From: Frankia casuarinae
GTDB lineage: Bacteria > Actinomycetota > Actinomycetes > Frankiales > Frankiaceae
Assembly (NCBI RefSeq): GCF_000013345.1
Contig: NC_007777.1
Coordinates: 2,170,001 to 2,234,000 of the forward strand
DNA length: 64,000 nucleotides
Direction of reading: 5' to 3'
Of the stretch, positions 1-64,000 are shown piece after piece. The notes under the pieces are model-generated. The model did not search any database, had not been told where the DNA came from, and saw only the letters and a list, made by a program, of their open reading frames with translations. Both the position numbers and the translations under genes were made by a program. The first letter of the stretch is position 1. Every line of letters begins with the position of its first letter.

Positions 1-235
1 CCGGGGCACGGGCAGGGGCGGTGTCGGCGACCAGCGTCAGGTTCTGGTCTGCGAGCAGGACCAGGTCGCACGGCCATGGCCGCCCGCAGCCCGCGCAGAC
101 GGCGCCGTGACGGACGTGGGTATCGAGCAGGCGGACCGCGGCGCCTCGAAGCCGCTCGAAGTCACGATCGAGCGGGTCGTGACCCTCGTTGTGCGGTGAC
201 CGGCTCACCGGGGCGCGGTGCAGCGTCGTGACCAT
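1..235 (-). CDS. Small CxxCGxxWPC-type protein, 5' part only (runs off the window)
   Basis: Reading the minus strand from an ATG at 235 gives 78 open codons to the window edge, so the 3' end is missing. The visible protein starts MVTTLHRAPVSR and carries the motif CAGCGRPWPCDLV at about residues 47-59. Short actinobacterial proteins with a C-x2-CG-x2-WPC centre are widespread and of unknown function; the spaced cysteines suggest a small metal-binding fold, which is inference. The start lies 40 nt after the stop of the upstream minus-strand gene, so it is probably the third gene of an operon with the kinase-fold protein and the DUF574 methyltransferase. Confidence 0.6.
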   Translation of the reverse strand, partial: MVTTLHRAPVSRSPHNEGHDPLDRDFERLRGAAVRLLDTHVRHGAVCAGCGRPWPCDLVLLADQNLTLVADTAPARAP

Positions 236-275
236 GAAGGTTCGCCTTCCGTGGGCGGGGTCCGCGACGGTGCAT

Positions 276-1514
276 TCAGCGCCGCGCGGTCGTCGTGGCC
301 CTCTCGACGTCGTCGTCGTCCGCCGGGCGGCCGGCGAGCGCGGCCAGGGTGGCGTTCAGCGCGGGCAGAGCGCCTCGCCGGCGCAGCTCACCGGTGAGGG
401 TCTTGACGTCGGCCAGCGCCGGCAGCGGACGAGCCGCCAGCTGGCCGATGGCCGGGTCGAGGGGCAGCGCGGCGGGCAGTGTCAGGGCGGCGACGACCGT
501 GTCGTAGACGGTGGCCGCCCAGGTCGTCATCACGAGGGTCAGCCAGCCGTTCCACTCGGCGCCATGGGCGGCCACCCGGCCAGCAAGGTACGCCTCGATA
601 CCCTCGACGAAGTCCGACCGCACCGTCGGTGGGCTGTCGAGGGCCAGCAGATGCAGGTGGCCAAGCAGGGTTCCGATGTCCGCGGGCTCTCCCCCCGGCC
701 CCAGGTCAGGGGACACCAGCACCGGGCGGGACGAGGTTTCCGGGTACAGCACGTGGCGTGGTGTGAGCCCGCCGAACGCGATCCCGGTTCGGGTGACCAG
801 CAACGGATCGAGCTGGGCGGCCAGCCGCGTGAGCCGTAGGGACAGGGTTCCCAGCAGCGCGCCCAGCTCGCCGGTCCCGGCTGGCTGCGCGGGAGCTGAA
901 TGAAGGTGATTCACCGAGTGGGCCAATGCCTGGGCGAGAATCCGAGGGTGCGTTCGCAGGGTCGTCGGCGCGGCCACCTGCCGCAGCTGCTCCGGTGGGT
1001 CGCGGTGCAGTTCACCCAGGTCGTCCATGAGCGTCGTCAGCAGGTGCGTGAGGGCCGCCGGGCGGTCCTGGAGCCTGCTGGTCAGGCTGGCGCCGGTCAC
1101 CCACGGGGCGAACATCACCCCGCGTACCGTGGCGATCGGGCCGGCGACCCGCAGACCGCTGTAGGCGACGAGGGCGGTGAGCTGTTCGGCTTCCCGGGCG
1201 GTCGCGTCCTCCTGGGCCGTCGCGTCCGCGTCGCCCGCCTCGTCGCTCAGCACGGCGGCGAGGTCGCCGCAGTCGCCGAGCACCACGCCAGTGAGCGGTG
1301 TGCCCGCGGGGCGCAGCGTCGCGCACAGCGTCTCGGGACCGACGTGCACCTGGCGCAGGATCGCGCTGCCAGCCGTGAGCGTCGGTCCGAACGTCGTCTC
1401 GGTCCGCGGCCACAGCGCGGCGGTCGCGGCGGCGATCCGTCCCTCGGCGTGCTCCACCAGCCGGCGGACGTCGGCCGCAGGCCAGCAGGTCGAGCAGCCC
1501 GGCGGCGGGCTCAT
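276..1514 (-). CDS. Phosphotransferase-fold protein with degenerate catalytic loop
   Basis: 412 residues. The C-terminal half contains FGGLTPRHVLY followed by VSPDLGPGGEPADIGTLLG, which lines up by eye with the catalytic loop (HGDxxxxN) and DFG-like loop of aminoglycoside/choline phosphotransferases, but the catalytic Asp position is Gly (FGGL). It therefore looks like a kinase-fold protein that may not phosphorylate anything. The substrate is unknown. Its ATG overlaps the TGA of the upstream methyltransferase gene (ATGA at 1511-1514), so the two are probably translationally coupled. Confidence 0.6.
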   Translation of the reverse strand: MSPPPGCSTCWPAADVRRLVEHAEGRIAAATAALWPRTETTFGPTLTAGSAILRQVHVGPETLCATLRPAGTPLTGVVLGDCGDLAAVLSDEAGDADATAQEDATAREAEQLTALVAYSGLRVAGPIATVRGVMFAPWVTGASLTSRLQDRPAALTHLLTTLMDDLGELHRDPPEQLRQVAAPTTLRTHPRILAQALAHSVNHLHSAPAQPAGTGELGALLGTLSLRLTRLAAQLDPLLVTRTGIAFGGLTPRHVLYPETSSRPVLVSPDLGPGGEPADIGTLLGHLHLLALDSPPTVRSDFVEGIEAYLAGRVAAHGAEWNGWLTLVMTTWAATVYDTVVAALTLPAALPLDPAIGQLAARPLPALADVKTLTGELRRRGALPALNATLAALAGRPADDDDVERATTTARR

Positions 1515-2314
1515 CGGATACGACCGACGCCGGCGTAGACCGGCAGCCGTCCGGCGGCCGTCGTCGCCCGGCGCTGCCGGTCGTCCTCCCAGCCCGGGAG
1601 CAGGACCACGCCGGGCTCGACCAGCTCGGTGCCGTCGAAGAACCCCGTCACCTGGTCCCGGTCGCGCAGCTGGAACGGCGCGGTCGTGCGCCGGTACACC
1701 TCGGCCGCGTCCGCGACGTCCCTGCCCTGCCCGTCGCCGGTGGCGTGGGTCAAGACCAGGTAACTGCCCGCCGGAAGGGCGTCGCGCAGAGAGGCGACCA
1801 GCCGTTGCGGGTCGGTGTCGTCGGGGAAGAAGTGCAGGATCGCCACGAGCAGGAGCCCGACCGGCTGGGACAGGTCCAGCAGGCCGGTGATCTCCGGGTG
1901 GGTCAGGATCTCCTCGGGCCGGGCCAAGTCGGCTTCCACCGCCAGCGCCTTTGGATTGGACGCGAGCAGGATCTGGCTGTGCGCGACCGCGACGGGGTCG
2001 TGGTCCACGTAGGCGACGCAGGCGTCCGGCGTGACCTGTTGGGCGACCTCGTGGACGTTGCCCATCGTCGGCATGCCGGAGCCAATGTCGAGGAACTGGC
2101 GAAGGCCGACCTCGCCGGCGAGAAAGCGGACTGCTTCACCGAGGAACAGACGGTTGACCCGGGTGGTGTCTCGGATCTGCGGCCACGTCTCGATGACCCG
2201 CGCCGCGGCTTCCCGATCGGCGGGGAAGTTGTGTGCCCCGCCGAGGAAGTAGTCGTAGACCCTGGCCACGTTCGGGCCCTCGGGCGCCGTTGGGGCGAAC
2301 GTCTCCGGCTCCAT
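1511..2314 (-). CDS. SAM-dependent methyltransferase, DUF574 / Methyltransf_19 family
   Basis: 267 residues. The N-terminal family signature VYDYFLGGAHNFPADREAA is at residues 19-37 and the SAM-binding loop FLDIGSGMP at 74-82, followed by an acidic strand end (YVDHDPVAV). Length fits the PF04672 family, which is abundant in actinomycetes; the substrates of most members are unknown. It is the first gene of a minus-strand set coupled by ATGA to the kinase-fold gene. A second member of the family lies at 6156-7028 on the other strand. Confidence 0.9.
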   Translation of the reverse strand: MEPETFAPTAPEGPNVARVYDYFLGGAHNFPADREAAARVIETWPQIRDTTRVNRLFLGEAVRFLAGEVGLRQFLDIGSGMPTMGNVHEVAQQVTPDACVAYVDHDPVAVAHSQILLASNPKALAVEADLARPEEILTHPEITGLLDLSQPVGLLLVAILHFFPDDTDPQRLVASLRDALPAGSYLVLTHATGDGQGRDVADAAEVYRRTTAPFQLRDRDQVTGFFDGTELVEPGVVLLPGWEDDRQRRATTAAGRLPVYAGVGRIR

Positions 2315-2930
2315 CAGGACCGCCCCCGCGACGATCGTCCTGCTCCGACGAGGGCGCCCCTCGGCGATCGGCGCGGCCGTCCCGGTCTGTCGTCCGGTCC
2401 GGGGCTGGCCCCGAGACGGGGGTTACAGGGCGTCGCGCAGTCGATCCTCATCATGGGGGCGGCCCTCACTGACCGTAGGCATAGGGGAACCGTTACACCA
2501 TCGTCCTGACGGCGACGGCCGGTCATTCCTGCGGCGACGAAGAAGCTGTTCGTCGAATCGAACCCCTGTTGACCTGGAGAAACTCTCATGGAGGCGGCCG
2601 TTGCTTCGAGCCAGCGGCGCCTCCTGGTACGCGAGATGTGATCGTCCGGTAACCAGGATCGTGTCGGCGGTCACACCGCCCGAGCGCGCCGACGCAGCGT
2701 GCCGGCCCCGCCCTGCGCCTGACTGCAACCGGCCGCGGTGGTGAACGCCCCGTGCTGCCGGTTCACGTGCACCGCGACAGTCGCCCAACTCGGCGAGACC
2801 ACGCGCGACGGCCAGGCACCGACCAGGCCACGCCGCGGGCGACGTGACCGTACGGCTACCGTGAGACGGACTGATTGCTTTTGCGGGCTCTCCGCCGGGA
2901 GAGCCTGTCGCCGGCGAGGGGATATCCCGG
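2315..2930. other. Divergent intergenic region, no gene seen
   Basis: 616 bp between two divergent genes. Open frames here are short or GC-driven shadows without recognisable protein features. It should hold the promoters of the DUF574 operon (left) and of the HTH-TPR gene (right); I could not assign specific boxes with confidence. Confidence 0.5.
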
Positions 2931-4460
2931 ATGTCCAGGCCCAAGGCCAGCCTGCGCGCCGAACAGGACGACCTGCGCAGTCGGATGCGGGATCGCGGGA
3001 TGACGCATCAGGAGATCGCCGCGGAGTTCGCCCGCCGCTACCGGTTTCGCCCTCGGGCGGCGCATCGGCATGCGTTCGGCTGGACGTTGACACAGGCCGC
3101 GGACCGGATCAACGCCTACGCCGCCGAACACGGGCTCGACCCCACGGGCAAAGCACCGATGACCGAGCCGAAGCTGAGCGAGCTGGAGAACTTCCCCCGG
3201 TCACGCGTGCGCCGGCTCATGCCCCAGACCCTGGCCCTGCTCGCCGGCGTCTACGGCACCGATGTTCACACCCTGCTCGACCTCGACGACCACGACCATC
3301 TCAGCCCCTCAGATCGGCTTCTCCTTACCAGCATGGGCGCCTCCGCGCCGGCCCCGGCCCCGTCTGCGCCGCCAAGTCGGGCCCTGGCCGGAACGCCGCC
3401 CCTGGCCCGATCCGCAGCCGACCGTTCGCGGGACCGACCGGCTCGCGGCCCGGCCTTCGATCTTGTGACCTGGCCTGTCCTGGCAGTGGGTCAGCACGAG
3501 CCGGTCGAGGAGCGTCTCCGCCATGTCCGCGACCAGCCCCGATCCGTGGATCTGGTGACGATCGCGCTCCTGCGCCAGCGGGTCGAAGACCTCGATGCCC
3601 AGTACGACCGCACGCCGCCGACAGAGCTGCTGCCCGAGGCAGGCCAGCTGCTCACTCTCGTGAGCTATCTGCGTTCCCAGACACCGACGATGCGGCTGCG
3701 CCGGGAACTGCTGACCGCGGAAGCCGAGGCGGCGATCCTGATGGGCCAGCTTGTCTGGGATGCCTCCCAGCGACGCGACCACCGCCAGGCCCACACCTAT
3801 CTGGACCGGGCCGCCGCCGCAGGCCGGGAGCTGCGCAATCCGATCGCGGAAGGACTCGCGCTGCTGCGCTCCACGATCGTCGCTCTGCACGGTGAGCGGG
3901 CCCCACAGACGGCGCTCGATCTCGCTCGCCGGTGCATGGCGGTGACCGAAGGCTCCAGCGACGTCCTCGCCGGGCTGGCCGCCCTGCACGCCGCCGAGGC
4001 GTACGCGATGCAACGCGACACCGCCGAGTGCGAACAGCTGCTCGGCCACGCCGAACACCTTCTGGGCAGGACCGACGCCGCGGACGAGGCGAGCTACCTG
4101 TACTCGCCCAGGCACATCCCCCGCATGGCCGGCTCCTGCTACCTCTTCCTCGGCCAGCCGAGGACGGCCGAGGAGCTCCTGGGACACGCCTACTCCCACC
4201 TTCACAACCCGGCCAAGGCCGACGCGATCGTCCTGGGGAACCTTGCGCTCGCCCAGATCCGCCAAGGCAAACCCGACGAGGCCGCGCACGCTTTCAGCCA
4301 GGCCCTCGATGTGGTCACCCGCACGCGGGGCGGCGGCGGTATCACGATGGCGTTCACGATCAGCCGGGAACTGGGGCCCTGGCGCCATGTGCCGGCCGTC
4401 CGCGACGCCTGCGACCGTCTCCTCGATGTCATGGCGCCCCCAGTCCCTACAACCCCATGA
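2931..4460 (+). CDS. HTH (XRE-like) transcriptional regulator with TPR-like C-terminal half
   Basis: 509 residues. The N-terminal 90 residues are basic and helical with an HTH-like segment (GMTHQEIAAEFARRYRFRP) followed by GWTLTQAADRINAYA; the C-terminal 300 residues are Ala/Leu-rich helical repeats (ALLRSTIVALHGERAPQTAL and similar) as in TPR regulators. Such proteins are common single-component regulators in actinomycetes, possibly peptide-responsive (inference). The ATG at 2931 follows GAGGGG by about 10 nt. The stop codon overlaps the next start (ATGA at 4457-4460), so it is coupled to the cyclo-ligase-like gene. Confidence 0.8.
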   Translation: MSRPKASLRAEQDDLRSRMRDRGMTHQEIAAEFARRYRFRPRAAHRHAFGWTLTQAADRINAYAAEHGLDPTGKAPMTEPKLSELENFPRSRVRRLMPQTLALLAGVYGTDVHTLLDLDDHDHLSPSDRLLLTSMGASAPAPAPSAPPSRALAGTPPLARSAADRSRDRPARGPAFDLVTWPVLAVGQHEPVEERLRHVRDQPRSVDLVTIALLRQRVEDLDAQYDRTPPTELLPEAGQLLTLVSYLRSQTPTMRLRRELLTAEAEAAILMGQLVWDASQRRDHRQAHTYLDRAAAAGRELRNPIAEGLALLRSTIVALHGERAPQTALDLARRCMAVTEGSSDVLAGLAALHAAEAYAMQRDTAECEQLLGHAEHLLGRTDAADEASYLYSPRHIPRMAGSCYLFLGQPRTAEELLGHAYSHLHNPAKADAIVLGNLALAQIRQGKPDEAAHAFSQALDVVTRTRGGGGITMAFTISRELGPWRHVPAVRDACDRLLDVMAPPVPTTP

Positions 4461-5245
4461 ACCGCGACGTCCACGACGCCAAACAGCAGGTCCGCGACCG
4501 GATCTGGGCCCTTCTGGAAGGCGAACAGGCCGCGCCACCGGGCGTCCATGGGTATATCCCCGCGTTCACCGGCGCCGAGGTCGCCGCCACGCGGCTGGCC
4601 GCCCTACCCGCGTGGACCTCGGCGCACGTCGTGAAGGCTGTGCCCGATCGGGCGCAGCAACCCGTCCGCGCCCACGCGCTGCGCGACGGCAAGACCGTCT
4701 ACATGGCCGTGCCCAGACTGGCCGAGCCGCTGCCGTTCTACCGTCTCGACCCCGCCGTGCTGCCCCTGCCTCCCGAGCAGGCCGCCGACCGGCACGTCGC
4801 CGCCACCATCGCCGACCCGGTCGGCGTGGACGACATGGACCCCGTCGACATCGTCGTGTGCGGCAGCGTCGCGGTCAACCGAGCCGGCGTTCGGCTCGGG
4901 AAAGGCGCCGGCTACTCCGACCTCGAATTCGCGCTTCTCCAGGAAGCCGGGCTCATCCAGTCCACCACCATCATCGTCACCACGGTCCATGACCTTCAGG
5001 TCGTCGATGACGACCTCCCGGAAACCCGCCACGATTTCAGCGTCGACCTCATCGTCACCCCCACCCGCACCATCACCTGCGGGCCACCCCACCGCCCGGA
5101 GGGCCTCTACTGGCAGGATCTCGACGACGTCACCGTCAGCACGATCCCCGTCCTCGCCGCCCGACGAGCGGCCTGGCTGCGGTTCCCGGGGACTCCTACA
5201 GCGCCCGAGAACAATCAACCTCGTCGCCGCGCCGACGAACACTGA
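4457..5245 (+). CDS. 5-formyltetrahydrofolate cyclo-ligase-like protein
   Basis: 262 residues. The region DIVVCGSVAVNRAGVRLG followed by KGAGYSDLE (K149-E156) matches the nucleotide/folate-binding loop of the 5-FTHF cyclo-ligase fold. The N-terminus (WALLEGEQAAPPGVHGYIPA) resembles the MTHFSD-like subgroup rather than the canonical housekeeping enzyme, so the real substrate is uncertain. It is longer than canonical cyclo-ligase (about 190-200 residues). Start chosen at 4457 because it forms an ATGA overlap with the upstream regulator; longer upstream frames are shadows of that regulator. Confidence 0.8.
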   Translation: MNRDVHDAKQQVRDRIWALLEGEQAAPPGVHGYIPAFTGAEVAATRLAALPAWTSAHVVKAVPDRAQQPVRAHALRDGKTVYMAVPRLAEPLPFYRLDPAVLPLPPEQAADRHVAATIADPVGVDDMDPVDIVVCGSVAVNRAGVRLGKGAGYSDLEFALLQEAGLIQSTTIIVTTVHDLQVVDDDLPETRHDFSVDLIVTPTRTITCGPPHRPEGLYWQDLDDVTVSTIPVLAARRAAWLRFPGTPTAPENNQPRRRADEH

Positions 5246-5845
5246 CCCGCACGACACAATATTGCTGTTCAGCGTTCTTATTTGGCGCACGCACCGTGCG
5301 CTCTCCCCGGTGGCCGCTAGGCCCAGAGCATGCACCAACGTGGCCTATCTCGATCTTCGCAGGTCGGCGGTCTCGGGCGGCTAGGCCGCCGCGCCTCGTC
5401 GCGGAGTCTCAGGACACGGGCATGCCGGTGGGCGCGCCGCACCGCGCGGGATGCGTCCCTCGCGCGGGAGCGTTTCGCGCCAATCGGTGTGAAGAGGATG
5501 CGGCTCACCGACGGTCTCGGTGCAGGTCAGGCAGGGCGCGCGACCCCGAATCACCTCTTCGCTCCTCGGGGAATGACTCGCGCCCGGCTCCTTGAAACGC
5601 TAGCCCGCGTTCCGCCAGCCATCGAGCCGTGCCAGCGCTGGCACCCGACCGAGCCCACGACGATCAGCCCACTACCGACGCCATGGTCGGCTGCCACGCG
5701 GCCATCGACAGCGAGGCGTGACACAACGCAACGCTCGCAACAGCGCCAGTCCTTTGCTTCCAAATCCATCACCGTCACGAGCGTTATCAACCAGCCCGTC
5801 CAATCCGGCGACCACAACCGGGGGCGGACCCGGAAGGGAGTCCGA
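5246..5845 (+). other. Intergenic region with one 16-bp palindrome, no gene seen
   Basis: 600 bp without a convincing gene. A perfect palindrome GTGCCAGCGCTGGCAC lies at 5629-5644 and could be an operator, but nothing ties it to a regulator. Confidence 0.4.
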
Positions 5846-6007
5846 GTGTCCGACAGCACCTCCAGCTACGAGGGTTACTGCCTCAAATGCAAGGAGAAAC
5901 GCCACTACACCGGCGAGGTCCGGATCAGCGAGTCCCGCCGGCGGATGGCCCGAGGCTCATGCCCTGTCTGCGGCTCGACGATCAACCGCATCCTCGGCAA
6001 AGCGTGA
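5846..6007 (+). CDS. DUF5679-type small zinc-ribbon protein
   Basis: 53 residues from a GTG at 5846. CLKCKEKR near the N-terminus and CPVCGSTINRI near the C-terminus give the two Cx2C knuckles of the DUF5679 family (small actinobacterial proteins, unknown function). The Shine-Dalgarno GGAAGGGAG ends 5 nt before the GTG, which decides this start; longer upstream versions lack family similarity. Likely single-gene transcript. Confidence 0.85.
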   Translation: MSDSTSSYEGYCLKCKEKRHYTGEVRISESRRRMARGSCPVCGSTINRILGKA

Positions 6008-6155
6008 CCCGCGCCAGGCATGTCCACCGTCGCCCGCCCCGCCGTTGACAAGGTCCGGTGGGGCAGGCGGACCTCCACGCAGCGCACCACCGTCTGCGGA
6101 TCGTCGAAACCTTGCATGGACACAAGAAAAGCCCAAAGACTAGGGAACAGCGGAA

Positions 6156-7028
6156 GTGGCGTCAGTGACGGACGAGGACAGCACGGTCGGCGGCTGGAAC
6201 TTTCAATCAGCGGCCAAGGAGACAGCTGCGACGACGGATCTCCGCACCGATGCACCCAACTCTGCGCGCATGTACGATTACTATTTGGGCGGTAAGGACA
6301 ATTTTCCCGCCGACCGGGAAGCCGCCGAGCAGGTGCTGGCAGCATTTCCCCAGGCGTGGACGGTGGCCCATGAGAACCGGGGTTTTCTGCGGCGGGCGAC
6401 GCGGTTCCTCGCCGCCGAGGCGGGGATACGCCAGTTTTTGGATATCGGCACTGGCATCCCGACCAGCCCGAACCTGCATGAGATAGCGCAGTCGGTAGCC
6501 CCCGATACCCGGGTCGTCTATGCGGACAATGATCCCGTCGTCCTGGCGCATGCCCGTGCCCTGCTGACCACCAGTCCGGAAGGCGCCACCGCCTACCTCG
6601 ATGCCGACCTTCGGGACCCGGAGAAGATCCTTGGCTCGGCGGAGGTACGTGCCACTGTGGACCTGAGCCGGCAGGTCGGGCTGTCACTGATCGCGATCTT
6701 GCACTTCCTGCTCGACGACCACGACCCCTACGGCATCGTGAAGACGCTGCTGGACGCACTACCCGCTGGTAGCTTTCTGGCGCTCACGCACGCCACCGCC
6801 GACTTCGCGCCCGCCGAGGCGGACCGGGCCGCTGCCATCTACCGGGACCGCGGTATCCCTGCCCAGGCCCGCAGCCGAGCCGAGGTCGAGCGATTCTTCA
6901 CGGGCCTTGATCTGGTCGATCCCGGGGTCGTCGTCGCACACCGCTGGCACCCCGACGCCCCCAACACCGCCGGTGATCCAACGGACGCGGAGGTGTCCTG
7001 CTACGCGGCCATCGCGCGCAAGCCGTAG
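6156..7028 (+). CDS. SAM-dependent methyltransferase, DUF574 / Methyltransf_19 family (second copy)
   Basis: 290 residues from GTG 6156; GTG 6165 in the same frame is an equally plausible start (GGAAG 8 nt upstream). Family signature ARMYDYYLGGKDNFPADREAA and SAM loop FLDIGTGIPT are both intact, then YADNDPVVL. Clearly homologous to the protein at 1511-2314 but diverged, so not a recent duplication. It is followed 48 nt downstream by the SpaB_C-domain gene in the same direction, suggesting an operon. Confidence 0.9.
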   Translation: MASVTDEDSTVGGWNFQSAAKETAATTDLRTDAPNSARMYDYYLGGKDNFPADREAAEQVLAAFPQAWTVAHENRGFLRRATRFLAAEAGIRQFLDIGTGIPTSPNLHEIAQSVAPDTRVVYADNDPVVLAHARALLTTSPEGATAYLDADLRDPEKILGSAEVRATVDLSRQVGLSLIAILHFLLDDHDPYGIVKTLLDALPAGSFLALTHATADFAPAEADRAAAIYRDRGIPAQARSRAEVERFFTGLDLVDPGVVVAHRWHPDAPNTAGDPTDAEVSCYAAIARKP

Positions 7029-7076
7029 GCCATCCGAACTGCGTCCGGTTCCAGGCGTGCCCACAGGGGATGACAG

Positions 7077-8006
7077 ATGACAACGGCGAAACCGGCGACG
7101 ACGCCTGCTGGCCAGGTCGCGGAGGCGGTGCGGGCCGTCCTCGCCGGAGAGGCTCTCCCCGAGGTCGCCGCCCGAACCGGTCTGTCGGCCGTGGATCTGC
7201 AAGCCGCCCTCGCGACTTACCACGCAGGCGGCAAAAGGGCGGTCGAGGCGCGATCCGCGGGCCGCTGGTACACCGTCCGCGTCGTCTTCGGCGACCGGAC
7301 GCAGGCCGAGACGACGATGTCGACCATCGTGGCCCCGGTGCTCGACACGCTGTGCGCGAGTCGTCGGTCGGTCGGGTGGTGGTTTCGGCGGGAGCCTCGT
7401 GCCTGGCGGATCTACCTGCATAATCCCGACCTCGCCGCCGCTGGCCAGGCGATCCGTCGGCTGGGACGAACCGGAACTGTCGCCGCGACCGTTCCGGAGC
7501 CCTACGAACTGGACCCGCAGCCCTTCGGCGGACTTACCGGCGCCGCCATCGCCCAGGATCTCTTCGTCGTTGAGAGCCGAGCCGTCCTCGGCTACGCCCG
7601 CCTGGCCGATCCGCCGCTCGGCCGCCGCGAGCTGTCCGTCGCCGTCCTGGACACCCTGATGATCGCCGCCGGACTCGCCTGGCCCGCCCGCGGCGACGTC
7701 TACACCCGCCTCGCCGCGACCCATCCCAACGTCGACCCGACCGGCGCGCGCCGCCTCGGCGCGGAACTGCTCGCATCCCTGACCGACCCAGCCTCCGACC
7801 TGGCATTTGCGTCCGCCGCAGCGTGGACGGACGGCTGCGCCGACGCAGGCGAACGGCTCGCCGACGCCGCCGACAACAACCTGCTGACCCGCGGACTCGT
7901 TGATGTCCTGGCCACCATCGTCAACGCCCACTGGAACCGTCTCGGGGTGCCCGCAGCCACCCGGGCCGCATTCGCCCACGCGGTGACGCACCTCTACTCT
8001 CCTTAG
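7077..8006 (+). CDS. Stand-alone thiopeptide-type (SpaB_C) protein with N-terminal HTH-like segment
   Basis: 309 residues. From about residue 62 the protein matches the 'thiopeptide-type bacteriocin biosynthesis' domain (TIGR03891/PF14028, the C-terminal elimination domain of LanB dehydratases): GRWYTVRVVFG at the start, then an FVVESRAVLGYAR segment with Arg168, and NAHWNRLGV with His285 in the place of the catalytic His of the elimination domain. Residues 12-60 (AVRAVLAGEALPEVAARTGL and following) look like a helix-turn-helix. No glutamylation domain, cyclase or precursor peptide is visible nearby, so a role in RiPP tailoring is possible but unproven. AGGGGA lies 8 nt before the ATG. Downstream of a DUF574 methyltransferase. 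Confidence 0.8.
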   Translation: MTTAKPATTPAGQVAEAVRAVLAGEALPEVAARTGLSAVDLQAALATYHAGGKRAVEARSAGRWYTVRVVFGDRTQAETTMSTIVAPVLDTLCASRRSVGWWFRREPRAWRIYLHNPDLAAAGQAIRRLGRTGTVAATVPEPYELDPQPFGGLTGAAIAQDLFVVESRAVLGYARLADPPLGRRELSVAVLDTLMIAAGLAWPARGDVYTRLAATHPNVDPTGARRLGAELLASLTDPASDLAFASAAAWTDGCADAGERLADAADNNLLTRGLVDVLATIVNAHWNRLGVPAATRAAFAHAVTHLYSP

Positions 8007-8296
8007 GGATGTCGCCACCGAGATTGCCGATCGGTGGCGATTTGGCCACCGGAACGGATCGCGTCGCCAGAGTCGACAGGGCGAACGTCGAGGACCGCGC
8101 GAACCTGCGCCACCGTGCCACGAACGGACTGGTGTTTCCTGGACAAACGCCTCGCCGACCTCGAAGCGCAACTCCTCGGCTCCCACCGCGAGCCCCGCGA
8201 ACGGACGCTGCGGGACGGGTGAGTGGACGACGAACCCCGCCTATCCTGCGGCGGGCGGTGCCGATCACCGGCCGCGATCTCTCACGCGGGTATGGA

Positions 8297-8911
8297 TCAG
8301 GGCGCGAGCGTCCGTCCCCACAGGATGAGGCCGCCGGTGACCAGCCCGTCCTCCCGCGCGGTGGCCAGCTCGGTTGCGCGCCGCTGTTCGGCGTCGGGAT
8401 CGCCGGAGGGGATGCGCAGGCCCAGGTGTGGGCCGTGTAGCACCAGAACCTCGCCGTAGTGGCGGGCCGCGGTGATCCAGTCGGCGGGGAGAGTGCACAA
8501 CGCGTACACGAACAGGTTGCCGTCGGGCTGTTGGAGTTGGAGCCCACCGCCGTCGCGGGGCCATTCCCCGAGCAGCCATCCGTCCAGGTTGGGCAGTCGG
8601 TGCACGCCGAGGGGGCCGATGCGCTGCATGCCCTGTGCCAGCGCGAGTTCGGTCCACACCTCCTGTCGTGGCGTCGGGTTGTCGGGGTGGGTCCACAGCG
8701 CCTGGTGGCGTTCGATCAGGGCGACCGGGACTTGCGGCAGGTCGGGGCTGAACCGGGGGATGCCGAGGTCGTCTCGATCGAGGGCGGCGTGCCCGAAGCC
8801 CAGGGCAGGATCATCGAGGTAGGTGGGCCGGCCGAGGGCGGAGAAGTCGGCCAGGATTTCGTCGAGCTGCCGGTCGTTGATCTCCATGGGTCTCCCGTCG
8901 GGTTCGGTCAT
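8297..8911 (-). CDS. Hypothetical protein
   Basis: About 204 residues if started at the ATG at 8911, which overlaps the TGA of the upstream gene (ATGA, 8908-8911). A second ATG at 8887 has GGGAG 4 nt upstream. I recognise no family. The protein is soluble, acidic to neutral, with a Trp/Pro-rich middle (GWLLGEWPRDGGGLQLQQPD). Downstream partner of the Ymh-type gene. Confidence 0.6.
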   Translation of the reverse strand: MTEPDGRPMEINDRQLDEILADFSALGRPTYLDDPALGFGHAALDRDDLGIPRFSPDLPQVPVALIERHQALWTHPDNPTPRQEVWTELALAQGMQRIGPLGVHRLPNLDGWLLGEWPRDGGGLQLQQPDGNLFVYALCTLPADWITAARHYGEVLVLHGPHLGLRIPSGDPDAEQRRATELATAREDGLVTGGLILWGRTLAP

Positions 8912-9729
8912 GGCCGCGACACCGTGGTAGCGCTGTCCAGGCGTCGGTGCAGGAGCGACAGCGTCGAGAACAGATCCAGGGCGTCGGGCTCGGTGATGGT
9001 CCATCCCGCCGTGGCCCGTGGCGTGTGGGCCGGAGGGTTACGGAACGTGCCGAACACCCCTTTGAGCAGGTTCGCGAACCCCGTGTGCTCGCTGATCTCT
9101 GTTTCAGTGCGGAAGGCGTTGATCCGCAGGGAACCGGTCTTGACCGCGAAGCAGTAGTCGACGAGGGCGGCGCCGTCGAGCTGCGAACCGCCGAGCTGCC
9201 GCAGCCGTTCCGCGAGTCCCTTCGTGGCCTCGAACACGGCGTGGAACAGCGACTTGCGAAGGATCTACTCCTCGCAGTACCGGGTGACCTCCGGGTGCAC
9301 ACCTCGGCGGGTGAGCTCGGTCCGTAGCCGTCCCGCCAACGCGGCCACCTCATCCAGGGTGGTCGCCCTCCGCGCCCGCGCCACCTTGCCCTCGTCGCTG
9401 ACCCGGCATCCGACCAGAGCGAGAGGTTCGGCCAGACCATCGCGCAGAGCCTCGAACCGGGCCGGGTCCTCCAGGTAGCGGCCGGGCGCCATCGCCTCGG
9501 TGATTAACCCGATGATGCAGTTGCTCGCCTGATTGGCTTGCTGTTTGCTCATCAGCGCGGCCCACAGCCGGTCCCGTTTGCTGGCGCCCGGCTGGACATC
9601 GGCGATGCCGAGCATGCCGAGCAGCCGGTCGATCTCTCTACCGGTGAGTCCCGGCCGGTCCGTGCGGCCGAGGACGTCGCAGATCCCCTCGACGACCGCC
9701 GGCGGCCACATCGGGTACCGAGTCGTCAT
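8908..9729 (-). pseudogene. TIGR02391 (Ymh-type) protein interrupted by an in-frame TAG
   Basis: The minus-strand frame from ATG 9729 (GGGGGG just upstream) runs to TAG at 9265-9267 in the context ...VTRYCEE, and the same frame continues after the stop as ILRKSLFHAVFEATKG to the TGA at 8908. Family proteins of about 270 residues have exactly this join (an RYC...F.AV.EA.K segment) and end in a dEq.G..NL..G.F...RNP.AH segment, seen here as GFANLLKGVFGTFRNPPAH. So one base change separates two halves of a single gene. It may be a true nonsense mutation or a base-call error. The downstream gene is coupled to it by ATGA. Confidence 0.8.
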
Positions 9730-9810
9730 CGCCGCCCCCCGCATACCACCATTGGGGGATCATCCTCGCAGACCGTCAGGTCTCACTCGCCTGCCCTCGG
9801 TCGGTTCCTC

Positions 9811-10740
9811 TCACGAGGGAAGCTGCGGGTTGCTGCGCTGCGCCTGCGCGCCGAGAGCCGTGGTCTCGTAGGTGACTGTGACGGGCAGGTGATCTGAGGC
9901 GCTGCGCGCGAGCTCGGTCCGGGTGACCTCGACCGCGCGCAGGGCCGGGGCGATCTCGGCGGTTACGCGGATCGCGTCGATCCGCCGGTCTCCGAAGGTG
10001 TTGCCGGGCCAGTGCCCGACGGTGGCCTCCCACGGCCGATCCAGCACGACCGCGGCGTCCGCGAGCCCGCCCGCGTACAGCACCTCGCCCGGCTCCCGGT
10101 CGGCCCGGTGCCGCCGGCGGCCCCGCTCGTCGTAGCCCCACACCGTCTGGTAGATCAAATCCGCGTACCAGTCGCTGTCGGCATACGGGTCCGGGTCGTA
10201 GTAGGAGCCGTCCGGCCGCCGGTCGGCGCCGACGCAGTTCCAGTCCGCGCCGATCAGGCCGGGCGGGCTGCCCTCGGGTCGGGTCATCACCGCCACGACC
10301 CGCTCCATCTGGTCGGCCCGCATGTGCCGGCCGAACGGGGTCGCGTGGTGGCTCGCGTGCTGTATCTGCCGTCCGGCAATCTCGATTGTGATCTTCGCGA
10401 GGGCGTGCCAGAAGTCCGCCGCCCCGTATGTGCGGAACGACCCCGGGACCACGCTCAGCCCCGGCCGCCATAGCAGGCCGACGTGGAAGCGCTGCCGGCC
10501 GGCGGCGATCGCGGGCCGGTTCGGCTCGTAGGTGCACTCCATCCCGGCGTCGTCGGCGAGGGTCCGCAGCCGCCCCGCGGCGACCTCGACATCGGGGGCG
10601 ATGATCTCTTGGACCGCAACCACGTCCGCGTCCAGACCGCGGATCACCTCGACAACTCGCCGGTAACGCTCCCGCTCGTCCGGACTGTCGGACGCGAAGA
10701 GGTCGAGGGTGTTGTACGTCGCGAACCGAACCTGGGCCAT
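9811..10740 (-). CDS. Endonuclease/exonuclease/phosphatase-fold protein
   Basis: 309 residues from ATG 10740, chosen because GGAAGGGAAA sits 8 nt upstream and the family begins here (QVRFATYNTLDLFA). Further landmarks of the DNase I-like fold (PF03372): VVAVQEI (catalytic Glu), LIGADWNCV (D-x-N) and a C-terminal ASDHLPVT (SDH). All catalytic motifs are present, so it should be an active metal-dependent phosphoesterase. Its substrate (nucleic acid, phospholipid or other) cannot be told from sequence. No signal peptide is seen. Confidence 0.85.
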   Translation of the reverse strand: MAQVRFATYNTLDLFASDSPDERERYRRVVEVIRGLDADVVAVQEIIAPDVEVAAGRLRTLADDAGMECTYEPNRPAIAAGRQRFHVGLLWRPGLSVVPGSFRTYGAADFWHALAKITIEIAGRQIQHASHHATPFGRHMRADQMERVVAVMTRPEGSPPGLIGADWNCVGADRRPDGSYYDPDPYADSDWYADLIYQTVWGYDERGRRRHRADREPGEVLYAGGLADAAVVLDRPWEATVGHWPGNTFGDRRIDAIRVTAEIAPALRAVEVTRTELARSASDHLPVTVTYETTALGAQAQRSNPQLPS

Positions 10741-11451
10741 GTGACGATTTCCCTTCCATGCGGGTCCGCGACGATGCGTCGCGGAAGGTCCGTGAGCGGC
10801 ATGACGGGCCGGCCACCCGCTTTTCACCAGCCGACAAGTCCCAATATTTGATCATGTCTGCTGTCGCACGCCCGCCGTCGGCGCGCGAGCATGGACAGGA
10901 GCGTCCCGATGTGAGCAGGACGGGTGATGCCGATGAGGGACGAGAAGACGCGGCGGCGCCGTGACGTCCGCGACGCCGAGTACCGGGCCGCTCTCGGCCT
11001 GTCAGCCGACGGCCCGTTGCCGGCGAGCCTGGGTACGGTCGGTGGCTCCCGCGGCGGTGGTCATGCTGGCCGGATCAACCAGACGACCGCCGGACGGCCA
11101 GCTGGTTGGCGTCATCCCACCCGGTCGGCGCGGAGACGCCGGGGCAGGCACGGAGGTGAGCACGATGGGCAGCAGCGGTAGCAGGTCTGGACGGAGTACG
11201 ACGAGCAGCGCGAGGTCGTCACGGTCGACGCCGATGACGGGCAAAGCGGCGTCGCGGGTGCAGTCGGCCGCGGCCCGCAGCCCCTCGGGCAGGTCGGCCC
11301 GGACCGGGTTCGCGCCGCGAGCGCAGTCCGCAGCCGCACGGACCCCAGGCCCGGCCAAGCCCCGATAGCCCACCGGGTCAGTGGACGCGGCGATGCGGGT
11401 CCGCGCGCTCGTCGCCTTGGGAGGGTCGAACCGCGGGACCGCGCACGCAGG
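10741..11451. other. Intergenic region, no supported gene
   Basis: About 700 bp. A plus-strand start at 10930 (MRDEKTRRRRDVRDAEYRAALG) and a minus-strand frame 11002-11373 are open but have no recognisable domain, and their composition is that of shadow frames. A remnant of a decayed gene is possible. Confidence 0.35.
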
Positions 11452-12144
11452 TCAACCGTCCGCAGGTCCGATATCCGGTGTCCAGACCTGCTGTGTGGTG
11501 ATGCGGTGAGTCTCCAGGACGGCGACGACGTCCGCGGACGTCAGATGTCGTCGCGTGAGCAGCAGCCGGGCCGTCTGCCCCACAGCCGCCCAGAGCCCCG
11601 GGTCGCCGAGCAGCCGGGACGCGTCGAGGTGAGCACGCTGGAGATCAATGATGAATCCCTGCGCGGCGAGCCGCTCGGCCTCGGCCCGGTCCGCGCCGCC
11701 CCCAATGGCCCTTACACAGCGGTGCAGCTCAGGGTGACCGTAGCCAGCGGCGCACAGCCACTGTGACTGCCCGACGGCACCCGCGGCGAGCCAGACCGCG
11801 AAAAGCTGAGCGTCGCCGGGCCCGGTAAACGACACGACGCCGCCAATGCGGACGGACCTGTCACTCTCCAAGGTCGCGTGCAGGAGCGGCAGGCCGACGG
11901 CGGTCCCGACCACGGCGTGGGACGCCTCATGCACCGCACCGGCCTGCCAGTAGACATCGTCGGCGAGACGGCTGGTGCACCACACCGCCTCCGGTTCCTC
12001 GGCACCCGTCGGCGTCGGAGTCCACGGTCCCAAGAACTGGCCGTGTACTGCCCTGTGTGTCGCGTCGTCGCGCTCACGCCAGCCAGCATCGCCCTCGCTG
12101 GTGCCAGCCACGGTGCCCACCCGGCCAGCTCCGTCACCCGCCAT
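11452..12144 (-). CDS. M41-like zinc metalloprotease domain protein (FtsH-peptidase-like, no AAA domain)
   Basis: 230 residues. AGAVHEASHAVVGTAVG (HEASH at residues 72-76) is the HExxH zinc site and is followed by hydrophobic GAVGQSQWL, as in the peptidase domain of FtsH. The AAA+ ATPase and the membrane anchor are absent, so it is a free-standing peptidase-like protein. Such proteins occur in actinomycetes with unknown targets. The first 45 residues are low-complexity and the true start may be further downstream. Confidence 0.7.
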   Translation of the reverse strand: MAGDGAGRVGTVAGTSEGDAGWRERDDATHRAVHGQFLGPWTPTPTGAEEPEAVWCTSRLADDVYWQAGAVHEASHAVVGTAVGLPLLHATLESDRSVRIGGVVSFTGPGDAQLFAVWLAAGAVGQSQWLCAAGYGHPELHRCVRAIGGGADRAEAERLAAQGFIIDLQRAHLDASRLLGDPGLWAAVGQTARLLLTRRHLTSADVVAVLETHRITTQQVWTPDIGPADG

Positions 12145-12246
12145 GCAGCGACCCCCGACCCGGCGGCCCCGCCTGCGGGCCGCAGCCGACCATCCGCCGT
12201 GCCGACCTGCCGCACGTTCCTACTGCTCCGTCCGCGGGTCGCATGG

Positions 12247-13383
12247 TCAGGGCGCGAGCTGCCGTGCGGCGCGCAGGACCGCGGCGATGACGAGCGCGGA
12301 CGCCAGGAGGCTCGCGGTGAGCAGTGCCCCTCGCCCGATCGCGTCGCCCAGGTCAGAGGTCACCGCCAGGCCCACGGTCACCGCGCCCCCGATCGGGACA
12401 GCAACCCCGGCCGCGGCCAGCGGGAGCACCCACCGCGGTGCCGGGCGCCGACCGGGCGCTGTCCACCGCTGACTCCCCTCCATCATCGTCATGATCAGAT
12501 CGCGTTCGCGTAGGTACCGCTCCTGGAGGTGTTCGTGCGCGTTGCGGGCCCCCTGCGCGGGCAGGCAGGTCAGCGCCGTCTCGATCGAGGTCAACGCGGC
12601 ATCGAGGTCGCGGCATCGACGCTCGCCGCGGGCCCGCCGGTACCACCACAGGTGCGCCTGTGGAGTCGCGGCCACGGTGTCGGTCGCGTAGCGGCGCAGC
12701 AGTTCACCTTGGCCCTCGAAGGGGCCGGCGACGTCGAGCCCGTGCAGGCAGATGTCGGTGACCTCACGGCTACGCGGCTCGGCCGTCCATGCGGCCTCTA
12801 CCAGCGCCACCCCCCGCGACGTGTCCCTCATACCGCATGCGGCGAACGCACTCAGCGCGGTGAACAGCGGGCCGTCGCGGTGCGGGCCGGACGCCCGCGC
12901 CAGCATGGACGACGACACGAACCGGTCCAACGCCTCGAACCAGAAATCGGCGCGGAGCTTCCCTGCGTGGTAAAGCGCGGCGAAATAGGCCACCTCAGCG
13001 GAGCCGGCGCTGTCGCGCACGATCCTGCCTGTGGCTGTGGTGACGTCCGCCGCGGGCTCGACGGTGTCCCGGGTGATGAACGCGTAGCCCAACGCCCATT
13101 TCTCGACGATCTCCGTTCGGACCGCTTGATCTTGGCAGTGGTCGATCAGCCAGCGGGCGCAGCGGGCCGCGACCTCGACGGTCGGCTCCGCCAGGAAACG
13201 GCGCCGCCAGTAGCGGTCGGCACAGCCGAGCCAGGGATCGGTGGCGAAGTCCGCCGACGGGATGTCGAACGGAGGTTCGGTGCCTGCATCGATGTACTCG
13301 CCCGCGACCGCTTCGCAGACCTGGCCGAACTCCCGGCTCACGCCGACCGACTGTCGCAGTCGGGACAACGGGTCATCGGTCAT
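12247..13383 (-). CDS. Hypothetical protein with two C-terminal membrane segments
   Basis: 378 residues. Residues 1-300 are soluble and helical; near the C-terminus WVLPLAAAGVAVPIGGAVTV and LLTASLLASALVIAAVL form two membrane spans, so the large N-terminal part probably faces the cytoplasm. I recognise no family. It is divergent from the beta-repeat protein at 13538, with 154 bp between. Confidence 0.65.
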   Translation of the reverse strand: MTDDPLSRLRQSVGVSREFGQVCEAVAGEYIDAGTEPPFDIPSADFATDPWLGCADRYWRRRFLAEPTVEVAARCARWLIDHCQDQAVRTEIVEKWALGYAFITRDTVEPAADVTTATGRIVRDSAGSAEVAYFAALYHAGKLRADFWFEALDRFVSSSMLARASGPHRDGPLFTALSAFAACGMRDTSRGVALVEAAWTAEPRSREVTDICLHGLDVAGPFEGQGELLRRYATDTVAATPQAHLWWYRRARGERRCRDLDAALTSIETALTCLPAQGARNAHEHLQERYLRERDLIMTMMEGSQRWTAPGRRPAPRWVLPLAAAGVAVPIGGAVTVGLAVTSDLGDAIGRGALLTASLLASALVIAAVLRAARQLAP

Positions 13384-13524
13384 GGGCCCGAGTCTGGCAC
13401 CGCGTCACATCGACCGCTCCGCAAATTTGCATCCCGCCACGCGGGCGGGATACGAGCTCGTCCCGAGGACCGGGGATTCGGCACCCAGCCACCGATCCCA
13501 CTCCTGGGGATCGCCCGTCAACGG

Positions 13525-13530
13525 TATCGT
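13525..13530 (+). promoter_or_regulatory. -10-like box of a probable leaderless transcript
   Basis: TATCGT followed by 7 nt and then the GTG at 13538. No Shine-Dalgarno sequence is present in the gap. Same layout as several other genes in the window. Confidence 0.45.
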
Positions 13531-13537
13531 CACAGGT

Positions 13538-14002
13538 GTGACCTCGGCTTATCAACGGACTGTGACCGCTACCGAGGCAGGGCCGATCCGGCTCTTCTTG
13601 GCTGCGGCTGGCACGAACGTCGCCCTCGTCGGTGACGGCGACGCCGACCGCGCACAGATCACCCTCTCGGCAGCCACGGCCACGGACACCGACCGCTACC
13701 TCGACACAGCCTCGGTCGTCGACAACGGGACGGAAATCCGCATCGGGGTCGCGCTCGAACCCGTACCCGGCAATCGCGGCGTCCGCAACTACGTCGGCGG
13801 CGGCACCGTCGACGGGTCGATCATCCAAGCCGGTAACATTCACGGCGGCATCACGTTCAACGGCGGCGCCCTGCGCATCGAGACCGGCGCCAACCCGTCG
13901 GTGGAGATCGCCGCTGTCCTGCCGGCCGGCTCTACCGTTCAGCTCCGCGGTCAGCCAGCCTCGTTGCGGACCACAGGCAGGCTCACCATCAGCCAAGTGT
14001 AG
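13538..14002 (+). CDS. Hypothetical beta-rich protein with IHGGITF-type segment
   Basis: 154 residues from GTG 13538 (7 nt after a -10-like TATCGT). The middle reads YVGGGTVDGSIIQAGNIHGG then ITFNGG, a turn-rich repeat seen in actinobacterial proteins of conflict and effector systems, often with IHGG or SGGVHF spelling; the end (VQLRGQPASLRTTGRLTISQ) resembles short beta-helix rungs. The function is not known and the family link is by eye. Divergent from the membrane protein at 12247-13383. Confidence 0.5.
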   Translation: MTSAYQRTVTATEAGPIRLFLAAAGTNVALVGDGDADRAQITLSAATATDTDRYLDTASVVDNGTEIRIGVALEPVPGNRGVRNYVGGGTVDGSIIQAGNIHGGITFNGGALRIETGANPSVEIAAVLPAGSTVQLRGQPASLRTTGRLTISQV

Positions 14003-14166
14003 CTACTTCTTCACCTGGTAGCCGCCCGGAGTCACAAGGGGGGGCGAGAAAGCGAGCAGGGCCGTGTACCGCTCGTTCCGCCGCTCCCGATCGTTAGTAC
14101 CGGGCCTCCCGGCCGACGGTCGCGGCTCTCGATATGTGTGCCGCCCTGTGAGCGGACCCACCACCG

Positions 14167-14515
14167 CTACCGAGGATGACGACGCCTGAAAATGATCAGC
14201 CTCGTCGTCGCGCTGACCAACGCGACGAGAAACAGCAGACTCCCGCCGAGAGCCGCCTGCATCCCCAGACGGGCCGCAAATCCAGTCCATCGGGGGCGCC
14301 CAATCTCCCACAAGAATCACCAGGACGCCTTCGAGCACGACAACGAGCAACACAATGCCCAGCAGCGCGCCGGGGTCCTGGAGTCGACACTGGAGATGGC
14401 GTACCGCCGCCCTGTCCTGGTCTGCCGCGGACCCGACGCGGTGGATTTCCGCGATGATCCGCGCCGGTCGTGGGCCCGTTGTCCTCGGCCGCGATCCCGC
14501 GCCCACCGAGATCAC
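14167..14515 (-). pseudogene. Small two-span membrane protein, apparently frameshifted
   Basis: One minus-strand frame from GTG 14515 gives LLGIVLLVVVLEGVLVILVG then DWAPP, a membrane span. After about 14295 the coding-like signal moves to another frame: GFAARLGMQAALGGSLLFLV then ALVSATTRLIIFRRRHPR and a stop at 14167. Joined, they form a compact two-span protein, so a 1- or 2-base indel is inferred near 14285-14300. It lies 43 bp downstream of the DUF2637 gene on the same strand and probably belonged to its operon. Confidence 0.45.
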
Positions 14516-14557
14516 GATGCTCTCGCGGTGAACGCGGGATCGGCGCCTGTCCGTCGA

Positions 14558-15370
14558 TCACATGGCCGGTTGGGGCATACCGTCGAGGTGGCTGGAGATG
14601 CTTTCGATCTGGGTGTGGATGTCGGTGCGTAGCTGCGCGACCAGTTTGCGCGCGGTGGGAGTACCGACATGAAGGCGCTTGCGCAGCGTTTCCGCGGAGA
14701 TCGGGCGCTGGTACTGCTGCCAGTGCAGCACGTCCTCGGCCCGAGCCCGATGCAGCAGGTCCTGATCGCGCGCCTTGCGACCAACCTGAGACGGCCCCGT
14801 TCGCGCCGGCCGCATCTCGGTGGTGGCAGGCCGTTCTGGCTGCGCGTGCGGTTCGGCTGCCACGAGACCGTGCGCGCCACCGCCCGCGGGTGCACCTTCC
14901 GGCAGGCCATCAGACGGGGTTGGGCGCATGGCCTGAAGTAGTCCCGGGCCCACTTCCGACCATCCGATAAGCAAAAGCGGACCAACCGCATCAAATGCCG
15001 CTTTGCCGTAGTCCCCGGCGATCAGGGGTTCCGCGATGTTGAGCGCTAGCGTTACAGTGCTAGCGAAGATGAGCATGCGCCGTGCCGCTCGCAGCACATC
15101 CACGGGCCCGCCATGGAGGGCGACGTGCCGCGTGCCGAGCAAAAGCGCGACCACCGACAGATCCACGGCCGGGGCAACCAACGGCGCCACCCAGATCGGG
15201 ACGCCAAGACGCAAGCCAAGGGCAAGTACATTGCCGAAGCCGAACAGGAACGTCAACCCGACAACGATCCCGACGATGACCGTCACCAGACGGGCCGGAG
15301 TCTCCGGAACCGCCAGGTCTACGGAACGCCTGTTCGATTCGGTAGATGATGTTACGGTCGGCGCGGTCAC
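14558..15370 (-). CDS. DUF2637-type membrane protein with C-terminal HTH-like region (intact copy)
   Basis: 270 residues. Three to four hydrophobic spans lie in residues 28-135 (VTVIVGIVVGLTFLFGFGN, WVAPLVAPAVDLSVVALLLG, LIFASTVTLALNIAEPLIAG, AAFDAVGPLLLIGW), then a Pro/Ala linker and a C-terminal segment RPISAETLRKRLHVGTPTAR that looks like a small HTH. Proteins of this type are frequent on actinomycete integrative/conjugative elements, where they are linked to spreading or replication control; the exact role is unknown. This is the only intact copy here: C-terminal and N-terminal pieces of a second copy lie at 34.6-34.9 kb and 38.2-42.2 kb, and the 5' end recurs five times. Confidence 0.75.
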   Translation of the reverse strand: MTAPTVTSSTESNRRSVDLAVPETPARLVTVIVGIVVGLTFLFGFGNVLALGLRLGVPIWVAPLVAPAVDLSVVALLLGTRHVALHGGPVDVLRAARRMLIFASTVTLALNIAEPLIAGDYGKAAFDAVGPLLLIGWSEVGPGLLQAMRPTPSDGLPEGAPAGGGAHGLVAAEPHAQPERPATTEMRPARTGPSQVGRKARDQDLLHRARAEDVLHWQQYQRPISAETLRKRLHVGTPTARKLVAQLRTDIHTQIESISSHLDGMPQPAM

Positions 15371-15615
15371 TGGGCATCGTCCCTGGTCAGGGCCCGGGTA
15401 GCGACCGGCCGGACAGTGATTTCAGGGCCAGCAACCAAGATCGATCGGTTCGGATGCTGGTACACATGGTCCACCAGTTTTTTGATCATGCATCCGACCT
15501 GGACGAATGCGGTTTGCGATCTATCACTTTGAGGTCCGGCTCTGTGGAACGGTGCTGGTCAGGACCTCGGCCGCTGGTTCGAGCCCCGGCTGGACGACCA
15601 CTTTGCCGCCGTGCG
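15371..15615 (-). repeat. DUF2637 upstream repeat, copy A
   Basis: Region upstream of the intact DUF2637 gene. Core landmarks: GGTCACTGGGCATC, GGGTAGCGACCGGCCGGACA, TTTCAGGGCCAGCAACCAAG and ATGCTGGTACACATGGTCCA, extended by GGTTCGAGCCCCGGCTGGAC near 15578. The same string of landmarks, in the same order and orientation, recurs at about 20.7, 42.2, 45.0 and 46.9 kb. Confidence 0.85.
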
Positions 15616-15935
15616 AACCGCGTCCGCCTCGTCGAGGTACTGCGTAGCGGCGACTTCCGGCGACGACACCCGTCGTCGCCACCGGCAGCGACCGGGTCAG
15701 CACCAAGAACGTGCGGGGCAATCTGTTCGCCGAGGGCCTGGACAGGGATGAAGGGGACAGTCACGTCCAGATGCCGTCCGCCATTGTCGTGGCCCCGGAC
15801 CCGGACCGGACCCCCGGCGCCGCCGTATTGGGTGAGCCGGCAGGGACCGTGAGCCGGCAGGACAATGTACATGGCCCTGACCGCTTCGTGTCTGTGGCCT
15901 CTCTCGTGGACGTCCTCGATTCGGCGGCGGAGATC
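15616..15935. other. 320 bp without a supported gene
   Basis: Frames crossing this stretch show no family features. It separates repeat copy A from the pyrophosphatase-like gene. No clear promoter or terminator found. Confidence 0.35.
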
Positions 15936-16309
15936 ATGTCTGACACCTCCCGCGCACACTTCTTCGGCAACCTCGACGAACTGGTGGCCACCTCGCGGCT
16001 GGTGGTGGACCGCCGGCCGGCAGCAGGCACCCGCGGGTGCCGCGGGCCGTGTACCCCGTCGACTACGGCTACTTGGAGGGCACCGTGGCCGCGGACGGCG
16101 GCGGTATGGACGTCTTCCGCGGCAGCGCCGCCGGCGCCGGTGTGGTGGGATTCTTCGTGACGGCGGATCCGGGCAAGCGCGACGTGGAGGTCAAGGTACT
16201 GATCGACTGCACCGCCGACGAGGTCGAGCGTGTGCGGCGGCTGCTCGACGACGTCCTGGGGATCGGCGGCCTGCTCGTGCCGCGGTGCACGGAGACCGCC
16301 ACTACATGA
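15936..16309 (+). pseudogene. Inorganic-pyrophosphatase-like protein, frameshifted
   Basis: Frame one from ATG 15936 reads MSDTSRAHFFGNLDELVATS and then RLVVDRRPAAGT; the signal then changes frame and continues HPRVPRAVYPVDYGYLEGT to a stop at 16309. The YPVDYGYLEGT block and the later KRDVEVKVLIDC are typical of the short inorganic-pyrophosphatase-like family (about 120 residues). A one-base indel near 16020-16030 is needed to join the halves. The C-terminal frame alone has a GTG at 16037, but that would lack the N-terminal third. Confidence 0.65.
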
Positions 16310-16416
16310 GAGCCACACAGGCTGGCCGAGCCCCCGGGCCGTTCACATTCGCTGTGTCAAACTGCGGGCGGCCGTCGTGGCGTGTGGCGGGCGATGTTGG
16401 TCTGCCCGTGCCTGAC

Positions 16417-16422
16417 TATTCT
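16417..16422 (+). promoter_or_regulatory. -10-like box of a probable leaderless transcript
   Basis: TATTCT, 7 nt before the GTG at 16430; no Shine-Dalgarno in between. Confidence 0.45.
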
Positions 16423-16429
16423 TCGGCTG

Positions 16430-17029
16430 GTGCCGACCCTCATCTGGATCAACGGTCCGAACGCCGTCGGGAAGACCCAGGTCGCCCACAACCTGCACCG
16501 CAGACTGCCCGGAAGCTTCATCAGTGACCCCGAGCACCTCGGCTTCGCGATGCGCCGGATGCTCCCGAAGCCCCGGCGCATGGACTTCCGCGACGTCCCC
16601 CTGTGGCGCCAGGCGGTCAGCGAAATGCTCCACCTTGCTCTCCAAGGGCCCGAGGACCCGGTGATCGCGCCGATGACCATCCTCGACCCCGGCCTGCTCG
16701 GCGAGCTGACGGCCTCGGCCCGCGCCGCCGGGCACCGCGTCGAGCACGTCACGCTGCTTGCCGACCGCACGACGATGATCCGCCGCATCCACCGACGCGG
16801 TGAGACGTCCCGCAGTTTCAGCGCCCGCCAGCTCGACCGTGCCCTCGACGTCCTGCGGGCTCCCGAGTTCGCTCGTCATCTCCCCACCGACACCCTGTCG
16901 ATCTCCGCCGTGGCGGATGACGTCGCAAGCCACACGGGGTTCACGCTCAGCCCTGACACATCAGGGCGACTCGTGCGACAGGGACGCCAACTCGCCGTCC
17001 AGCTCCGCCACATCCGCCTTAACGCTTGA
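16430..17029 (+). CDS. P-loop NTPase, small-molecule-kinase-like
   Basis: 199 residues from GTG 16430, which directly precedes the Walker A motif: WINGPNAVGKT with the GxxxxGKT loop at residues 9-16. A later basic helix, RTTMIRRIHRRGETSRSFSA, resembles the lid region of nucleoside-kinase-like and TmrB-type resistance proteins. The substrate is unknown; resistance or modification of a small molecule is a guess. Longer upstream starts would put 16 extra residues in front of the Walker motif and lack a ribosome-binding site, whereas 16430 has a -10-like box 7 nt upstream. Confidence 0.7.
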   Translation: MPTLIWINGPNAVGKTQVAHNLHRRLPGSFISDPEHLGFAMRRMLPKPRRMDFRDVPLWRQAVSEMLHLALQGPEDPVIAPMTILDPGLLGELTASARAAGHRVEHVTLLADRTTMIRRIHRRGETSRSFSARQLDRALDVLRAPEFARHLPTDTLSISAVADDVASHTGFTLSPDTSGRLVRQGRQLAVQLRHIRLNA

Positions 17030-17140
17030 AGATCACTCGACTATCGGCAGCCATGCCGCCGCAAGCGCGTCAGAGCCGCTGGCCCGACGGCTCGCGAAAA
17101 ACCGGGTGCGCAGACGTGGCACCAGCAGGGACCATGGGGC

Positions 17141-18004
17141 GTGGCCTGGTTCATGACCGGAAGCATTGAGGAGTTTCTCGCGGTGGCGGGCGAGTTTCTG
17201 ATGTCCCAGCTGGCCGAGAACACCGTGTTGGTCACCGTCGCCGAGACGCTCCAAGCGCGTGGCATGGCGGCATTCGGGGATGCGGCTCCCCTGTTCGGTT
17301 GGTGGCTGGAGGCTGGCGGACCCATCGAGAGCGCATTCGTGCATACCCCACCGAATCCCGTCCTTCTGACGACCGTTCCGCCGCGGGCAGTCGAGTCGCT
17401 GGTCGCGTCCTGGCCGCGCGGAAGGCCGCTGTCCGGGGTAAATGCGCCAGCGCAGGTGGCCAGCGCATTTGCCTCGTCCTGGCACCAGGGGACAGCTGCC
17501 GCGCCATCTCTTCATCGCCGGGAGCGTTTGTATCGGCTCGGAGACCTCGCAGCGCCCCAGCCAAAGCCCGCAGGTCGTCCTCGTGCGGCCGAGGCAACCG
17601 ACAAGGACCTGCTCGTGGCCTGGGTCACGGCGTTCCAAGAAGAGACCGGTGCGGCCGCCGGCAACGCCCCGAGGCGGGTCGATGACCGTCTCAGCTATGG
17701 CGGCTTCACCCTGTGGGAGGTCGACGGTGCGCCGGTGTCGGTGGCCGGAATTACCCGGCCGGTAGGCGGGATGATCCGCATCGGGCCGGTATATACCCCG
17801 CCGGGCTTCTGGCGAAGAGGCTACGCCGGGGCGGTGACAGCGGCGGTGAGCCAGACCGCGCTGGAAGCGGGAGCGCGCGAGGTCCTGTTGTTCACCGATC
17901 TGGCCAATCCGACCAGCAACAGCGTGTATCAGCGGCTCGGCTTCGAACCTGTCGAAGACCGCGTCGTGCTGCTGTACGAGCGCACGCCCACGCCTTCGAT
18001 CTGA
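17141..18004 (+). CDS. GNAT-family N-acetyltransferase
   Basis: 287 residues. The C-terminal 120 residues hold the acetyltransferase core: RIGPVYTPPGFWRRGYAGAV (acetyl-CoA loop, R/Q-x-x-G-x-A type) and then LFTDLANPTSNSVYQRLGF. The N-terminal 150 residues form a separate, less conserved domain, as in the FR47-like subgroup. The acceptor substrate is unknown. The start is GTG 17141 or, equally possible, ATG 17153. It stands alone between the kinase-like gene and the DUF4037 gene, all on the plus strand. Confidence 0.8.
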   Translation: MAWFMTGSIEEFLAVAGEFLMSQLAENTVLVTVAETLQARGMAAFGDAAPLFGWWLEAGGPIESAFVHTPPNPVLLTTVPPRAVESLVASWPRGRPLSGVNAPAQVASAFASSWHQGTAAAPSLHRRERLYRLGDLAAPQPKPAGRPRAAEATDKDLLVAWVTAFQEETGAAAGNAPRRVDDRLSYGGFTLWEVDGAPVSVAGITRPVGGMIRIGPVYTPPGFWRRGYAGAVTAAVSQTALEAGAREVLLFTDLANPTSNSVYQRLGFEPVEDRVVLLYERTPTPSI

Positions 18005-18160
18005 CCGGAAAAGCGATCCAGACAGCGATGCCGCGCACTGAGTCAACCTCCCCTGGAGAGCGGTGGTTCTTCTCGCGGCGTGACTGGCGGTCGGATCGGC
18101 AACCCAGCACAGCCGCGGTCTCGGACCAGCCATGTGACGATCGGAGCCCACCGTCGCCCC

Positions 18161-18166
18161 TACGAT
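18161..18166 (+). promoter_or_regulatory. -10-like box of a probable leaderless transcript
   Basis: TACGAT, exactly 7 nt before the GTG at 18174; no Shine-Dalgarno in between. Confidence 0.5.
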
Positions 18167-18173
18167 CAGAGCC

Positions 18174-19244
18174 GTGTCCGGTCGCGATCTTTGCCGACGG
18201 TTCTACGAACAGGCAGTTCGGCCGCTGATCCCTGGCGTGCCCCACGCTGCCGCGTTGCTCGGTGAGGGTTCCGAGGTACTCGGCTTCGACGACGAGGTCT
18301 CCACGGACCACGATTTCGGCCCCCGCGTGCAGCTGTTTGTCCCGCCAGGTCTCGATACCACGCCGATCGAGATCGCCATGGAGAGGCTGCCAGCGCGGTT
18401 CGACGGTTTCCCGGTTGTCTATCCCGACGGGGACCGATACGACGGCTGGCCACATCACCAGGTGGAGGTGACCACTGCGCGGGTGTTCTTCGTCGACCGG
18501 CTCGGCGTCGACCCGGCCGACGGGATGGATCTGGCGGACTGGCTGCTGGCCCCGACCCAGATCCTGGCCAGTCTCACAGCCGGTGTGGTCCTGCACGACC
18601 CGCTCGATCTGCTCACCGCGCGGCGCCGGGCGCTGGCCTGGTACCCAGACGACGTCTGGCGCTACGTCCTGGCAGCCGGCTGGCTGCGGGTCAGCCAGGA
18701 AGAACCGTTCATCGGCCGCACCGGCAGCCGGGGCGACGACCTCGGCTCGCGCATACTCGCCGCCCGCCTGGCCCGTGACCTCGTCCGGATCGGCTTTCTC
18801 CTCGAATGCCGCTGGGCCCCGTACAGCAAATGGCTGATGACCGCGTTCGGGCAGTTGACCCTCGCGGACCAGGTCGGCGAGCACCTGGGCCGCGCGCTCG
18901 ATGCGCCGCGGTGGCGGGACCGCGAAGCAGCGCTGTGCGCCGCGGCCAGTCACCTCGCCACCGCCACCAACCGGCTCGGTCTGGCCGAGCCCGTCGACCC
19001 CGCGCCGCGACGCTTTCACTCCCGAAACATCCAGGTACTCGGCGCGCAACGCCTCACCCGCGTGCTGACCGACGCGATCAGCGATCCGGGGCTGCGGGCC
19101 CTCCTCACCCGGCTCGGACACCAACCCGACGGCCCGCTTGGCCATCTCCCCGGCGCGATCGACCAGGCTACCGACAGCGTCGAAATCCTCACTCAACCGA
19201 ACCGCCGCCGCGACTACGCAGCCCTCCTTGGCCTCTGGTCCTGA
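18174..19244 (+). CDS. DUF4037 protein (nucleotidyltransferase-like)
   Basis: 356 residues. The segment GSEVLGFDDEVSTDHDFGP (residues 31-49) is the signature of DUF4037 proteins, with the G-S...D-x-D arrangement of a nucleotidyltransferase-type active site. The remainder is helical. Members are common in actinomycetes; substrates are unknown. The start at GTG 18174 is supported by a -10-like TACGAT 7 nt upstream. Confidence 0.8.
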   Translation: MSGRDLCRRFYEQAVRPLIPGVPHAAALLGEGSEVLGFDDEVSTDHDFGPRVQLFVPPGLDTTPIEIAMERLPARFDGFPVVYPDGDRYDGWPHHQVEVTTARVFFVDRLGVDPADGMDLADWLLAPTQILASLTAGVVLHDPLDLLTARRRALAWYPDDVWRYVLAAGWLRVSQEEPFIGRTGSRGDDLGSRILAARLARDLVRIGFLLECRWAPYSKWLMTAFGQLTLADQVGEHLGRALDAPRWRDREAALCAAASHLATATNRLGLAEPVDPAPRRFHSRNIQVLGAQRLTRVLTDAISDPGLRALLTRLGHQPDGPLGHLPGAIDQATDSVEILTQPNRRRDYAALLGLWS

Positions 19245-19414
19245 ATGTTCCGGAGCACTGATCCGATGGCGCGCGGACGTCGGGGTGCCTCGTTCGAGCT
19301 GGGGATGGGCGCGGTGGCCGTCGGTGGATAGCTACCAGCGCATGGTCGGCGTAGAATCGAGCGAAACGAGCATGCCGATCGCCCCGATCGCCTCGATCGT
19401 CCTGGAGGCCGTTC

Positions 19415-19939
19415 ATGACCTCACCCACCCGACCCGAACCGCTCCACGACGAGACGTACCTGCCAGGCGAGGACACCGGTGAGATCATCGACTTCCTGGC
19501 CGCGCTTCGCGACCGCGGCCGGCAGACCGCCGACCCGCGACCTCGGCTCACCGGCCCGGACGGGCACAGCGTCGAGCTTCCCGAGCCGATGTTCAATGTC
19601 CTTCTGCAGGTCGCCGCGGCGATGAAGGCGGGCCTAGCCGTCACGGTGGCGCCGCACCATCTGACGATGTCCACCCAGGAAGCCGCGGACCTGCTCCGTA
19701 TCTCCCGCACCACCCTGGTTCGGCTGCTGGAGAGCGGCGCCATCCCGTTCGAGAAGCCCAGCCGCCACCGCAAGGTCCGCCTCGACGACCTCCTGGAGTA
19801 CCGCCGACGCCAACGCCACGCCGCCGACCTCGCCTTCGCCGACATGGTCGCCGATACCGAGCGTCTCGGCCTCTACGACGTCAGCCCCGACGAGACCCGG
19901 GCGGCACTGAAAGCCGCACGCAAGAAGACCGAAGGCTGA
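19415..19939 (+). CDS. Excisionase-type HTH protein, probable antitoxin of the PIN-domain partner
   Basis: 174 residues. The central part MSTQEAADLLRISRTTLVRL followed by LLESGAIPFEKPSRHRKVRL is a MerR/excisionase HTH as in DNA-binding antitoxins. GGAGG lies 6 nt before the ATG. The stop is 5 nt from the start of the PIN-domain gene, so the two form an operon and very probably a toxin-antitoxin pair in which this protein neutralises the nuclease and represses the operon (inference from the family pattern). Confidence 0.8.
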   Translation: MTSPTRPEPLHDETYLPGEDTGEIIDFLAALRDRGRQTADPRPRLTGPDGHSVELPEPMFNVLLQVAAAMKAGLAVTVAPHHLTMSTQEAADLLRISRTTLVRLLESGAIPFEKPSRHRKVRLDDLLEYRRRQRHAADLAFADMVADTERLGLYDVSPDETRAALKAARKKTEG

Positions 19940-19944
19940 CCGGG

Positions 19945-20544
19945 ATGTTCTCAGCGCTACTCGACACCTGCGTCCTCGTGCCCAGCAGGGCGCGCGACAT
20001 GCTGCTTGAGATCGCCAGCACCGGTGCCTACCGGCCGCTCTGGTCGAGCGAGATCCTGGACGAGCTCGAACGGACCCTGCGCACGCTGCTCGCCAAGCGT
20101 GGCGTGTCACCAGAAGAAGCCGATGCCTACCTCACCCGCCTCTTCCGGCAGATGAAGACCACCTTCCCGGACGCCCCCGTGACCGGCTGGGAACGGCTCG
20201 TGCCGACCATCGAACTCCCTGACCCCGACGACCGGCACGTCGTCGCCGCCGCCATGGCCGGCCGAGCCGACGTGATCGTTACCGACAACCTCACGGACTT
20301 TCCACCCGCCGCGCTTCCCATGCCCCTGACTCGCCAGTCCCTCGACGACTTCTTCCTTGACGAACTCGACCTCCACCCGGACCTCGTCGTCAAGGCCGTT
20401 CGTGCCATCGCCGCCCGGACCGGCAGATCCGGCCCCACGCTGACCGCCTACGACATCGCTACCTACCTGCGTGCCCACGGCGCCCCGGCATTCGGCGCAC
20501 GCCTTCTCGTTGCACTCGATCAGACGGCAAGACCGGCTCCGTAG
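19945..20544 (+). CDS. PIN-domain ribonuclease, probable toxin
   Basis: 199 residues. Acidic PIN residues are in place: ALLDTCVLV (Asp7), WSSEILDEL (Glu36/Glu40), DPDDRHVVAAA (Asp95) and IVTDNLTDF (Asp114). The PIN core covers residues 1-150; a C-terminal extension of about 50 residues follows. Expected role is Mg-dependent RNA cleavage held in check by the HTH protein encoded 5 nt upstream. Repeat copy B begins about 50 bp after its stop. Confidence 0.85.
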   Translation: MFSALLDTCVLVPSRARDMLLEIASTGAYRPLWSSEILDELERTLRTLLAKRGVSPEEADAYLTRLFRQMKTTFPDAPVTGWERLVPTIELPDPDDRHVVAAAMAGRADVIVTDNLTDFPPAALPMPLTRQSLDDFFLDELDLHPDLVVKAVRAIAARTGRSGPTLTAYDIATYLRAHGAPAFGARLLVALDQTARPAP

Positions 20545-20594
20545 CGACGTGGCCCGGGCTCAGCGCATGTCTGGTCGCTCGCCCGCACCACAAC

Positions 20595-20860
20595 CCCCGC
20601 AATGACGGTCAGCAGACGGGCGGAAGTGCCAGGAACCACCAGGTCTGCGGAACGCACGTTCGAACCGGTTGTCGATGTTGCCGGTCGGACGGTCACTGGG
20701 AATCGGCCCTGGTCAGCGCCCGAGTGCCGACCGGCCGGATGGCGATTTCAGGGCCTACAACCAAGATCAGTCGATTCGGATGCTGGTGCACATGGTCCAC
20801 CACGCAGAGTAAATAGCCTCCGACCCGGCTAGATAGCTTTGACCTATGAATCGAGCCTGG
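20595..20860 (-). repeat. DUF2637 5'-end/upstream repeat, copy B
   Basis: About 265 bp homologous to the first 30-odd codons and upstream region of the DUF2637 gene (copy A), including GGTCACTGGGAATC, TTTCAGGGCCTACAACCAAG and ATGCTGGTGCACATGGTCCA. The rest of the gene is absent. It starts about 50 bp after the PIN-toxin stop. Confidence 0.8.
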
Positions 20861-20892
20861 CTGTCTGCGTCCATCGCCACAGGTAGTCATGC

Positions 20893-21081
20893 ATGAGCGG
20901 CTGGTTCGCGCAATGCCGGGACTCCTACGCCGACCGGCTCATGCGGTCACTCTCGGCGTCCGGCACGGATCGCCGCGCCCGAGACGCAGCCGTCCGGTGT
21001 CCTGTGCCGGGTTGCCGTTCTGGCGGCGAAGGCCAGCCGGTCAGGTGGCGCGGCCAGCGGCGGGAGCTGAGGCCGGGCTGA
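20893..21081 (+). CDS. Possible small protein
   Basis: 62 codons from ATG 20893 (MSGWFAQCRDSYADRLMRSL). No family recognised. Two nt separate it from the next small frame, and both end just upstream of a strong terminator, which is the only support for either. Confidence 0.25.
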   Translation: MSGWFAQCRDSYADRLMRSLSASGTDRRARDAAVRCPVPGCRSGGEGQPVRWRGQRRELRPG

Positions 21082-21083
21082 GC

Positions 21084-21254
21084 ATGGCGGCCAGCGCTGC
21101 CATCGCATCGGGAATGGACCTCTCCGCCCCCAGCGAGGGCGCCGACAAGCTGCTCGCGACCCTCGACGTCCGCCCCGTCAGCGACTGGCGCGATGTCGAG
21201 GGTGGCCTGTTCGCCGTCGTCGACGAGACCGCGGCGGTGCCGACCGCCGGCTGA
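21084..21254 (+). CDS. Possible small acidic protein upstream of a terminator
   Basis: 56 residues starting MAASAAIASGMDLSAPSEGA and ending in DETAAVPTAG, a shape reminiscent of short actinobacterial peptides. It ends 20 nt before a perfect 11-bp terminator hairpin, which supports a real transcript ending here. No family recognised and no strong ribosome-binding site. Confidence 0.35.
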   Translation: MAASAAIASGMDLSAPSEGADKLLATLDVRPVSDWRDVEGGLFAVVDETAAVPTAG

Positions 21255-21274
21255 CCCCTCCGAGACCACGAGCG

Positions 21275-21307
21275 CCCCGGCCTGGGTCCAGGCCGGGGTT
21301 TCTCTTT
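21275..21307 (+). terminator. Rho-independent terminator
   Basis: CCCCGGCCTGG pairs perfectly with CCAGGCCGGGG (21275-21285 with 21288-21298; 11 bp drawn, effectively 10 with a 4-nt loop), followed by TTTCTCTTT. It is the strongest terminator seen in the window. Confidence 0.85.
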
Positions 21308-22604
21308 GCCCGGACAAGGTGGGGGCGGCGCGCGCGACCAGGCGGCGCGCGGCGGGCACGCAGTGGATCGCGACCTGCGGTTTCGTCGGGAACCGGTAGT
21401 TCTTGGACGGTGCCGCCAACGAGGATCAGATCGGGACTGGATGCCGCCCACGCTCGGCACCTGGTCGGTCCACCGTCGCCGGGTAGCGGCCGGCGTGAGC
21501 AACCAGGCTGGCGAGTCGCCGATCCGGGCGTCCGCCGAGCGAAACACCCAGAGCAGCCGGCCGGTTTGGACGCCGGATCAGGTTGGTAACCCGTAGATCG
21601 CGATCAGCGACGGGCGAACCAGCAGCCGCGGACGAACACTGCCGAGCCAGCAGCCGTCTGCCTCCGTCGTCGCACCGCGGTCGGCCGCCGTCCGGATCAG
21701 CCGGCGGAACGGGCCGGCTCCGGACCGGTCAACGGGAGCCTCTACTCCGGATCAGCAGTGGAGAGGATCTGCGTCCTCCCGGCCAGGCCATCCGGCCACC
21801 CATACGAGCAAGGCGTCGAAACAGTGGCTGGCAATTGTCCAAATCACACATTCCCAATTCACAAGGTGAGGAAAGTTCGGTGGGAACTTTCACGACCCGA
21901 GCGTTCAGCGGAAGCACCTTACTCGCCAGACGATGACCTCTGTCTCACATCATCTTGGCAGGTAGGGCGAGGGCGACGCCCAAGGTTGACGCCGACCGAA
22001 GGCAGAGCCCTTCGAACTTCATTGCTTACTACTGATGACATCACAGGTCCCCGGAGCCCGCAGGCAGCTACAGGAAGCTCTCATCTATACGCCATCGATG
22101 AGAGGGGACGCGACGATCAGAGCCCGGGAGTCGGCCCAGGCTAGCTGCGGCGTCGGCCCTCGACATACCGATATCGACGTGCCGGAAGATATCGACATCC
22201 GCTTAATGGGATGCGCAAAGGGTCACGGACCGCGTTTACTTTCAGTAGCCGGAAGAGATCGCAATTCCCGCCTCTCGATGAGTCGAGCATTGCGCTGGCC
22301 TTGTCATGCGCCATCGCCAGGTGTAGCGTGTCGCTAGGCGTCGACTGACCGTCAGAAGACGCGTCAATTCGTACCGCCCGAATAGACCATCGGAGGTCTT
22401 CACTTTCCGATGCCCTGAATTCGTGCACCCCATTCTCGGGAACTCTTCACCAGGTAGGCACGGAAGACCTGGTCACGCCGGAACAAGAATCCGGACAAGC
22501 TAATCGGCTGATCGGAGGCCGGAGATCATCGTACGTAGGCTTCAACCACCAGCACGTAGCGTACTCCAGGTCATGAACCGAAGGACAGGACGGCCAGCCT
22601 AGGG
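21308..22604. other. 1.3-kb gene-poor, AT-richer region upstream of the cluster
   Basis: No convincing gene on either strand. The second half (about 21830-22600) is visibly richer in A and T than its surroundings, as expected for a regulatory region or acquired DNA. It holds the inverted repeat at 21871-21891. The promoter of the biosynthetic operon should lie in its right part, but I could not fix it. Confidence 0.5.
21871..21891. promoter_or_regulatory. Perfect inverted repeat, operator-like
   Basis: GAAAGTTC, 5-nt spacer GGTGG, GAACTTTC. Eight paired bases with a centre spacing of 13 fit a dimeric regulator site. No regulator gene is adjacent. Confidence 0.4.
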
Positions 22605-23231
22605 ATGATCACGAGGATGTCGAACGAAGCCTACATCGAGCCCGAACCCGCGAAGCGCTTCGTCGACCACGCGGTGGAGGAGTATCAGCGGTGCCTGGCG
22701 AGTAGGAACGCCGATGGTGTGCCAACTCATCTACCGCGTGCCTCCGGCCTCCTGTTCGGTGTCGACAATCGCCACGGGATCACGATCGGCGACATCGAAT
22801 TCGTGAAGAATGTGCGCGACAGCGACGCGGACGTGATAGCCGAGTTCGAAGATGTAATCGCACCGCAGTTCGGCGACGTGTACAGGAACCCCGGCCGCGG
22901 GTTCTGGTGCTCCGGCGAGGACGTCTTTCAGGCGGTGAAAAAGCACGAGGCGGCGGGTCTCGAGCTGATCGGCTCGATTCATTCTCATCCGAACTGGCAT
23001 GAGATCGGACCTCAGCATGAGCGGACGCAGCGGTTGAGCGAGAAGCCGACCCGGATGGATGAGTACCTGTTCCGTCAGTCCTCCTGGCCGGTCAACCTGA
23101 TCTGGTATGTCCACGCGGGCCGTCAGGGCCTCGCACACCGGGTCGCCGCATGGAAAGCAGGGCCAGAGCGGTGCGCAGAGCTCGACCTACACATCCCGTC
23201 GCAGATCCGGGATGAGTTCGGACTGGGATGA
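22605..23231 (+). CDS. JAMM/MPN-domain protein, deubiquitinase-like (Cxm3-like)
   Basis: 208 residues. The zinc-ligand motif HSHP is at residues 126-129 (GSIHSHPNWHEIGP) and the acidic ligand is probably Asp152 (PTRMDEYLF). The spacing between them is longer than the usual HSHPx7SxxD, with T149-x-x-D152 in the S-x-x-D place. The JAMM Glu that normally stands in E-x-x-G of the first strand appears to be Arg45 (PRASGLLFG). Known JAMM proteins in sulfur pathways (Mec, QbsD) act on a ThiS/MoaD-type carrier; in chuangxinmycin biosynthesis such a protein works as a sulfurtransferase with a ubiquitin-like carrier. The next gene encodes that carrier domain, so this is the likely sulfur-handling partner. 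ATG 22617 is an alternative start. Confidence 0.8.
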   Translation: MITRMSNEAYIEPEPAKRFVDHAVEEYQRCLASRNADGVPTHLPRASGLLFGVDNRHGITIGDIEFVKNVRDSDADVIAEFEDVIAPQFGDVYRNPGRGFWCSGEDVFQAVKKHEAAGLELIGSIHSHPNWHEIGPQHERTQRLSEKPTRMDEYLFRQSSWPVNLIWYVHAGRQGLAHRVAAWKAGPERCAELDLHIPSQIRDEFGLG

Positions 23232-23307
23232 CGGTCCACCGCGGCGGCCTCGGAAGACACGACGCGTCAATCGCGTGGCCTCGGTACAGGCCAGAGGAGG
23301 AGACAGG

Positions 23308-24867
23308 ATGAACGGAACGCAGAACGGCGCTCGCGAGGGTCTTCCACCGCCCATGGTTACCATCAAGATACCAGCGGCCTTCCGGGCGCTGTCCGGCGGG
23401 CAGCGGCAGGTCGCTGCCAAGGGCGAGAACATTCGCGAGGTGTTCGCCGACCTGAACGAGTGCCTGCCCGGGCTCATCGACAAGATCATGGACGGCCAGG
23501 GGTCGGTCCGACGGTATATCAACGTCTATCGAAATGACAACGACATCAGAGGCCTGGAAAATCTCGAGACCCGCGTCGAGGAAAGTGACGTGGTCTGGAT
23601 AATACCTGCAGTGGCGGGAGGTAGCATTCGTCCGGCGGTCCAGGAGCCGAAGGTGCCAGAGGTTCTGCCCTCGGAGTTCTTCCTCAATCCTGGCCCATCA
23701 CCGCACGCGACGAACGCCGAGCTCAGATCGAAATGCCCCGTCCACCAGATTAACTATCCTCCGGGAAGTGAGGCATACGCCGTTCTCGGCCACAGGGCCG
23801 TGGCGGAGGCCTTCACCGACTCGCGCCTGTCCAAGGAAGCGGAGAACCTACCTCCCAGGTTTCGCGACAGGGCTCTGTCCAGCAGCCTCCTCATGGTGCG
23901 TAACCTGGGATTCGCGGACCCTCCCGACCACGCCCGGCTGAGGAGGCCGATCAGCCGGGCATTTCTGCCGAACGCGATCGCCGACCTCCGCCCCCGCATC
24001 CAGGATGTCGTCGACGATCTCATCGACACATTCCCCGCGCCCGGTGAGATCGACCTCCTCGGCGCGTTTGCCCTGCCGCTTCCACTCACTGTCATCTGCG
24101 AGTATCTCGGGATACCTGTCCAGGACAGACCACTCTTTCTCGAGTGGGGTTACATTCTCAGCCAGGATCCCTTCCAGCACGCGGAGTCCGAGCTGAAGGC
24201 CGCGACCGAGGAATTCACCGACTACTTCACCCGGCTGGTGGCCCGACGCCGCACGGATCTGCGGAAGGACCTGCTCAGTGAGCTCGTAAGGGCGGCAGAC
24301 AGTGACGCACTCAGTGAACGCGAACTCCTCTCCACCATTCTCCTCCTGCTCATCGCGGGCCACAAGACGGTCGCGAACCTGATAGGAAATGGGACTGCTC
24401 TGCTACTCGGCCACCCAGGCCAGCTCGACCTGCTCCGAACCACTCCCGAGCTGATTCCCGCCGCGGTCGAGGAGATGCTGCGCTTCGAGGGTTCGGCCGC
24501 CTGGGCATCCATGCGGGTCGCCGTCGAGGACATGCGGCTCGCCGGAACAGAAATTCCCAGGGGGAGCTTCGTGCATCTCTTGCTGTCCAGCGCGGGGCAC
24601 GATCCGGAGGCATATGACGAGCCGGAGCGGTTCGACGTCACCCGATCCCCGAACCACCATCTGGCTTTCGGCCACGGCGCGCACTTCTGCGTTGGTGCCC
24701 CCCTCGGCCGGCTTCAAGGAGACATCGCCTTCACAACGCTGCTGCGCCGGTTGCCAGGATTCGAGCTGGCAGTCCGTCAGGACGAGGTGGAGTGGCTCGC
24801 CGACAGCTCGCTCAGCCGGGGGCTCAGAGCGCTCCCCATCCGGGTCCGGGAGCGGTTGCCGCGATGA
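23308..24867 (+). CDS. ThiS/MoaD sulfur-carrier domain fused to cytochrome P450 (Cxm4-like)
   Basis: 519 residues. Residues 16-105 are a MoaD/ThiS-type ubiquitin fold (MVTIKIPAAFRALSGG ... DVVWIIPAVAGG) ending in the diglycine Gly104-Gly105, which is not the C-terminus: it runs through a short linker into a complete bacterial P450. P450 marks: I-helix AGHKT (350-354), ExxR in VEEMLR, and haem loop FGHGAHFCVG with Cys461. A natural carrier-P450 fusion of this kind is known from chuangxinmycin biosynthesis, where the P450 part forms the C-S bond and the carrier part supplies sulfur. AGGAGG 6 nt upstream fixes the ATG at 23308. It follows the JAMM gene by 76 bp. Confidence 0.9.
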   Translation: MNGTQNGAREGLPPPMVTIKIPAAFRALSGGQRQVAAKGENIREVFADLNECLPGLIDKIMDGQGSVRRYINVYRNDNDIRGLENLETRVEESDVVWIIPAVAGGSIRPAVQEPKVPEVLPSEFFLNPGPSPHATNAELRSKCPVHQINYPPGSEAYAVLGHRAVAEAFTDSRLSKEAENLPPRFRDRALSSSLLMVRNLGFADPPDHARLRRPISRAFLPNAIADLRPRIQDVVDDLIDTFPAPGEIDLLGAFALPLPLTVICEYLGIPVQDRPLFLEWGYILSQDPFQHAESELKAATEEFTDYFTRLVARRRTDLRKDLLSELVRAADSDALSERELLSTILLLLIAGHKTVANLIGNGTALLLGHPGQLDLLRTTPELIPAAVEEMLRFEGSAAWASMRVAVEDMRLAGTEIPRGSFVHLLLSSAGHDPEAYDEPERFDVTRSPNHHLAFGHGAHFCVGAPLGRLQGDIAFTTLLRRLPGFELAVRQDEVEWLADSSLSRGLRALPIRVRERLPR

Positions 24868-24928
24868 GCACCGTATGCCACGGCCGCGGAATTACCCCCC
24901 GCCGGTCGTCTCCCGTGAGCGATCAGCG

Positions 24929-25882
24929 ATGACGGCACGAGCAGGCGGACCGAGGATCGCGGTGGTAGGCGCGGGCGCGGTCGGTGGGTATCTCGGCGGC
25001 CGCCTGGCCGGCGCCGGTCACGAGGTGGAGTTCCTCGCCCGGGGCGAGAACCTCGCCGCGCTCCAGAAGAACGGGCTGCGGGTAATGGATGACTCAGGTT
25101 GCTGGTCGGTGCCGGATGTAAGCGCCTCCGACGACCCTGACGACATCGGAAGAGTCGACTTCGTTCTGCTCTGCGTAAAGACGGGACAGCTTTCCGATGC
25201 CGTCGAATCGCTGGGCCTCATGGTCGGCCCGGATACCGCGGTCCTCACTCTGCAGAACGGGGTCGACGCTCCCGGCCAGGTCGCGGCGAGGATTGGCCGC
25301 CGTCGCGTGCTGCCCGGAACGATAAGGATCGCGGCGACGATGGCCGGTCCTGGCGAGATTAGACACGCCGGCACCACCTGCGAGGTAAGTTTCACCGCGT
25401 GGGACGGCCAGGCATCAAGGCAGGTGACGCGCCTTCGTGAGCTCTTCCGAGAATCCCAGGTGACGGTTACCGAGCCTGACGATATTTGGGCCACCCTGTG
25501 GGCGAAGTTCCTGATGGTGGTGCCGGTCGGCAGTCTCGGAGCCGCCACCGGCGGCGCGACCATCGGCGAACTCCGTTCTCGGAGCGGTACTCGCCAGCTC
25601 CTGATCGCCGGCATGCGGGAGATCTACGAGGCCGGTCTCGGGCTGGGAATCTTCCTGCCCGACGACGCCGTGGACACGGCGATGGGACTGGTGGACAGGC
25701 AATCAGCCGGGGTCACCACCTCACTTCAGCGAGACATCCTGACCGGTAGGCGGTCGGAGCTGGACGCGTGGACCGGGGCCGCTGTCCGGCTGGCCCACGA
25801 CGCAGGTCTGAGCGCGCCGGTTCACGAACTCCTATACGAGTTGCTCGCCATCCGAGAGTCGCGTGCGGCCGAAGCGGCCTAG
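24929..25882 (+). CDS. Ketopantoate reductase-like (ApbA/PanE) dehydrogenase
   Basis: 317 residues. Rossmann start IAVVGAGAVGGYLGGRLAGA, then VDFVLLCVKTGQ and LTLQNGVDAPGQ, and a C-terminal helical domain with WAKFLMVVPVGSLGAATGG that carries the likely catalytic Lys. The family reduces 2-keto acids with NADPH. In this cluster a keto acid from tryptophan (indole-3-pyruvate to indole-lactate) is a more likely substrate than ketopantoate; that is inference. The ATG at 24929 sits just before the Rossmann motif; the ribosome-binding site is weak. Confidence 0.85.
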   Translation: MTARAGGPRIAVVGAGAVGGYLGGRLAGAGHEVEFLARGENLAALQKNGLRVMDDSGCWSVPDVSASDDPDDIGRVDFVLLCVKTGQLSDAVESLGLMVGPDTAVLTLQNGVDAPGQVAARIGRRRVLPGTIRIAATMAGPGEIRHAGTTCEVSFTAWDGQASRQVTRLRELFRESQVTVTEPDDIWATLWAKFLMVVPVGSLGAATGGATIGELRSRSGTRQLLIAGMREIYEAGLGLGIFLPDDAVDTAMGLVDRQSAGVTTSLQRDILTGRRSELDAWTGAAVRLAHDAGLSAPVHELLYELLAIRESRAAEAA

Positions 25883-26011
25883 ACCCTGCCGCCCAACCTC
25901 TGCACGGGGTCTCGGGATTCGGGAGGAGGGTCAACGAGCACAGCGGACAGGTACCAGCAGAAGTGCAGGGACGCAGGCGATGCTCCCTCGTGATCTCAGG
26001 AGTCCCAAACG

Positions 26012-27109
26012 GTGAAAGTGAGATTCGCCGGCCGTGACCCGCTGCGGGACGTTACGGCCTATCGGAGCACAGAGCCCGCGAACACGGCGGCAAACGAGCC
26101 CGGGCGGTTCGACCTGTCAAGCAACGAACTCGTGCTTCCCCCACTGCCCCCACTGCCCACAGTGCTCTCGGTCATCGAAGATGGCCTCAGCCGGCTGGCC
26201 CGTTACCCCGACCCGACGGCACGGACCATCACAGAGGAGATCGCGAAGCACCTGCACGTCTCCCCAGACGCGGTAGCGGTGGGCCCCGGAAGCGCCGGGG
26301 TACTCCAACAGATTCTTCTCGCACTGTGCGGCGTCGGCGACGAGGTCATCTACGCGTGGCCGGGCTTCGACGCCTACCCGCTCCTGGTCGCCATCAGCGG
26401 GGCCACGAGCGTTCACGTTCCGCTCACGTCTACCGGTGATCACGACCTGGACGAGATACGTGCGCGGGTCGGCCCGCGCACCAGGGTGATTCTTCTCTGC
26501 TCTCCCCACAATCCAACCGGCGTGGTCATTGATCGCCATCGTCTGGACTCCTTTCTGCGCTCACTGCCGGGCGACGTCCTCACGGTGCTCGACGAGGCCT
26601 ACGTCGAGTTCGATCGCGGCGAGAATCCCCCGGGTACTCCGGATGTTCTCAGCCGGCACCGCAACATCGTCGTGCTCCGGACCTTTTCGAAGGCCTACGG
26701 GCTAGCGGGCCTGCGGATCGGCTACGCCGCGGGCCCGGAGCGGATCATGGTGACCGTCCGCAAGGCCGGTCTTCCCTTTGGGGTCACCCACATCGCGGAG
26801 CAGGCGGCGATCCTCTCCCTGCACAGCGAGGGTGAGCTACGCGGTCGCCTGGACACGGTGACCGTGTCGCGAGACGAACTGACCGCTGGTCTCCGGTGGT
26901 CGGGTCTGCCGGTGCTGCCTTCTCGCGCCAACTTCGTCTGGCTCCCCCTGGCCGCTGCGGCCGACTCCTTCGCGCAGGACCTGGCGGAGGCAGGAATCAG
27001 GGTCCGCCCCTATCCGGGGTATGGCGTACGGATCTCCGTCGGAGCACCGGAAGCACAGGAGAGCCTCCTGAGGTCCCTTGGCCGAGGCGTACCCACGATC
27101 TGGGTGTGA
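26012..27109 (+). CDS. HisC-like class I/II aminotransferase
   Basis: 365 residues. Histidinol-phosphate aminotransferase-type features: LSSNELVLPPLPPLP near the N-terminus, GPGSAGVLQQILLA, CSPHNPTG, VLDEAYVEF and the PLP lysine in TFSKAYGLAGLRIGY (Lys227). In a TrpRS-inhibitor cluster the natural guess is transamination of tryptophan to indolepyruvate (inference); a true histidine-pathway role is unlikely because no other his genes are near. GTG 26012 follows AGGAG by 9 nt. It is the fourth gene of the plus-strand set. Confidence 0.85.
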   Translation: MKVRFAGRDPLRDVTAYRSTEPANTAANEPGRFDLSSNELVLPPLPPLPTVLSVIEDGLSRLARYPDPTARTITEEIAKHLHVSPDAVAVGPGSAGVLQQILLALCGVGDEVIYAWPGFDAYPLLVAISGATSVHVPLTSTGDHDLDEIRARVGPRTRVILLCSPHNPTGVVIDRHRLDSFLRSLPGDVLTVLDEAYVEFDRGENPPGTPDVLSRHRNIVVLRTFSKAYGLAGLRIGYAAGPERIMVTVRKAGLPFGVTHIAEQAAILSLHSEGELRGRLDTVTVSRDELTAGLRWSGLPVLPSRANFVWLPLAAAADSFAQDLAEAGIRVRPYPGYGVRISVGAPEAQESLLRSLGRGVPTIWV

Positions 27110-28673
27110 GGACCGCGTCATCTCCGGCTCGGCCGGCAACGGATCCTGCCGGCGCCGCGGGCGTGGGCGTCTCGGCGCACGAGCGCGCCGTGTCTTTCTA
27201 GCGACCGAAATTCGAGGTGGGAATCTAATGAGGCTTCTCCTTATCGCCATGCCATGGCAGGGACTTGACACACCGTCCAGTGCGCTGGGAGTACTCGGGC
27301 CTTCCGTCCGCGAACAGGCGCCCGGCTGGTCCGTGGACGAGTTGTACGGAAACTTCCGGTGGGCTGAGCACCTGATGTGCGCTAGCGGCGGAGCCATCGG
27401 CGTGGCGGACTACGGCAAGGTGGCGGTCCAGGTCTTTCAGGGCGTCGGCGACTGGGTCTTCGCTCCCGCGCTGTATGACGTCGCGAGCTACCGTGTCGAC
27501 GAGTACGCGCAGCTTCTCGACGCGCAGGGTGTCGACGCGGAGGTTCCCGTCGAGATGCAGCGACACTCCCGGACGTTCATCCGGCAGCTGGCGGCCGAGA
27601 TCGCCGCCGATCCACCGGACATCGTCGGATTCACCAGCACTTTCATGCAGAACGTTCCGTCACTCGCGCTCGCGAGGGAGATCAAGAGAGTCGCGCCGGG
27701 CGTCCTCACGGTGATCGGCGGCAGCAACTGCGACGGGCCGCAGGGGCCGGCCCTGCACCGGAACTTCGATCAGCTCGACTTCGTGATCAGTGGTGAAGGC
27801 GAACGGTCGCTGCCCGCGCTGCTGAGGTGTGTCGCCGCAGGTGCGAGTGTCGCCGACATACCCGGCCTCAGCTGGCGGTCCGACGGGATGACGGTCACGA
27901 ACCCACCCGCCGAGTCGTCCGTGCCCTTCGGCGTGGTGCCAGCCCCCGACTACGACGGCTACTTCCAGGCGCTCGAGAATTCGTCGCTCGGCCCCGGCAT
28001 CCGGCCGATGGCGGTTCTCGAGACATCCCGTGGCTGTTGGTGGGGCGAAGTTCACCAGTGCACCTTCTGCGGCCTGAACGGATCGAACATTAACTTTCGG
28101 AGCAAGGCTCCCGAACGCATCGCGCACGAGGTCCGGGACCTGGCGTCGAGGCACCGCGTTCTCGACGTGGTGATGGTCGACAACATTCTCGACATGGGCT
28201 ACATCGATAAGGTGATGCCGGAGCTGGCGGCCCTCGACTGTGATCTGAGGATTCACTACGAGATCAAGTCGAACATGACCCGCGAGCAGCTGGGCCGCCT
28301 GAGGGACGCGAACGTGCTCTTCGTCCAGCCGGGCATCGAGAGCCTGAGCAGCCACGTGCTTCGGCTGATGGAAAAGGGCGTGAGTTCGGCGCACAACGTG
28401 CGTATGCTGCGAGATGGCATGGATCTCGGCCTGAGCGTCACCTGGAACATCCTGTACGGATTCCCTGGGGAGACCGACGAAGATTATCAGAGCCTGCTGA
28501 GGAAAATGGCATCACTGGAACACCTCCAGCCGCCAACCGGCGCGTGGCGCATTGCACTGGAGAGGTTCAGTCCCTATTTCGATGATCCTTCCATTGGATT
28601 CATGTTCCGCACGCCGGCGCGCTTCTATGAACTTATCTATAATGTTCCAAAAGGCGAGTTGTATGATCTCGTC

Positions 28674-30572
28674 GTAAGAGTTCGGTGATGGCGTGGGTGG
28701 GCGGGCCGAAGGCCCGGCCGGTGTTGCCGGTCGGGTGGTTTTCGGCTTGTGGGTGGGGTTAGGGCTCGGGCCCGTCGGGTGGGCCGTCCTGGGGTGGGTC
28801 GGTGCTGGGAGGGCTGCCGGTCTGGGTGGTGGTCTGCCAGGTGAGGAAGGGTTCGAGGGCGGGGCCGGCGGGTGCTTTCCCGCCGGCTGTGGCGCAGGCG
28901 TTCAGGTAGCCGGTCAGGAACGCGAGGGGTTCACGGCCGTTACGCTCCGCGGTGGCGACGATGGTCCAGACCCGGGCGGCGAGGTGCGCGGCCCACTCAG
29001 CGTGTGCGCCGTAGTAGTTCTTCCGCCCGACGACCGGGGTCCGTAGCGCTCTCTCGGCAGCATTGTTGTCAAGATCCAGGTCGGGGAAGTCCTGGTGGCG
29101 GGCCAGCCCGTCCCATTCCCGGTCCAGGGTCGCCAGGACCTTCTTCGCCGCCGGGTGCAGGCTGTGGATCGCCGCCTCCGCGCGCCGCGCCGTGTCGATC
29201 GCCCTCAGCGCGGCCTCGAACGCGCCGGCGGCCTCGCGGTAGCCGCCGGTTGTGGGCTGCTCGGCGGCGAGGGCGCGGTGAGCGAGGTAGAGCATCCCGA
29301 TCCGGGCGACCCACTGGTCGGCCCAGTACCGCAGTTGGGGGTGGGCGTCCCCGGCCCGGATGAAGTACCGGCGGATGTGTGCCCAGCACCAGAGCGGGTC
29401 GACTCCGTCGACGCGGCCCAGGGACTGGTAGACGGTGTAGAAGTCCGACGAGACGACGAGGCGACGTCCGTCGGACAGCGCCCCGGCGGCCCGGTCGATC
29501 CCGAAGTGCTTCTCGACCGGGGCAGCCGAGCGGGTCGGGTCCATCCGGAACACCACCGTGTCGGCGGCGACGAACACCCACAGCCACCAGCGGGTCCCGT
29601 CCTTGCCCTCGACCCGCTCGAACACCCGCCACGTCGTCTCGTCCGCGTGGACATGACCGGCGGCGGCGTTACGCGCCACGATCTGCTCATCGAGCCCGCC
29701 GAGCAGTCCATGCACGTCCTTCAACGCCCCACACAGAGTGCCCTCGGCAACACCGAGCCCGTCGGCGGCCAGCGCCCGAGCGATCCGGTGCAACGGCAGG
29801 CCCAGGACGTACTTCTCGTAGAGAAGGCGGGCGAGGAACCCTGCGGTGAACCGGCCCTTGGGAATCGGTTTGGGTGGCACCGGCGCGGTCACTGTCCGCG
29901 GCCCCGGACATGTGCAGCACCGCCGATACCGCCGCCGCCGATGCACGATCCGGGTGATCACGACCTGCCAGTCGACCTGTTCGCTGTCGTCGGTCCCCAA
30001 CGGCGTGAACGCCACCCCACACCCGGGGCAGGCACGGTCGACCTCGGGCACATCATGGATCTCCTCGCGGGTCTGCAGATGCGAGTAGTCCCGCCGGCCA
30101 TGCCCCCGGCTCCCCGGCCGCTGCCCGCGTTGACGCGCCGGCCGGCCGGCATCCCCACCGCCCGAATCCTGCCGATCTTCTGGTTTCTCATCCACAGCCG
30201 ACGACGGGCCGGTCTTCTCCGAGGAACGACCGAACAGCATCCGGGACAGCACCGCGACCTGCTCGCTCAACTCCTCGACCCGCAGCTGCAGCTGCCCGAC
30301 ACGGGCCTCGGCTTTCTCCGCACACTCCTCGGCCCGCTCGGCACGCCCACGCCAGTACGCCACCTCGGTGACATCATCGGTGACAGACAGAACAGACACA
30401 CCACCCAGGACACATCACCAGCGTCCTCGGTATCAGGAACTACACCCGACGTATCACGAAGAGCCCACAACCCCCCACCAGCATCCCGCGGACACTCCGC
30501 CCGACTCCCGCCACAGCCACGACACCGCCACACGGCGGAACCAGCCCCTCCACGCCATCGCCGAATACTTAC
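28674..30572 (-). mobile_element. IS66-family element inside the radical-SAM gene
   Basis: 1,899 bp bounded by an 8-bp direct repeat ATCTCGTC (28666-28673 and 30573-30580). Terminal inverted repeats: GTAAGAGTTCGGTGATGGCG at the left and, read inward from the right end, GTAAGTATTCGGCGATGGCG (three mismatches in 20). GTAA ends and 8-bp duplications are typical of IS66. It carries only the large transposase gene, no tnpA/tnpB, as in the ISBst12-like subgroup. Confidence 0.93.
28759..30399 (-). CDS. IS66-family transposase (TnpC type)
   Basis: 546 residues. An N-terminal Glu/Leu coiled coil (RVGQLQLRVEELSEQVAVLS) precedes SRMLFGRSSEK, then a zinc-finger-like CPGCG and a C-x-C pair, and the DDE core: HADETTWRVFE, SSDFYTVYQ and DNNAAERALR. 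Length and order are those of IS66 transposases, and nothing is missing, so the element may still be mobile. Confidence 0.93.
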   Translation of the reverse strand: MSVLSVTDDVTEVAYWRGRAERAEECAEKAEARVGQLQLRVEELSEQVAVLSRMLFGRSSEKTGPSSAVDEKPEDRQDSGGGDAGRPARQRGQRPGSRGHGRRDYSHLQTREEIHDVPEVDRACPGCGVAFTPLGTDDSEQVDWQVVITRIVHRRRRYRRCCTCPGPRTVTAPVPPKPIPKGRFTAGFLARLLYEKYVLGLPLHRIARALAADGLGVAEGTLCGALKDVHGLLGGLDEQIVARNAAAGHVHADETTWRVFERVEGKDGTRWWLWVFVAADTVVFRMDPTRSAAPVEKHFGIDRAAGALSDGRRLVVSSDFYTVYQSLGRVDGVDPLWCWAHIRRYFIRAGDAHPQLRYWADQWVARIGMLYLAHRALAAEQPTTGGYREAAGAFEAALRAIDTARRAEAAIHSLHPAAKKVLATLDREWDGLARHQDFPDLDLDNNAAERALRTPVVGRKNYYGAHAEWAAHLAARVWTIVATAERNGREPLAFLTGYLNACATAGGKAPAGPALEPFLTWQTTTQTGSPPSTDPPQDGPPDGPEP

Positions 30573-30999
30573 ATCTCGTCTACCTTTTCGACGGCAGTAC
30601 GCGAGGGATCGCGGGGCCGCTGGAGGACGACCTGAAGCAGGCAGTCAGAAACTGGGCCGAGGCCTATCCAAGGAGCACGCTTCTGTATTGGATCGACGAC
30701 CAGGGCCGGGTGGTCATCGAGGACCAGCGGGCAAGCTGGCCTGAAGAGGTCATCGAGTTGGACGAGCTGCAAAGCAATGTATACCTCGATCTCTTCCAGG
30801 GAGCCGGGTGGGAGGGCGTGCGCCGACGGCTCGCCGACGGCGGCCAAGTCGTGACCGACGAGGAAGCCCGGAAGATCCTTCGTTACTTCGTCGACCGCGG
30901 TCTCGCCTTCGAGGACGAAGGGCGCTACGTGAGCTTGGCGCTCGAGGTCGACCCGTACCGCCGGAAGCTTGTCGACGGCAGAGAGGTCGCGGCATCCCG

Positions 31000-31743
31000 A
31001 TGAGCGCCCTGCTGGATATCGACGGACTCAGGGCGCTGGCCGACCGCCACGGGCGCCGCCCGGCGGGCGGGCGACCGGGCGCCGCGGTGCTGGTCCTCGG
31101 TGCGGACTGGACCGGGCTCCCTGCTCCTGACGAACTGGGATCGCTTCTGCGGCGTGTGCCCGTCGCCGGTGTGCGGCTGGCTGAGGCCGTCGACCTGTCA
31201 GGACTCCCGGCTGACGTGACCGCGCGAAGCATCGCGCTGGTTCGCGAATGCTCCTCGATCGGAGTGCGGTTGTCGTGGTCATTGAGCCTGAGCCCGGACC
31301 AGATGGGGATGGTTCGGATACTCGATCACCTACCGCCTCCGGGGAAGGTGACCGTCCTGGGCGAGGGAGAACTCCCCCTCGGCCATTGGCGATCGGCGGG
31401 CAGTTTTGGTCTGTTCTATTTCCGGAAGGGGCCGGACTTCGTCTCCGTAGTCGACCAGAGGAGCGAGGCCACGAATCGGTTCATCGTCGACGACGCCGTC
31501 CTCATCGACGTGCTCCGGCAGGGAATGTCGGGATGCGCGTGGGCCGACGTGACCCGGACTCCGCAGTATGCCGCGGCCGCGCGGGACCTGGTGGGCAAGG
31601 GCTTGATCCTGCGCGTCGGCGACTATTGCGTCACTCTACCGGTGCATATGCGTCGTTGGCCGGTGGGGACGCTTCTGCTGGGCGGGACTCTGGCCGCGGC
31701 CGGCACGAAGAAGTCCGTTCTGACGGTTGACCGGCAGCTCTGA
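31000..31743 (+). CDS. DUF5825-like partner of the radical-SAM methyltransferase
   Basis: 247 residues. The ATG overlaps the stop of the radical-SAM gene (ATGA, 31000-31003), so the two are coupled. The middle reads FGLFYFRKGPDFVSVVDQRS, which I recognise as the family found next to this type of radical-SAM enzyme (DUF5825). From memory of chuangxinmycin work, a protein of this family is needed by the methyltransferase; treat that as recollection. No catalytic motif is evident. After the IS66 insertion it is cut off from its coupled upstream cistron and may be poorly expressed. Confidence 0.7.
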   Translation: MSALLDIDGLRALADRHGRRPAGGRPGAAVLVLGADWTGLPAPDELGSLLRRVPVAGVRLAEAVDLSGLPADVTARSIALVRECSSIGVRLSWSLSLSPDQMGMVRILDHLPPPGKVTVLGEGELPLGHWRSAGSFGLFYFRKGPDFVSVVDQRSEATNRFIVDDAVLIDVLRQGMSGCAWADVTRTPQYAAAARDLVGKGLILRVGDYCVTLPVHMRRWPVGTLLLGGTLAAAGTKKSVLTVDRQL

Positions 31744-31880
31744 CCGACTCCCGCGGCCCTCTTCCTGGAAGCCGGGCGGCCACCACAGCCGGGTCGCCAC
31801 CGAAGCCGCCCGGTGCCAGGTGTGGCTCGGCAGTCTCGGGCGACTCGGCGCCGACCCGGCCGGCCGGTGACCCCAGACCG

Positions 31881-32993
31881 TCAGTAGTGGCTGTTCATGG
31901 CGGTACGCACCTCGGCGAGGGTTGCGTCGGCGACGGCTCCCGCTCGTTCGTTGCCCTCGCGGAGCACACGGCGCAGATGGGAGCGGTCCTCGGCGTAGTC
32001 GGCTCGGCGAGCCCGGATCGGTGCCAGGTAGTCGTTGACCGCTTCGATCACGATCTTCTTAAGTGCGGCGGCCCCGGCGGAGCCGATGTCGTCGGCGACC
32101 TGATGAGGGTGCCGGTTCTGGCAGAGCGAAGCGAGCAGGAGGAGGGAGGACACCTCGGGACGGTTCGCGGGATCGTAGGTGATGTGGCGCTCGGAGTCGG
32201 TCTTCGCTCCCTTGAGCAGCCGGGCGGTCTCGTCGGCGGTCGCAGCCAGGGCCACAGCGTTACGCCGGCTCTTGCTCATCTTGGAGCCATCCGTGCCGAG
32301 GAGAAGGGGCGCGCTCGACAGGAGCGCCTCGGGCTCTGGAAACAGTCTGGTGCCGTCGCCGTAGCGGTCGTTGAAGCGGCGGGCGATCGTGCGGGCGAGT
32401 TCGAGGTGGGGAAGCTGGTCCTGGCCCACTGGGACCAGGTTTCCCTTGCAGAAGAGAATGTCGGCGGCCTGGTGGACGGGGTAGGTGTACATCAGGCCAC
32501 TGACGGCCGACTGCCGGGAATGCGCGATCTCCTCCTTGACGGTGGGATTGCGGTTCAGCTCGGCAACGGAGACAAGGCTTAGAAAGGGCAGCATCAGCTG
32601 GTTGAGGGCGGGGACGGCACTGTGTGTGAAGATCGTGCTGCGTGCCGGGTCTATGCCGATGGCCAGGTAGTCCAGGACCAGTTCCTCCACGTGGGCGGTC
32701 AGGTTGTCCGCTACGTCGCGATCGGTCAGAACCTGGTAGTCAGCAATAATCAGGAAGATCTCCGTCCCGAGATCCTGAAGGCGAACCCGATTGTGCAACG
32801 TGCCGAAGTAGTGCCCGAGATGTAGGCGCCCGGTAGGACGGTCACCCGTCAGTACCCGAAACCGCTCGGGGTTGCTGAGAATCAGTTCTTCCAATTCCGC
32901 GCTGCGCGCCTGGGCGGCGGAGGTTCTGAGCGCCGAGGTAGCGGGGTCCGAGTCTGTGGTATCTAGGCCTATGGACGCGGAATCAGTGTTCAC
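31881..32993 (-). CDS. trpS: Tryptophanyl-tRNA synthetase, auxiliary/resistant type
   Basis: 370 residues with an N-terminal extension of about 45 residues. The HIGH-type motif is HLGH (58-61, in GDRPTGRLHLGHYFGTL) instead of the HLGN common in housekeeping bacterial TrpRS; KMSKS is intact (Lys238-Ser242). This spelling resembles the second, inhibitor-tolerant TrpRS of streptomycetes. It charges tRNA-Trp. Placed convergent to a chuangxinmycin-type cluster, whose product inhibits TrpRS, it is most simply the self-resistance gene (inference). GTG 32993 follows AGGAG. No T-box leader was seen upstream. Confidence 0.9.
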   Translation of the reverse strand: MNTDSASIGLDTTDSDPATSALRTSAAQARSAELEELILSNPERFRVLTGDRPTGRLHLGHYFGTLHNRVRLQDLGTEIFLIIADYQVLTDRDVADNLTAHVEELVLDYLAIGIDPARSTIFTHSAVPALNQLMLPFLSLVSVAELNRNPTVKEEIAHSRQSAVSGLMYTYPVHQAADILFCKGNLVPVGQDQLPHLELARTIARRFNDRYGDGTRLFPEPEALLSSAPLLLGTDGSKMSKSRRNAVALAATADETARLLKGAKTDSERHITYDPANRPEVSSLLLLASLCQNRHPHQVADDIGSAGAAALKKIVIEAVNDYLAPIRARRADYAEDRSHLRRVLREGNERAGAVADATLAEVRTAMNSHY

Positions 32994-33110
32994 GGGATCT
33001 CCTGGAAGGTCGGTCCCGCCGTCGCGATGGCACGAGCCCGATCCCCGAGACGCGAAGGGCCGTCCATCCGAACGGCGCGATCACAGCTGGGAAGGCGGCC
33101 GCTCCTACTA

Positions 33111-34289
33111 CTGAGCTTTAATCTTCGAGGTCAAGCTGGTTTTCTGTGTTTGTCTACGGGCGGGTGTGAATCGGGTAGACCGGCTATATGAGATATGCGA
33201 CGGGTGGCGGGTTGACGCCCGCCGAGCAGGTGGAACGTGAGCGGGTCCGGAGGGCTGCGGCCGGCCGGTTCGCCGCGGGGGCGAGCCAGGCCGAGGTCGC
33301 CCGGGAGTTCCGGGTGACCCCGAAGACCGCGAGCCGCTGGCACCACGCCTGGGAGGCCGAGGGCGAGTCCGGGCTGCGCTCGGCCGGGCCGGGGTCGCGG
33401 TGCCGGTTGGATGACCGGGACCTGGCCCGGTTGGAGGCGGTCCTGCGCCGGGGACCGGGGCCGTACGGCTGGGAGGATCAGCGGTGGACCCTGGCCCGGG
33501 TCCGCCAGGTGATCGCAGCAGAGTTCGGGGTGGACTACACCCTGGCCGGGGTGTGGCTGCTGCTGGACCGGCAGGGCTGGTCGTGCCAGCTCCCCGCCCG
33601 CCGCGCGGTCGAACGCGACGACGCCGCGGTCGACGCCTGGGCGCAGGAGGAGTGGCCGGCGGTAAAAAGACCGCGGCGGCCCAGGACGCCTGGATCTGTT
33701 TCCTCGACGAGACAGGACAGGGGCTGAGGCCGCCACGGGCACGGACCTGGGGCCGGCGGGGTCGGACCCCGGTGGTGCGGGTACCGGGGCGGGGTGGGAA
33801 CGGCCGGGTGAGTGTGGTCGGGATGGTCTGCTACCGGCCCGGCTGGCGTCCGCGGCTGCTCTACCGGGCCCGGACCTGGCGGGGTGGTGGCGGGCGCAGG
33901 GGGATCGGCTGGGAGGACTGCCGGGATCTGCTGGCCGCCGCGCATGCGCAGCTTCCCGGGGGCCGGCTGGTGCTGGTCTGGGACCGGGTGAACATCCACC
34001 GGCAGACGGAGATGACCACGTTCCTGCGGGAGCACGCGGGCTGGGTGAGCGCGGTGCTGCTACCGGCCTACGCCCCTGAGCTGAACCCGGCCGAGGGGGT
34101 GTGGTCACAGCTCAAGCGCACCGCTGTGGTGAACCTGGCTGCCCGCGCCCTCGACGAGGTCTGCCAGGCGGTCAAGCACGGGCTGAAACGAATGCAGTAC
34201 CGGCCCCCGTTGCTGTTGGGGTTCCTCGCCGAAACCGGTCTGGTCTGGGAAGAGCTATGGTCAACATGACTCCACGCATTAAAGCTCAG
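33111..34289 (+). mobile_element. IS630-family element
   Basis: 1,179 bp between a perfect 12-bp inverted repeat CTGAGCTTTAAT (33111-33122) and ATTAAAGCTCAG (34278-34289). IS630 elements insert at TA; TA dinucleotides occur within these ends, so the exact border may be a few bases inside. It holds one frameshifted transposase gene. Confidence 0.75.
33188..34269 (+). CDS. IS630-family transposase, two frames joined at an A5G slip site
   Basis: Frame one (33188-33727) has the HTH part AGASQAEVAREFRVTPKTAS and the linker to AWAQEEWPAV; frame two continues KKTAAAQDAWICFLDETGQG and ends at 34269 with the DDE motifs FLDETG, VLVWDRVNIH and AYAPELNPAEGVW. The switch falls at GTAAAAAGAC near 33662. 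A -1 slip joins them without loss, which suggests programmed frameshifting rather than decay. Confidence 0.8.
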
Positions 34290-34614
34290 GAAGAGCGCCA
34301 CCAGATGAGGCACGAACGGTCCACGCCCCCATATTAACAGCAGCCGTCTGGGCGGTTCGGTTCCGAGTGAAGACGGCCGGCCGACCCGGTGGCCGGTCAT
34401 GGCGTCCGCCGGCACCATGTTCGACATGCCCGCCCGTGCCATCCGGCTCGACGCTCTCCAGAAGACCCGCCATCCGCAATCCCCCCGCGAGCTGACCGCA
34501 CCGACCGACGTCCGCCATGACGCTGTTCACCCGTGAGGATGACAGCCCGACCACCACCGCACCGGCGACCACCGTGTGATCTGTCGGCCGAGCAGGAGGA
34601 TCAGCGACCGGCCA
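34290..34614. other. 325 bp without a supported gene
   Basis: Only short GC-driven frames. It separates the IS630 element from the DUF2637 3' fragment. Confidence 0.4.
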
Positions 34615-34850
34615 ACCTGCGTCCCTCGGTTCGCCGCCCTGGTCTACGACGTCGGCCGGTTGCTGCGACCATCGAGCGCACCGTGGATGTCAGCGCGCAA
34701 CTGGGCGACCAGGCCGCGGGCTGTCCCGGTGCCAACGGCGAGCCGCTTGCGCAGCGTTTCCGCGGAGATGGGGCGTTGGTGCTGCTGTCAGTGCAGCACG
34801 TCCTCGGCGCGGGCGCGGTGCAACAGGTCCTGCCTGCGCGCCTCACGCGA
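34615..34850 (-). pseudogene. C-terminal fragment of a DUF2637 gene
   Basis: Minus-strand similarity to the last third of the intact DUF2637 protein: DLLHRARAEDVLH, then TGA where the intact copy has TGG, then QQHQRPISAETLRKRLAVGT and LVAQLRADIH. It is probably the 3' part of the copy whose 5' part lies at 38242-42154, separated from it by the integrase and IS630 insertions. Confidence 0.75.
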
Positions 34851-34949
34851 CAGCGGGCCCCCGACGGTAGTCCTGCCGGGCATTGGCTCGGCTGCCGTCG
34901 CTGAACACGCACACGATCCCCAGCCCGTCGTCGGTCACCGTGGCCGGCA

Positions 34950-36416
34950 TCAGTCGTCCTCGCCAGGTTCGTCGGTGAACTCCGCCGCGACCTCGGTGTC
35001 CGCCGCCGGATCATCGGCCAGGCCGGCCGCCGCGCCGGCTCGCGCATACGCCTCCCCGAAAATCCGGGTGGTGTCCAACCGGCGAAGGTAAGCCTCCGTC
35101 GTGGTGACCGATGAGTGACCCATCAAATCCCGCAGCACCAGCAGCGGATCGGCTTTGCTCAGATACAACGCCAACGCGGCGTCCGGCCCGCCGTCTCCAC
35201 CGGCCGCCACCAGTTCGGCGGCCCGCCGGTAATGCCCATCCACCAGCCGTTCCAACGTGGCCATCGCGAAAGAATGCCGCAGCCGATGCGGATGAACATG
35301 CGGGAACCGCAGCTCGACACGTGCCCGGATACGATCCGACGCGCGTTCCAAAACGGTCGCCCAGGCGGTGAACGGTCCGCCGTCCGAGCGGACCGCCAAC
35401 AGGCACGAACCACCATCCGGAGCGACCAGCCGCCGCCGCTCGCCCGGCGTCAGCGCATCCCAGTCCCGGCGCACCCCGTTAATCCGCCCGCCACGCATGT
35501 CCGGCTCGCTCACCCGCAGCGCAGGACCCCACCGGGCCGGCGGACACCATGATGCTCCTTCCACCGCGGCGGCCCGGTCCAGCGTCACATAATCATGCAC
35601 AACCCTCAGCGCCTCGACGCTGATCCAACTGGTACGGAACTTACGGCCCTTGGCCACCCCGGACGGCACCGGCAGCGCCCCCGGCCGGGACGGCGGCGTC
35701 GGGATCTCATAGACCAGCAGCGACGAGAACTCCTGCAACCGCAGGCCCGTCGCCAACGCCAACCCGACCACCGCCCGGTTACGGGCAAGCTCCCGCCCCG
35801 CATAGCCAGCATCCGCCTGACCGTCCCGGTCCAGCCCGGCCAGCGCGTTCAGCAGCAACGTCGCAAAGTCGGCTTCCAGATATTTGATCGTGACGTGCGG
35901 TTTCGGAGTTCGGCGCATCGCCAGGTTCACCCGGACGTCACGCACCATGCCGCCGACCATGGCCTTCGCGGTCCGGTAGGTGAACGGCTCGGCCGACGCA
36001 TAGCCTTCGGCCATCGCCCACCGGTAGAACATGCTCACGATGCTTATGTGCTGGCTCCACGTGCTCGCCGCCAGCCGCCGCTCCACCGGCCCCGCCGACC
36101 GGTCCTCGGCATATTTCCCAAGTGCCAGTTTGAGCTGCTCGCGCGGGCCGAGCACGTCGATGCCGTGCCCGGCCAGGAACTCCACCCAGTCCTTCACCGC
36201 CCGCGCATACGCCGCCCACGACCGCGGCGCCGGCACACCGCACGCCGGAAGCTCACGAAGCCACCGGTTCACCACCGCCGCCGGCCGCACGCACCCCGGC
36301 CCGTCCTCGAACCGCAGATCGTCGTCGACCAGCACCGGCATGCGCTCGGGGATCAGCGGCGCTGCCTCGACATCCCACGACTCCCACCCCCGTGACGAGA
36401 AGAAGATCAGCAACAT
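34950..36416 (-). CDS. Tyrosine recombinase (phage/ICE-type integrase)
   Basis: 488 residues from ATG 36416. An N-terminal SAM-like DNA-binding part (SWAAYARAVKDWVEFLAGHG) is followed by the catalytic domain: Arg in ATGLRLQEFSSLL, HPHRLRHSFAMATLERL, LMGHSSVTTTEAYLR with the Tyr. All key residues are present, so it may be active. It sits between the two parts of the broken DUF2637 copy. Upstream frames to 36506 lack a ribosome-binding site. Confidence 0.88.
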   Translation of the reverse strand: MLLIFFSSRGWESWDVEAAPLIPERMPVLVDDDLRFEDGPGCVRPAAVVNRWLRELPACGVPAPRSWAAYARAVKDWVEFLAGHGIDVLGPREQLKLALGKYAEDRSAGPVERRLAASTWSQHISIVSMFYRWAMAEGYASAEPFTYRTAKAMVGGMVRDVRVNLAMRRTPKPHVTIKYLEADFATLLLNALAGLDRDGQADAGYAGRELARNRAVVGLALATGLRLQEFSSLLVYEIPTPPSRPGALPVPSGVAKGRKFRTSWISVEALRVVHDYVTLDRAAAVEGASWCPPARWGPALRVSEPDMRGGRINGVRRDWDALTPGERRRLVAPDGGSCLLAVRSDGGPFTAWATVLERASDRIRARVELRFPHVHPHRLRHSFAMATLERLVDGHYRRAAELVAAGGDGGPDAALALYLSKADPLLVLRDLMGHSSVTTTEAYLRRLDTTRIFGEAYARAGAAAGLADDPAADTEVAAEFTDEPGEDD

Positions 36417-36546
36417 GGGAGTCGACGGTAGAACCACGACACGGCGCCGAACCACGACCAAAAACGCCGTGTCACCCCAGGTCAGCAGCGAATCGCTACA
36501 CAGCAACTAAGTGGTTGAGCCTGGAAGTCCTTTGGGGGTGCAGTGA

Positions 36547-36873
36547 TCAGCTGGGTTCGGCGGGGAGGTGGATGGTGCAGGCGGTGTCGAGGGCGTCCTG
36601 GGGGCTACCGGCGAGGTAGCCGGTGAGCAGGGCGGTTTCCTGGTAGCGGTTGTGGGCGGCGGAGTAGATCGCGAAGCCGAACGAGTGGGCTGACCCGCCG
36701 TAGCGCAGCCGGCACAGGGGGATCTCCTCGCCGTCGGGCAGGACGCCGGCGACGTAGGCGAACGCGCCACGGTAGGTGACCTCGGTGCGGGCGAGTTGCG
36801 GCCAGCGCTGCTCCGCATGATCGAGCAGGCGCAGCCGGATCGAGGACGTCGTGGACTCGGGGATCGCCGTCAT
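36547..36873 (-). CDS. Passenger protein of the IS630 element, function unknown
   Basis: 108 residues from ATG 36873. Reads MTAIPESTTSSIRLRLLDHA ... GAFAYVAGVLPDGEEIPLCR then LRYGGSAHSFGFAIYSA, a compact actinobacterial family of unknown function. It lies wholly inside the 30-bp terminal repeats, 6 nt from the left one, so it moves with the element. A palindrome TCTGCCGGCAGCCGGCAGA (36883-36901) just upstream could be an operator shared with the divergent transposase gene. Confidence 0.75.
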   Translation of the reverse strand: MTAIPESTTSSIRLRLLDHAEQRWPQLARTEVTYRGAFAYVAGVLPDGEEIPLCRLRYGGSAHSFGFAIYSAAHNRYQETALLTGYLAGSPQDALDTACTIHLPAEPS

Positions 36874-36961
36874 GCCCACCAGTCTGCCGGCAGCCGGCAG
36901 ATCGCTACGATCATCCCGCCGTCGCCTTGGACGCCCACCCCGCCTGCTCCCGGAGTGCGTG

Positions 36962-38209
36962 ATGCCGTCACCCCGCGTTGCCGTACCCATAGACCTGACC
37001 GCGAGCGAACGCAGACGGCTCAAGGCCCGCGTGAACGGGCGCAGGACGCCGTACCGGGACTGGTAGCGGTCAACGATCGTGCTGGACGCGGCCCGCGGCT
37101 ACTCCAACGCGCGGATAGCCCGGCGACTGTGCGTGACCGAGGACACGGTCCGCACGTGGCGGGGCCGGTTCGCGCGGCGACGCGAGGCGGGACTGGTCGA
37201 CCTGCCCCGGTCGGGTCGGCCACGGCGGATCAGCGAGGCGGAACGGGCCGAGGTCGTCGCGCTGGCCTGCCAGTTACCTGCCGAGACCCAGGTGCCGCTG
37301 GCCCGCTGGTCGTGTCCGGAACTCGCCGCCGAACTGCTCTCCCGCGGCCTGGTCGACGCGATCTCGGCGTCGTCGGTGCGGCGGATCCTCGCCGAGCACC
37401 CGATCAAACCGTGGCGCTACCAGTCCTGGATCTTCGCGCGCGGCCCGGGCTTCGCCGCGAAGGCGAAAGTGATCCTCGATCTCTACGAGGGCTTCTACCA
37501 GGAGGAACCCCTCGGCCCCGAGGATCGAATCGTCTCGATCGACGCGAAGCCGTCGATCCAGGCGAGAGCCCGGATCCACCCGACCACCCCGCCCGCCCCG
37601 GGCAGGATCATCCGGGTCGAGCACGAGTACGAACGTCACGGCGCGCTCGCGCTGTTGCCCGCGCTCGACGTCCAGACCGGGAGGATCGCCGCCGTGCTGA
37701 CCCCGCCGACGACGGGCATCGCGCCGTTCATGGAACTGATGGGCCAGGTCATGGCCCAGGACCGCTACCGGACGGCGAAGCGCGTGTTCGTGATCGTCGA
37801 CAACGGCTCCGACCACCGAGGCCAGGCCTCGATCAACCGACTCAGGGCCGCCCACCCGAACCGCATCCTGATCCACACCCCGACACACGCCTCATGGCTG
37901 AACCAAGTGGAGATCTTCTTCTCGCTCGTCCAACGGAAGGTCGTGTCACCCTGCGACTTCGCCAGCCTCGACGTGCTCGCCGACACCCTGACAGCGTTCG
38001 TCGACCGCTACAACGTCACCGCCACACCGTTCAAGTGGAAGTACACCGCGGCCGACCTCGAACGCCACCTCGCCCGCCTCGACGACGACACAGCACCAGC
38101 CGTCGCGGGCTCCGTCGCTCGGTTGCCCGTCCCACCACCCGACACCAATGATCACGGGAGTCGGGTGGAGTCCGAACCAAGTGCCAGAGCCCTCGCGCAG
38201 GCCGCCTAA
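36962..38209 (+). pseudogene. IS630-family transposase with an in-frame TAG near the N-terminus
   Basis: The frame from ATG 36962 reads MPSPRVAVPIDLTASERRRL and reaches TAG at 37064-37066 in GRRTPYRDW; the same frame goes on RSTIVLDAARGYSNARIARR without interruption to 38209. IS630 transposases have one continuous sequence across this point. A GTG at 37079 could start a 376-residue protein that keeps the HTH and the DDE motifs (VSIDAKPSIQ, VFVIVDNGSDH, THASWLNQVEIFF) but lacks about 35 residues, so activity is uncertain. Confidence 0.8.
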
Positions 38210-39092
38210 CACCCCCAAAGGACTTCCAGCCTCAACCACTAAGCGGAGAGAACCGACCGCGTCGAACGCGGCGCGTCCGCAGTGGCCGGCGATCAACGGT
38301 TCGGCGATGTTCAAGGACAGTATGACGAGGCTGGCGAACAGGAGCAGGCGCCGCGCCGCGCGCAGCACCACCTCGGGCCCGCCATGGACCGCGAGGTGCC
38401 TGGTGCCTAGAGCGCCGGTCAAGTAGTCATCAGGCTGCTTGCTGATCGTGTTTTTGGCGGGCGATGACGTGGAGGTTGTGGACGACGGCGGTGCGGCGGA
38501 GGTCGAACAGGTTCTTGCGCTGTCCGTGGTAGCGGGCGCGGCGGCCTTGCCAGTGGCCGATGTGGGCGAGGGTGTGTTCGACTTTGGTGCGTTCGCGGAG
38601 GCGGGCGCGGCCGGCGGGGGTGTGCTGGCGTTCGCGGAGCTCGGTGAGCAGGGCTTCGTCGGGGTGGATGGTCACGCTGCGCCCCGTCGCGCTGGTGGTG
38701 CATCGTTCTCGCAGGGGGCAGGCCGCGCAGACCTTCGCGGGGAAACGCACGGTGCGGCCTGGGGCGAAGGGCATCGTGACCTGGTGGGGGCAGGTGAGCA
38801 GGCCGCGGTCGAAGTCCAGGGTGAAGGCGGTCTTGGCATACCGGCCGGTGGCATTACGTACCCGCCACGCCTTGCAGAAGATCTCCAGGTTGGGGTCGCG
38901 GTCACGCACCAGGGTGGAAGACAGGTAGGCCCGGTCGATGTGGAGCTCGGTCAGGCGGAGATTCTGGGCGGCCAGGTCGTCGCTGATTGTGTTGGTGACG
39001 GTGGCTTCGGGCACGTTGGCGGGGGTGAGCCCGACCGCGGGCACCAGCCCGGTGTCCAGGTCGGTGACCACGTGGCGTTTGTACCCGTCGAC

Positions 39093-40930
39093 GACTCTGC
39101 TGCTTAATTCGCGGTTGGGGTTGTGCGCTGCTGGCTGAGGCGGGTGAGCCTGCTGGCGCGGGGTGTGAAGGGTGGCTGGTCGGGGTTCCAGTGGGCGTCG
39201 AGGCGGAGGACGTTGACCGCGGTGGCGGAGAAGGCGTGTTGGAGGCGGGTCTTGGGCAGGCCGCGGTAGCGGGCGTTGCGCAGGCCGGTGACGTCGAGGG
39301 CCTGGTTGATCGTGCCCTCGATCCCAGCGCGCAGGGCGTACCTGGTCTTCCAGGTGTCGGTGGCCTGCTCGGCGCGGGCGGTGGCCAGGGTTTCGTGGAG
39401 TTCTCGGGGGCGCAGGCTGAGGTAACGGGTGCGGCGGGTGGAGGTGGTGCACGCTTTCTGGGTGGGGCAGGGGTGGCAGTCGGTGCGGGCGAACGCGACG
39501 ACGATGGCGTCGCGTTCGTGCTGGCGGACGGGGTACCAGGCGGTGCTGGTGTGGCCCTGCGGGCAGCGGACCTGGCGGGCTTTCCAGTCGATCCGGAACG
39601 CGGCCTTGTCGAACCCGGCGTTGGCCTTGGCCTGGGGTGAGTGGTCGAGGAGGGCTGGGGTGACCATGGTGATGCCCCGGGTGGCGGCGTCGTGGATGAG
39701 GTCGGCGCTGGAGTAGCCGGCGTCGAGGTAGTGCTCGCCCGGGGTGAGGCCACGCTCAGCGAGGCTGGCCTGGACGATCTCGGTGGCCTTCACGTCCGGG
39801 ACGCTCGCCTGGGTGGTGAGAACGTTCGTGATCAGCCGTAACGGCAACACGTCGGCTCCGGCTCCGGCTCCGGGGGGAGGGTCGCAGGTTTCGGTGAGGT
39901 GGACCTTGTAGCCGCACCAGAACAGGTCGTCGCCCTTGGCCGCCCACCGCGCATCGCGGTCGTAGGGGGAGGCCAAGCGACGATGTCCAGGCGGGACACC
40001 CTGTCTGTCGGCGTCCCGCTTTGCGATCACCTCCCGTCCCCGGGGATCGGTGGACAGGATCGGTGGACAGGTAGTAGGTCTGCACCAGCATCTCGCGCAG
40101 GAACGCCACCGCGGGGATCTCGCCCAGCCAGCCCGGCGCGGTGGAAGCGGCGACCGCCCGGCACAGGGCGAGCGCGTCCTGCCCGAACACCACGGCAAGA
40201 CGGTCCCGGGCCGTCTTCGACGACGGCATCGTCCACCCGTTGACCCGCTCGCCGTAGCGATGCGCCAACTCGTCGATGCCCACGGTGTCGGCCAGCCAGC
40301 CGGGGGCCGCGACCGCGAGGGCCTCCAACACCGCCCGCACACTTTCCCCGGCGAGCTCGGTCCGGTTTAGGTCCCGGACCGCGCTGATCACATGGGTGGA
40401 GTCGGTGCGCGCCCTGCGACCGCCGCCGATCAGGCCCTGGTCGACGCAGGCCTGCAGGAGCCGGTCGAAGACCACCCGTTCCAGGCCGTGGTCGGCCAGC
40501 CGGGCGCGGAACCGGGACAGCACCGTCGGGTCGAACCCGGTATCGGTCAGCTCCGCGCCGAGCGCGTACTTCCAGTCGATCGCGCGGACCGCCATCGCCG
40601 CAGCCTGCCGGTCGGTCAGGTTCTCGGTGAACTGCAGCACCGTGACCAGCGACAACACCGCCGGCGGCAGACCCGGCGCCCCCCGGCGCCCGAACGCCCC
40701 GGTGAACGGCTCATCGACCAACACCTCGGCCAGCCGGTCCCGCAGCCGCATCGCCAACGTCCCACGCGGGAACGCCGCCCGGGCGACCGCCACGGTCTGC
40801 GCCGGGATCTCGGGCAGCCCCTTCGGCTGCAACGACATGCACTCCACCTCCCGCAGCCCACGACACGACCAGGACCGCAGAGGAGATCATGCCGCACCAA
40901 CGACACCCAGCCGAATTAAGCAGCAGAGTC
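39093..40930 (-). mobile_element. IS1182-type element B, nested in element A
   Basis: 1,838 bp with an 18-bp perfect inverted repeat GACTCTGCTGCTTAATTC / GAATTAAGCAGCAGAGTC at its ends, flanked by a 6-bp direct repeat GTCGAC (39087-39092, 40931-40936). The target is itself a palindrome. Confidence 0.9.
39104..40838 (-). pseudogene. IS1182-type transposase B, frameshifted by a 13-bp tandem duplication
   Basis: From ATG 40838 the protein reads MSLQPKGLPEIPAQTVAVAR ... FLREMLVQTYYLSTDP, then loses frame. GATCGGTGGACAG occurs twice in tandem (40045-40057 and 40058-40070); with one copy removed the text reads STDPRGREVIAKRDADRQGV and stays open to 39104. The C-terminal part has the expected DAGYSSADLIHDAA and CHPCPTQKACTTS blocks. 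So a recent slippage event, or an assembly error, inactivates it. Confidence 0.85.
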
Positions 40931-42238
40931 GTCGACCAGGACGGAGCGGGACTTACGGCCGTGGGCCATGTCCGGGTCTTCCACGCTGATCCGCCGGTTT
41001 TTGGCGACCCCGCGGCGCAGCCGCGCTGTCCCGGCCGTGGTGACCTCGACGTCCTGGTCGCGGACCTGACGGGCCACCGCGACAGCGGCTTCGGCCGCCT
41101 CCGGGGCGGGCTGGGCGGCCACGAAGGTCTCCACCGCCTCCAGGGCGGCCAGCACCACCGCCAGGGCACGGTCCCGCTCGTCGGGATCGTCCCAGTCGGC
41201 GTCCAACGCGGCTTTGAGGCTGGACCCGGCCAGCACCGGTGCCCCGGCCTGGCCGGCCAGGACCCTGGTTCCCTCGGCCCGCCCCCACCCCTGCTGAGCC
41301 GCGATCACACCCAGGGCCTTGCGCAGGGCGTGTCCCATCATGTTCGGGGTGTCCTCCACCCGGCCGGCACCCCACAGCGGGCTGGAGTCCAACGCTGCGC
41401 GTAACGCCCGCGGCCCGAAGCCCTTCGTCACCGTGGCGATCTCGACGGTGCATTCGACCAGCCGCCGGTCCCACCCGGCGCCGATCAGCCGGGCGCGGAA
41501 GCCCACCAGGGTGCCCTTGGAGAAGGGAGACCGGTCGGTGTCCAGACAGTCCAGAACCAGCTGCCAACGCCGGTCCATCACCGTCGCCTCGATCACCTCG
41601 TCGTCGGAGACACCGGTATAGGCCTGCAGGATCAGCGCCAACGCCAACTGCGCCGGCTGCCCTTTCGGACTGTCGCGGTAGACCTCGGCCAGCTCGGTCT
41701 GGAACGCCTCGTCGAACAGCTCGTGGCGATACCGGCGCAGGAACACGAACAGCTTCGCCCGCCGCACCAGCCTGATCACAGTCTGTTCCGCGGTCGAGGG
41801 CTCCACCGGCGGAGCCCATATCCCAGGACGCATCAGCCAGCACCTTCCGATCAAGACGGGCACATGACACCCGCCGACCGGTGCCGCCTACCACAGCTCA
41901 CATACGGCTACCTGACCGGCGCTCTAGCAGCGCGACCACGGACAGGTCCACCGCTGGTGCGACTACGGCGCCACCCAGATCGGGACCCCCATCCGCACCC
42001 CGAGCGCGAGGCTGTTCCCGAACCCGAAGAGGAACGTCAACGCGACCACCACACCGACGATCACGGTCACGATGCGGGCCGAGGCGCCCGGAACCGCCAG
42101 GTATGCGGAACGCCTGTTCGATTCGCTAGATGATGTAGACCTCGGCGCGGTCACTGGGCATCACCCCTGGTCAGGGCCCGGGTAGCGACCGGCCGAACGG
42201 CGATTTCAGGGCCAGCAACCAAGATCAAACGGTTCTTA

Positions 42239-42942
42239 GAGCGTGTCTTACGTCGAGCGTGGGAGCTTCTTCCAGCAGGTGATCGCGGCAGCCAGGCAGA
42301 GGAACCCGAGGAAGTTGTAGCCGTTACGTTCGTAACGCGGGCTCAGGCGGCGGTAGCCACCGAGCCAGGCCAGGGTTCTCTCGACTTTCCACCGGTGCCG
42401 GCCGAGGCGTTCGGTACTGTCCACACCACGGCGGGCGATCCGCACCGCGATACCGCGCCGACGCAGGAAACGCCGTCGTTCCGGCTGATGGATCTTCGAG
42501 CCCGGTTTGCCGCGGTCGACCGGGTTCGGACCGGTCAGGCTTCCCCCTTTTTCGCTCGCAGGCTGGCCGCGTCCACGATCGCCGATGACCAGTCGACCCG
42601 TCCGGCCACACCGTGCAGGTCCAAGATCTTGCGGTGCGGTCGAGGCCAGACACCCGCCCGGGTCCACGCCTGGAACCGACGGTGCGCCGTGGGTACCGAC
42701 ACCCCGAACTCGGACGGCAGATGCCGCCAAGCACACCCCGAGGTCAGCACGTAGACCACCGCGGTAAACACCGCCCGATCCTCGATCGGGGCAGTCCCAC
42801 CGCCCTGCCGGCGGGCCTCGAACCGGGGCAGCAGCGGTTCCACCAGCTCCCACAACTCGTCCGGGACCAGCCGCCCGGCAAGGCTGCTCTCCAACACATC
42901 CATGATCGATATGTACCCCGGGCAGCCACGCAAGGCACGCTC
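42239..42942 (-). mobile_element. IS5-family element
   Basis: 704 bp. Ends GAGCGTGTCTTACGT and, reading inward from the right, GAGCGTGCCTTGCGT (two mismatches in 15), flanked by TTA direct repeats (42236-42238 and 42943-42945). Repeat copy E at 46.9 kb shows the uninterrupted form of this site. Confidence 0.9.
42248..42903 (-). CDS. IS5-family (IS427-like) transposase, two frames joined by a slip site
   Basis: The first frame from ATG 42903 (MDVLESSLAGRLVPDELWEL, with FTAVVYVLTSGCAWRHLPSE) ends SLRAKKGEA; the second continues SLTGPNPVDRGKPGSKIHQP to WKVERTLAWLGGYRRLSPRY and stops at 42248. The switch is at AAAAAGGGGG (minus strand, about 42543-42552), a classic -1 slippery run, so the fused product is probably programmed. 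Confidence 0.85.
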
Positions 42943-43320
42943 TTATTGTGGTGCACCAGGTCCACCTCTTTTCTGATCATGACCTTGACCTGGGCGAATG
43001 TGGTTCTCGATCTATCATCTGAGTTCCAGCGCCATGCGATGGTGCTGGTCAGGGCGTCGCCAGCTGGTTCGAGTCCCGGCTGGACGACCGACCATATTGC
43101 GACCATGCGAACCGCCTGTCTGCCGAGTGCTGAGCGGCGGCGACGTCGGAGGACATCCGGGGTGGCCGTGGCCTTTCACTGGGTGACGGCGGCGCTGGCG
43201 CTCGGGTGGGTCCTGGCAGCCCGTTCGGCGCGCGGTTCATGGTGCCTGTGTCCGCGCCGACGGTGACCTGCCCATGGTGCGGGGCCCAGCAGGGCGAGCC
43301 AAGCGGCGGATGGAGGGTTC

Positions 43321-43326
43321 TATCCT
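43321..43326 (+). promoter_or_regulatory. -10-like box of a probable leaderless transcript
   Basis: TATCCT, 6 nt before the GTG at 43333. Confidence 0.4.
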
Positions 43327-43332
43327 GATCGG

Positions 43333-43873
43333 GTGTCGTCGGTGGAGATCCGCGTCTGCGAACAGACGGATCTTGATCTCCTTGACCGGTGCATCCCGGC
43401 GGCAGGCCGGAGGAGCTTTCACCGCCGACGGTTCGAACGGCAGAGCGTCGCCAGAGGGGACATACCTCGTCGCCTGGCTGGCTGGGCGGCCCGTGGGACA
43501 TCTGCTGATCATCTGGACGGGTTGCGACGTCGACGAAGTGCGGCGGGAGACAGGCGGCTGTCCGGAGTTGAACGCGCTCGGGGTGTGGCCGCCGGAGCAG
43601 CGCCGGCACGGGATAGGCCGAGACCTTCTTCGTCACGCCGAGATGCTGGTCGCAGCGCATGGCAGCCGGACGGTCGGTCTTGGTGTGGCTGCCGACAACC
43701 CCGAGGCCGCCCGCCTCTACCGGCGACTCGGCTACGTCGTGCGGGTGCAACGCTATGTCGATCGCTGGACCTGGGTCGATCAGGATGGCGTGGAACGCGA
43801 GGAAGCCGAGCAGACGAGTTTTCTCGTCAAGAGCCTTCCAGCAGCGCAGGCCTCTGGAGAGCGCGCAACGTGA
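43333..43873 (+). pseudogene. GNAT-family acetyltransferase, frameshifted
   Basis: Frame one from GTG 43333 reads MSSVEIRVCEQTDLDLLDRC and RRSFHRRRFERQSVA; from about 43455 the coding signal is in another frame: TYLVAWLAGRPVGHLLIIWT, GVWPPEQRRHGIGRDLLRHA (acetyl-CoA loop) and VAADNPEAARLYRRLGYVV, ending at 43873. A single-base indel in the GAGGGGACA stretch (43450-43462) accounts for it. Otherwise this is a normal GNAT of about 180 residues. Confidence 0.75.
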
Positions 43874-44202
43874 TCGACGTGCTCCAACCGACCCGTCGCT
43901 CCGGACGCGGCGTAGCGTGCCGCTCCGCGGATATCTGGAGGAACATGCTGTTTCGGCATTCGCTCGGTACCGCCGGCTTGCTGGAGGCGTCCTCGTCCGG
44001 TGTGGCCATCTCCGTTATGAGTCCGTCTGCTGTGGTACACGTGCCCTGAACTGGGCTGAGGCGGCTCGGTCGCCCCTGGGCGGCGGCGAGCGGCCTTGCT
44101 GAGCCCTGGGTCGCCACTGCGGTCCGGCGCCACAGTGCATCGACGGGCAGGCCCCACCCGAAACCACCCTTCGGGCTCTGCGAGTGCCAGCCCGTTTCGT
44201 AT
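43874..44202. other. 330 bp without a supported gene
   Basis: Short frames only. It separates the GNAT pseudogene from the toxin-antitoxin pair. Confidence 0.4.
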
Positions 44203-44208
44203 TACGAT
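44203..44208 (+). promoter_or_regulatory. -10-like box of a probable leaderless transcript
   Basis: TACGAT, 6 nt before the GTG at 44215. Confidence 0.45.
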
Positions 44209-44214
44209 TGATGG

Positions 44215-44457
44215 GTGGAGATCCATCGGTCGGCCCGTAAGCATGGCGTCGCCGACGCGGACATCCTCCACGCCGCCGAGCGGTACGTCGTCGCCTACTC
44301 GCTGGACGACGACGGGCCACCCTGGCGTGAACTGCGGCTCGGCCCGGGCGGGGCGGGCAACCTGCTGGAGATCGTCGTCCTGCTCCTCGACGACGGCACG
44401 GAACTGATCATTCATGCCATGCGGATGCGTTCCCAATACCGGGATCTCCTGCCGTGA
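44215..44457 (+). CDS. Small toxin-like protein of a toxin-antitoxin pair
   Basis: 80 residues. Reads HRSARKHGVADADILHAAER and ends LLLDDGTELIIHAMRMRSQY then RDLLP. This shape (HARKHGV...D..H, then HAMRMR..Y) is the small actinobacterial toxin family, BrnT-like in outline. It is followed 16 nt later by a ribbon-helix-helix gene, the usual toxin-first order of such pairs. Target unknown, RNA cleavage likely by analogy. The start is leaderless-type. Confidence 0.75.
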   Translation: MEIHRSARKHGVADADILHAAERYVVAYSLDDDGPPWRELRLGPGGAGNLLEIVVLLLDDGTELIIHAMRMRSQYRDLLP

Positions 44458-44473
44458 CCAAGGAGAGCGCACG

Positions 44474-44752
44474 ATGACGAACAAGGAGACCGCCCGCCGG
44501 ACGGCAGGCGGCGTACCCGTGACCGACGAGCTGGTCGAGGACCTGGCCGCCGAGGCCGAGACCGGCTACGACGTCGCCCACCTCCACCGCCGCGGCGGAC
44601 GCCGGCCCCTCGGCTCCGCCCCGGGCGAGGTGGTCCCCGTCCGCCTCGACCCCGAACTGCGCGCCGCGCTCAGCGCCCGCGCCCAAGCCGAGCACACCAA
44701 CGCCAGCGATGTCATCCGCCAGGCTCTCCGCGCCTGGCTCGACGTCGCCTGA
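44474..44752 (+). CDS. Ribbon-helix-helix (CopG-like) antitoxin
   Basis: 92 residues; AAGGAG lies 8 nt before the ATG. The C-terminal part VVPVRLDPELRAALSARAQA and NASDVIRQALRAWLD is a ribbon-helix-helix DNA-binding unit. The N-terminal half (TDELVEDLAAEAETGYDVAH) would be the toxin-binding part. Expected to bind the upstream-encoded toxin and autoregulate the operon. Repeat copy D begins about 60 bp after its stop. Confidence 0.8.
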   Translation: MTNKETARRTAGGVPVTDELVEDLAAEAETGYDVAHLHRRGGRRPLGSAPGEVVPVRLDPELRAALSARAQAEHTNASDVIRQALRAWLDVA

Positions 44753-44805
44753 CCAGACCGGGTCATATCGCGCTCAGTGCGACCTCACGGCGCATCACAT
44801 CTCCC

Positions 44806-45105
44806 GAACCCGACCACAAACCGTCGACCCAACCACGACACCCACGATCACGGTCGCGAGACGGGCCGAAGCGTCCGACACCACTAGGAGTTCGGGACAT
44901 GTGTTCGATTCGCTAGATGACATAGTGACCGGTGCGGTCACTGGGCATCCTTCCTGGTGAGAGCCCGGGTAGCGACCGGTCGGACAGTAAATTCAGGGCC
45001 AGCAACCAAGATCAAACGGTTCGGATGCTGGTACACATGGTCCACTACGCCGTGTAGTTGGCATCTGACCTGGGCAAATAGGTTTGATCGATCGATCCGG
45101 CTTGT
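44806..45105 (-). repeat. DUF2637 5'-end/upstream repeat, copy D
   Basis: About 300 bp similar to the first 40 codons and upstream region of copy A: GGTCACTGGGCATC, TTCAGGGCCAGCAACCAAGA, ATGCTGGTACACATGGTCCA. The coding part is decayed. It follows the RHH antitoxin gene. Confidence 0.8.
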
Positions 45106-45152
45106 GGGTGGAAGGCAGAACAGGCAGGTCGAAGAGATCGGACCAGCGGTTC

Positions 45153-45740
45153 GCGCAGAACTTAGTGGTTGTCGACGATGACGAACACTCGGTCCGCCTT
45201 CTTGTACCGGTCCTGGGCCATGATCTGGCCGAGCAGGGCCATGAACGGGGCGATGCCGCTCGTCGGCGGGGTAGTGGCGGTGATCTGTCCGGTGTGGACG
45301 TCGAGCGCGGCGAGCAGGGCGAGCAGGGCGAGCGCGCCGTGGCGTTCGTACTCGTGCTCGACCCGGATGACCCGCCCCGGGGCGGGTGGAGCGGTCGGGT
45401 GGATCCGGGCGCGGGCCTGGATGGACGGCTTGGCGTCCACGGAGATCACCCGGTCGTTCGGGCCGAGCGGCTGGCCCTGGTAAAGGTCGAGGACGACGGT
45501 GGCCTTCGCGGTGAACTCCGGGTCCCGCGGGAAGATCCAGCTTTGGTAGCGCCAGGGCTTGACCGGATGCTCCGCGAGGATCCGTCGCACGCTGGAGGCC
45601 GAGATGTCCCCGGTCAGGCCGCGACGGGTCAGCTCGGCGCGCTCCAGCTCGCTGATCCGCCGCGGCCGCCCCGAGCGGGGCCGGTCGCAAAGCCCCACGC
45701 ATGGAACTGGCTCGCCGACGATGACCGTCCCAACTGGGAA
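45153..45740 (-). pseudogene. Relic of an IS630 transposase related to the one at 36.9-38.2 kb
   Basis: Minus-strand fragments match the passenger-bearing element's transposase: RPRSGRPRRISELERAEL, SASSVRRILAEHPVKPWRYQ, SVDAKPSIQARARIHPTAPP, then FVIVDN. At that point the text jumps to CAACCACTAAG, which is the end sequence of the same element type, so everything between the second catalytic Asp and the terminal repeat was deleted. Several small internal deletions are also present. Confidence 0.8.
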
Positions 45741-45963
45741 GCCTGGTCCGAATGGTCACCCTGGCATGAGATGCCGCCAGTTGGCTAACGCGCTACCTCC
45801 CCGAACAAGAATTCGTAGCCCCGGACGTGTGCCGCGTGACCCGTCCGGAAGGTGATCTCTTGGGCGCACCGCTGGTCGCCCCGGCCTTCTTGTTCCTCGG
45901 ACGGGGTCAGGTCACCTCGTTGGAGGCGGTGTCCGAGCCGTGCGGTCGTGGCTGCCTGGAGGC
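45741..45963 (+). other. Possible 3' stub of a lost gene, then intergenic
   Basis: A plus-strand frame ending at 45788 reads NWLADDDRPNWEAWSEWSPW then HEMPPVG, tryptophan-rich and unlike shadow frames. Its 5' part is replaced by the IS630 relic. The remaining stretch to 45963 shows no gene. Confidence 0.3.
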
Positions 45964-45969
45964 GATAAT
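45964..45969 (+). promoter_or_regulatory. -10-like box of a probable leaderless transcript
   Basis: GATAAT, 6 nt before the GTG at 45976. Confidence 0.45.
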
Positions 45970-45975
45970 GGCGAG

Positions 45976-46266
45976 GTGACCGTCGACCTTCGTGACAGCC
46001 GGATCGCCGAGGTGTGCCGACGCTACGGGGTCGCCGAGCTCTCCGTCTTCGGCTCGGTGGCTCGTGGCGACGACACCGACTCCTCGGACGTCGACCTGCT
46101 GTATGTGCTGGCGCCCGACTCGAAGCTTGGCTTCGAGATCGTCGATCTTCGGGACGAGCTCGAAAAGATCGTCGGTCGGCACGTCGACCTGGTACCCAAG
46201 TCCCGGCTGAAGTGGGTCATCCGCGACCGGGTACTCGCGGAGGCTCGGGTCCTCTATGCGGCGTGA
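45976..46266 (+). CDS. MntA-type minimal nucleotidyltransferase (antitoxin of the HepT pair)
   Basis: 96 residues. SVFGSVARGDDTDSSDVDLL holds the GSxxRG...SDxD active site of minimal nucleotidyltransferases. In MntA-HepT systems the nucleotidyltransferase AMPylates and silences the HepT RNase. The next gene is HepT-like and overlaps by 11 bp, so the pair is co-translated. The start is GTG 45976, 6 nt after a -10-like box. Confidence 0.88.
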   Translation: MTVDLRDSRIAEVCRRYGVAELSVFGSVARGDDTDSSDVDLLYVLAPDSKLGFEIVDLRDELEKIVGRHVDLVPKSRLKWVIRDRVLAEARVLYAA

Positions 46267-46627
46267 CGAGCTCTACCTCGTCGACATGATCGAAGCGGCG
46301 GCTGCCGCGACGACGTTCGTCCAGGACGTCGACGAGGCCGCCTTCCTGGCGAGCGACCTGATCCAGAGCGCCGTTCTGCAGAAGCTCCTGGTGATCGGCG
46401 AGGCAGCCGGTCGAGTCTCGCCCGAGATCCGCGACCGCTGGCCGGATGTGCCGTGGCGGTCCGTCACGGGCTTCCGCAACATCGCTGTTCACGCGTACTT
46501 CGAGGTCGACTGGTCAATCGTGTGGCGCATCGCCACGACCGCGCTGCGCGAGCTTCAGGAGCAACTGGCAACGCTCCTGAAGGCAGAGTTCCCGCTCGTC
46601 GCCAGTCAGCTCGATCAGCCGCACTGA
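46256..46627 (+). CDS. HepT-like ribonuclease toxin (DUF86)
   Basis: 123 residues, all helical. It contains the HepT signature R-x4-H-x-Y as RNIAVHAYF near residue 75, plus LVIGEAAGRVSPE typical of DUF86. As a HEPN-family RNase it is expected to be controlled by AMPylation of the signature Tyr by the upstream nucleotidyltransferase. It overlaps that gene by 11 bp. Repeat copy E starts about 100 bp downstream. Confidence 0.88.
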   Translation: MRRDELYLVDMIEAAAAATTFVQDVDEAAFLASDLIQSAVLQKLLVIGEAAGRVSPEIRDRWPDVPWRSVTGFRNIAVHAYFEVDWSIVWRIATTALRELQEQLATLLKAEFPLVASQLDQPH

Positions 46628-46724
46628 CCGCGGGTACATCGCCCCCGGGTGCGGACGTTCTGACCATCACCCCTCCTCGGCGCGACCGCGACCCGAGCAC
46701 GGGCACATTCAGAGGCGGAAGAGG

Positions 46725-46960
46725 AGGGTGGACGCGACCACGGTGCCCAACGCGCACGGTCACCAGGAAGCCCGGAAGTGCCCGGAACCGCCAGGTGTTC
46801 GGAACACGTGTTCTACCCGGTAGGCGATGTTCCGGTCGGCGTGGTCACCGAGCATCGTCCCTGTTCGGGGCACGTGTGGCGACCGGCCGGACGGTGATTT
46901 CAGGGCCAGCAACCAAGATTGACCGGTTCTTATCGTGGTGCGTTAGGTCCACTAGTATCG
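46725..46960 (-). repeat. DUF2637 5'-end/upstream repeat, copy E
   Basis: About 235 bp similar to copy A, including GGTCACCGAGCATC, TTTCAGGGCCAGCAACCAAG. Past that point it reads GGTTCTTATCGTGGTGCGTT then AGGTCCAC, which equals copy C with its IS5 element and one TTA removed (apart from point changes). It follows the HepT gene. Confidence 0.8.
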
Positions 46961-47009
46961 GCGGCTGACGGGTTCTGCGCCCCGGAGGCCCGGCTACTTC
47001 CTGTGGCGC

Positions 47010-47351
47010 TCAGGCCGCGAGCATCGTCGAGATCAGGAAACGTGCGCGATCGAGGTACGCGGCCTGTAGCTCCAGCCGGTCCAGCTCGCGGCGCAGTGTC
47101 GCCGACAGCTGGGCACACGGCACGATCCGCGGCGTCGCGTCGATGGTGCAGGGCAGCACCTGGCGGATCGTCGCCACCGACAGTCCGGCGCCGAGCAGCA
47201 CCTGGATCCGGGCCACCGTCTCCACCGCGGACTCCGGGAAATGGCGGTAGCCGTTGGCGCCGCGCTCCGCCACGAGCAGTCCGTTCTTCTCGTAATGGCG
47301 CAAGGACCGCACGCTGGCGCCGGTTTGTGTCGACAGCTCGCCGATCAACAT
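47010..47351 (-). CDS. MerR-family transcriptional regulator
   Basis: 113 residues from ATG 47351. The N-terminal MerR HTH reads MLIGELSTQTGASVRSLRHY then EKNGLL and GYRHFPESAVETVARIQVLL; a C-terminal coiled coil (LSATLRRELDRLELQAAYLD) gives dimerisation. Two cysteines near residues 80-95 might sense redox or a metal, but spacing gives no clear assignment. Divergent from the LLM oxidoreductase gene, whose promoter has the long spacer typical of MerR control. Confidence 0.85.
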   Translation of the reverse strand: MLIGELSTQTGASVRSLRHYEKNGLLVAERGANGYRHFPESAVETVARIQVLLGAGLSVATIRQVLPCTIDATPRIVPCAQLSATLRRELDRLELQAAYLDRARFLISTMLAA

Positions 47352-47376
47352 CAGGACCAGCCTCCAGCCCTCGCTC

Positions 47377-47408
47377 TTGACCCTGACACTGATGGCAGAC
47401 TCTACGGT
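47377..47408 (+). promoter_or_regulatory. MerR-type promoter of the LLM oxidoreductase gene
   Basis: TTGACC (47377-47382), 20-bp spacer, TACGGT (47403-47408), then 7 nt to the ATG at 47416. The stretched spacer is the hallmark of MerR-activated promoters, and the leader is absent. Confidence 0.65.
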
Positions 47409-47415
47409 GCGACGC

Positions 47416-48279
47416 ATGGATATCGGGATCTTCACCGCGGTCACTGACGAACAGATCAGGCCTGCTCAGCTCGCCCGGGTGATCGAGGAGCGCGGCTTCG
47501 AATCACTGTTCGTCACCGAGCACACCCACATCCCCGCCCGACGGGAGACACCGCACCCCGAGCTTGGCGAGATTCCCCGCGACTACTACCGAAATCTTGA
47601 TCCTTTCGTCAGTCTGACGGCCGCGGCGACCGCGACCACCCGGTTGCGCGTGGGCACCGCGGTCGCGCTCGTGGTCCAGCGGGACCCGCTCCTGTTGGCG
47701 AAGGAAGCGGCCAGCCTGGACCTGGTCAGCGAGGGCCGTTTCGAACTCGGCGTCGGCGCCGGCTGGCTGCGTGAGGAGATGCGCAACCACGGCACCGACC
47801 CGGCGACTCGAATGGCGCTGATGCGGGAGCGGCTGGCCGCGGTGAAGGCGCTTTGGACCACCGAGGAGGCGGAGTTCCACGGTCGCTTCGTCGATTTCGA
47901 TCCGGTCTTCCAGTGGCCCAAGCCTGTGCAGCGACCGTATCCGCCGGTCTGGATCGGGGGATGGGGCCCGACGACCTTCCGCCGGATCATCGCCGGGCGC
48001 GACGGCTGGCTCACTCCACCCCTTCCGGTCGACCAGCTGATCCAAGGCCTGGACGAGCTGGCCGAGGAGGCGGACCGGGCCGGGGTGGCGACGCCACCGG
48101 TGACCGTTCCGCTCATGGATCCCGACGAGGCCACGCTCGAGAGGCTGCGCGCTCGTGGTGTCCGTCGCGCCCTGTTCGGGCTGCTCACCATCACCGACGC
48201 CGACGCGACGCTGCGCGCGCTGGACCAGCTGGGACCGCTGGCCAGGGCCGGAGGCAGCGTCAAGCAGCCAACTACCTGA
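47416..48279 (+). CDS. LLM-class F420-dependent oxidoreductase
   Basis: 287 residues from ATG 47416. TIM-barrel luciferase-like marks: ARVIEERGFESLFVTEHTHI, TRLRVGTAVALVVQRDPLLL, FELGVGAGWLREEMRNHG, and YPPVWIGGWGPTTFRRI. Actinobacterial members of this TIGR03619-like group use F420 and reduce or oxidise small molecules; the substrate is unknown. Likely activated by the divergently encoded MerR protein. Confidence 0.87.
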   Translation: MDIGIFTAVTDEQIRPAQLARVIEERGFESLFVTEHTHIPARRETPHPELGEIPRDYYRNLDPFVSLTAAATATTRLRVGTAVALVVQRDPLLLAKEAASLDLVSEGRFELGVGAGWLREEMRNHGTDPATRMALMRERLAAVKALWTTEEAEFHGRFVDFDPVFQWPKPVQRPYPPVWIGGWGPTTFRRIIAGRDGWLTPPLPVDQLIQGLDELAEEADRAGVATPPVTVPLMDPDEATLERLRARGVRRALFGLLTITDADATLRALDQLGPLARAGGSVKQPTT

Positions 48280-48397
48280 CCATGGTCGTGCTGTCCAGAG
48301 CGGACATGAACACACCGGCCAGGAGCCCGACGAGGACCACCCGGGTTGCCGTCCGGCTGAGTTCCGGCCCCTGGGTGGGCGCGGCCAGTGCTGGCAT
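48272..48397 (-). pseudogene. 5' stub of an MFS drug-efflux gene
   Basis: Minus-strand ATG 48397 reads MPALAAPTQGPELSRTATRV then VLVGLLAGVFMSALDSTTMV and stops. This is the N-terminus and first membrane span of an EmrB/QacA-type transporter (usually ...FLAALDQTIV). The rest is missing; the cut lies at the 3' end of the LLM gene. It still has an operator-like palindrome 65 bp upstream. Confidence 0.6.
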
Positions 48398-48461
48398 CCT
48401 TACTCTCCCTCGAAGCGCCCTGCTGCATCTGGTGACGGGCGGTGACCTCACAGAGCCTGCA

Positions 48462-48481
48462 ACCTCCACCATGGTTGAGGT
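48462..48481 (-). promoter_or_regulatory. MerR/SoxR-like palindromic operator, site 1
   Basis: ACCTCCACCATGGTTGAGGT, a near-perfect 20-bp palindrome. On the minus strand TTGACC overlaps its edge, so it drives toward the MFS stub. Confidence 0.6.
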
Positions 48482-48592
48482 CAACGGAGCCGAGAAGTGG
48501 CGTTCGGGATGCTGTCGCAGCGGCCCCGGGCCGAGTCGCTCATCTTTCCCGTGTATCGCCCGTACAGCAGCTCGCCCCACTGTCCGGGGGCC

Positions 48593-48622
48593 TTGACTTC
48601 AATCATGGTTGAGGTTTTAGAG
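48593..48622 (+). promoter_or_regulatory. MerR/SoxR-like promoter and operator, site 2
   Basis: TTGACT (48593-48598), palindrome ACTTCAATCATGGTTGAGGT (48596-48615), and a -10-like TTAGAG (48617-48622): an 18-bp spacer holding a dyad. Shares CATGGTTGAGGT with site 1. It drives the FMN-reductase gene at 48680. Confidence 0.65.
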
Positions 48623-48679
48623 TTCCGGGCGCCTGCTGGCGAGAGCGGATCTCGCCGATCCGCGGAATAGGGGACTTTC

Positions 48680-49261
48680 ATGCTCGATCAGCCCACCAAC
48701 CTCGCGGTAGTTATTGGAAGCAACAGGGTAGGACGTTTCGCCCCGGTGGTCGCCCAGTGGTTCATCAAGCAGGTATCCGCCCACGATTCGATCGTCACGA
48801 GCGTCGTCGATCTCGATGACGTCAGGCTGCCGGAGAGGCTGGGTACCTCCAGCGGTCCAGAAGTCGCGGAGCTAGCGGACGTCACCCGGCAGCTTGCCGC
48901 GGCCGACGCCTTCGTCGTGATCACCCCCGAGTACAACCACAGTTACCCGGCCGTTCTCAAGAATGTCATCGACTGGCATTACACCGAGTGGCAGGCGAAG
49001 CCGGTGGGTTTCGTTTCCTACGGCGGCCAGGCGGGCGGCCTGCGCGCGGTGGAGCACCTGCGCCAGGTTTTCGCCGAGCTGCACGCGGTCACCATCCGCG
49101 ATACGGTCAGCTTCCACGGTGCCTGGGACCGGTTCCACGCCGATGGCACGCCCAAGGATCCCGAAGGCTGCAACACCGCTGCCCAGACCCTGATCAGGCA
49201 ACTCGAGTGGTGGGCGGTCGCGCTCGCGGAGGCCAGGGAGAAGCGTCCCTACACGGTGTGA
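48680..49261 (+). CDS. NAD(P)H-dependent FMN reductase-type flavoprotein
   Basis: 193 residues. Flavodoxin-like: LAVVIGSNRVGRFAPVVAQW (phosphate loop), VVITPEYNHSYPAVLKNVID (the conserved PEYN-S-P-LKN motif), VGFVSYGGQAGGLRAVEHLR. Such proteins reduce FMN, quinones or azo compounds with NAD(P)H. The MerR-like operator upstream points to a stress-inducible role. AGGGG sits 6 nt before the ATG. A 17-bp inverted repeat follows the stop. Confidence 0.88.
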   Translation: MLDQPTNLAVVIGSNRVGRFAPVVAQWFIKQVSAHDSIVTSVVDLDDVRLPERLGTSSGPEVAELADVTRQLAAADAFVVITPEYNHSYPAVLKNVIDWHYTEWQAKPVGFVSYGGQAGGLRAVEHLRQVFAELHAVTIRDTVSFHGAWDRFHADGTPKDPEGCNTAAQTLIRQLEWWAVALAEAREKRPYTV

Positions 49262-49283
49262 ACGGCGGCCCTGCGCGGGTCTG

Positions 49284-49325
49284 CCGGTATACCGCCGTCG
49301 ACGCATCCCGACGGCGGTATACCGG
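49284..49325 (+). terminator. Large hairpin after the FMN-reductase gene
   Basis: CCGGTATACCGCCGTCG pairs perfectly with CGACGGCGGTATACCGG around the 8-nt loop ACGCATCC. It begins 23 nt after the stop. There is no T-run, so it is a terminator-like or mRNA-stabilising structure rather than a textbook terminator. Each arm contains the palindrome GGTATACC. Confidence 0.6.
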
Positions 49326-49345
49326 TGTCCGGTCCCTTCGGACGC

Positions 49346-49381
49346 GCCGCCCGGGGCGGGGGAGCCTCCGCTCCGGGCGGC
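49346..49381. terminator. Second GC hairpin
   Basis: GCCGCCCGG (49346-49354) pairs with CCGGGCGGC (49373-49381); further partial pairing inside. Without a T-run; it may act with the preceding hairpin to end transcription. Confidence 0.35.
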
Positions 49382-49725
49382 CGGTCCCACCACGCCATTG
49401 CGCCATCCTCGACCAGAGGTCACATCGGCCTCAAGGAGCGAGAGGGAATCTGGACCCGGTCCGGGTTGATCGCTCGAGGACAGGGGAGGACCGTGTCCCG
49501 GGAGCTGTCCGACTTCCACGACTGGTTTGAACTGCGGAGAGCCGCCAATACCTGTGTGGAATCAAGCGGTCACGGCGACGCGTGCTTCGCCAGTAAATCG
49601 TTGAAAACCTCGACCGGCTTCGCCCATCCCAGCGTCTGCCGTGGCCTGGTGGGCGGCCGCGTCGGGTTTGATGCACGGGTTGCCGCGGGATTGTCAATCT
49701 CGGGCTTGTCGGTTTCTCAGGCCGG
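49382..49725. other. 344 bp without a supported gene
   Basis: Region between the hairpins and the stop of the convergent oxidase gene. Only shadow frames seen. Confidence 0.4.
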
Positions 49726-51009
49726 TCAGCTGGCCCGTTCAGGAACGATTTTGCTGACGATGTGCTCAGCGATCGCCAACGACGCCGTCGCGCCGGGAGA
49801 TGGCGCGTTACGGACATGCACGACCCGCCCGTTGTGGGACAGGACGAAGTCGTCGACGAGGCTACCGTCGCGGGCGACGGCCTGGGCCCGGACTCCCGCG
49901 GGGCCACGAACCACGTCGGTGGCCCGCAGCTCGGGGACATAGCGCCGGGCCTCGGCGACGAAGGCCCGCTTGCTCGCCGTGCGCAGCATCTCCTTGGCGC
50001 CGGTCTTCCAGTGGGTCTTCGCCATCTTGTGGAACCCCGGCCAGGCGAGCGTCCGTCGCAGGTCAGCGCCCTGGACGGTGCCGACCGTGTACCCCTCTCG
50101 GGCAGTGGCCAGCACCGCGTTCGGCCCGACCAGGATCTCCCCGTCGATGCGCTTGGTGAGATGGATACCGAGGAAGGGATATCGCGGATCCGGAACCGGA
50201 TAGATCAGCCCATGGACGAGGCCACGCCGCTCGGGGCGCAGCAGCCAGTAGTCGCCCCGGAAGGGAACGATCTGCGGGGAGGCGTCCTCGCCGGTCAGTG
50301 TCGCCACCAGATCCGACTGCAGCCCGGCACAGGAGATCAGCAGGTCGAACGGCCCGACGCTTTCGGAGACGACGGCGACCCGGCCACCGTTGCGGGACGC
50401 CATCTCGTGATTGCCGTTGGGCCGCGCGCGCGCGGTTCCGGCGACCGTGAGGCGAAGGTGGACGCCGGCTGGACGATCCTCCACCCCGATCACTTCGGCT
50501 CCGGTGCGCACGGCCCCGCCAGCGGCGACGATCTCGGTACGCAGGGCCCGCGCGACCCCGGGATAGTCGACGATGGCGGTGGTGGGTGAGTGCAGGGCGG
50601 CGACCCCGCGGGCGTGGGGTTCGACGGACCGCAGCTCGTCGGCGTCGAGCATCCGGGTCCGCGGTACGCCGTTCGCCGTCGCCCGCTTCTCGATCTCGGC
50701 CAACCGTTCGAGCTCGCTGTTGTCGACGGCGACCACGATCTTGCCGCACTCGTCGTACCGGATACGGTGCGTGGCGCAGAACTCCCGCAGCAGCCCGACC
50801 CCACGGCGGCACAGGATCGCTTTGAGCGAACCTGGGACGTAGTAGAGACCGGCGTGGACGACGCCGCTGTTGCGGCCGGTCTGATGCCGGGCGATGTCCT
50901 GTTCCTTCTCGAACACCGTCACGGCCGATCCCGGTTCGACCTGCCCGAGCCGACGGGCGACCGCCAGCCCGAGAATTCCACCGCCGATCACCGCGATGCG
51001 ACCTACCAC
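49726..51009 (-). CDS. lhgO: L-2-hydroxyglutarate oxidase
   Basis: 427 residues. FAD-binding start RIAVIGGGILGLAVARRLG, then ARHQTGRNSGVVHAGLYYVP, the usual LhgO signature, VDYPGVARAL, VPFRGDYWLLRPERRGLVHG and a C-terminal GPAGVRAQAV. The enzyme oxidises L-2-hydroxyglutarate to 2-oxoglutarate and passes electrons to the quinone pool; it is membrane-associated without membrane spans. Length is normal for the family. Start GTG 51009. Confidence 0.92.
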   Translation of the reverse strand: MVGRIAVIGGGILGLAVARRLGQVEPGSAVTVFEKEQDIARHQTGRNSGVVHAGLYYVPGSLKAILCRRGVGLLREFCATHRIRYDECGKIVVAVDNSELERLAEIEKRATANGVPRTRMLDADELRSVEPHARGVAALHSPTTAIVDYPGVARALRTEIVAAGGAVRTGAEVIGVEDRPAGVHLRLTVAGTARARPNGNHEMASRNGGRVAVVSESVGPFDLLISCAGLQSDLVATLTGEDASPQIVPFRGDYWLLRPERRGLVHGLIYPVPDPRYPFLGIHLTKRIDGEILVGPNAVLATAREGYTVGTVQGADLRRTLAWPGFHKMAKTHWKTGAKEMLRTASKRAFVAEARRYVPELRATDVVRGPAGVRAQAVARDGSLVDDFVLSHNGRVVHVRNAPSPGATASLAIAEHIVSKIVPERAS

Positions 51010-51125
51010 GCCCGTCCCCTGTCCGTCCGTCGAAAACGTGAATCCCGATCACGCCGATCGTACGAATCCAGTATCGGCGTGCACGGTATGTTACGAGCCG
51101 GTAGTCAGTCGGGTGTCCCGCGGGC

Positions 51126-53012
51126 TCAGCCGAAGAAGTGGCCGGGCGGGTGGGCCCGGTCGGTGCGCGAGCGCGGTGTGCCGCGCAGCGCGTCGGTGAG
51201 CGTCCGCGCGGTGTTGACCAGGGGGACGTGGCTGAACGCCTGCGGGAAGTTGCCCGTCATCCGGCCCAGCCTGGGGTCGTACTCCTCCGCGAGGAGCCCG
51301 ACGTCGTTACGCAACGACAGCAGGCGTTCGAACAGTTCCTGAGCCTCGTGGACCCGCCCGGACAGGGCGTAGTTGTCGGCCAACCAGAAGGTGCAGGCCA
51401 GGAAGGCGCCCTCGCCCGCGGGCAGTCCGTCGACCGCGCCGTCCTCGGCCGTCGGATACCGCAGGACGAACCCGTCCTCCATCAGCTCCCGCTCGATGGC
51501 GGCGACTGTTCCCACGGCGCGGGGGTCGGTGGCGGGCAGGAACCCCACCAGCGGCATGTACAGCAGCGCCGCGTCGAGTTCCTTGGAGCCGTAGAACTGG
51601 GTGAAGGTGTTGCGTTCGGAGTCGAACCCACGGGTACAGACCTCCGCGTGGATCTCGTCCCGCAGCGCCGACCAGCGGTCGACAGGGCCCGGTAGCCGGG
51701 ACTCAACGATCCCGCGTACCGCCCGGTCGGCCGCGACCCAGGCCATCACCTTCGAGTGGACGAAGTGGCGGCGGGGGCCGCGCACCTCCCAGATGCCCTC
51801 GTCGGTCTTCCGCCAGCCGGTCTCGAGGAAGTCCATCAGCTTGGTCTGCAGCGGCCAGGAGTCGTCCGCATGGCTCTCGGTGATGGTCTGCCCGCCGGGG
51901 AGCGCCAGCCCAGGCACGGTCTGGCGACGGTTGGCGACCGCGACCCGCGCGACATGCAGGGCGTCGAGGACCTCGCCGTAGACGTCGAGCTGGAACTGGT
52001 CGACGGCGGCGTTGCCGACCCGCACCGGGGCGGAGTTCTCGTACCCCGGTAGCCACGGGATCTCGTATTCGGGCAGCCGGCGTTCCCCGGCAACGCCGTA
52101 CATGATCTGTACCCGGGAGGGGTCACCGGCGACCGCGCGCAGCAGCCACTCCCGCCATGCGGTCGCCTCGCTGGTGAACCCGGCGTCGAGCAGGGCGAGC
52201 AGCGTGATCGTCGCGTCCCGAAGCCAGCAGTACCGGTAGTCCCAGTTGCGCACGCCGCCGATGTGCTCCGGCAACGAGGTCGTGACGGCGGCGACGATCC
52301 CTCCGGTCGGGGCGTAGGTGAGCGCCTTGAGGGTGATCAGCGACCGGCGGACGGCCGGCTGCCACTGGCCGTCGTAGGTGCAGCCCGCCATCCAGTCCGA
52401 CCACCACGCCTCGGTGAGGGTGATCATGCGCCGGACGTCGTGGGACGGCGGGGGAGTCTGATGGGAGGGGGTCCAGGTCAATGAGAACGGTACCGACTGG
52501 CCGGCGGCGACGTGGAAGTCGGCGTAGGTGGCCATGTCGTGCCCCTCCATCGGGGCGGTCGTCCGCAGGGTGACCGCATCCGGCCCGGCCACCGCCGACA
52601 TGGTGTGCTCGTCCACCCGGCGGACCCACGGCACGATGGAGCCGTAGTCGAAGCGAAACCGGGTCTCCGATCGCAGGTGGACCGCGCCTTCGAGGCATTC
52701 GACCAGGCGGAGCACGGTGTGCGTGCCTGCGCGGGGAAACATCGCGTCGACGATGCGCACGGTGCCGGACGCGGTCGTCATGTCCGTCTCCAGGACCAGC
52801 GTGTCGCCCCGGTAGCGCCGGCTGACGCCCAGGACCGGCTCGACGGGAGCGATCTTCCAGTGGCCCGCCTCGGAGTCGCCGAGCAGGGCGGCGAAGCACG
52901 ACGGCGAGTCGAATCGGGGCAGGCACAGCCAGTCGATCGACCCGGTGCGCGACACGAGCGCCGCGGAGTGGGTGTCGCCGATCAGCGCGTAGTCCTCGAT
53001 CAGGGATGGCAC
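51126..53012 (-). CDS. Glycoside hydrolase family 15 (glucoamylase/trehalase-like)
   Basis: 628 residues from GTG 53012 (VPSLIEDYALIGDTHSAALV), preferred because GAGGAA lies just upstream and the family starts with this phrase; GTG 53039 would add nine residues. GH15 marks: GSIDWLCLPRFDSPSCFAAL, GGVRNWDYRYCWLRDATITL, FLETGWRKTDEGIWEVRG and LLAEEYDPRLGRMTGNFPQA, which hold the two catalytic Glu regions. Mycobacterial relatives are trehalases. No signal peptide, so cytoplasmic. Confidence 0.92.
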   Translation of the reverse strand: MPSLIEDYALIGDTHSAALVSRTGSIDWLCLPRFDSPSCFAALLGDSEAGHWKIAPVEPVLGVSRRYRGDTLVLETDMTTASGTVRIVDAMFPRAGTHTVLRLVECLEGAVHLRSETRFRFDYGSIVPWVRRVDEHTMSAVAGPDAVTLRTTAPMEGHDMATYADFHVAAGQSVPFSLTWTPSHQTPPPSHDVRRMITLTEAWWSDWMAGCTYDGQWQPAVRRSLITLKALTYAPTGGIVAAVTTSLPEHIGGVRNWDYRYCWLRDATITLLALLDAGFTSEATAWREWLLRAVAGDPSRVQIMYGVAGERRLPEYEIPWLPGYENSAPVRVGNAAVDQFQLDVYGEVLDALHVARVAVANRRQTVPGLALPGGQTITESHADDSWPLQTKLMDFLETGWRKTDEGIWEVRGPRRHFVHSKVMAWVAADRAVRGIVESRLPGPVDRWSALRDEIHAEVCTRGFDSERNTFTQFYGSKELDAALLYMPLVGFLPATDPRAVGTVAAIERELMEDGFVLRYPTAEDGAVDGLPAGEGAFLACTFWLADNYALSGRVHEAQELFERLLSLRNDVGLLAEEYDPRLGRMTGNFPQAFSHVPLVNTARTLTDALRGTPRSRTDRAHPPGHFFG

Positions 53013-53341
53013 GACCTGTTCCTCGCTCCCATGGTCCACTGGTTGTGATCATCGCTGGATCGATGATCGTCGAATAATTGATGATCATCGAGGTCGATGT
53101 CATCGGGGTCGCCCGCCGTTGGGCGCGATCGCGGGCACAGCGCCGCCGGTCGACGGTGAACCGGTACGAGCACGCCGCGCAGCGGCGGGCCGGCGGTCAC
53201 CCGTGGCGGAGGTCGCTAAGCCTCATGAGGGCGTTTACCTTACGGACCCGCTCGGCGGACTACGTTGGGGGTCCGGTCATGGCGGTGCTCCAGCCGTCGT
53301 CCGGACCAGATTTCCTTCCCCGATGTGACAGGACTCACCAC

Positions 53342-53740
53342 GTGGCCCCACCGTCGTCACCTGCTGCCGCCCGTGCCGCTCGCTACCTGGCCGACCCTCG
53401 GCGCCGGACGATGGTCGTCGTGGCGGTACTCGCCACCATCGGCCTGATCGTTTTCGGGATCTACGCGACGTTGGACGGGCCGCCGCCGCAACAGGAGGCC
53501 GTCGTGTACTTCGCCCCGGGAGCCACCGAGGCGCAGAAGGACGCGGTGCGCGCCGCGTGCCCCTCGGTGGGCAGGGCCATCCAGCTGCCGAAGGACCGCA
53601 ACCAGCTGGCCACCAGCCGGATCTATCCGCTGCGGTACGACGTCGCGAAGGCGTCGACCGCCGACCGCGCGGCCCTGTACAAGTGTGTGTACGCCCAGCC
53701 GCACGTACTCGGAATCAATCAGGTCACCCAGGGCCAGTAG
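53342..53740 (+). CDS. Hypothetical single-span membrane protein
   Basis: 132 residues from GTG 53342 (ATG 53279 is an in-frame alternative). MVVVAVLATIGLIVFGIYAT is one membrane span after a short basic N-terminus, so residues 60-132 probably face outside. That domain, VVYFAPGATEAQKDAVRAAC and later YKCVYAQPHVLGINQV, has two Cys that might pair and resembles small FtsX-extracellular-like or ferredoxin-like folds. No family assigned. Confidence 0.65.
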   Translation: MAPPSSPAAARAARYLADPRRRTMVVVAVLATIGLIVFGIYATLDGPPPQQEAVVYFAPGATEAQKDAVRAACPSVGRAIQLPKDRNQLATSRIYPLRYDVAKASTADRAALYKCVYAQPHVLGINQVTQGQ

Positions 53741-53751
53741 ATTTTCGCCCA

Positions 53752-54219
53752 TCAGGATCGACTCTTCTCCAGCTCCCGCCGGGCGAGGAGTTCGGCGGGC
53801 GTGGGCCGGCCGGCATCGCGGGCCTCCTTCGTCTGCCAGAGACTCACGATCATGGTGGTCAGGATGACGAGCCCACTGAGGATCAGGCTTCCGCCGGACC
53901 ACCCGGAGGACGCGGGAAGGGTGTCGACCACGATCCACGCGATTCCCGCAGCGATCATCCCCAGCGCGAACAGAATCGTGAACGCCGACGAGAACCGGTT
54001 CGCGGCCGCCTGATCGGCGAGGTCGGCGGCCTTGCGTCGGGCCTGCTCGAAACGGCTGCGCGCCCACTCGTACTCCAGACTCAGGATGAAGAACCCGAGC
54101 GCCACGACGAGGAATCCCGGACCCGGCAGCGCCAACATCGCGATCCCGAGGCCGAGGACGCCGAGACCCAGTACGGTCAGGGCGATCCGGCGGAACAGGC
54201 GGGCGCTTCGGGTCAGCAC
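53752..54219 (-). CDS. PGPGW-type transmembrane protein (TIGR02611-like)
   Basis: 155 residues. ALTVLGLGVLGLGIAMLALP followed by GPGFLVVALGFFILSLEYEW holds the PGPG signature between two spans; two more spans follow (FTILFALGMIAAGIAWIVVD, LILSGLVILTTMIVSLWQ). The function of PF09656 proteins is unknown. Convergent with the gene at 53342; stops are 12 nt apart. Confidence 0.85.
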   Translation of the reverse strand: MLTRSARLFRRIALTVLGLGVLGLGIAMLALPGPGFLVVALGFFILSLEYEWARSRFEQARRKAADLADQAAANRFSSAFTILFALGMIAAGIAWIVVDTLPASSGWSGGSLILSGLVILTTMIVSLWQTKEARDAGRPTPAELLARRELEKSRS

Positions 54220-54561
54220 GTCGGGTAACCCTCCTGAGTGGATCGTGGGCGGGGCGAGGAGAGGGTGCTCTACTGCGACGCTGCTCTACTGCGGCATTGT
54301 CCTACTGCGACGTTCTTCCGTCATAACGCGTCACGCAAGAACATCGTGGCGGGGATCTCCTCGACCTCCTCGACCGATACGTGTCGTGATGCCGACACGC
54401 CGACGGAGCGCGCGGATCCGCGGATCCCCGCGCTCCGTGGGGTAGGGGCCGGGCGGGCACACCGTCCAGGCGCGGTCGCGGATGGTTGACTACTGTGTGA
54501 TGGGGCTGGTCATCTGGGCCTTCGTGGGAAGGCAGGCCATCGGAGCGCCGGAGAGGTTGCT
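54220..54561. other. 342-bp divergent intergenic region
   Basis: Between the PGPGW gene (leftward) and the antiporter pair (rightward). No gene seen; expected to hold both promoters. GTCATAACGCGTCACG near 54320 is the only AT-containing patch. Confidence 0.4.
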
Positions 54562-55044
54562 GTGGAGATCGAGGAGACCGCGCTGCCTGGCATCGGGCTG
54601 CGGCATGACTTCGCGACGCGCAGCGGCCGCCGGCTCGGAGTCGTGTCCCATCATCACGGGCGCCGGGACCTCGTGATCTATGACGCGGACGACCCGGACG
54701 CCTCGCGTGAGTCCATCGCGCTGACGCCGGAGGAGGGCGACGTGCTCTCCGAGCTGCTCGGTGCCCCGCGCATCGTCGAGAAGCTCGCCGACCTCAACCG
54801 TGCCTTCGCCGGGCTCGTCGGTGAGCAGATCGTGATCCTGCCCGGCTCGCCCTACGTGGGCCGCGAGCTCGGGGACACCCAGGCCCGTACCCGCACCGGC
54901 GCCTCCATCGTCGCGGTCGTCCGCGACCAGCAGGTGCTCGCATCCCCGCGGCCGGACTTCCGATTCGAGGCCGGAGACGTCGTCGTTGTCGTCGGTACGC
55001 CGGAGAACACCGCATCCGTCGGTATGTTGCTCCGCAACGGCTGA
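54562..55044 (+). CDS. KhtT-like regulatory subunit (TrkA-C/RCK-C domain)
   Basis: 160 residues from GTG 54562 (GGAGAGG upstream). The C-terminal half QIVILPGSPYVGRELGDTQA followed by TGASIVAVVRDQQ and FEAGDVVVVVGTPENTAS is an RCK_C ligand-binding domain. In KhtTU systems such a protein gates the K+/H+ antiporter encoded next to it. The antiporter gene starts 28 nt downstream, so an operon is likely. Confidence 0.87.
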   Translation: MEIEETALPGIGLRHDFATRSGRRLGVVSHHHGRRDLVIYDADDPDASRESIALTPEEGDVLSELLGAPRIVEKLADLNRAFAGLVGEQIVILPGSPYVGRELGDTQARTRTGASIVAVVRDQQVLASPRPDFRFEAGDVVVVVGTPENTASVGMLLRNG

Positions 55045-55072
55045 CGCGGGCAGGGAGGGCAGTCGGGACCGC

Positions 55073-56260
55073 GTGCACTCCACCGCGACGACCTTCCTCG
55101 AGCTCGGCGGGATTCTGTTTTGCCTAGGAGTCCTCGGGCATCTCGCGCTGCGCATCAGTGTCTCACCGATTCCCCTGTACCTGGTGGGTGGGCTGGCGTT
55201 CGGCCGGGGTGGCCTGCTGCCGCTCGGTGCCAGCGAGGAGTTCATCGGGGTCGGCGCGGAGATCGGGGTCGTCCTCCTGCTGCTTACCCTCGGTCTGGAG
55301 TACACCGCCGACGAGCTGCTGTCCGGGCTGCGCAGACAGGCGCCGGCCGGGGTGCTCGACCTGGCGCTCAACGCCACCCCCGGGGTCGTCGCCGCGTTCC
55401 TCCTCGGCTGGGGCCCGACGGCGGCGGTCGTTCTGGGTGGGGTGACGGCCATCTCCTCCTCGGGGATCATCGCGAAGGTGCTGGGGGACCTCGGGCGGCT
55501 CGGTAACCGGGAGACGCCAGTTGTTCTGTCCGTCCTCGTGCTCGAGGACCTCGCCATGGCGGTGTACCTGCCGGTTCTCACCGCGTTGCTGGCCCATCAC
55601 ACGTTCGTGCGCGGATCGCTGACCGTGGCGATCGCGCTCGGAGTCCTGGTGGCGGTGCTCTACATCGCGCTGCGGCACAGCGAGAAGGTCACCCGGCTGG
55701 TCTTCAACCCGAAGGCCCACCGCAACGACGAGATCCTGCTGCTCCGGGCCCTGGGGCTGGCCCTGTTCGTCGCCGGGGTCGCCCAGCGTATGCAGGTGTC
55801 GGCCGCGGTGGGTGCGTTCCTCGTCGGCATCGCCCTGTCCGGACCAGTCGCCGAGGGTGCAGAGGAGGTCCTGCGGCCGCTGCGCGATCTGTTCGCGGCG
55901 GTCTTCTTCGTCTTCTTCGGCATGCAGACCGATCCCGCTGAGATCCCTCCGGCGCTGCTCACCGGGTCCCTGCTCGCGATCGCCGGAGTCGCGACAAAGG
56001 TCATGACGGGATGGTGGGCCGCCCGCTCGGCGGGAATCGGGACCATGGGCCGGTTCCGGGCCGGGGCCGCCCTCGTCGCACGCGGCGAGTTCTCGATCGT
56101 CATCGCGGGCCTCGCGGTGGCGGCCGGCCTCGAACCCCGGCTGGGCCCGCTTGCCGCCTGTTACGTGCTGCTGATGGCCGTCCTCGGCCCGCTGGCGGCC
56201 CGGTTCGTCGAACCGGTGATCCGCACGGCTCGGCGGCTGCAGGCCGCCCGGTCGCCCTAG
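55073..56260 (+). CDS. CPA2-type cation/proton antiporter (KhtU-like)
   Basis: 395 residues with about 12 membrane spans. Family marks: GLAFGRGGLLPLGASEEFIG, EIGVVLLLLTLGLEYTADEL, VTAISSSGIIAKVLGDLGRL, VLSVLVLEDLAMAVYLPVL and FFVFFGMQTDP. Expected to exchange K+ (or Na+) for H+ under control of the KhtT-like protein. GTG 55073 is preceded by GGGAGGG. No C-terminal RCK domain, consistent with the separate regulatory subunit. Confidence 0.9.
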   Translation: MHSTATTFLELGGILFCLGVLGHLALRISVSPIPLYLVGGLAFGRGGLLPLGASEEFIGVGAEIGVVLLLLTLGLEYTADELLSGLRRQAPAGVLDLALNATPGVVAAFLLGWGPTAAVVLGGVTAISSSGIIAKVLGDLGRLGNRETPVVLSVLVLEDLAMAVYLPVLTALLAHHTFVRGSLTVAIALGVLVAVLYIALRHSEKVTRLVFNPKAHRNDEILLLRALGLALFVAGVAQRMQVSAAVGAFLVGIALSGPVAEGAEEVLRPLRDLFAAVFFVFFGMQTDPAEIPPALLTGSLLAIAGVATKVMTGWWAARSAGIGTMGRFRAGAALVARGEFSIVIAGLAVAAGLEPRLGPLAACYVLLMAVLGPLAARFVEPVIRTARRLQAARSP

Positions 56261-56392
56261 CGCCGAGCGGGCGGGTGGTGGGCGGGCAACGGTGGACGGG
56301 CTGCGGGCGACGGCATCCGCCGCTGACGGCGGGGACGACTTCCCGGCAGCGGTGTCGCTACCGGGACGGCGATGTTTGGGAGTATGCAGCCC

Positions 56393-57166
56393 ATGAGCGG
56401 ACTTCTCGAAGGTAAGCGCGTTCTCGTCACCGGTGTTCTCACGGAAGCCTCGATCGCATTCAGCGTCGCCCGCATCGCCCAGGAGCAGGGTGCGGCGGTG
56501 GTCCTCAGCGGATTCGGGCGGGGGTTGTCGCTGACCCGCCGCATCGCCAAGAGACTGCCCACCCTGGCGCCCGTCGTCGAGCTGGACGTCACCGACGAAG
56601 AGCATCTCGCGGGGCTGGCCGGACAGGTGCTCGAACATGTTGACGGCCTGGACGGCGTGCTGCACGCGATCGGGTTCGCGCCCGAATCGGTGCTCGGTGG
56701 GAAGCCGTTCGTCGAGGCGGCCTGGTCCGAGGTCGGCACCGCCCTGCAGATCTCCACCTGGTCGCTGGCGTCGCTCACCCGGGCCGCCCTGCCGTTGTTC
56801 GCCGAGAAGGCGTCGATCGTCGGCCTGGACTTCGACGCGTCCGTCGCCTGGCCGTCGTACGACTGGATGGGCGTGGCGAAGGCCGGCCTCGCCTCCGCCA
56901 CCCGCTACCTCGCCCGTGATCTGGGACCCCGGGGCGTGCGGGTGAACCTCGTCGCGGCCGGCCCGCTGCGGACCATGGCGGCCAAGAGCATCCCGGGCTT
57001 CAGCCAGTTCGAGGAGGTCTGGGACGGCCGGGCGCCGCTCGGCTGGAGCGTCCACGACACCACGCCGGCCGCCCAGGCCTGCGTGGCGCTGCTCTCGGAC
57101 TGGTTCCCGGCCACCACCGGCGAGATCGTCCACGTCGACGGCGGCGTGCACGCCGTCGGGATCTGA
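56393..57166 (+). CDS. fabI: Enoyl-ACP reductase (FabI/InhA type)
   Basis: 257 residues from ATG 56393; ATGs at 56372 and 56384 are in frame. MSGLLEGKRVLVTGVLTEAS and IAFSVARIAQEQGAAVVLSG are InhA-like, as are LHAIGFAPESVLGG, YDWMGVAKAGLASATRYLAR (Tyr-x6-Lys) and WFPATTGEIVHVDGG. The enzyme reduces the enoyl-ACP double bond in fatty-acid elongation using NADH. It stands alone with its own upstream region. Confidence 0.92.
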   Translation: MSGLLEGKRVLVTGVLTEASIAFSVARIAQEQGAAVVLSGFGRGLSLTRRIAKRLPTLAPVVELDVTDEEHLAGLAGQVLEHVDGLDGVLHAIGFAPESVLGGKPFVEAAWSEVGTALQISTWSLASLTRAALPLFAEKASIVGLDFDASVAWPSYDWMGVAKAGLASATRYLARDLGPRGVRVNLVAAGPLRTMAAKSIPGFSQFEEVWDGRAPLGWSVHDTTPAAQACVALLSDWFPATTGEIVHVDGGVHAVGI

Positions 57167-57239
57167 GCACGGCGGGCCGTCGGGGTCCGGGCGCGGCCGG
57201 GGTCCCGGGATCCGGGTACGGTGGGGTCCCTGGCCCGGA

Positions 57240-59927
57240 TCAGCCTGCCGTCTCGTCCAGCAGGTCCAGGGCCGTTCCGACGATCGTGTCCAGCTCCACC
57301 GGTGGGCGGCGACGGTGGTCCCGCGACGAGGCCGTGTCCCGCCGGGCAAGGCTGCCGCTACCGGCGTGGCCGCCGGCGCCGGAGGCCGATGAGCCCGGGT
57401 CGGTGTCCCCCGGTGGCCCTCCCGGTGGCCCTCCCGGCGGCCCGGAGGCCTCCGGCAGCGGCGCGCTCGAACCGAGGGCGGAGATGGGATCTCCGTGGAC
57501 GCCGGCGAGGAAACTCAGGGCACGGGGGTCCCCGTCGACCACCGTCACGATCGGGGTGCGCCGGTCCGCGGGGAACACCTCGGTGAGCAGGGCGTCGGAA
57601 CCCTCGGCCAACCCGCGCCGGGCCTGCAGCGCGTGGAACATCGCGTTCGGGGAGGTCACGCACACGGCCGTGATCTCCCGGCCGAGGCCGGCGCGTAGCT
57701 CCGCTGCGGCGTGCAGCACCTCCGGCATGACCGCACCCACCCCGACGAGGGTGAGCGCGGCGTCGGGACCGCCCTCGTGGAGCCGGTACCCCCCGGCGAG
57801 GACCAGGGCCCGGCGTCGGTGCCGTTCCAGCGCGTCCACGGGGACCTCGGCGAGGCGCTGATCGACCTGGCGGGCGGAGAGCCGGATCACACAGGAGGTG
57901 CCGTCGAGGCGGGCCAGCCCGCCGAGGCCGGCCAGCAGGCACCAGGCGAGATCGTGCGCGAAGGCCGGTTCCCAGGTCGCGGCCACCGGGGCGGGGACGA
58001 CGTTGCCACCGTTCCAGGCCAGGTTGCGGACGACCGGGTCGAGACCGGTGTCCGCCACGGCGAGCATCGATCGGGCGTCCGCGGTGGCGCCGGCCATCCA
58101 GCCGGGCAGTACCCGTCCGGCCGCCACCTCGTCGGCGACTCCGATGGGCAGCAGCGGCAGACCCTGGCGGCTCCAGGCCACTCCCAGCGAGGCCAGCACC
58201 CCGCCGAAGGCCGTGGCCGACAGGCCTCCGGCCACGTGCCGGCCCGGTTGTTCCCCATCGGTCCGGTCCGCCGCGGCCAGCCAGCCGGCGAGGACGGGGT
58301 CGGCGTTGCGCGTACTGATGGTCAGCACCGCGGTGGCTGCCTGGGGCGCGAGCCGGGGTAGGTCCCGCAACATCCCGCCGAATGCCTCCTGGGTGGAGAT
58401 CCACGCCGGGAAGCGGTGGTCGGAGTCGGTCGGCACGGGTGGTGCCGCGCCGAGCGGCACCGGCACCCGGTCCAGGTAACCGGCGACGTGCCGGGCGAGG
58501 CGGTGGGCCGCGGCGTCGTCTCCCGGCCGGAGGACCGGGCGGGTGCCACCGCCGGCGGCCGGCGGCGTGCCCGGTCCGGCGGACGGGGCCGCGGACGCGT
58601 GGTCGGCGGTCTGTTCGCCGTGGGTCTGTTCGTCGTGGGAGCGCTCCTCCCGGGCGAGCTCGTCGCTGGTGTAGGCGAACAGGACCGTGGGCCGGTCCGC
58701 CGCGACTTCGTCGAAGGCGTCGATCAGCAGGGGAAGGTCGTGGCCACCGAGATCGCGCAGGCAGGCATGGATCTCGTCATCGGTGAGGGTGTCCAGCAGG
58801 CGGCTGATGCCGGCGCCGGACGCACCGGGACCGGCGAGCCGGCGGCGCAGGTCGGCTCCGTGGGCCTGCAGCAGCGCGCGGTACTCGCCCATCGGGAGCT
58901 GGTCGAGGCGGTTGCGAAGCGCGTGACCGCCGGGAGCCCGGAAGAGCGCTTCGAGGACGCGTCCGTATCGGACGGTGAGCACCTGCCAACCGGCGGCTTC
59001 GAACATGCGCGCCGCGCGGGCGGGCTTGCCGATGCCGCCGACCGGTCCGGTCGGCGCGGAGCCGGACACCGTCACCACCCAGAACAGCTCGCCGAGATGA
59101 GCGACCCGCTCATCGGTGATCGTTTCCCAGACGGTCGGGTCGTGCAGCTCGGAGTAGTCGATCAGACAGATCTGCCGACCCCGGGGAGTCCGGTCGAAGC
59201 GTTCCCCGGCATAACGGCGTGCCAACGCCGCCCAGACCGTCCCGCTCGGTCCGATGTTGCCGGCGCCGAGGGCACGCAACGGCCGACCATCGGGCCCGGA
59301 ACGGACCCCGTTCGGACGGATCTCACCCGGCCGGACGTGGGGGAGCCGGTAGACGGCGGGGACGGGCGATGCGGCCGTGGTCTTCTCGGCTGCCGTCTTC
59401 TCGGCCGTCGGCCTGGCGTGCGCCAGGACGTGATGAACGGCATGGATCAGCGGGGCGGCGCGTGGAGTCACACTGACGCGGTCCTCGGCGCGCAGGGCGT
59501 CGAACCACAGCACCGTGGCGATGCTCGACACCGAGGCCACGGCCGCCCGTTCCGACTCGGCGGCGACCGCGGGCCGCTGCCCGGCGCGTTCGTCCCCGTC
59601 GATGATCCGGGCCGCGACGCTCCGCAGCCGCCGTTCCACGGCGGCCAGCGCGGCGAGGTCGAGTACGCCACCGGGCGGCCCCGGCATGGCCGGGTCTGGC
59701 ATGGCCGGGTCTGGGGGCCCCGGGATGGCCCGGGCCGCGGTCGGCGAGGTCTGGGTTCCCACGACGTCGTCTCCGTTCGTCGGTCCGGTCGGGGGGCTGG
59801 CGTCTCCCGGCGGACCGCCGCCCTCGGCCCGGTCGTCGTGGGTGACCCGACCGTCGGTCCCCGGCACGGGCGGATCCACGGACCGGGCCGGGACCGGCCC
59901 CGCGGCGTCGTCTGGTGTAATGATCAT
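57240..59927 (-). CDS. Large TPP-enzyme-like protein (pyruvate dehydrogenase E1 / transketolase-like)
   Basis: 895 residues from ATG 59927 (GGGGGG just upstream); a longer frame to 60005 exists. It has the layout of AceE/transketolase-like proteins: ATVLWFDALRAEDRVSVTPR, AAPLIHAVHHVLA, an internal Pyr-domain-like DTLTDDEIHACLRDLGGHDL, FPAWISTQEAFGGMLRDLPR and a C-terminal TK_C-like LTLVGVGAVMPEVLHAAAEL. Long Gly/Pro and Ala-rich linkers lie near the N-terminus, at about residues 430-470 and near the C-terminus. I do not see the classic TPP GDG...N motif, so catalysis is unsure. Confidence 0.75.
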   Translation of the reverse strand: MIITPDDAAGPVPARSVDPPVPGTDGRVTHDDRAEGGGPPGDASPPTGPTNGDDVVGTQTSPTAARAIPGPPDPAMPDPAMPGPPGGVLDLAALAAVERRLRSVAARIIDGDERAGQRPAVAAESERAAVASVSSIATVLWFDALRAEDRVSVTPRAAPLIHAVHHVLAHARPTAEKTAAEKTTAASPVPAVYRLPHVRPGEIRPNGVRSGPDGRPLRALGAGNIGPSGTVWAALARRYAGERFDRTPRGRQICLIDYSELHDPTVWETITDERVAHLGELFWVVTVSGSAPTGPVGGIGKPARAARMFEAAGWQVLTVRYGRVLEALFRAPGGHALRNRLDQLPMGEYRALLQAHGADLRRRLAGPGASGAGISRLLDTLTDDEIHACLRDLGGHDLPLLIDAFDEVAADRPTVLFAYTSDELAREERSHDEQTHGEQTADHASAAPSAGPGTPPAAGGGTRPVLRPGDDAAAHRLARHVAGYLDRVPVPLGAAPPVPTDSDHRFPAWISTQEAFGGMLRDLPRLAPQAATAVLTISTRNADPVLAGWLAAADRTDGEQPGRHVAGGLSATAFGGVLASLGVAWSRQGLPLLPIGVADEVAAGRVLPGWMAGATADARSMLAVADTGLDPVVRNLAWNGGNVVPAPVAATWEPAFAHDLAWCLLAGLGGLARLDGTSCVIRLSARQVDQRLAEVPVDALERHRRRALVLAGGYRLHEGGPDAALTLVGVGAVMPEVLHAAAELRAGLGREITAVCVTSPNAMFHALQARRGLAEGSDALLTEVFPADRRTPIVTVVDGDPRALSFLAGVHGDPISALGSSAPLPEASGPPGGPPGGPPGDTDPGSSASGAGGHAGSGSLARRDTASSRDHRRRPPVELDTIVGTALDLLDETAG

Positions 59928-60253
59928 ATCCCCCCGGCCGGAGCGCGTGTGCGCCGCCTCCACCGGTCTGACATCGGGCCTGCGCATGACCGGCCTACGT
60001 CCCACGACTCCGACCTCCCAAAGTCCGGACGCGCGGTGGTGCGGTGCCGGTCGGAGGTTGCGCCGCCGGCCGGATCGGCGGCGCCCGTCGCCGTCACATG
60101 GTGTGTCCGCGTCGGTATCCCACCTTCACCACGGTGGCCGTACCATTTCAGCATCCGCGTTCCATCGCGGTGGCGTTGGCCGTCGTGCGTCAGCCCGGTG
60201 ATGCCGGAACCGCCCTGCCAGGACTGCCGCGGCGGGACTTGCCGCCCCGGCGG

Positions 60254-60547
60254 TCAGCCGTCCCGGCCGAGCTCGTCGATCCGGATCCGGAGCGCGGGCT
60301 CGTCGACCGCTGCCACCTCGACCTCGACGGCCTTGACCCGGCCGGTCGCGCCGCGGACCAGCCGGACATCTCCCCGGCGCACCCGCAGCGCCGCGCACAG
60401 GGCCCGCAGGGCGGCTTCGGTGGCCCGGCCGTCGACGGCAGGCTCGGTGACCCGGACGATCAGCAGCGGGCCGTGCAGCGGGTCCTCGCGCCGGCCGCCC
60501 ACCGCGGTCCGCCCGGCGCCCGGCTGAACTCGGATCATCAGACGCAT
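60254..60547 (-). CDS. DUF167 (YggU-like) protein
   Basis: 97 residues from ATG 60547, preceded by GGGGGGA. MRLMIRVQPGAGRTAVGG, LHGPLLIVRVTEPAVDGRAT then EAALRALCAALRVRRGDVRL give the DUF167 fold. Function unknown; conserved in bacteria and eukaryotes. Three 17-bp tandem repeats lie just upstream (60566-60616). Divergent from fabG. Confidence 0.85.
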   Translation of the reverse strand: MRLMIRVQPGAGRTAVGGRREDPLHGPLLIVRVTEPAVDGRATEAALRALCAALRVRRGDVRLVRGATGRVKAVEVEVAAVDEPALRIRIDELGRDG

Positions 60548-60565
60548 GTGCGCATCGTCCCCCCG

Positions 60566-60616
60566 GATCGTCCCGCCCGTGCGATCGTCCCGCCCGTGCG
60601 ATCGTCCCGCCCGTGC
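60566..60616. repeat. Three tandem copies of a 17-bp repeat
   Basis: GATCGTCCCGCCCGTGC three times without spacer, followed by GACC. It lies in the divergent region between the DUF167 gene and fabG. Confidence 0.9.
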
Positions 60617-60738
60617 GACCGGTCCGCGTGACCGGTTCGGGGCGACACCAGGGAGGACCGCGAGGGTGGCCGAGCCGATGCCGGCCGGCGGTTGAGGCCT
60701 CATCGTCGGCGGACACCGGGATTCGACGCGGTGGCCGC

Positions 60739-60744
60739 TACCAT
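60739..60744 (+). promoter_or_regulatory. -10-like box of a probable leaderless fabG transcript
   Basis: TACCAT, 7 nt before the ATG at 60752; no Shine-Dalgarno in between. Confidence 0.5.
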
Positions 60745-60751
60745 CCGACCC

Positions 60752-61468
60752 ATGGGCGCAAATGAGGGTCGTGTCGCACTGGTAACAGGTGGTAATCGGG
60801 GGATCGGCGCCGCCTGCGCCGCCGCCCTGACGGCCGCGGGTGAGCGGGTCGCGGTCGCCAGCCGCGGGGGCACCGCCCCCGCGGGGATGCTGGGCGTCCG
60901 TCTGGATGTCGCCAACAGTGAGAGCGTCGACAAGGCGTTCACGGAGATCGAAGCCGAGCTCGGGCCGGTGGAGATCGTGGTGTCCAACGCCGGGATCGTG
61001 CGGGACACCCTGCTGGCGACGATGAGCGAGGACGCGTTCCAGGAGGTCGTGGACACGAACCTGCTCGGTGCCTACCGGGTGGCCAAGCGTGCCTCCCGGC
61101 CGATGATGCGGCTGCGTCGTGGTCGGCTCATCTTCATCTCCTCCGTCGTCGCCTCCGTCGGCGGCCCCGGCCAGTCCAACTACGCGGCGTCCAAGGCCGG
61201 CCTGATCGGCTTCGCCCGTTCCCTCGCCCGCGAGCTGGCTCCGCGCAACATCACCTCGAACGTGGTCGCTCCGGGGCCGATCCGGACCGACATGACCGAC
61301 GCGCTGACCGAGGCGCAGCGGGAGCAGCTCACCGCCGGCGTCCCCGGTGGCCGCATGGGTGAGGCCGAGGACGTCGCAGCCCTCGTCGCCTTCCTCGCCT
61401 CCCCGCAGGCCGGTTACATCAACGGTGCGCTGATCCCCGTGGACGGCGGGCTGAGCATGGGGCACTGA
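60752..61468 (+). CDS. fabG: 3-oxoacyl-ACP reductase (FabG-type SDR)
   Basis: 238 residues from ATG 60752. SDR marks: VALVTGGNRGIGAACAAAL (TGxxxGxG), VSNAGIVRD, FISSVVASVGGPGQSNYAAS followed by K (Ser and Tyr-x3-Lys), and a C-terminal YINGALIPVDGGLSMGH. Length and ending are those of FabG in fatty-acid elongation; it is separated from the fabI-like gene by the TPP-enzyme and DUF167 genes. An imperfect 19-bp direct duplication of the stop region (CTGAGCTGGGCACGGGGCA) follows it. Confidence 0.9.
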   Translation: MGANEGRVALVTGGNRGIGAACAAALTAAGERVAVASRGGTAPAGMLGVRLDVANSESVDKAFTEIEAELGPVEIVVSNAGIVRDTLLATMSEDAFQEVVDTNLLGAYRVAKRASRPMMRLRRGRLIFISSVVASVGGPGQSNYAASKAGLIGFARSLARELAPRNITSNVVAPGPIRTDMTDALTEAQREQLTAGVPGGRMGEAEDVAALVAFLASPQAGYINGALIPVDGGLSMGH

Positions 61469-61545
61469 GCTGGGCACGGGGCACTGAGCTGGGCACGGGG
61501 CACCGATCCGGCGGCGCCGTGACCGAGCATGATCGGCGGTGCGGC

Positions 61546-62604
61546 TTAGGGGACCGTCGTGGCGGCGTGGTGGTGGGTGGGGCTGGTGTGGATGGTAGCG
61601 GCGGACAGGCGGCGGATGCGGCGCAGCAGGTGGGCTTCGGCGGCGTGGGCGAGGTCGTGAGCGGCGGTCAGGGTCAGGTTCGCATCGACGGTGACGTCGG
61701 CTTCGGCGCGCAGGGTGTGGCCGATCCAGCGCAGCCGCAGTTCGCGGACGGCCTCGATGCCCTCGGTGTGCAGGAGCGCCCTGGTGGCTTCGGCGACCAC
61801 GGCGGGGTCGACGGCGTCCATGAGCCGGGCCCCGACGACGCGAGCGGCGGAGCGCAGGACTCCGAGGATCGCCAGGGTGATCGCCAGGCCGATGGCGGGG
61901 TCGGCCCAGTGCCAGCCCACCGCGACACCGGCCGCGCCGAGGAGCACCGCGAGGCTGGTGAGACTGTCGGTGCGGGCGTGTAGGCCGTCGGCGACGAGGG
62001 CGGCGGAGCCGATCTGATGGCCGATCCTGATGCGGTAGCGGGCGACGATCTCGTTGCCGAGGAAGCCGACGAGCCCGGCCACGGCGACCGCTCCCAGATG
62101 GCCGACGCGCTGGGGGTGCAGGAGGCGGTCGATCGCGGCCCAGGCGGTGAGCGCACTCGACAGGGCGATCATCGCGAGGACGGCGAGGCCGGCGAGGTCC
62201 TCGGCGCGGCCGTAGCCGTAGGTAAACCGGGCGGTGGCCGGGCGGCGTGCCACGGTGAAGGCGATGAGCAGGGGGACCGCGGTGAGCGCGTCGGCGACGT
62301 TGTGCAGGGTGTCGCCGAGGAGCGCGACCGATCCGGACAGTGCCACGACGGCGGCTTGCGGGGCGGCGGTCAGCCCGAGACCGGCCAGGCTGATCAGGAG
62401 GGCGCGGCGGCCGGCGGTGTCGGCTTCCAACGCGTCGTCGATCTGGTCCGCCGGGTCGTGGCTGTGCCCTCCGGCCAGGTCTGACAGGCCGTGACGAAGC
62501 CGCGTCCACCGCCCGCTCGCGTGGTGGTCATGCCGTCCGCCGCGCGGGTGCCCGCCGTGCCCGTGCCCTTGGGCGGGGAGCTCATGCTCGTGGCCGCTGT
62601 TCAT
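61546..62604 (-). CDS. Cation diffusion facilitator (CDF) metal exporter
   Basis: 352 residues from ATG 62604. The N-terminus is His-rich (HEHELPAQGHGHGGHPRGGR then HDHH), then six spans including GSVALLGDTLHNVADALTAV (first metal site, xxxLxD-x3-N), and ALVADGLHARTDSLTSLAVL (second, HxxxD), and a C-terminal cytoplasmic domain. It should export zinc or a similar divalent metal by proton antiport. No metal regulator is adjacent. Confidence 0.9.
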   Translation of the reverse strand: MNSGHEHELPAQGHGHGGHPRGGRHDHHASGRWTRLRHGLSDLAGGHSHDPADQIDDALEADTAGRRALLISLAGLGLTAAPQAAVVALSGSVALLGDTLHNVADALTAVPLLIAFTVARRPATARFTYGYGRAEDLAGLAVLAMIALSSALTAWAAIDRLLHPQRVGHLGAVAVAGLVGFLGNEIVARYRIRIGHQIGSAALVADGLHARTDSLTSLAVLLGAAGVAVGWHWADPAIGLAITLAILGVLRSAARVVGARLMDAVDPAVVAEATRALLHTEGIEAVRELRLRWIGHTLRAEADVTVDANLTLTAAHDLAHAAEAHLLRRIRRLSAATIHTSPTHHHAATTVP

Positions 62605-62759
62605 GTTCCGCGACGATAGACGAAAACGATCAATGCGGCATGGTGGCAGCTGCCATTCCATTGCACCTGCGTCCCGGTGCGTACCGCGGGCCGCTGGCGC
62701 CGGTTCGGTTGCTCGTCTGTGCTTAGCCCTTAGAGCAATACCCGACGTGAGACACGCGC

Positions 62760-62864
62760 CTATTCGACGAGGTGGATGGTGCAGTAGCGGGTGGCGGTGC
62801 GGGCGAGTCGGGCGTCGGCGTAGACGAGGGCGTTGGCGAGCACGGAAGCGTCCACTACGACCAT
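62760..62864 (-). pseudogene. vapC-type toxin gene with an internal deletion
   Basis: 35 codons: MVVVDASVLANALV joins directly to YADARLARTATRYCTIHLVE. The first part is the start of a PIN-domain VapC (catalytic Asp in VVDAS), the second its C-terminus (TADARLAR...CT.ELV). About 90 middle residues are missing. No vapB is visible. Confidence 0.65.
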
Positions 62865-62875
62865 CACGTCCCGTC

Positions 62876-63964
62876 ATGGTTCCCGCTCAGGCGGAGCCCG
62901 GCAGCGGGCCGCCCCGCGAGGAGGTGAGTCCGTCGCGCCGCCGTGACCTACTCGGCACCGGCATCCTTCTTGCCGCCAGCACCGCCACGACTGGCGCCAC
63001 CAGCCGCGCCGCGCAGATCTCCCGCGCCATCGCCGCGTCCACCCCGGACCCCCTCAGTGTCGCCCAGCTCCACCAGGGCATCCAACGCCTCACCCGGATC
63101 TACTCCACGACACCGCACGCGGATCTACTCGGACCCGTCGAACAGGCGTGGGACGATGCGGAAGCCCGGTTGGAAACCAGAGTCACCGGCACCGACCGTC
63201 GCGACCTCGAACTCCTCGCCGGCCAATACGCCTTCTACCGTGGTCGACTCGCCTTCGACATGGGCGATGACGACGGCGCGTTGACGTTCTTCGTCCTCGC
63301 CGCTCAACACGCCCAGGCAGCCGGTAACCCACTACTTGCCGGATCGGTTGCCGCCATGCGCTCCGCCGTGGCCTTCTTCGCCCGCGAGTTCGAGACCGCT
63401 GCGGACATCGCCGCCCAGGCCCAGCCGCAGGCGCACCCCTATATCGTCCCGCTCCTCGCCTGCGCACAGGCCCGCGCCTACGCCATCACCAGCCGCGAAG
63501 ACGAAGCACTAACCGCCTTGCGGACCATGAATGATCATGTCTGGACCGGCAACCGCCTGCCAGGACCTTCACCGATTGACGAAGAGTCCAGCGAAGCTTT
63601 CAATGCGGTGGTACTCGGCTATCTCGGCAAGGGTGACGAAGCCGAGCCACACGCCCGCGCATCGTTGGCGATGCTCAGCGGAACCGGACGGTACGTCAGC
63701 ACCGCCGGCACCCATCTCGCACTCGCACGGGCCTTCATCCACCGCACCCACCCGGACCCCGAACAGGCAGCCACCGCAGCAAGCGACGCCCTCATGATCG
63801 TTGACGGCAAGGAAGTGACCAACGGCCCGACCTTCAACCGGGCCGCCGGTATTTGGCGCACCCTCGCCCGCAACGAGGAGTGGGCACGGCTCGAACCCGT
63901 CCGCGACCTGGGCGAACAGGTCTCATCCGAGCGCCGTGCGCTCCCAGCAGGCCCAACCATCTAG
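62876..63964 (+). CDS. TPR-type regulator lacking its HTH domain
   Basis: 362 residues from ATG 62876. SPSRRRDLLGTGILLAASTA is the linker that, in actinomycete HTH-TPR regulators, follows the DNA-binding domain; the rest is TPR-like (AWDDAEARLETRVTGTDRRD, RAYAITSREDEALTALRTMN, LGYLGKGDEAEPHARASLAM). The expected N-terminal HTH of about 100 residues is absent, replaced by the remains of vapC. So this is either a truncated regulator or a ligand-binding remnant. It is unrelated in position to the full-length example at 2931-4460. Confidence 0.7.
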   Translation: MVPAQAEPGSGPPREEVSPSRRRDLLGTGILLAASTATTGATSRAAQISRAIAASTPDPLSVAQLHQGIQRLTRIYSTTPHADLLGPVEQAWDDAEARLETRVTGTDRRDLELLAGQYAFYRGRLAFDMGDDDGALTFFVLAAQHAQAAGNPLLAGSVAAMRSAVAFFAREFETAADIAAQAQPQAHPYIVPLLACAQARAYAITSREDEALTALRTMNDHVWTGNRLPGPSPIDEESSEAFNAVVLGYLGKGDEAEPHARASLAMLSGTGRYVSTAGTHLALARAFIHRTHPDPEQAATAASDALMIVDGKEVTNGPTFNRAAGIWRTLARNEEWARLEPVRDLGEQVSSERRALPAGPTI

Positions 63965-64000
63965 ATCGTTGCCAAAGTTCTCTACGGGGTCGAGTTCCGG

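Follow-up and report, generated by a model that had tools for sequence, protein, structure and literature searches.

According to its published summary (PMC12087186), the chuangxinmycin pathway employs an aminotransferase (CxnB), a reductase (CxnC) and a P450 (CxnD) for the C-S bond. CxnE is the sulfur carrier, CxnF is a "deubiquitinase-like sulfurtransferase" working with CxnE, CxnA and CxnA1 provide a methyltransferase step, and a tryptophanyl-tRNA synthetase (TrpRS) is the suspected resistance gene. Carriers whose Gly-Gly is blocked by extra residues, and which need a JAMM protease, occur in thioplatensimycin (PtmS2 with PtmS1) and thioquinolobactin (with QbsD); according to PMC6006322, the JAMM protein PtmS1 is needed for thioplatensimycin, capped carriers are implicated, and housekeeping carriers serve another pathway. 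The caps are short in these systems, two residues in PtmS2 and one in PtmS3. A fused carrier is found in Deinococcus, where the MoaD-MoaE protein must be cut by a JAMM (DRJAMM; PMC8832034).

The stretch of DNA analyzed here (64,000 nucleotides of Frankia casuarinae, hereafter the window) comes from a genome assembled as one contig of 5,433,628 bases. Judged by the orthology of its P450 to CxnD and by a gene set matching the published pathway, it contains a chuangxinmycin-type (cxn) gene cluster. The P450 aligned to the CxnD structure 6kfw with 694 bits over 402 residues without a gap, starting at residue 118 of the chain, while the runner-up PDB match reached 282 bits; CxnD is the one Actinoplanes tsinanensis protein with which the comparison was made at sequence level. 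The carrier, JAMM sulfurtransferase, reductase and aminotransferase genes were recognized by protein family and by homologous clusters. On the forward strand, the CxnF-type JAMM gene (22605 to 23231) is followed by the carrier-P450 fusion (23308 to 24867), a cxnC-type NAD(P)H reductase of the ApbA/PanE family (24929 to 25882) and a cxnB-type, HisC-like PLP aminotransferase (26012 to 27109), the latter two assigned with Pfam, NCBIfam and the homologous clusters. Farther downstream, a DUF5825 gene (30808 to 31743, forward strand) was identified by its relatives in cxn clusters; its start codon is uncertain and, as listed, it overlaps the tail of cxnA. Two other cxn loci, L013 and L016, were scanned for DUF5825, and both have it at the matching place; the product of the window gene is probably the CxnA1 partner. 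A second TrpRS gene lies on the reverse strand (31881 to 32993; NCBIfam and homologous clusters). The genome has two TrpRS genes, one of them in the cluster, and this extra copy is presumed to confer self-resistance. No LysR-type regulator CxnR was detected among the window genes covered by the family scans. A tyrosine recombinase and a DDE transposase are encoded near the cluster (34950 to 36506 and 37079 to 38209), and among 13 genomes from this genus the JAMM was found in just one; it is therefore likely that the cluster was gained by transfer.

The enzyme set and roles equal those of the A. tsinanensis cluster (CxnA1, CxnA to CxnF and TrpRS). Two differences stand out: the published account of A. 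tsinanensis treats CxnE and CxnD as two proteins, which form one chain in the window, and the window's cxnA is broken by an IS66 element. This B12 radical SAM methyltransferase gene is present in two forward-strand parts, both assigned with NCBIfam and the homologous clusters: a 5' part at 27078 to 28673, whose true start is uncertain (homology begins about 24 to 50 codons into the listed ORF), and a 3' part at 30573 to 31003. The insertion between them (28674 to 30572) has ends that match at 20 of 25 positions and is flanked by a perfect 8-bp target duplication, ATCTCGTC, at 28666 to 28673 and 30573 to 30580. Since the methyltransferase gene is broken, norchuangxinmycin is expected at most, which makes the window's an additional chuangxinmycin-type cluster, with that compound as its predicted end point.

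The fusion is an uninterrupted ORF of 519 codons (ORF list, Pfam, NCBIfam and PDB search) starting at the ATG at 23308, with a strong ribosome site, GAGGAGGA, immediately upstream, and its frame is already open from 23101. Residues 1 to 105 (23308 to 23622) form a ThiS/SAMP1-type carrier domain: Pfam ThiS (PF02597) covers residues 19 to 105 with its entire profile (1 to 76 of 76; E value of 2.2e-9), and NCBIfam SAMP1 matches the same residues (E value of 5.4e-14), its 52.5 bits falling under the cutoff of 60. Gly104-Gly105 (23617 to 23622) is the exact terminus of the ThiS profile. A linker of 10 codons (106 to 115, SIRPAVQEPK, 23623 to 23652) stands where unfused CxnE has its C-terminal cap, and the P450 part (p450 Pfam E value of 4.1e-27) runs from the GTG at codon 116 for 404 residues (23653 to 24867). 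The heme loop FGHGAHFC and the I-helix motif AGHKT can be seen within it. An initial sequence-only reading had described a Gly-Gly inside one polypeptide ahead of a complete P450, and this is borne out by the continuous ORF and the full ThiS and p450 domains, with no frame break found between them in the window. As translated, the Gly-Gly is internal, with 414 residues behind it, and the free C-terminal Gly-Gly of ThiS/MoaD carriers could be attained only through processing. An AF2 model of the fusion built on 12 alignment rows was too poor (pLDDT of 46.7) to judge exposure of the Gly-Gly. As in Deinococcus MoaD-MoaE, the carrier has its C-terminal Gly inside the chain and is joined to a downstream enzyme, but the partner in that published case is MoaE, whereas here it is a P450 of secondary metabolism and cleavage is something we infer. 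The fusion is not described in the titles and abstract openings listed for chuangxinmycin together with Frankia and for carrier-P450-JAMM combinations, which make a weak test, nor does the available part of the CcI3 transcriptome paper contain anything on this locus.

A contig scan with the window JAMM yielded six homologous loci from 63 pattern matches, and a family search added L077, the remaining close matches belonging to the genomes of the first six; the comparison set was hence eight clusters, the window and seven others. Searches at family and at order level for the window's genome covered one and the same set of 35 genomes and gave no additional cxn cluster, and in the phylum sample two matches were found besides the window, both weak, distant JAMMs. 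Within the stretch examined, all seven other clusters have the JAMM, carrier, P450, reductase, radical SAM and TrpRS genes, and a HisC-like gene turned up in three. All eight carriers contain AVAGG at the equivalent point, followed by an extension that begins with Ser, so that homologs lacking the Gly-Gly, which would have spoken against the initial reading, were not seen among the eight. This identical position, together with the low dN/dS of both parts of the fusion, suggests more than chance: in pairwise comparisons with five of the seven other clusters, values were 0.22 to 0.29 for the carrier part and 0.16 to 0.22 for the P450 part (0.16 to 0.40 over the six cluster genes compared). Such values fit long-term constraint on the fusion, and recent decay would be compatible with them too. 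Carrier and P450 are fused in two clusters only, the window and L018 (Labedaea rhizosphaerae). In the other six they are separate genes, and the carrier ends in a cap 3 to 10 residues long (for instance, AGGSGA, AGGSATVRS and AGGSGTTGAQESR). The capped carrier of thioquinolobactin, QbsE, is a comparable case. Because the cxn carrier is capped even where it is separate, it probably had to be decapped before any fusion arose, and what the fusion adds, by this comparison, is probably just a very large cap.

The two fusions have unlike junctions. In four of the six unfused clusters the cxnE stop overlaps the cxnD start (ATGA), with 29 nucleotides from the Gly-Gly codons to the cxnD ATG, and in the other two the stop lies 8 nucleotides before the start. 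The window has 30 nucleotides from the Gly-Gly codons to the in-frame GTG116 (23653 to 23655), and the former ATGA reads GTGC, without the overlapping stop; at least two changes, a lost stop and a frame shift, therefore distinguish it. A Shine-Dalgarno-like AGGAG (23642 to 23646, forward strand) lies 6 nucleotides before GTG116, where the ribosome site of the homologous cxnD genes sits. On the forward strand of the window, 49 of 1775 ATG/GTG codons (2.8%) are paired with a ribosome site; of the 15 in-frame starts inside the fusion, two (codons 95 and 116) are paired in this way, and codon 116 alone coincides with the homologous cxnD start. With this signal and start preserved, the P450 could also be made alone. 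The initial reading had required the fusion to be processed or translated to a shorter form, failing which the chemistry would differ; processing should indeed be needed for the blocked Gly-Gly, and the P450 might plausibly exist in a shorter form, since the preserved start would yield the P450 alone and not the carrier. In L018, GGS passes straight into DVLPTEFF through a longer in-frame change, and both the cap and the cxnD start are missing. A cut after the Gly-Gly there would leave a P450 beginning with SDVLPTEFF, and the L016 P450 begins with MSDVLPTEYF. In-frame candidate starts near the L018 junction are GTG 90 (the Val of AVAGG), CTG 97, GTG 122 and further CTG codons; AGGAG, GGAGG and GAGGA do not occur within L018 10802 to 10980, and by sequence a P450 start at GTG 90 may be possible. 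The best concatenated tree of six genes (HisC was omitted, having been found in only three of the seven other clusters) placed L018 apart from the window and L077 with a support of 95. An AU test did not reject joining the window with L018 (p of 0.142), and hence the case for two origins depends mainly on the differing junctions, which suggest that the fusion probably arose twice.

The neighboring JAMM protein had been named as the obvious candidate for cleaving after the diglycine, and this part of the reading has weakened. The gene lies directly 5' of the carrier and is co-directional with it in all eight cxn clusters, and its product (208 residues, a probable sulfurtransferase) is 55 to 67% identical to the seven other cxn JAMMs. 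The Prok-JAB Pfam match is below the cutoff and a PDB sequence search gave nothing useful, while Foldseek searches with a model of pLDDT 78 recovered the JAMM fold (5cw6, E value of 1.1e-7; 5lda, E value of 8.2e-7), the matches being DrBRCC36 and PfJAMM1/SAMP2. The MPN+ signature, given in PMC8832034 as Glu ... H-S/T-H-x7-S-x2-D, is altered at three positions: Glu is replaced by Arg45, Ser by Pro136 and Asp by Glu139. The CxnF-type proteins that were aligned share the alteration. Among 27 proteins (the window, the six contig-scan loci and 20 further JAMM regions), the signature Glu is present in 0 of the 26 that have that column (L095 does not), Pro replaces Ser in 27 of 27, and Asp has become Glu in 26 and Ala in one. 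H126, H128, H132, E80, S145 and D152 are invariant in all 27, with both HxH histidines retained throughout, and E80, S145 and D152 might, to judge from conservation, rebuild an active site. In a profile comparison Arg45 paired with the Mec Glu, but weakly (E value of 0.013, probability of 3.4%); the residue mapping consequently rests on the HxH anchor, the preceding strand motif and the published spacing.

The 20 further JAMM regions, some of which are short contigs, were also searched for carriers (HMM, E value up to 1). A carrier was found in 4 of them (L077, L078, L079 and L081) and in none of the other 16 at this threshold, short contigs included. L079 and L081 resemble thienodolin clusters, a label given on the basis of their gene set. 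They share with the window a CxnF-type JAMM, a carrier, a P450 and a HisC-like aminotransferase; they differ in that the carrier is separate and distant and ends in a bare AVAGG (about 8 kb from the JAMM in L079 and about 5 kb in L081), in having an Asn synthase in both, and in the Trp halogenase of L079. If JAMM and carrier cooperate in these regions, the role for which the JAMM was kept there would not be decapping. Given this co-occurrence with a free-Gly-Gly carrier, the missing MPN+ signature in the 27 aligned proteins and the sulfurtransferase role described in PMC12087186, the neighboring JAMM does not stand out as the protease. The window's cluster differs in this from the capped-carrier systems as published, in which the JAMM is a protease, while its own JAMM has no protease signature.

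A canonical Mec-type JAMM (DEACG ... HSHT ... SRTD) is encoded elsewhere in the genome, at C1:1009879-1010223, adjoining a CysO-like carrier whose own Gly-Gly is followed by 31 residues. We consider this protein the likeliest protease for the fusion, with CxnF second. Seven ThiF-family matches were found in the genome, five of them over the family cutoff and none inside the window. The explanation we hold to be probable, though well short of certain, is that the fusion is a linear precursor in the cxn pathway, resembling ubiquitin fusions and cut after Gly105, most likely by the Mec-type JAMM; like ubiquitin, which is released from precursors, the carrier probably needs a cut to set it free. 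Loss of the cxnE stop (ATGA to GTGC) and one net extra base would have put CxnE and CxnD in one frame. A protease would then cut after Gly105 and release the carrier, whose C-terminal Gly would be adenylated and thiocarboxylated by a host E1, putatively one of the ThiF proteins. Following the pathway steps in the literature, CxnB would supply a keto acid, to which CxnF would transfer the sulfur, CxnC would reduce the sulfur product to a thiol and CxnD would close the S-ring, with extra P450 possibly made from the preserved internal start GTG116. A more elaborate version can be offered only tentatively: a carrier-P450 precursor that antibiotic clusters probably made twice, from which a deubiquitinase-like cut would release equal amounts of both proteins, with a housekeeping JAMM acting in trans and CxnF having traded protease activity for sulfur transfer.

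Capped CxnE may also be processed by CxnF itself, which counts against putting Mec first. CxnF would then cut the fusion after Gly105 and later act as a sulfurtransferase on the freed carrier, a reading we regard as possible but somewhat unlikely. Its constant position upstream of the carrier, the two retained histidines and a predicted fold resembling JAMMs that cleave ubiquitin-like proteins speak for it. Against these stand the altered signature at all three positions in the aligned proteins and the keeping of the same JAMM type alongside the bare-Gly-Gly carriers of L079 and L081; the catalytic residues, for their part, were mapped by sequence with a weak Mec alignment, which counts against our own account as well.

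That the cxnA gene is interrupted and the cxnE stop lost could also mean that the cluster is decaying in this strain and that the fused carrier no longer works. The clean target duplication of the IS66 element, the finding of the JAMM in just 1 of 13 genus genomes, and window JAMM and carrier branches that are among the longest in the gene trees would all fit; nevertheless, the remaining core genes are open and conserved (the dN/dS range given above, with which recent decay is compatible), the frame is open across the junction, and L018 is fused as well though its cxnA is one open frame, so that we judge decay unlikely. Processing might also be unnecessary if the sulfur came from the CysO-like carrier, the fused domain serving only to dock CxnF or E1 beside the P450. 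The genome does have such a carrier with its own Mec JAMM, and housekeeping carriers serve another pathway (PMC6006322), but a scaffold would not need the Gly-Gly that both fused proteins retain, and the dN/dS of the fused carrier is as low as that of other cluster genes; uncut use of the fusion is in our estimation improbable. Finally, a false extra base from sequencing or assembly might have joined two separate genes, given that four relatives have a spacer shorter by one base and that one genome represents the species. This is scarcely credible: a one-base correction would not bring back the usual stop, as the old ATGA overlap is GTGC, the other two frames from the junction first meet a stop 95 and 32 codons on, and L018 is fused through a different, longer change.

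If cleavage of the fusion is real, ubiquitin-style precursor processing extends to an enzyme of secondary metabolism, and the locus would provide a clean test of which JAMM is the protease and which the sulfurtransferase. By the altered motif common to the 27 CxnF-type proteins, a JAMM subfamily that does not resemble peptidases could be recognized when genomes are mined for sulfur-inserting pathways. The tail of the CysO-like carrier (L097:2059-2499; G000:C1 near 1010506), at 31 residues past the Gly-Gly, is unusually long. CxnF-type JAMMs are present in 41 of 390 genomes of the family to which Labedaea belongs, and of five JAMM regions from this family, L080, L093 and L096 gave no carrier in the search described, while L077 and L079 have one. 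Another thienodolin-like region, L085, has a CxnF-type JAMM, a HisC-like aminotransferase and a P450, with no carrier found on its contig. In L078 there is no P450 match on the 7.7-kb contig, and a CxnF-type JAMM, a carrier ending in AVAGGS and a protein with a rhodanese domain lie in a row (5252 to 6739), possibly belonging to another sulfur pathway.
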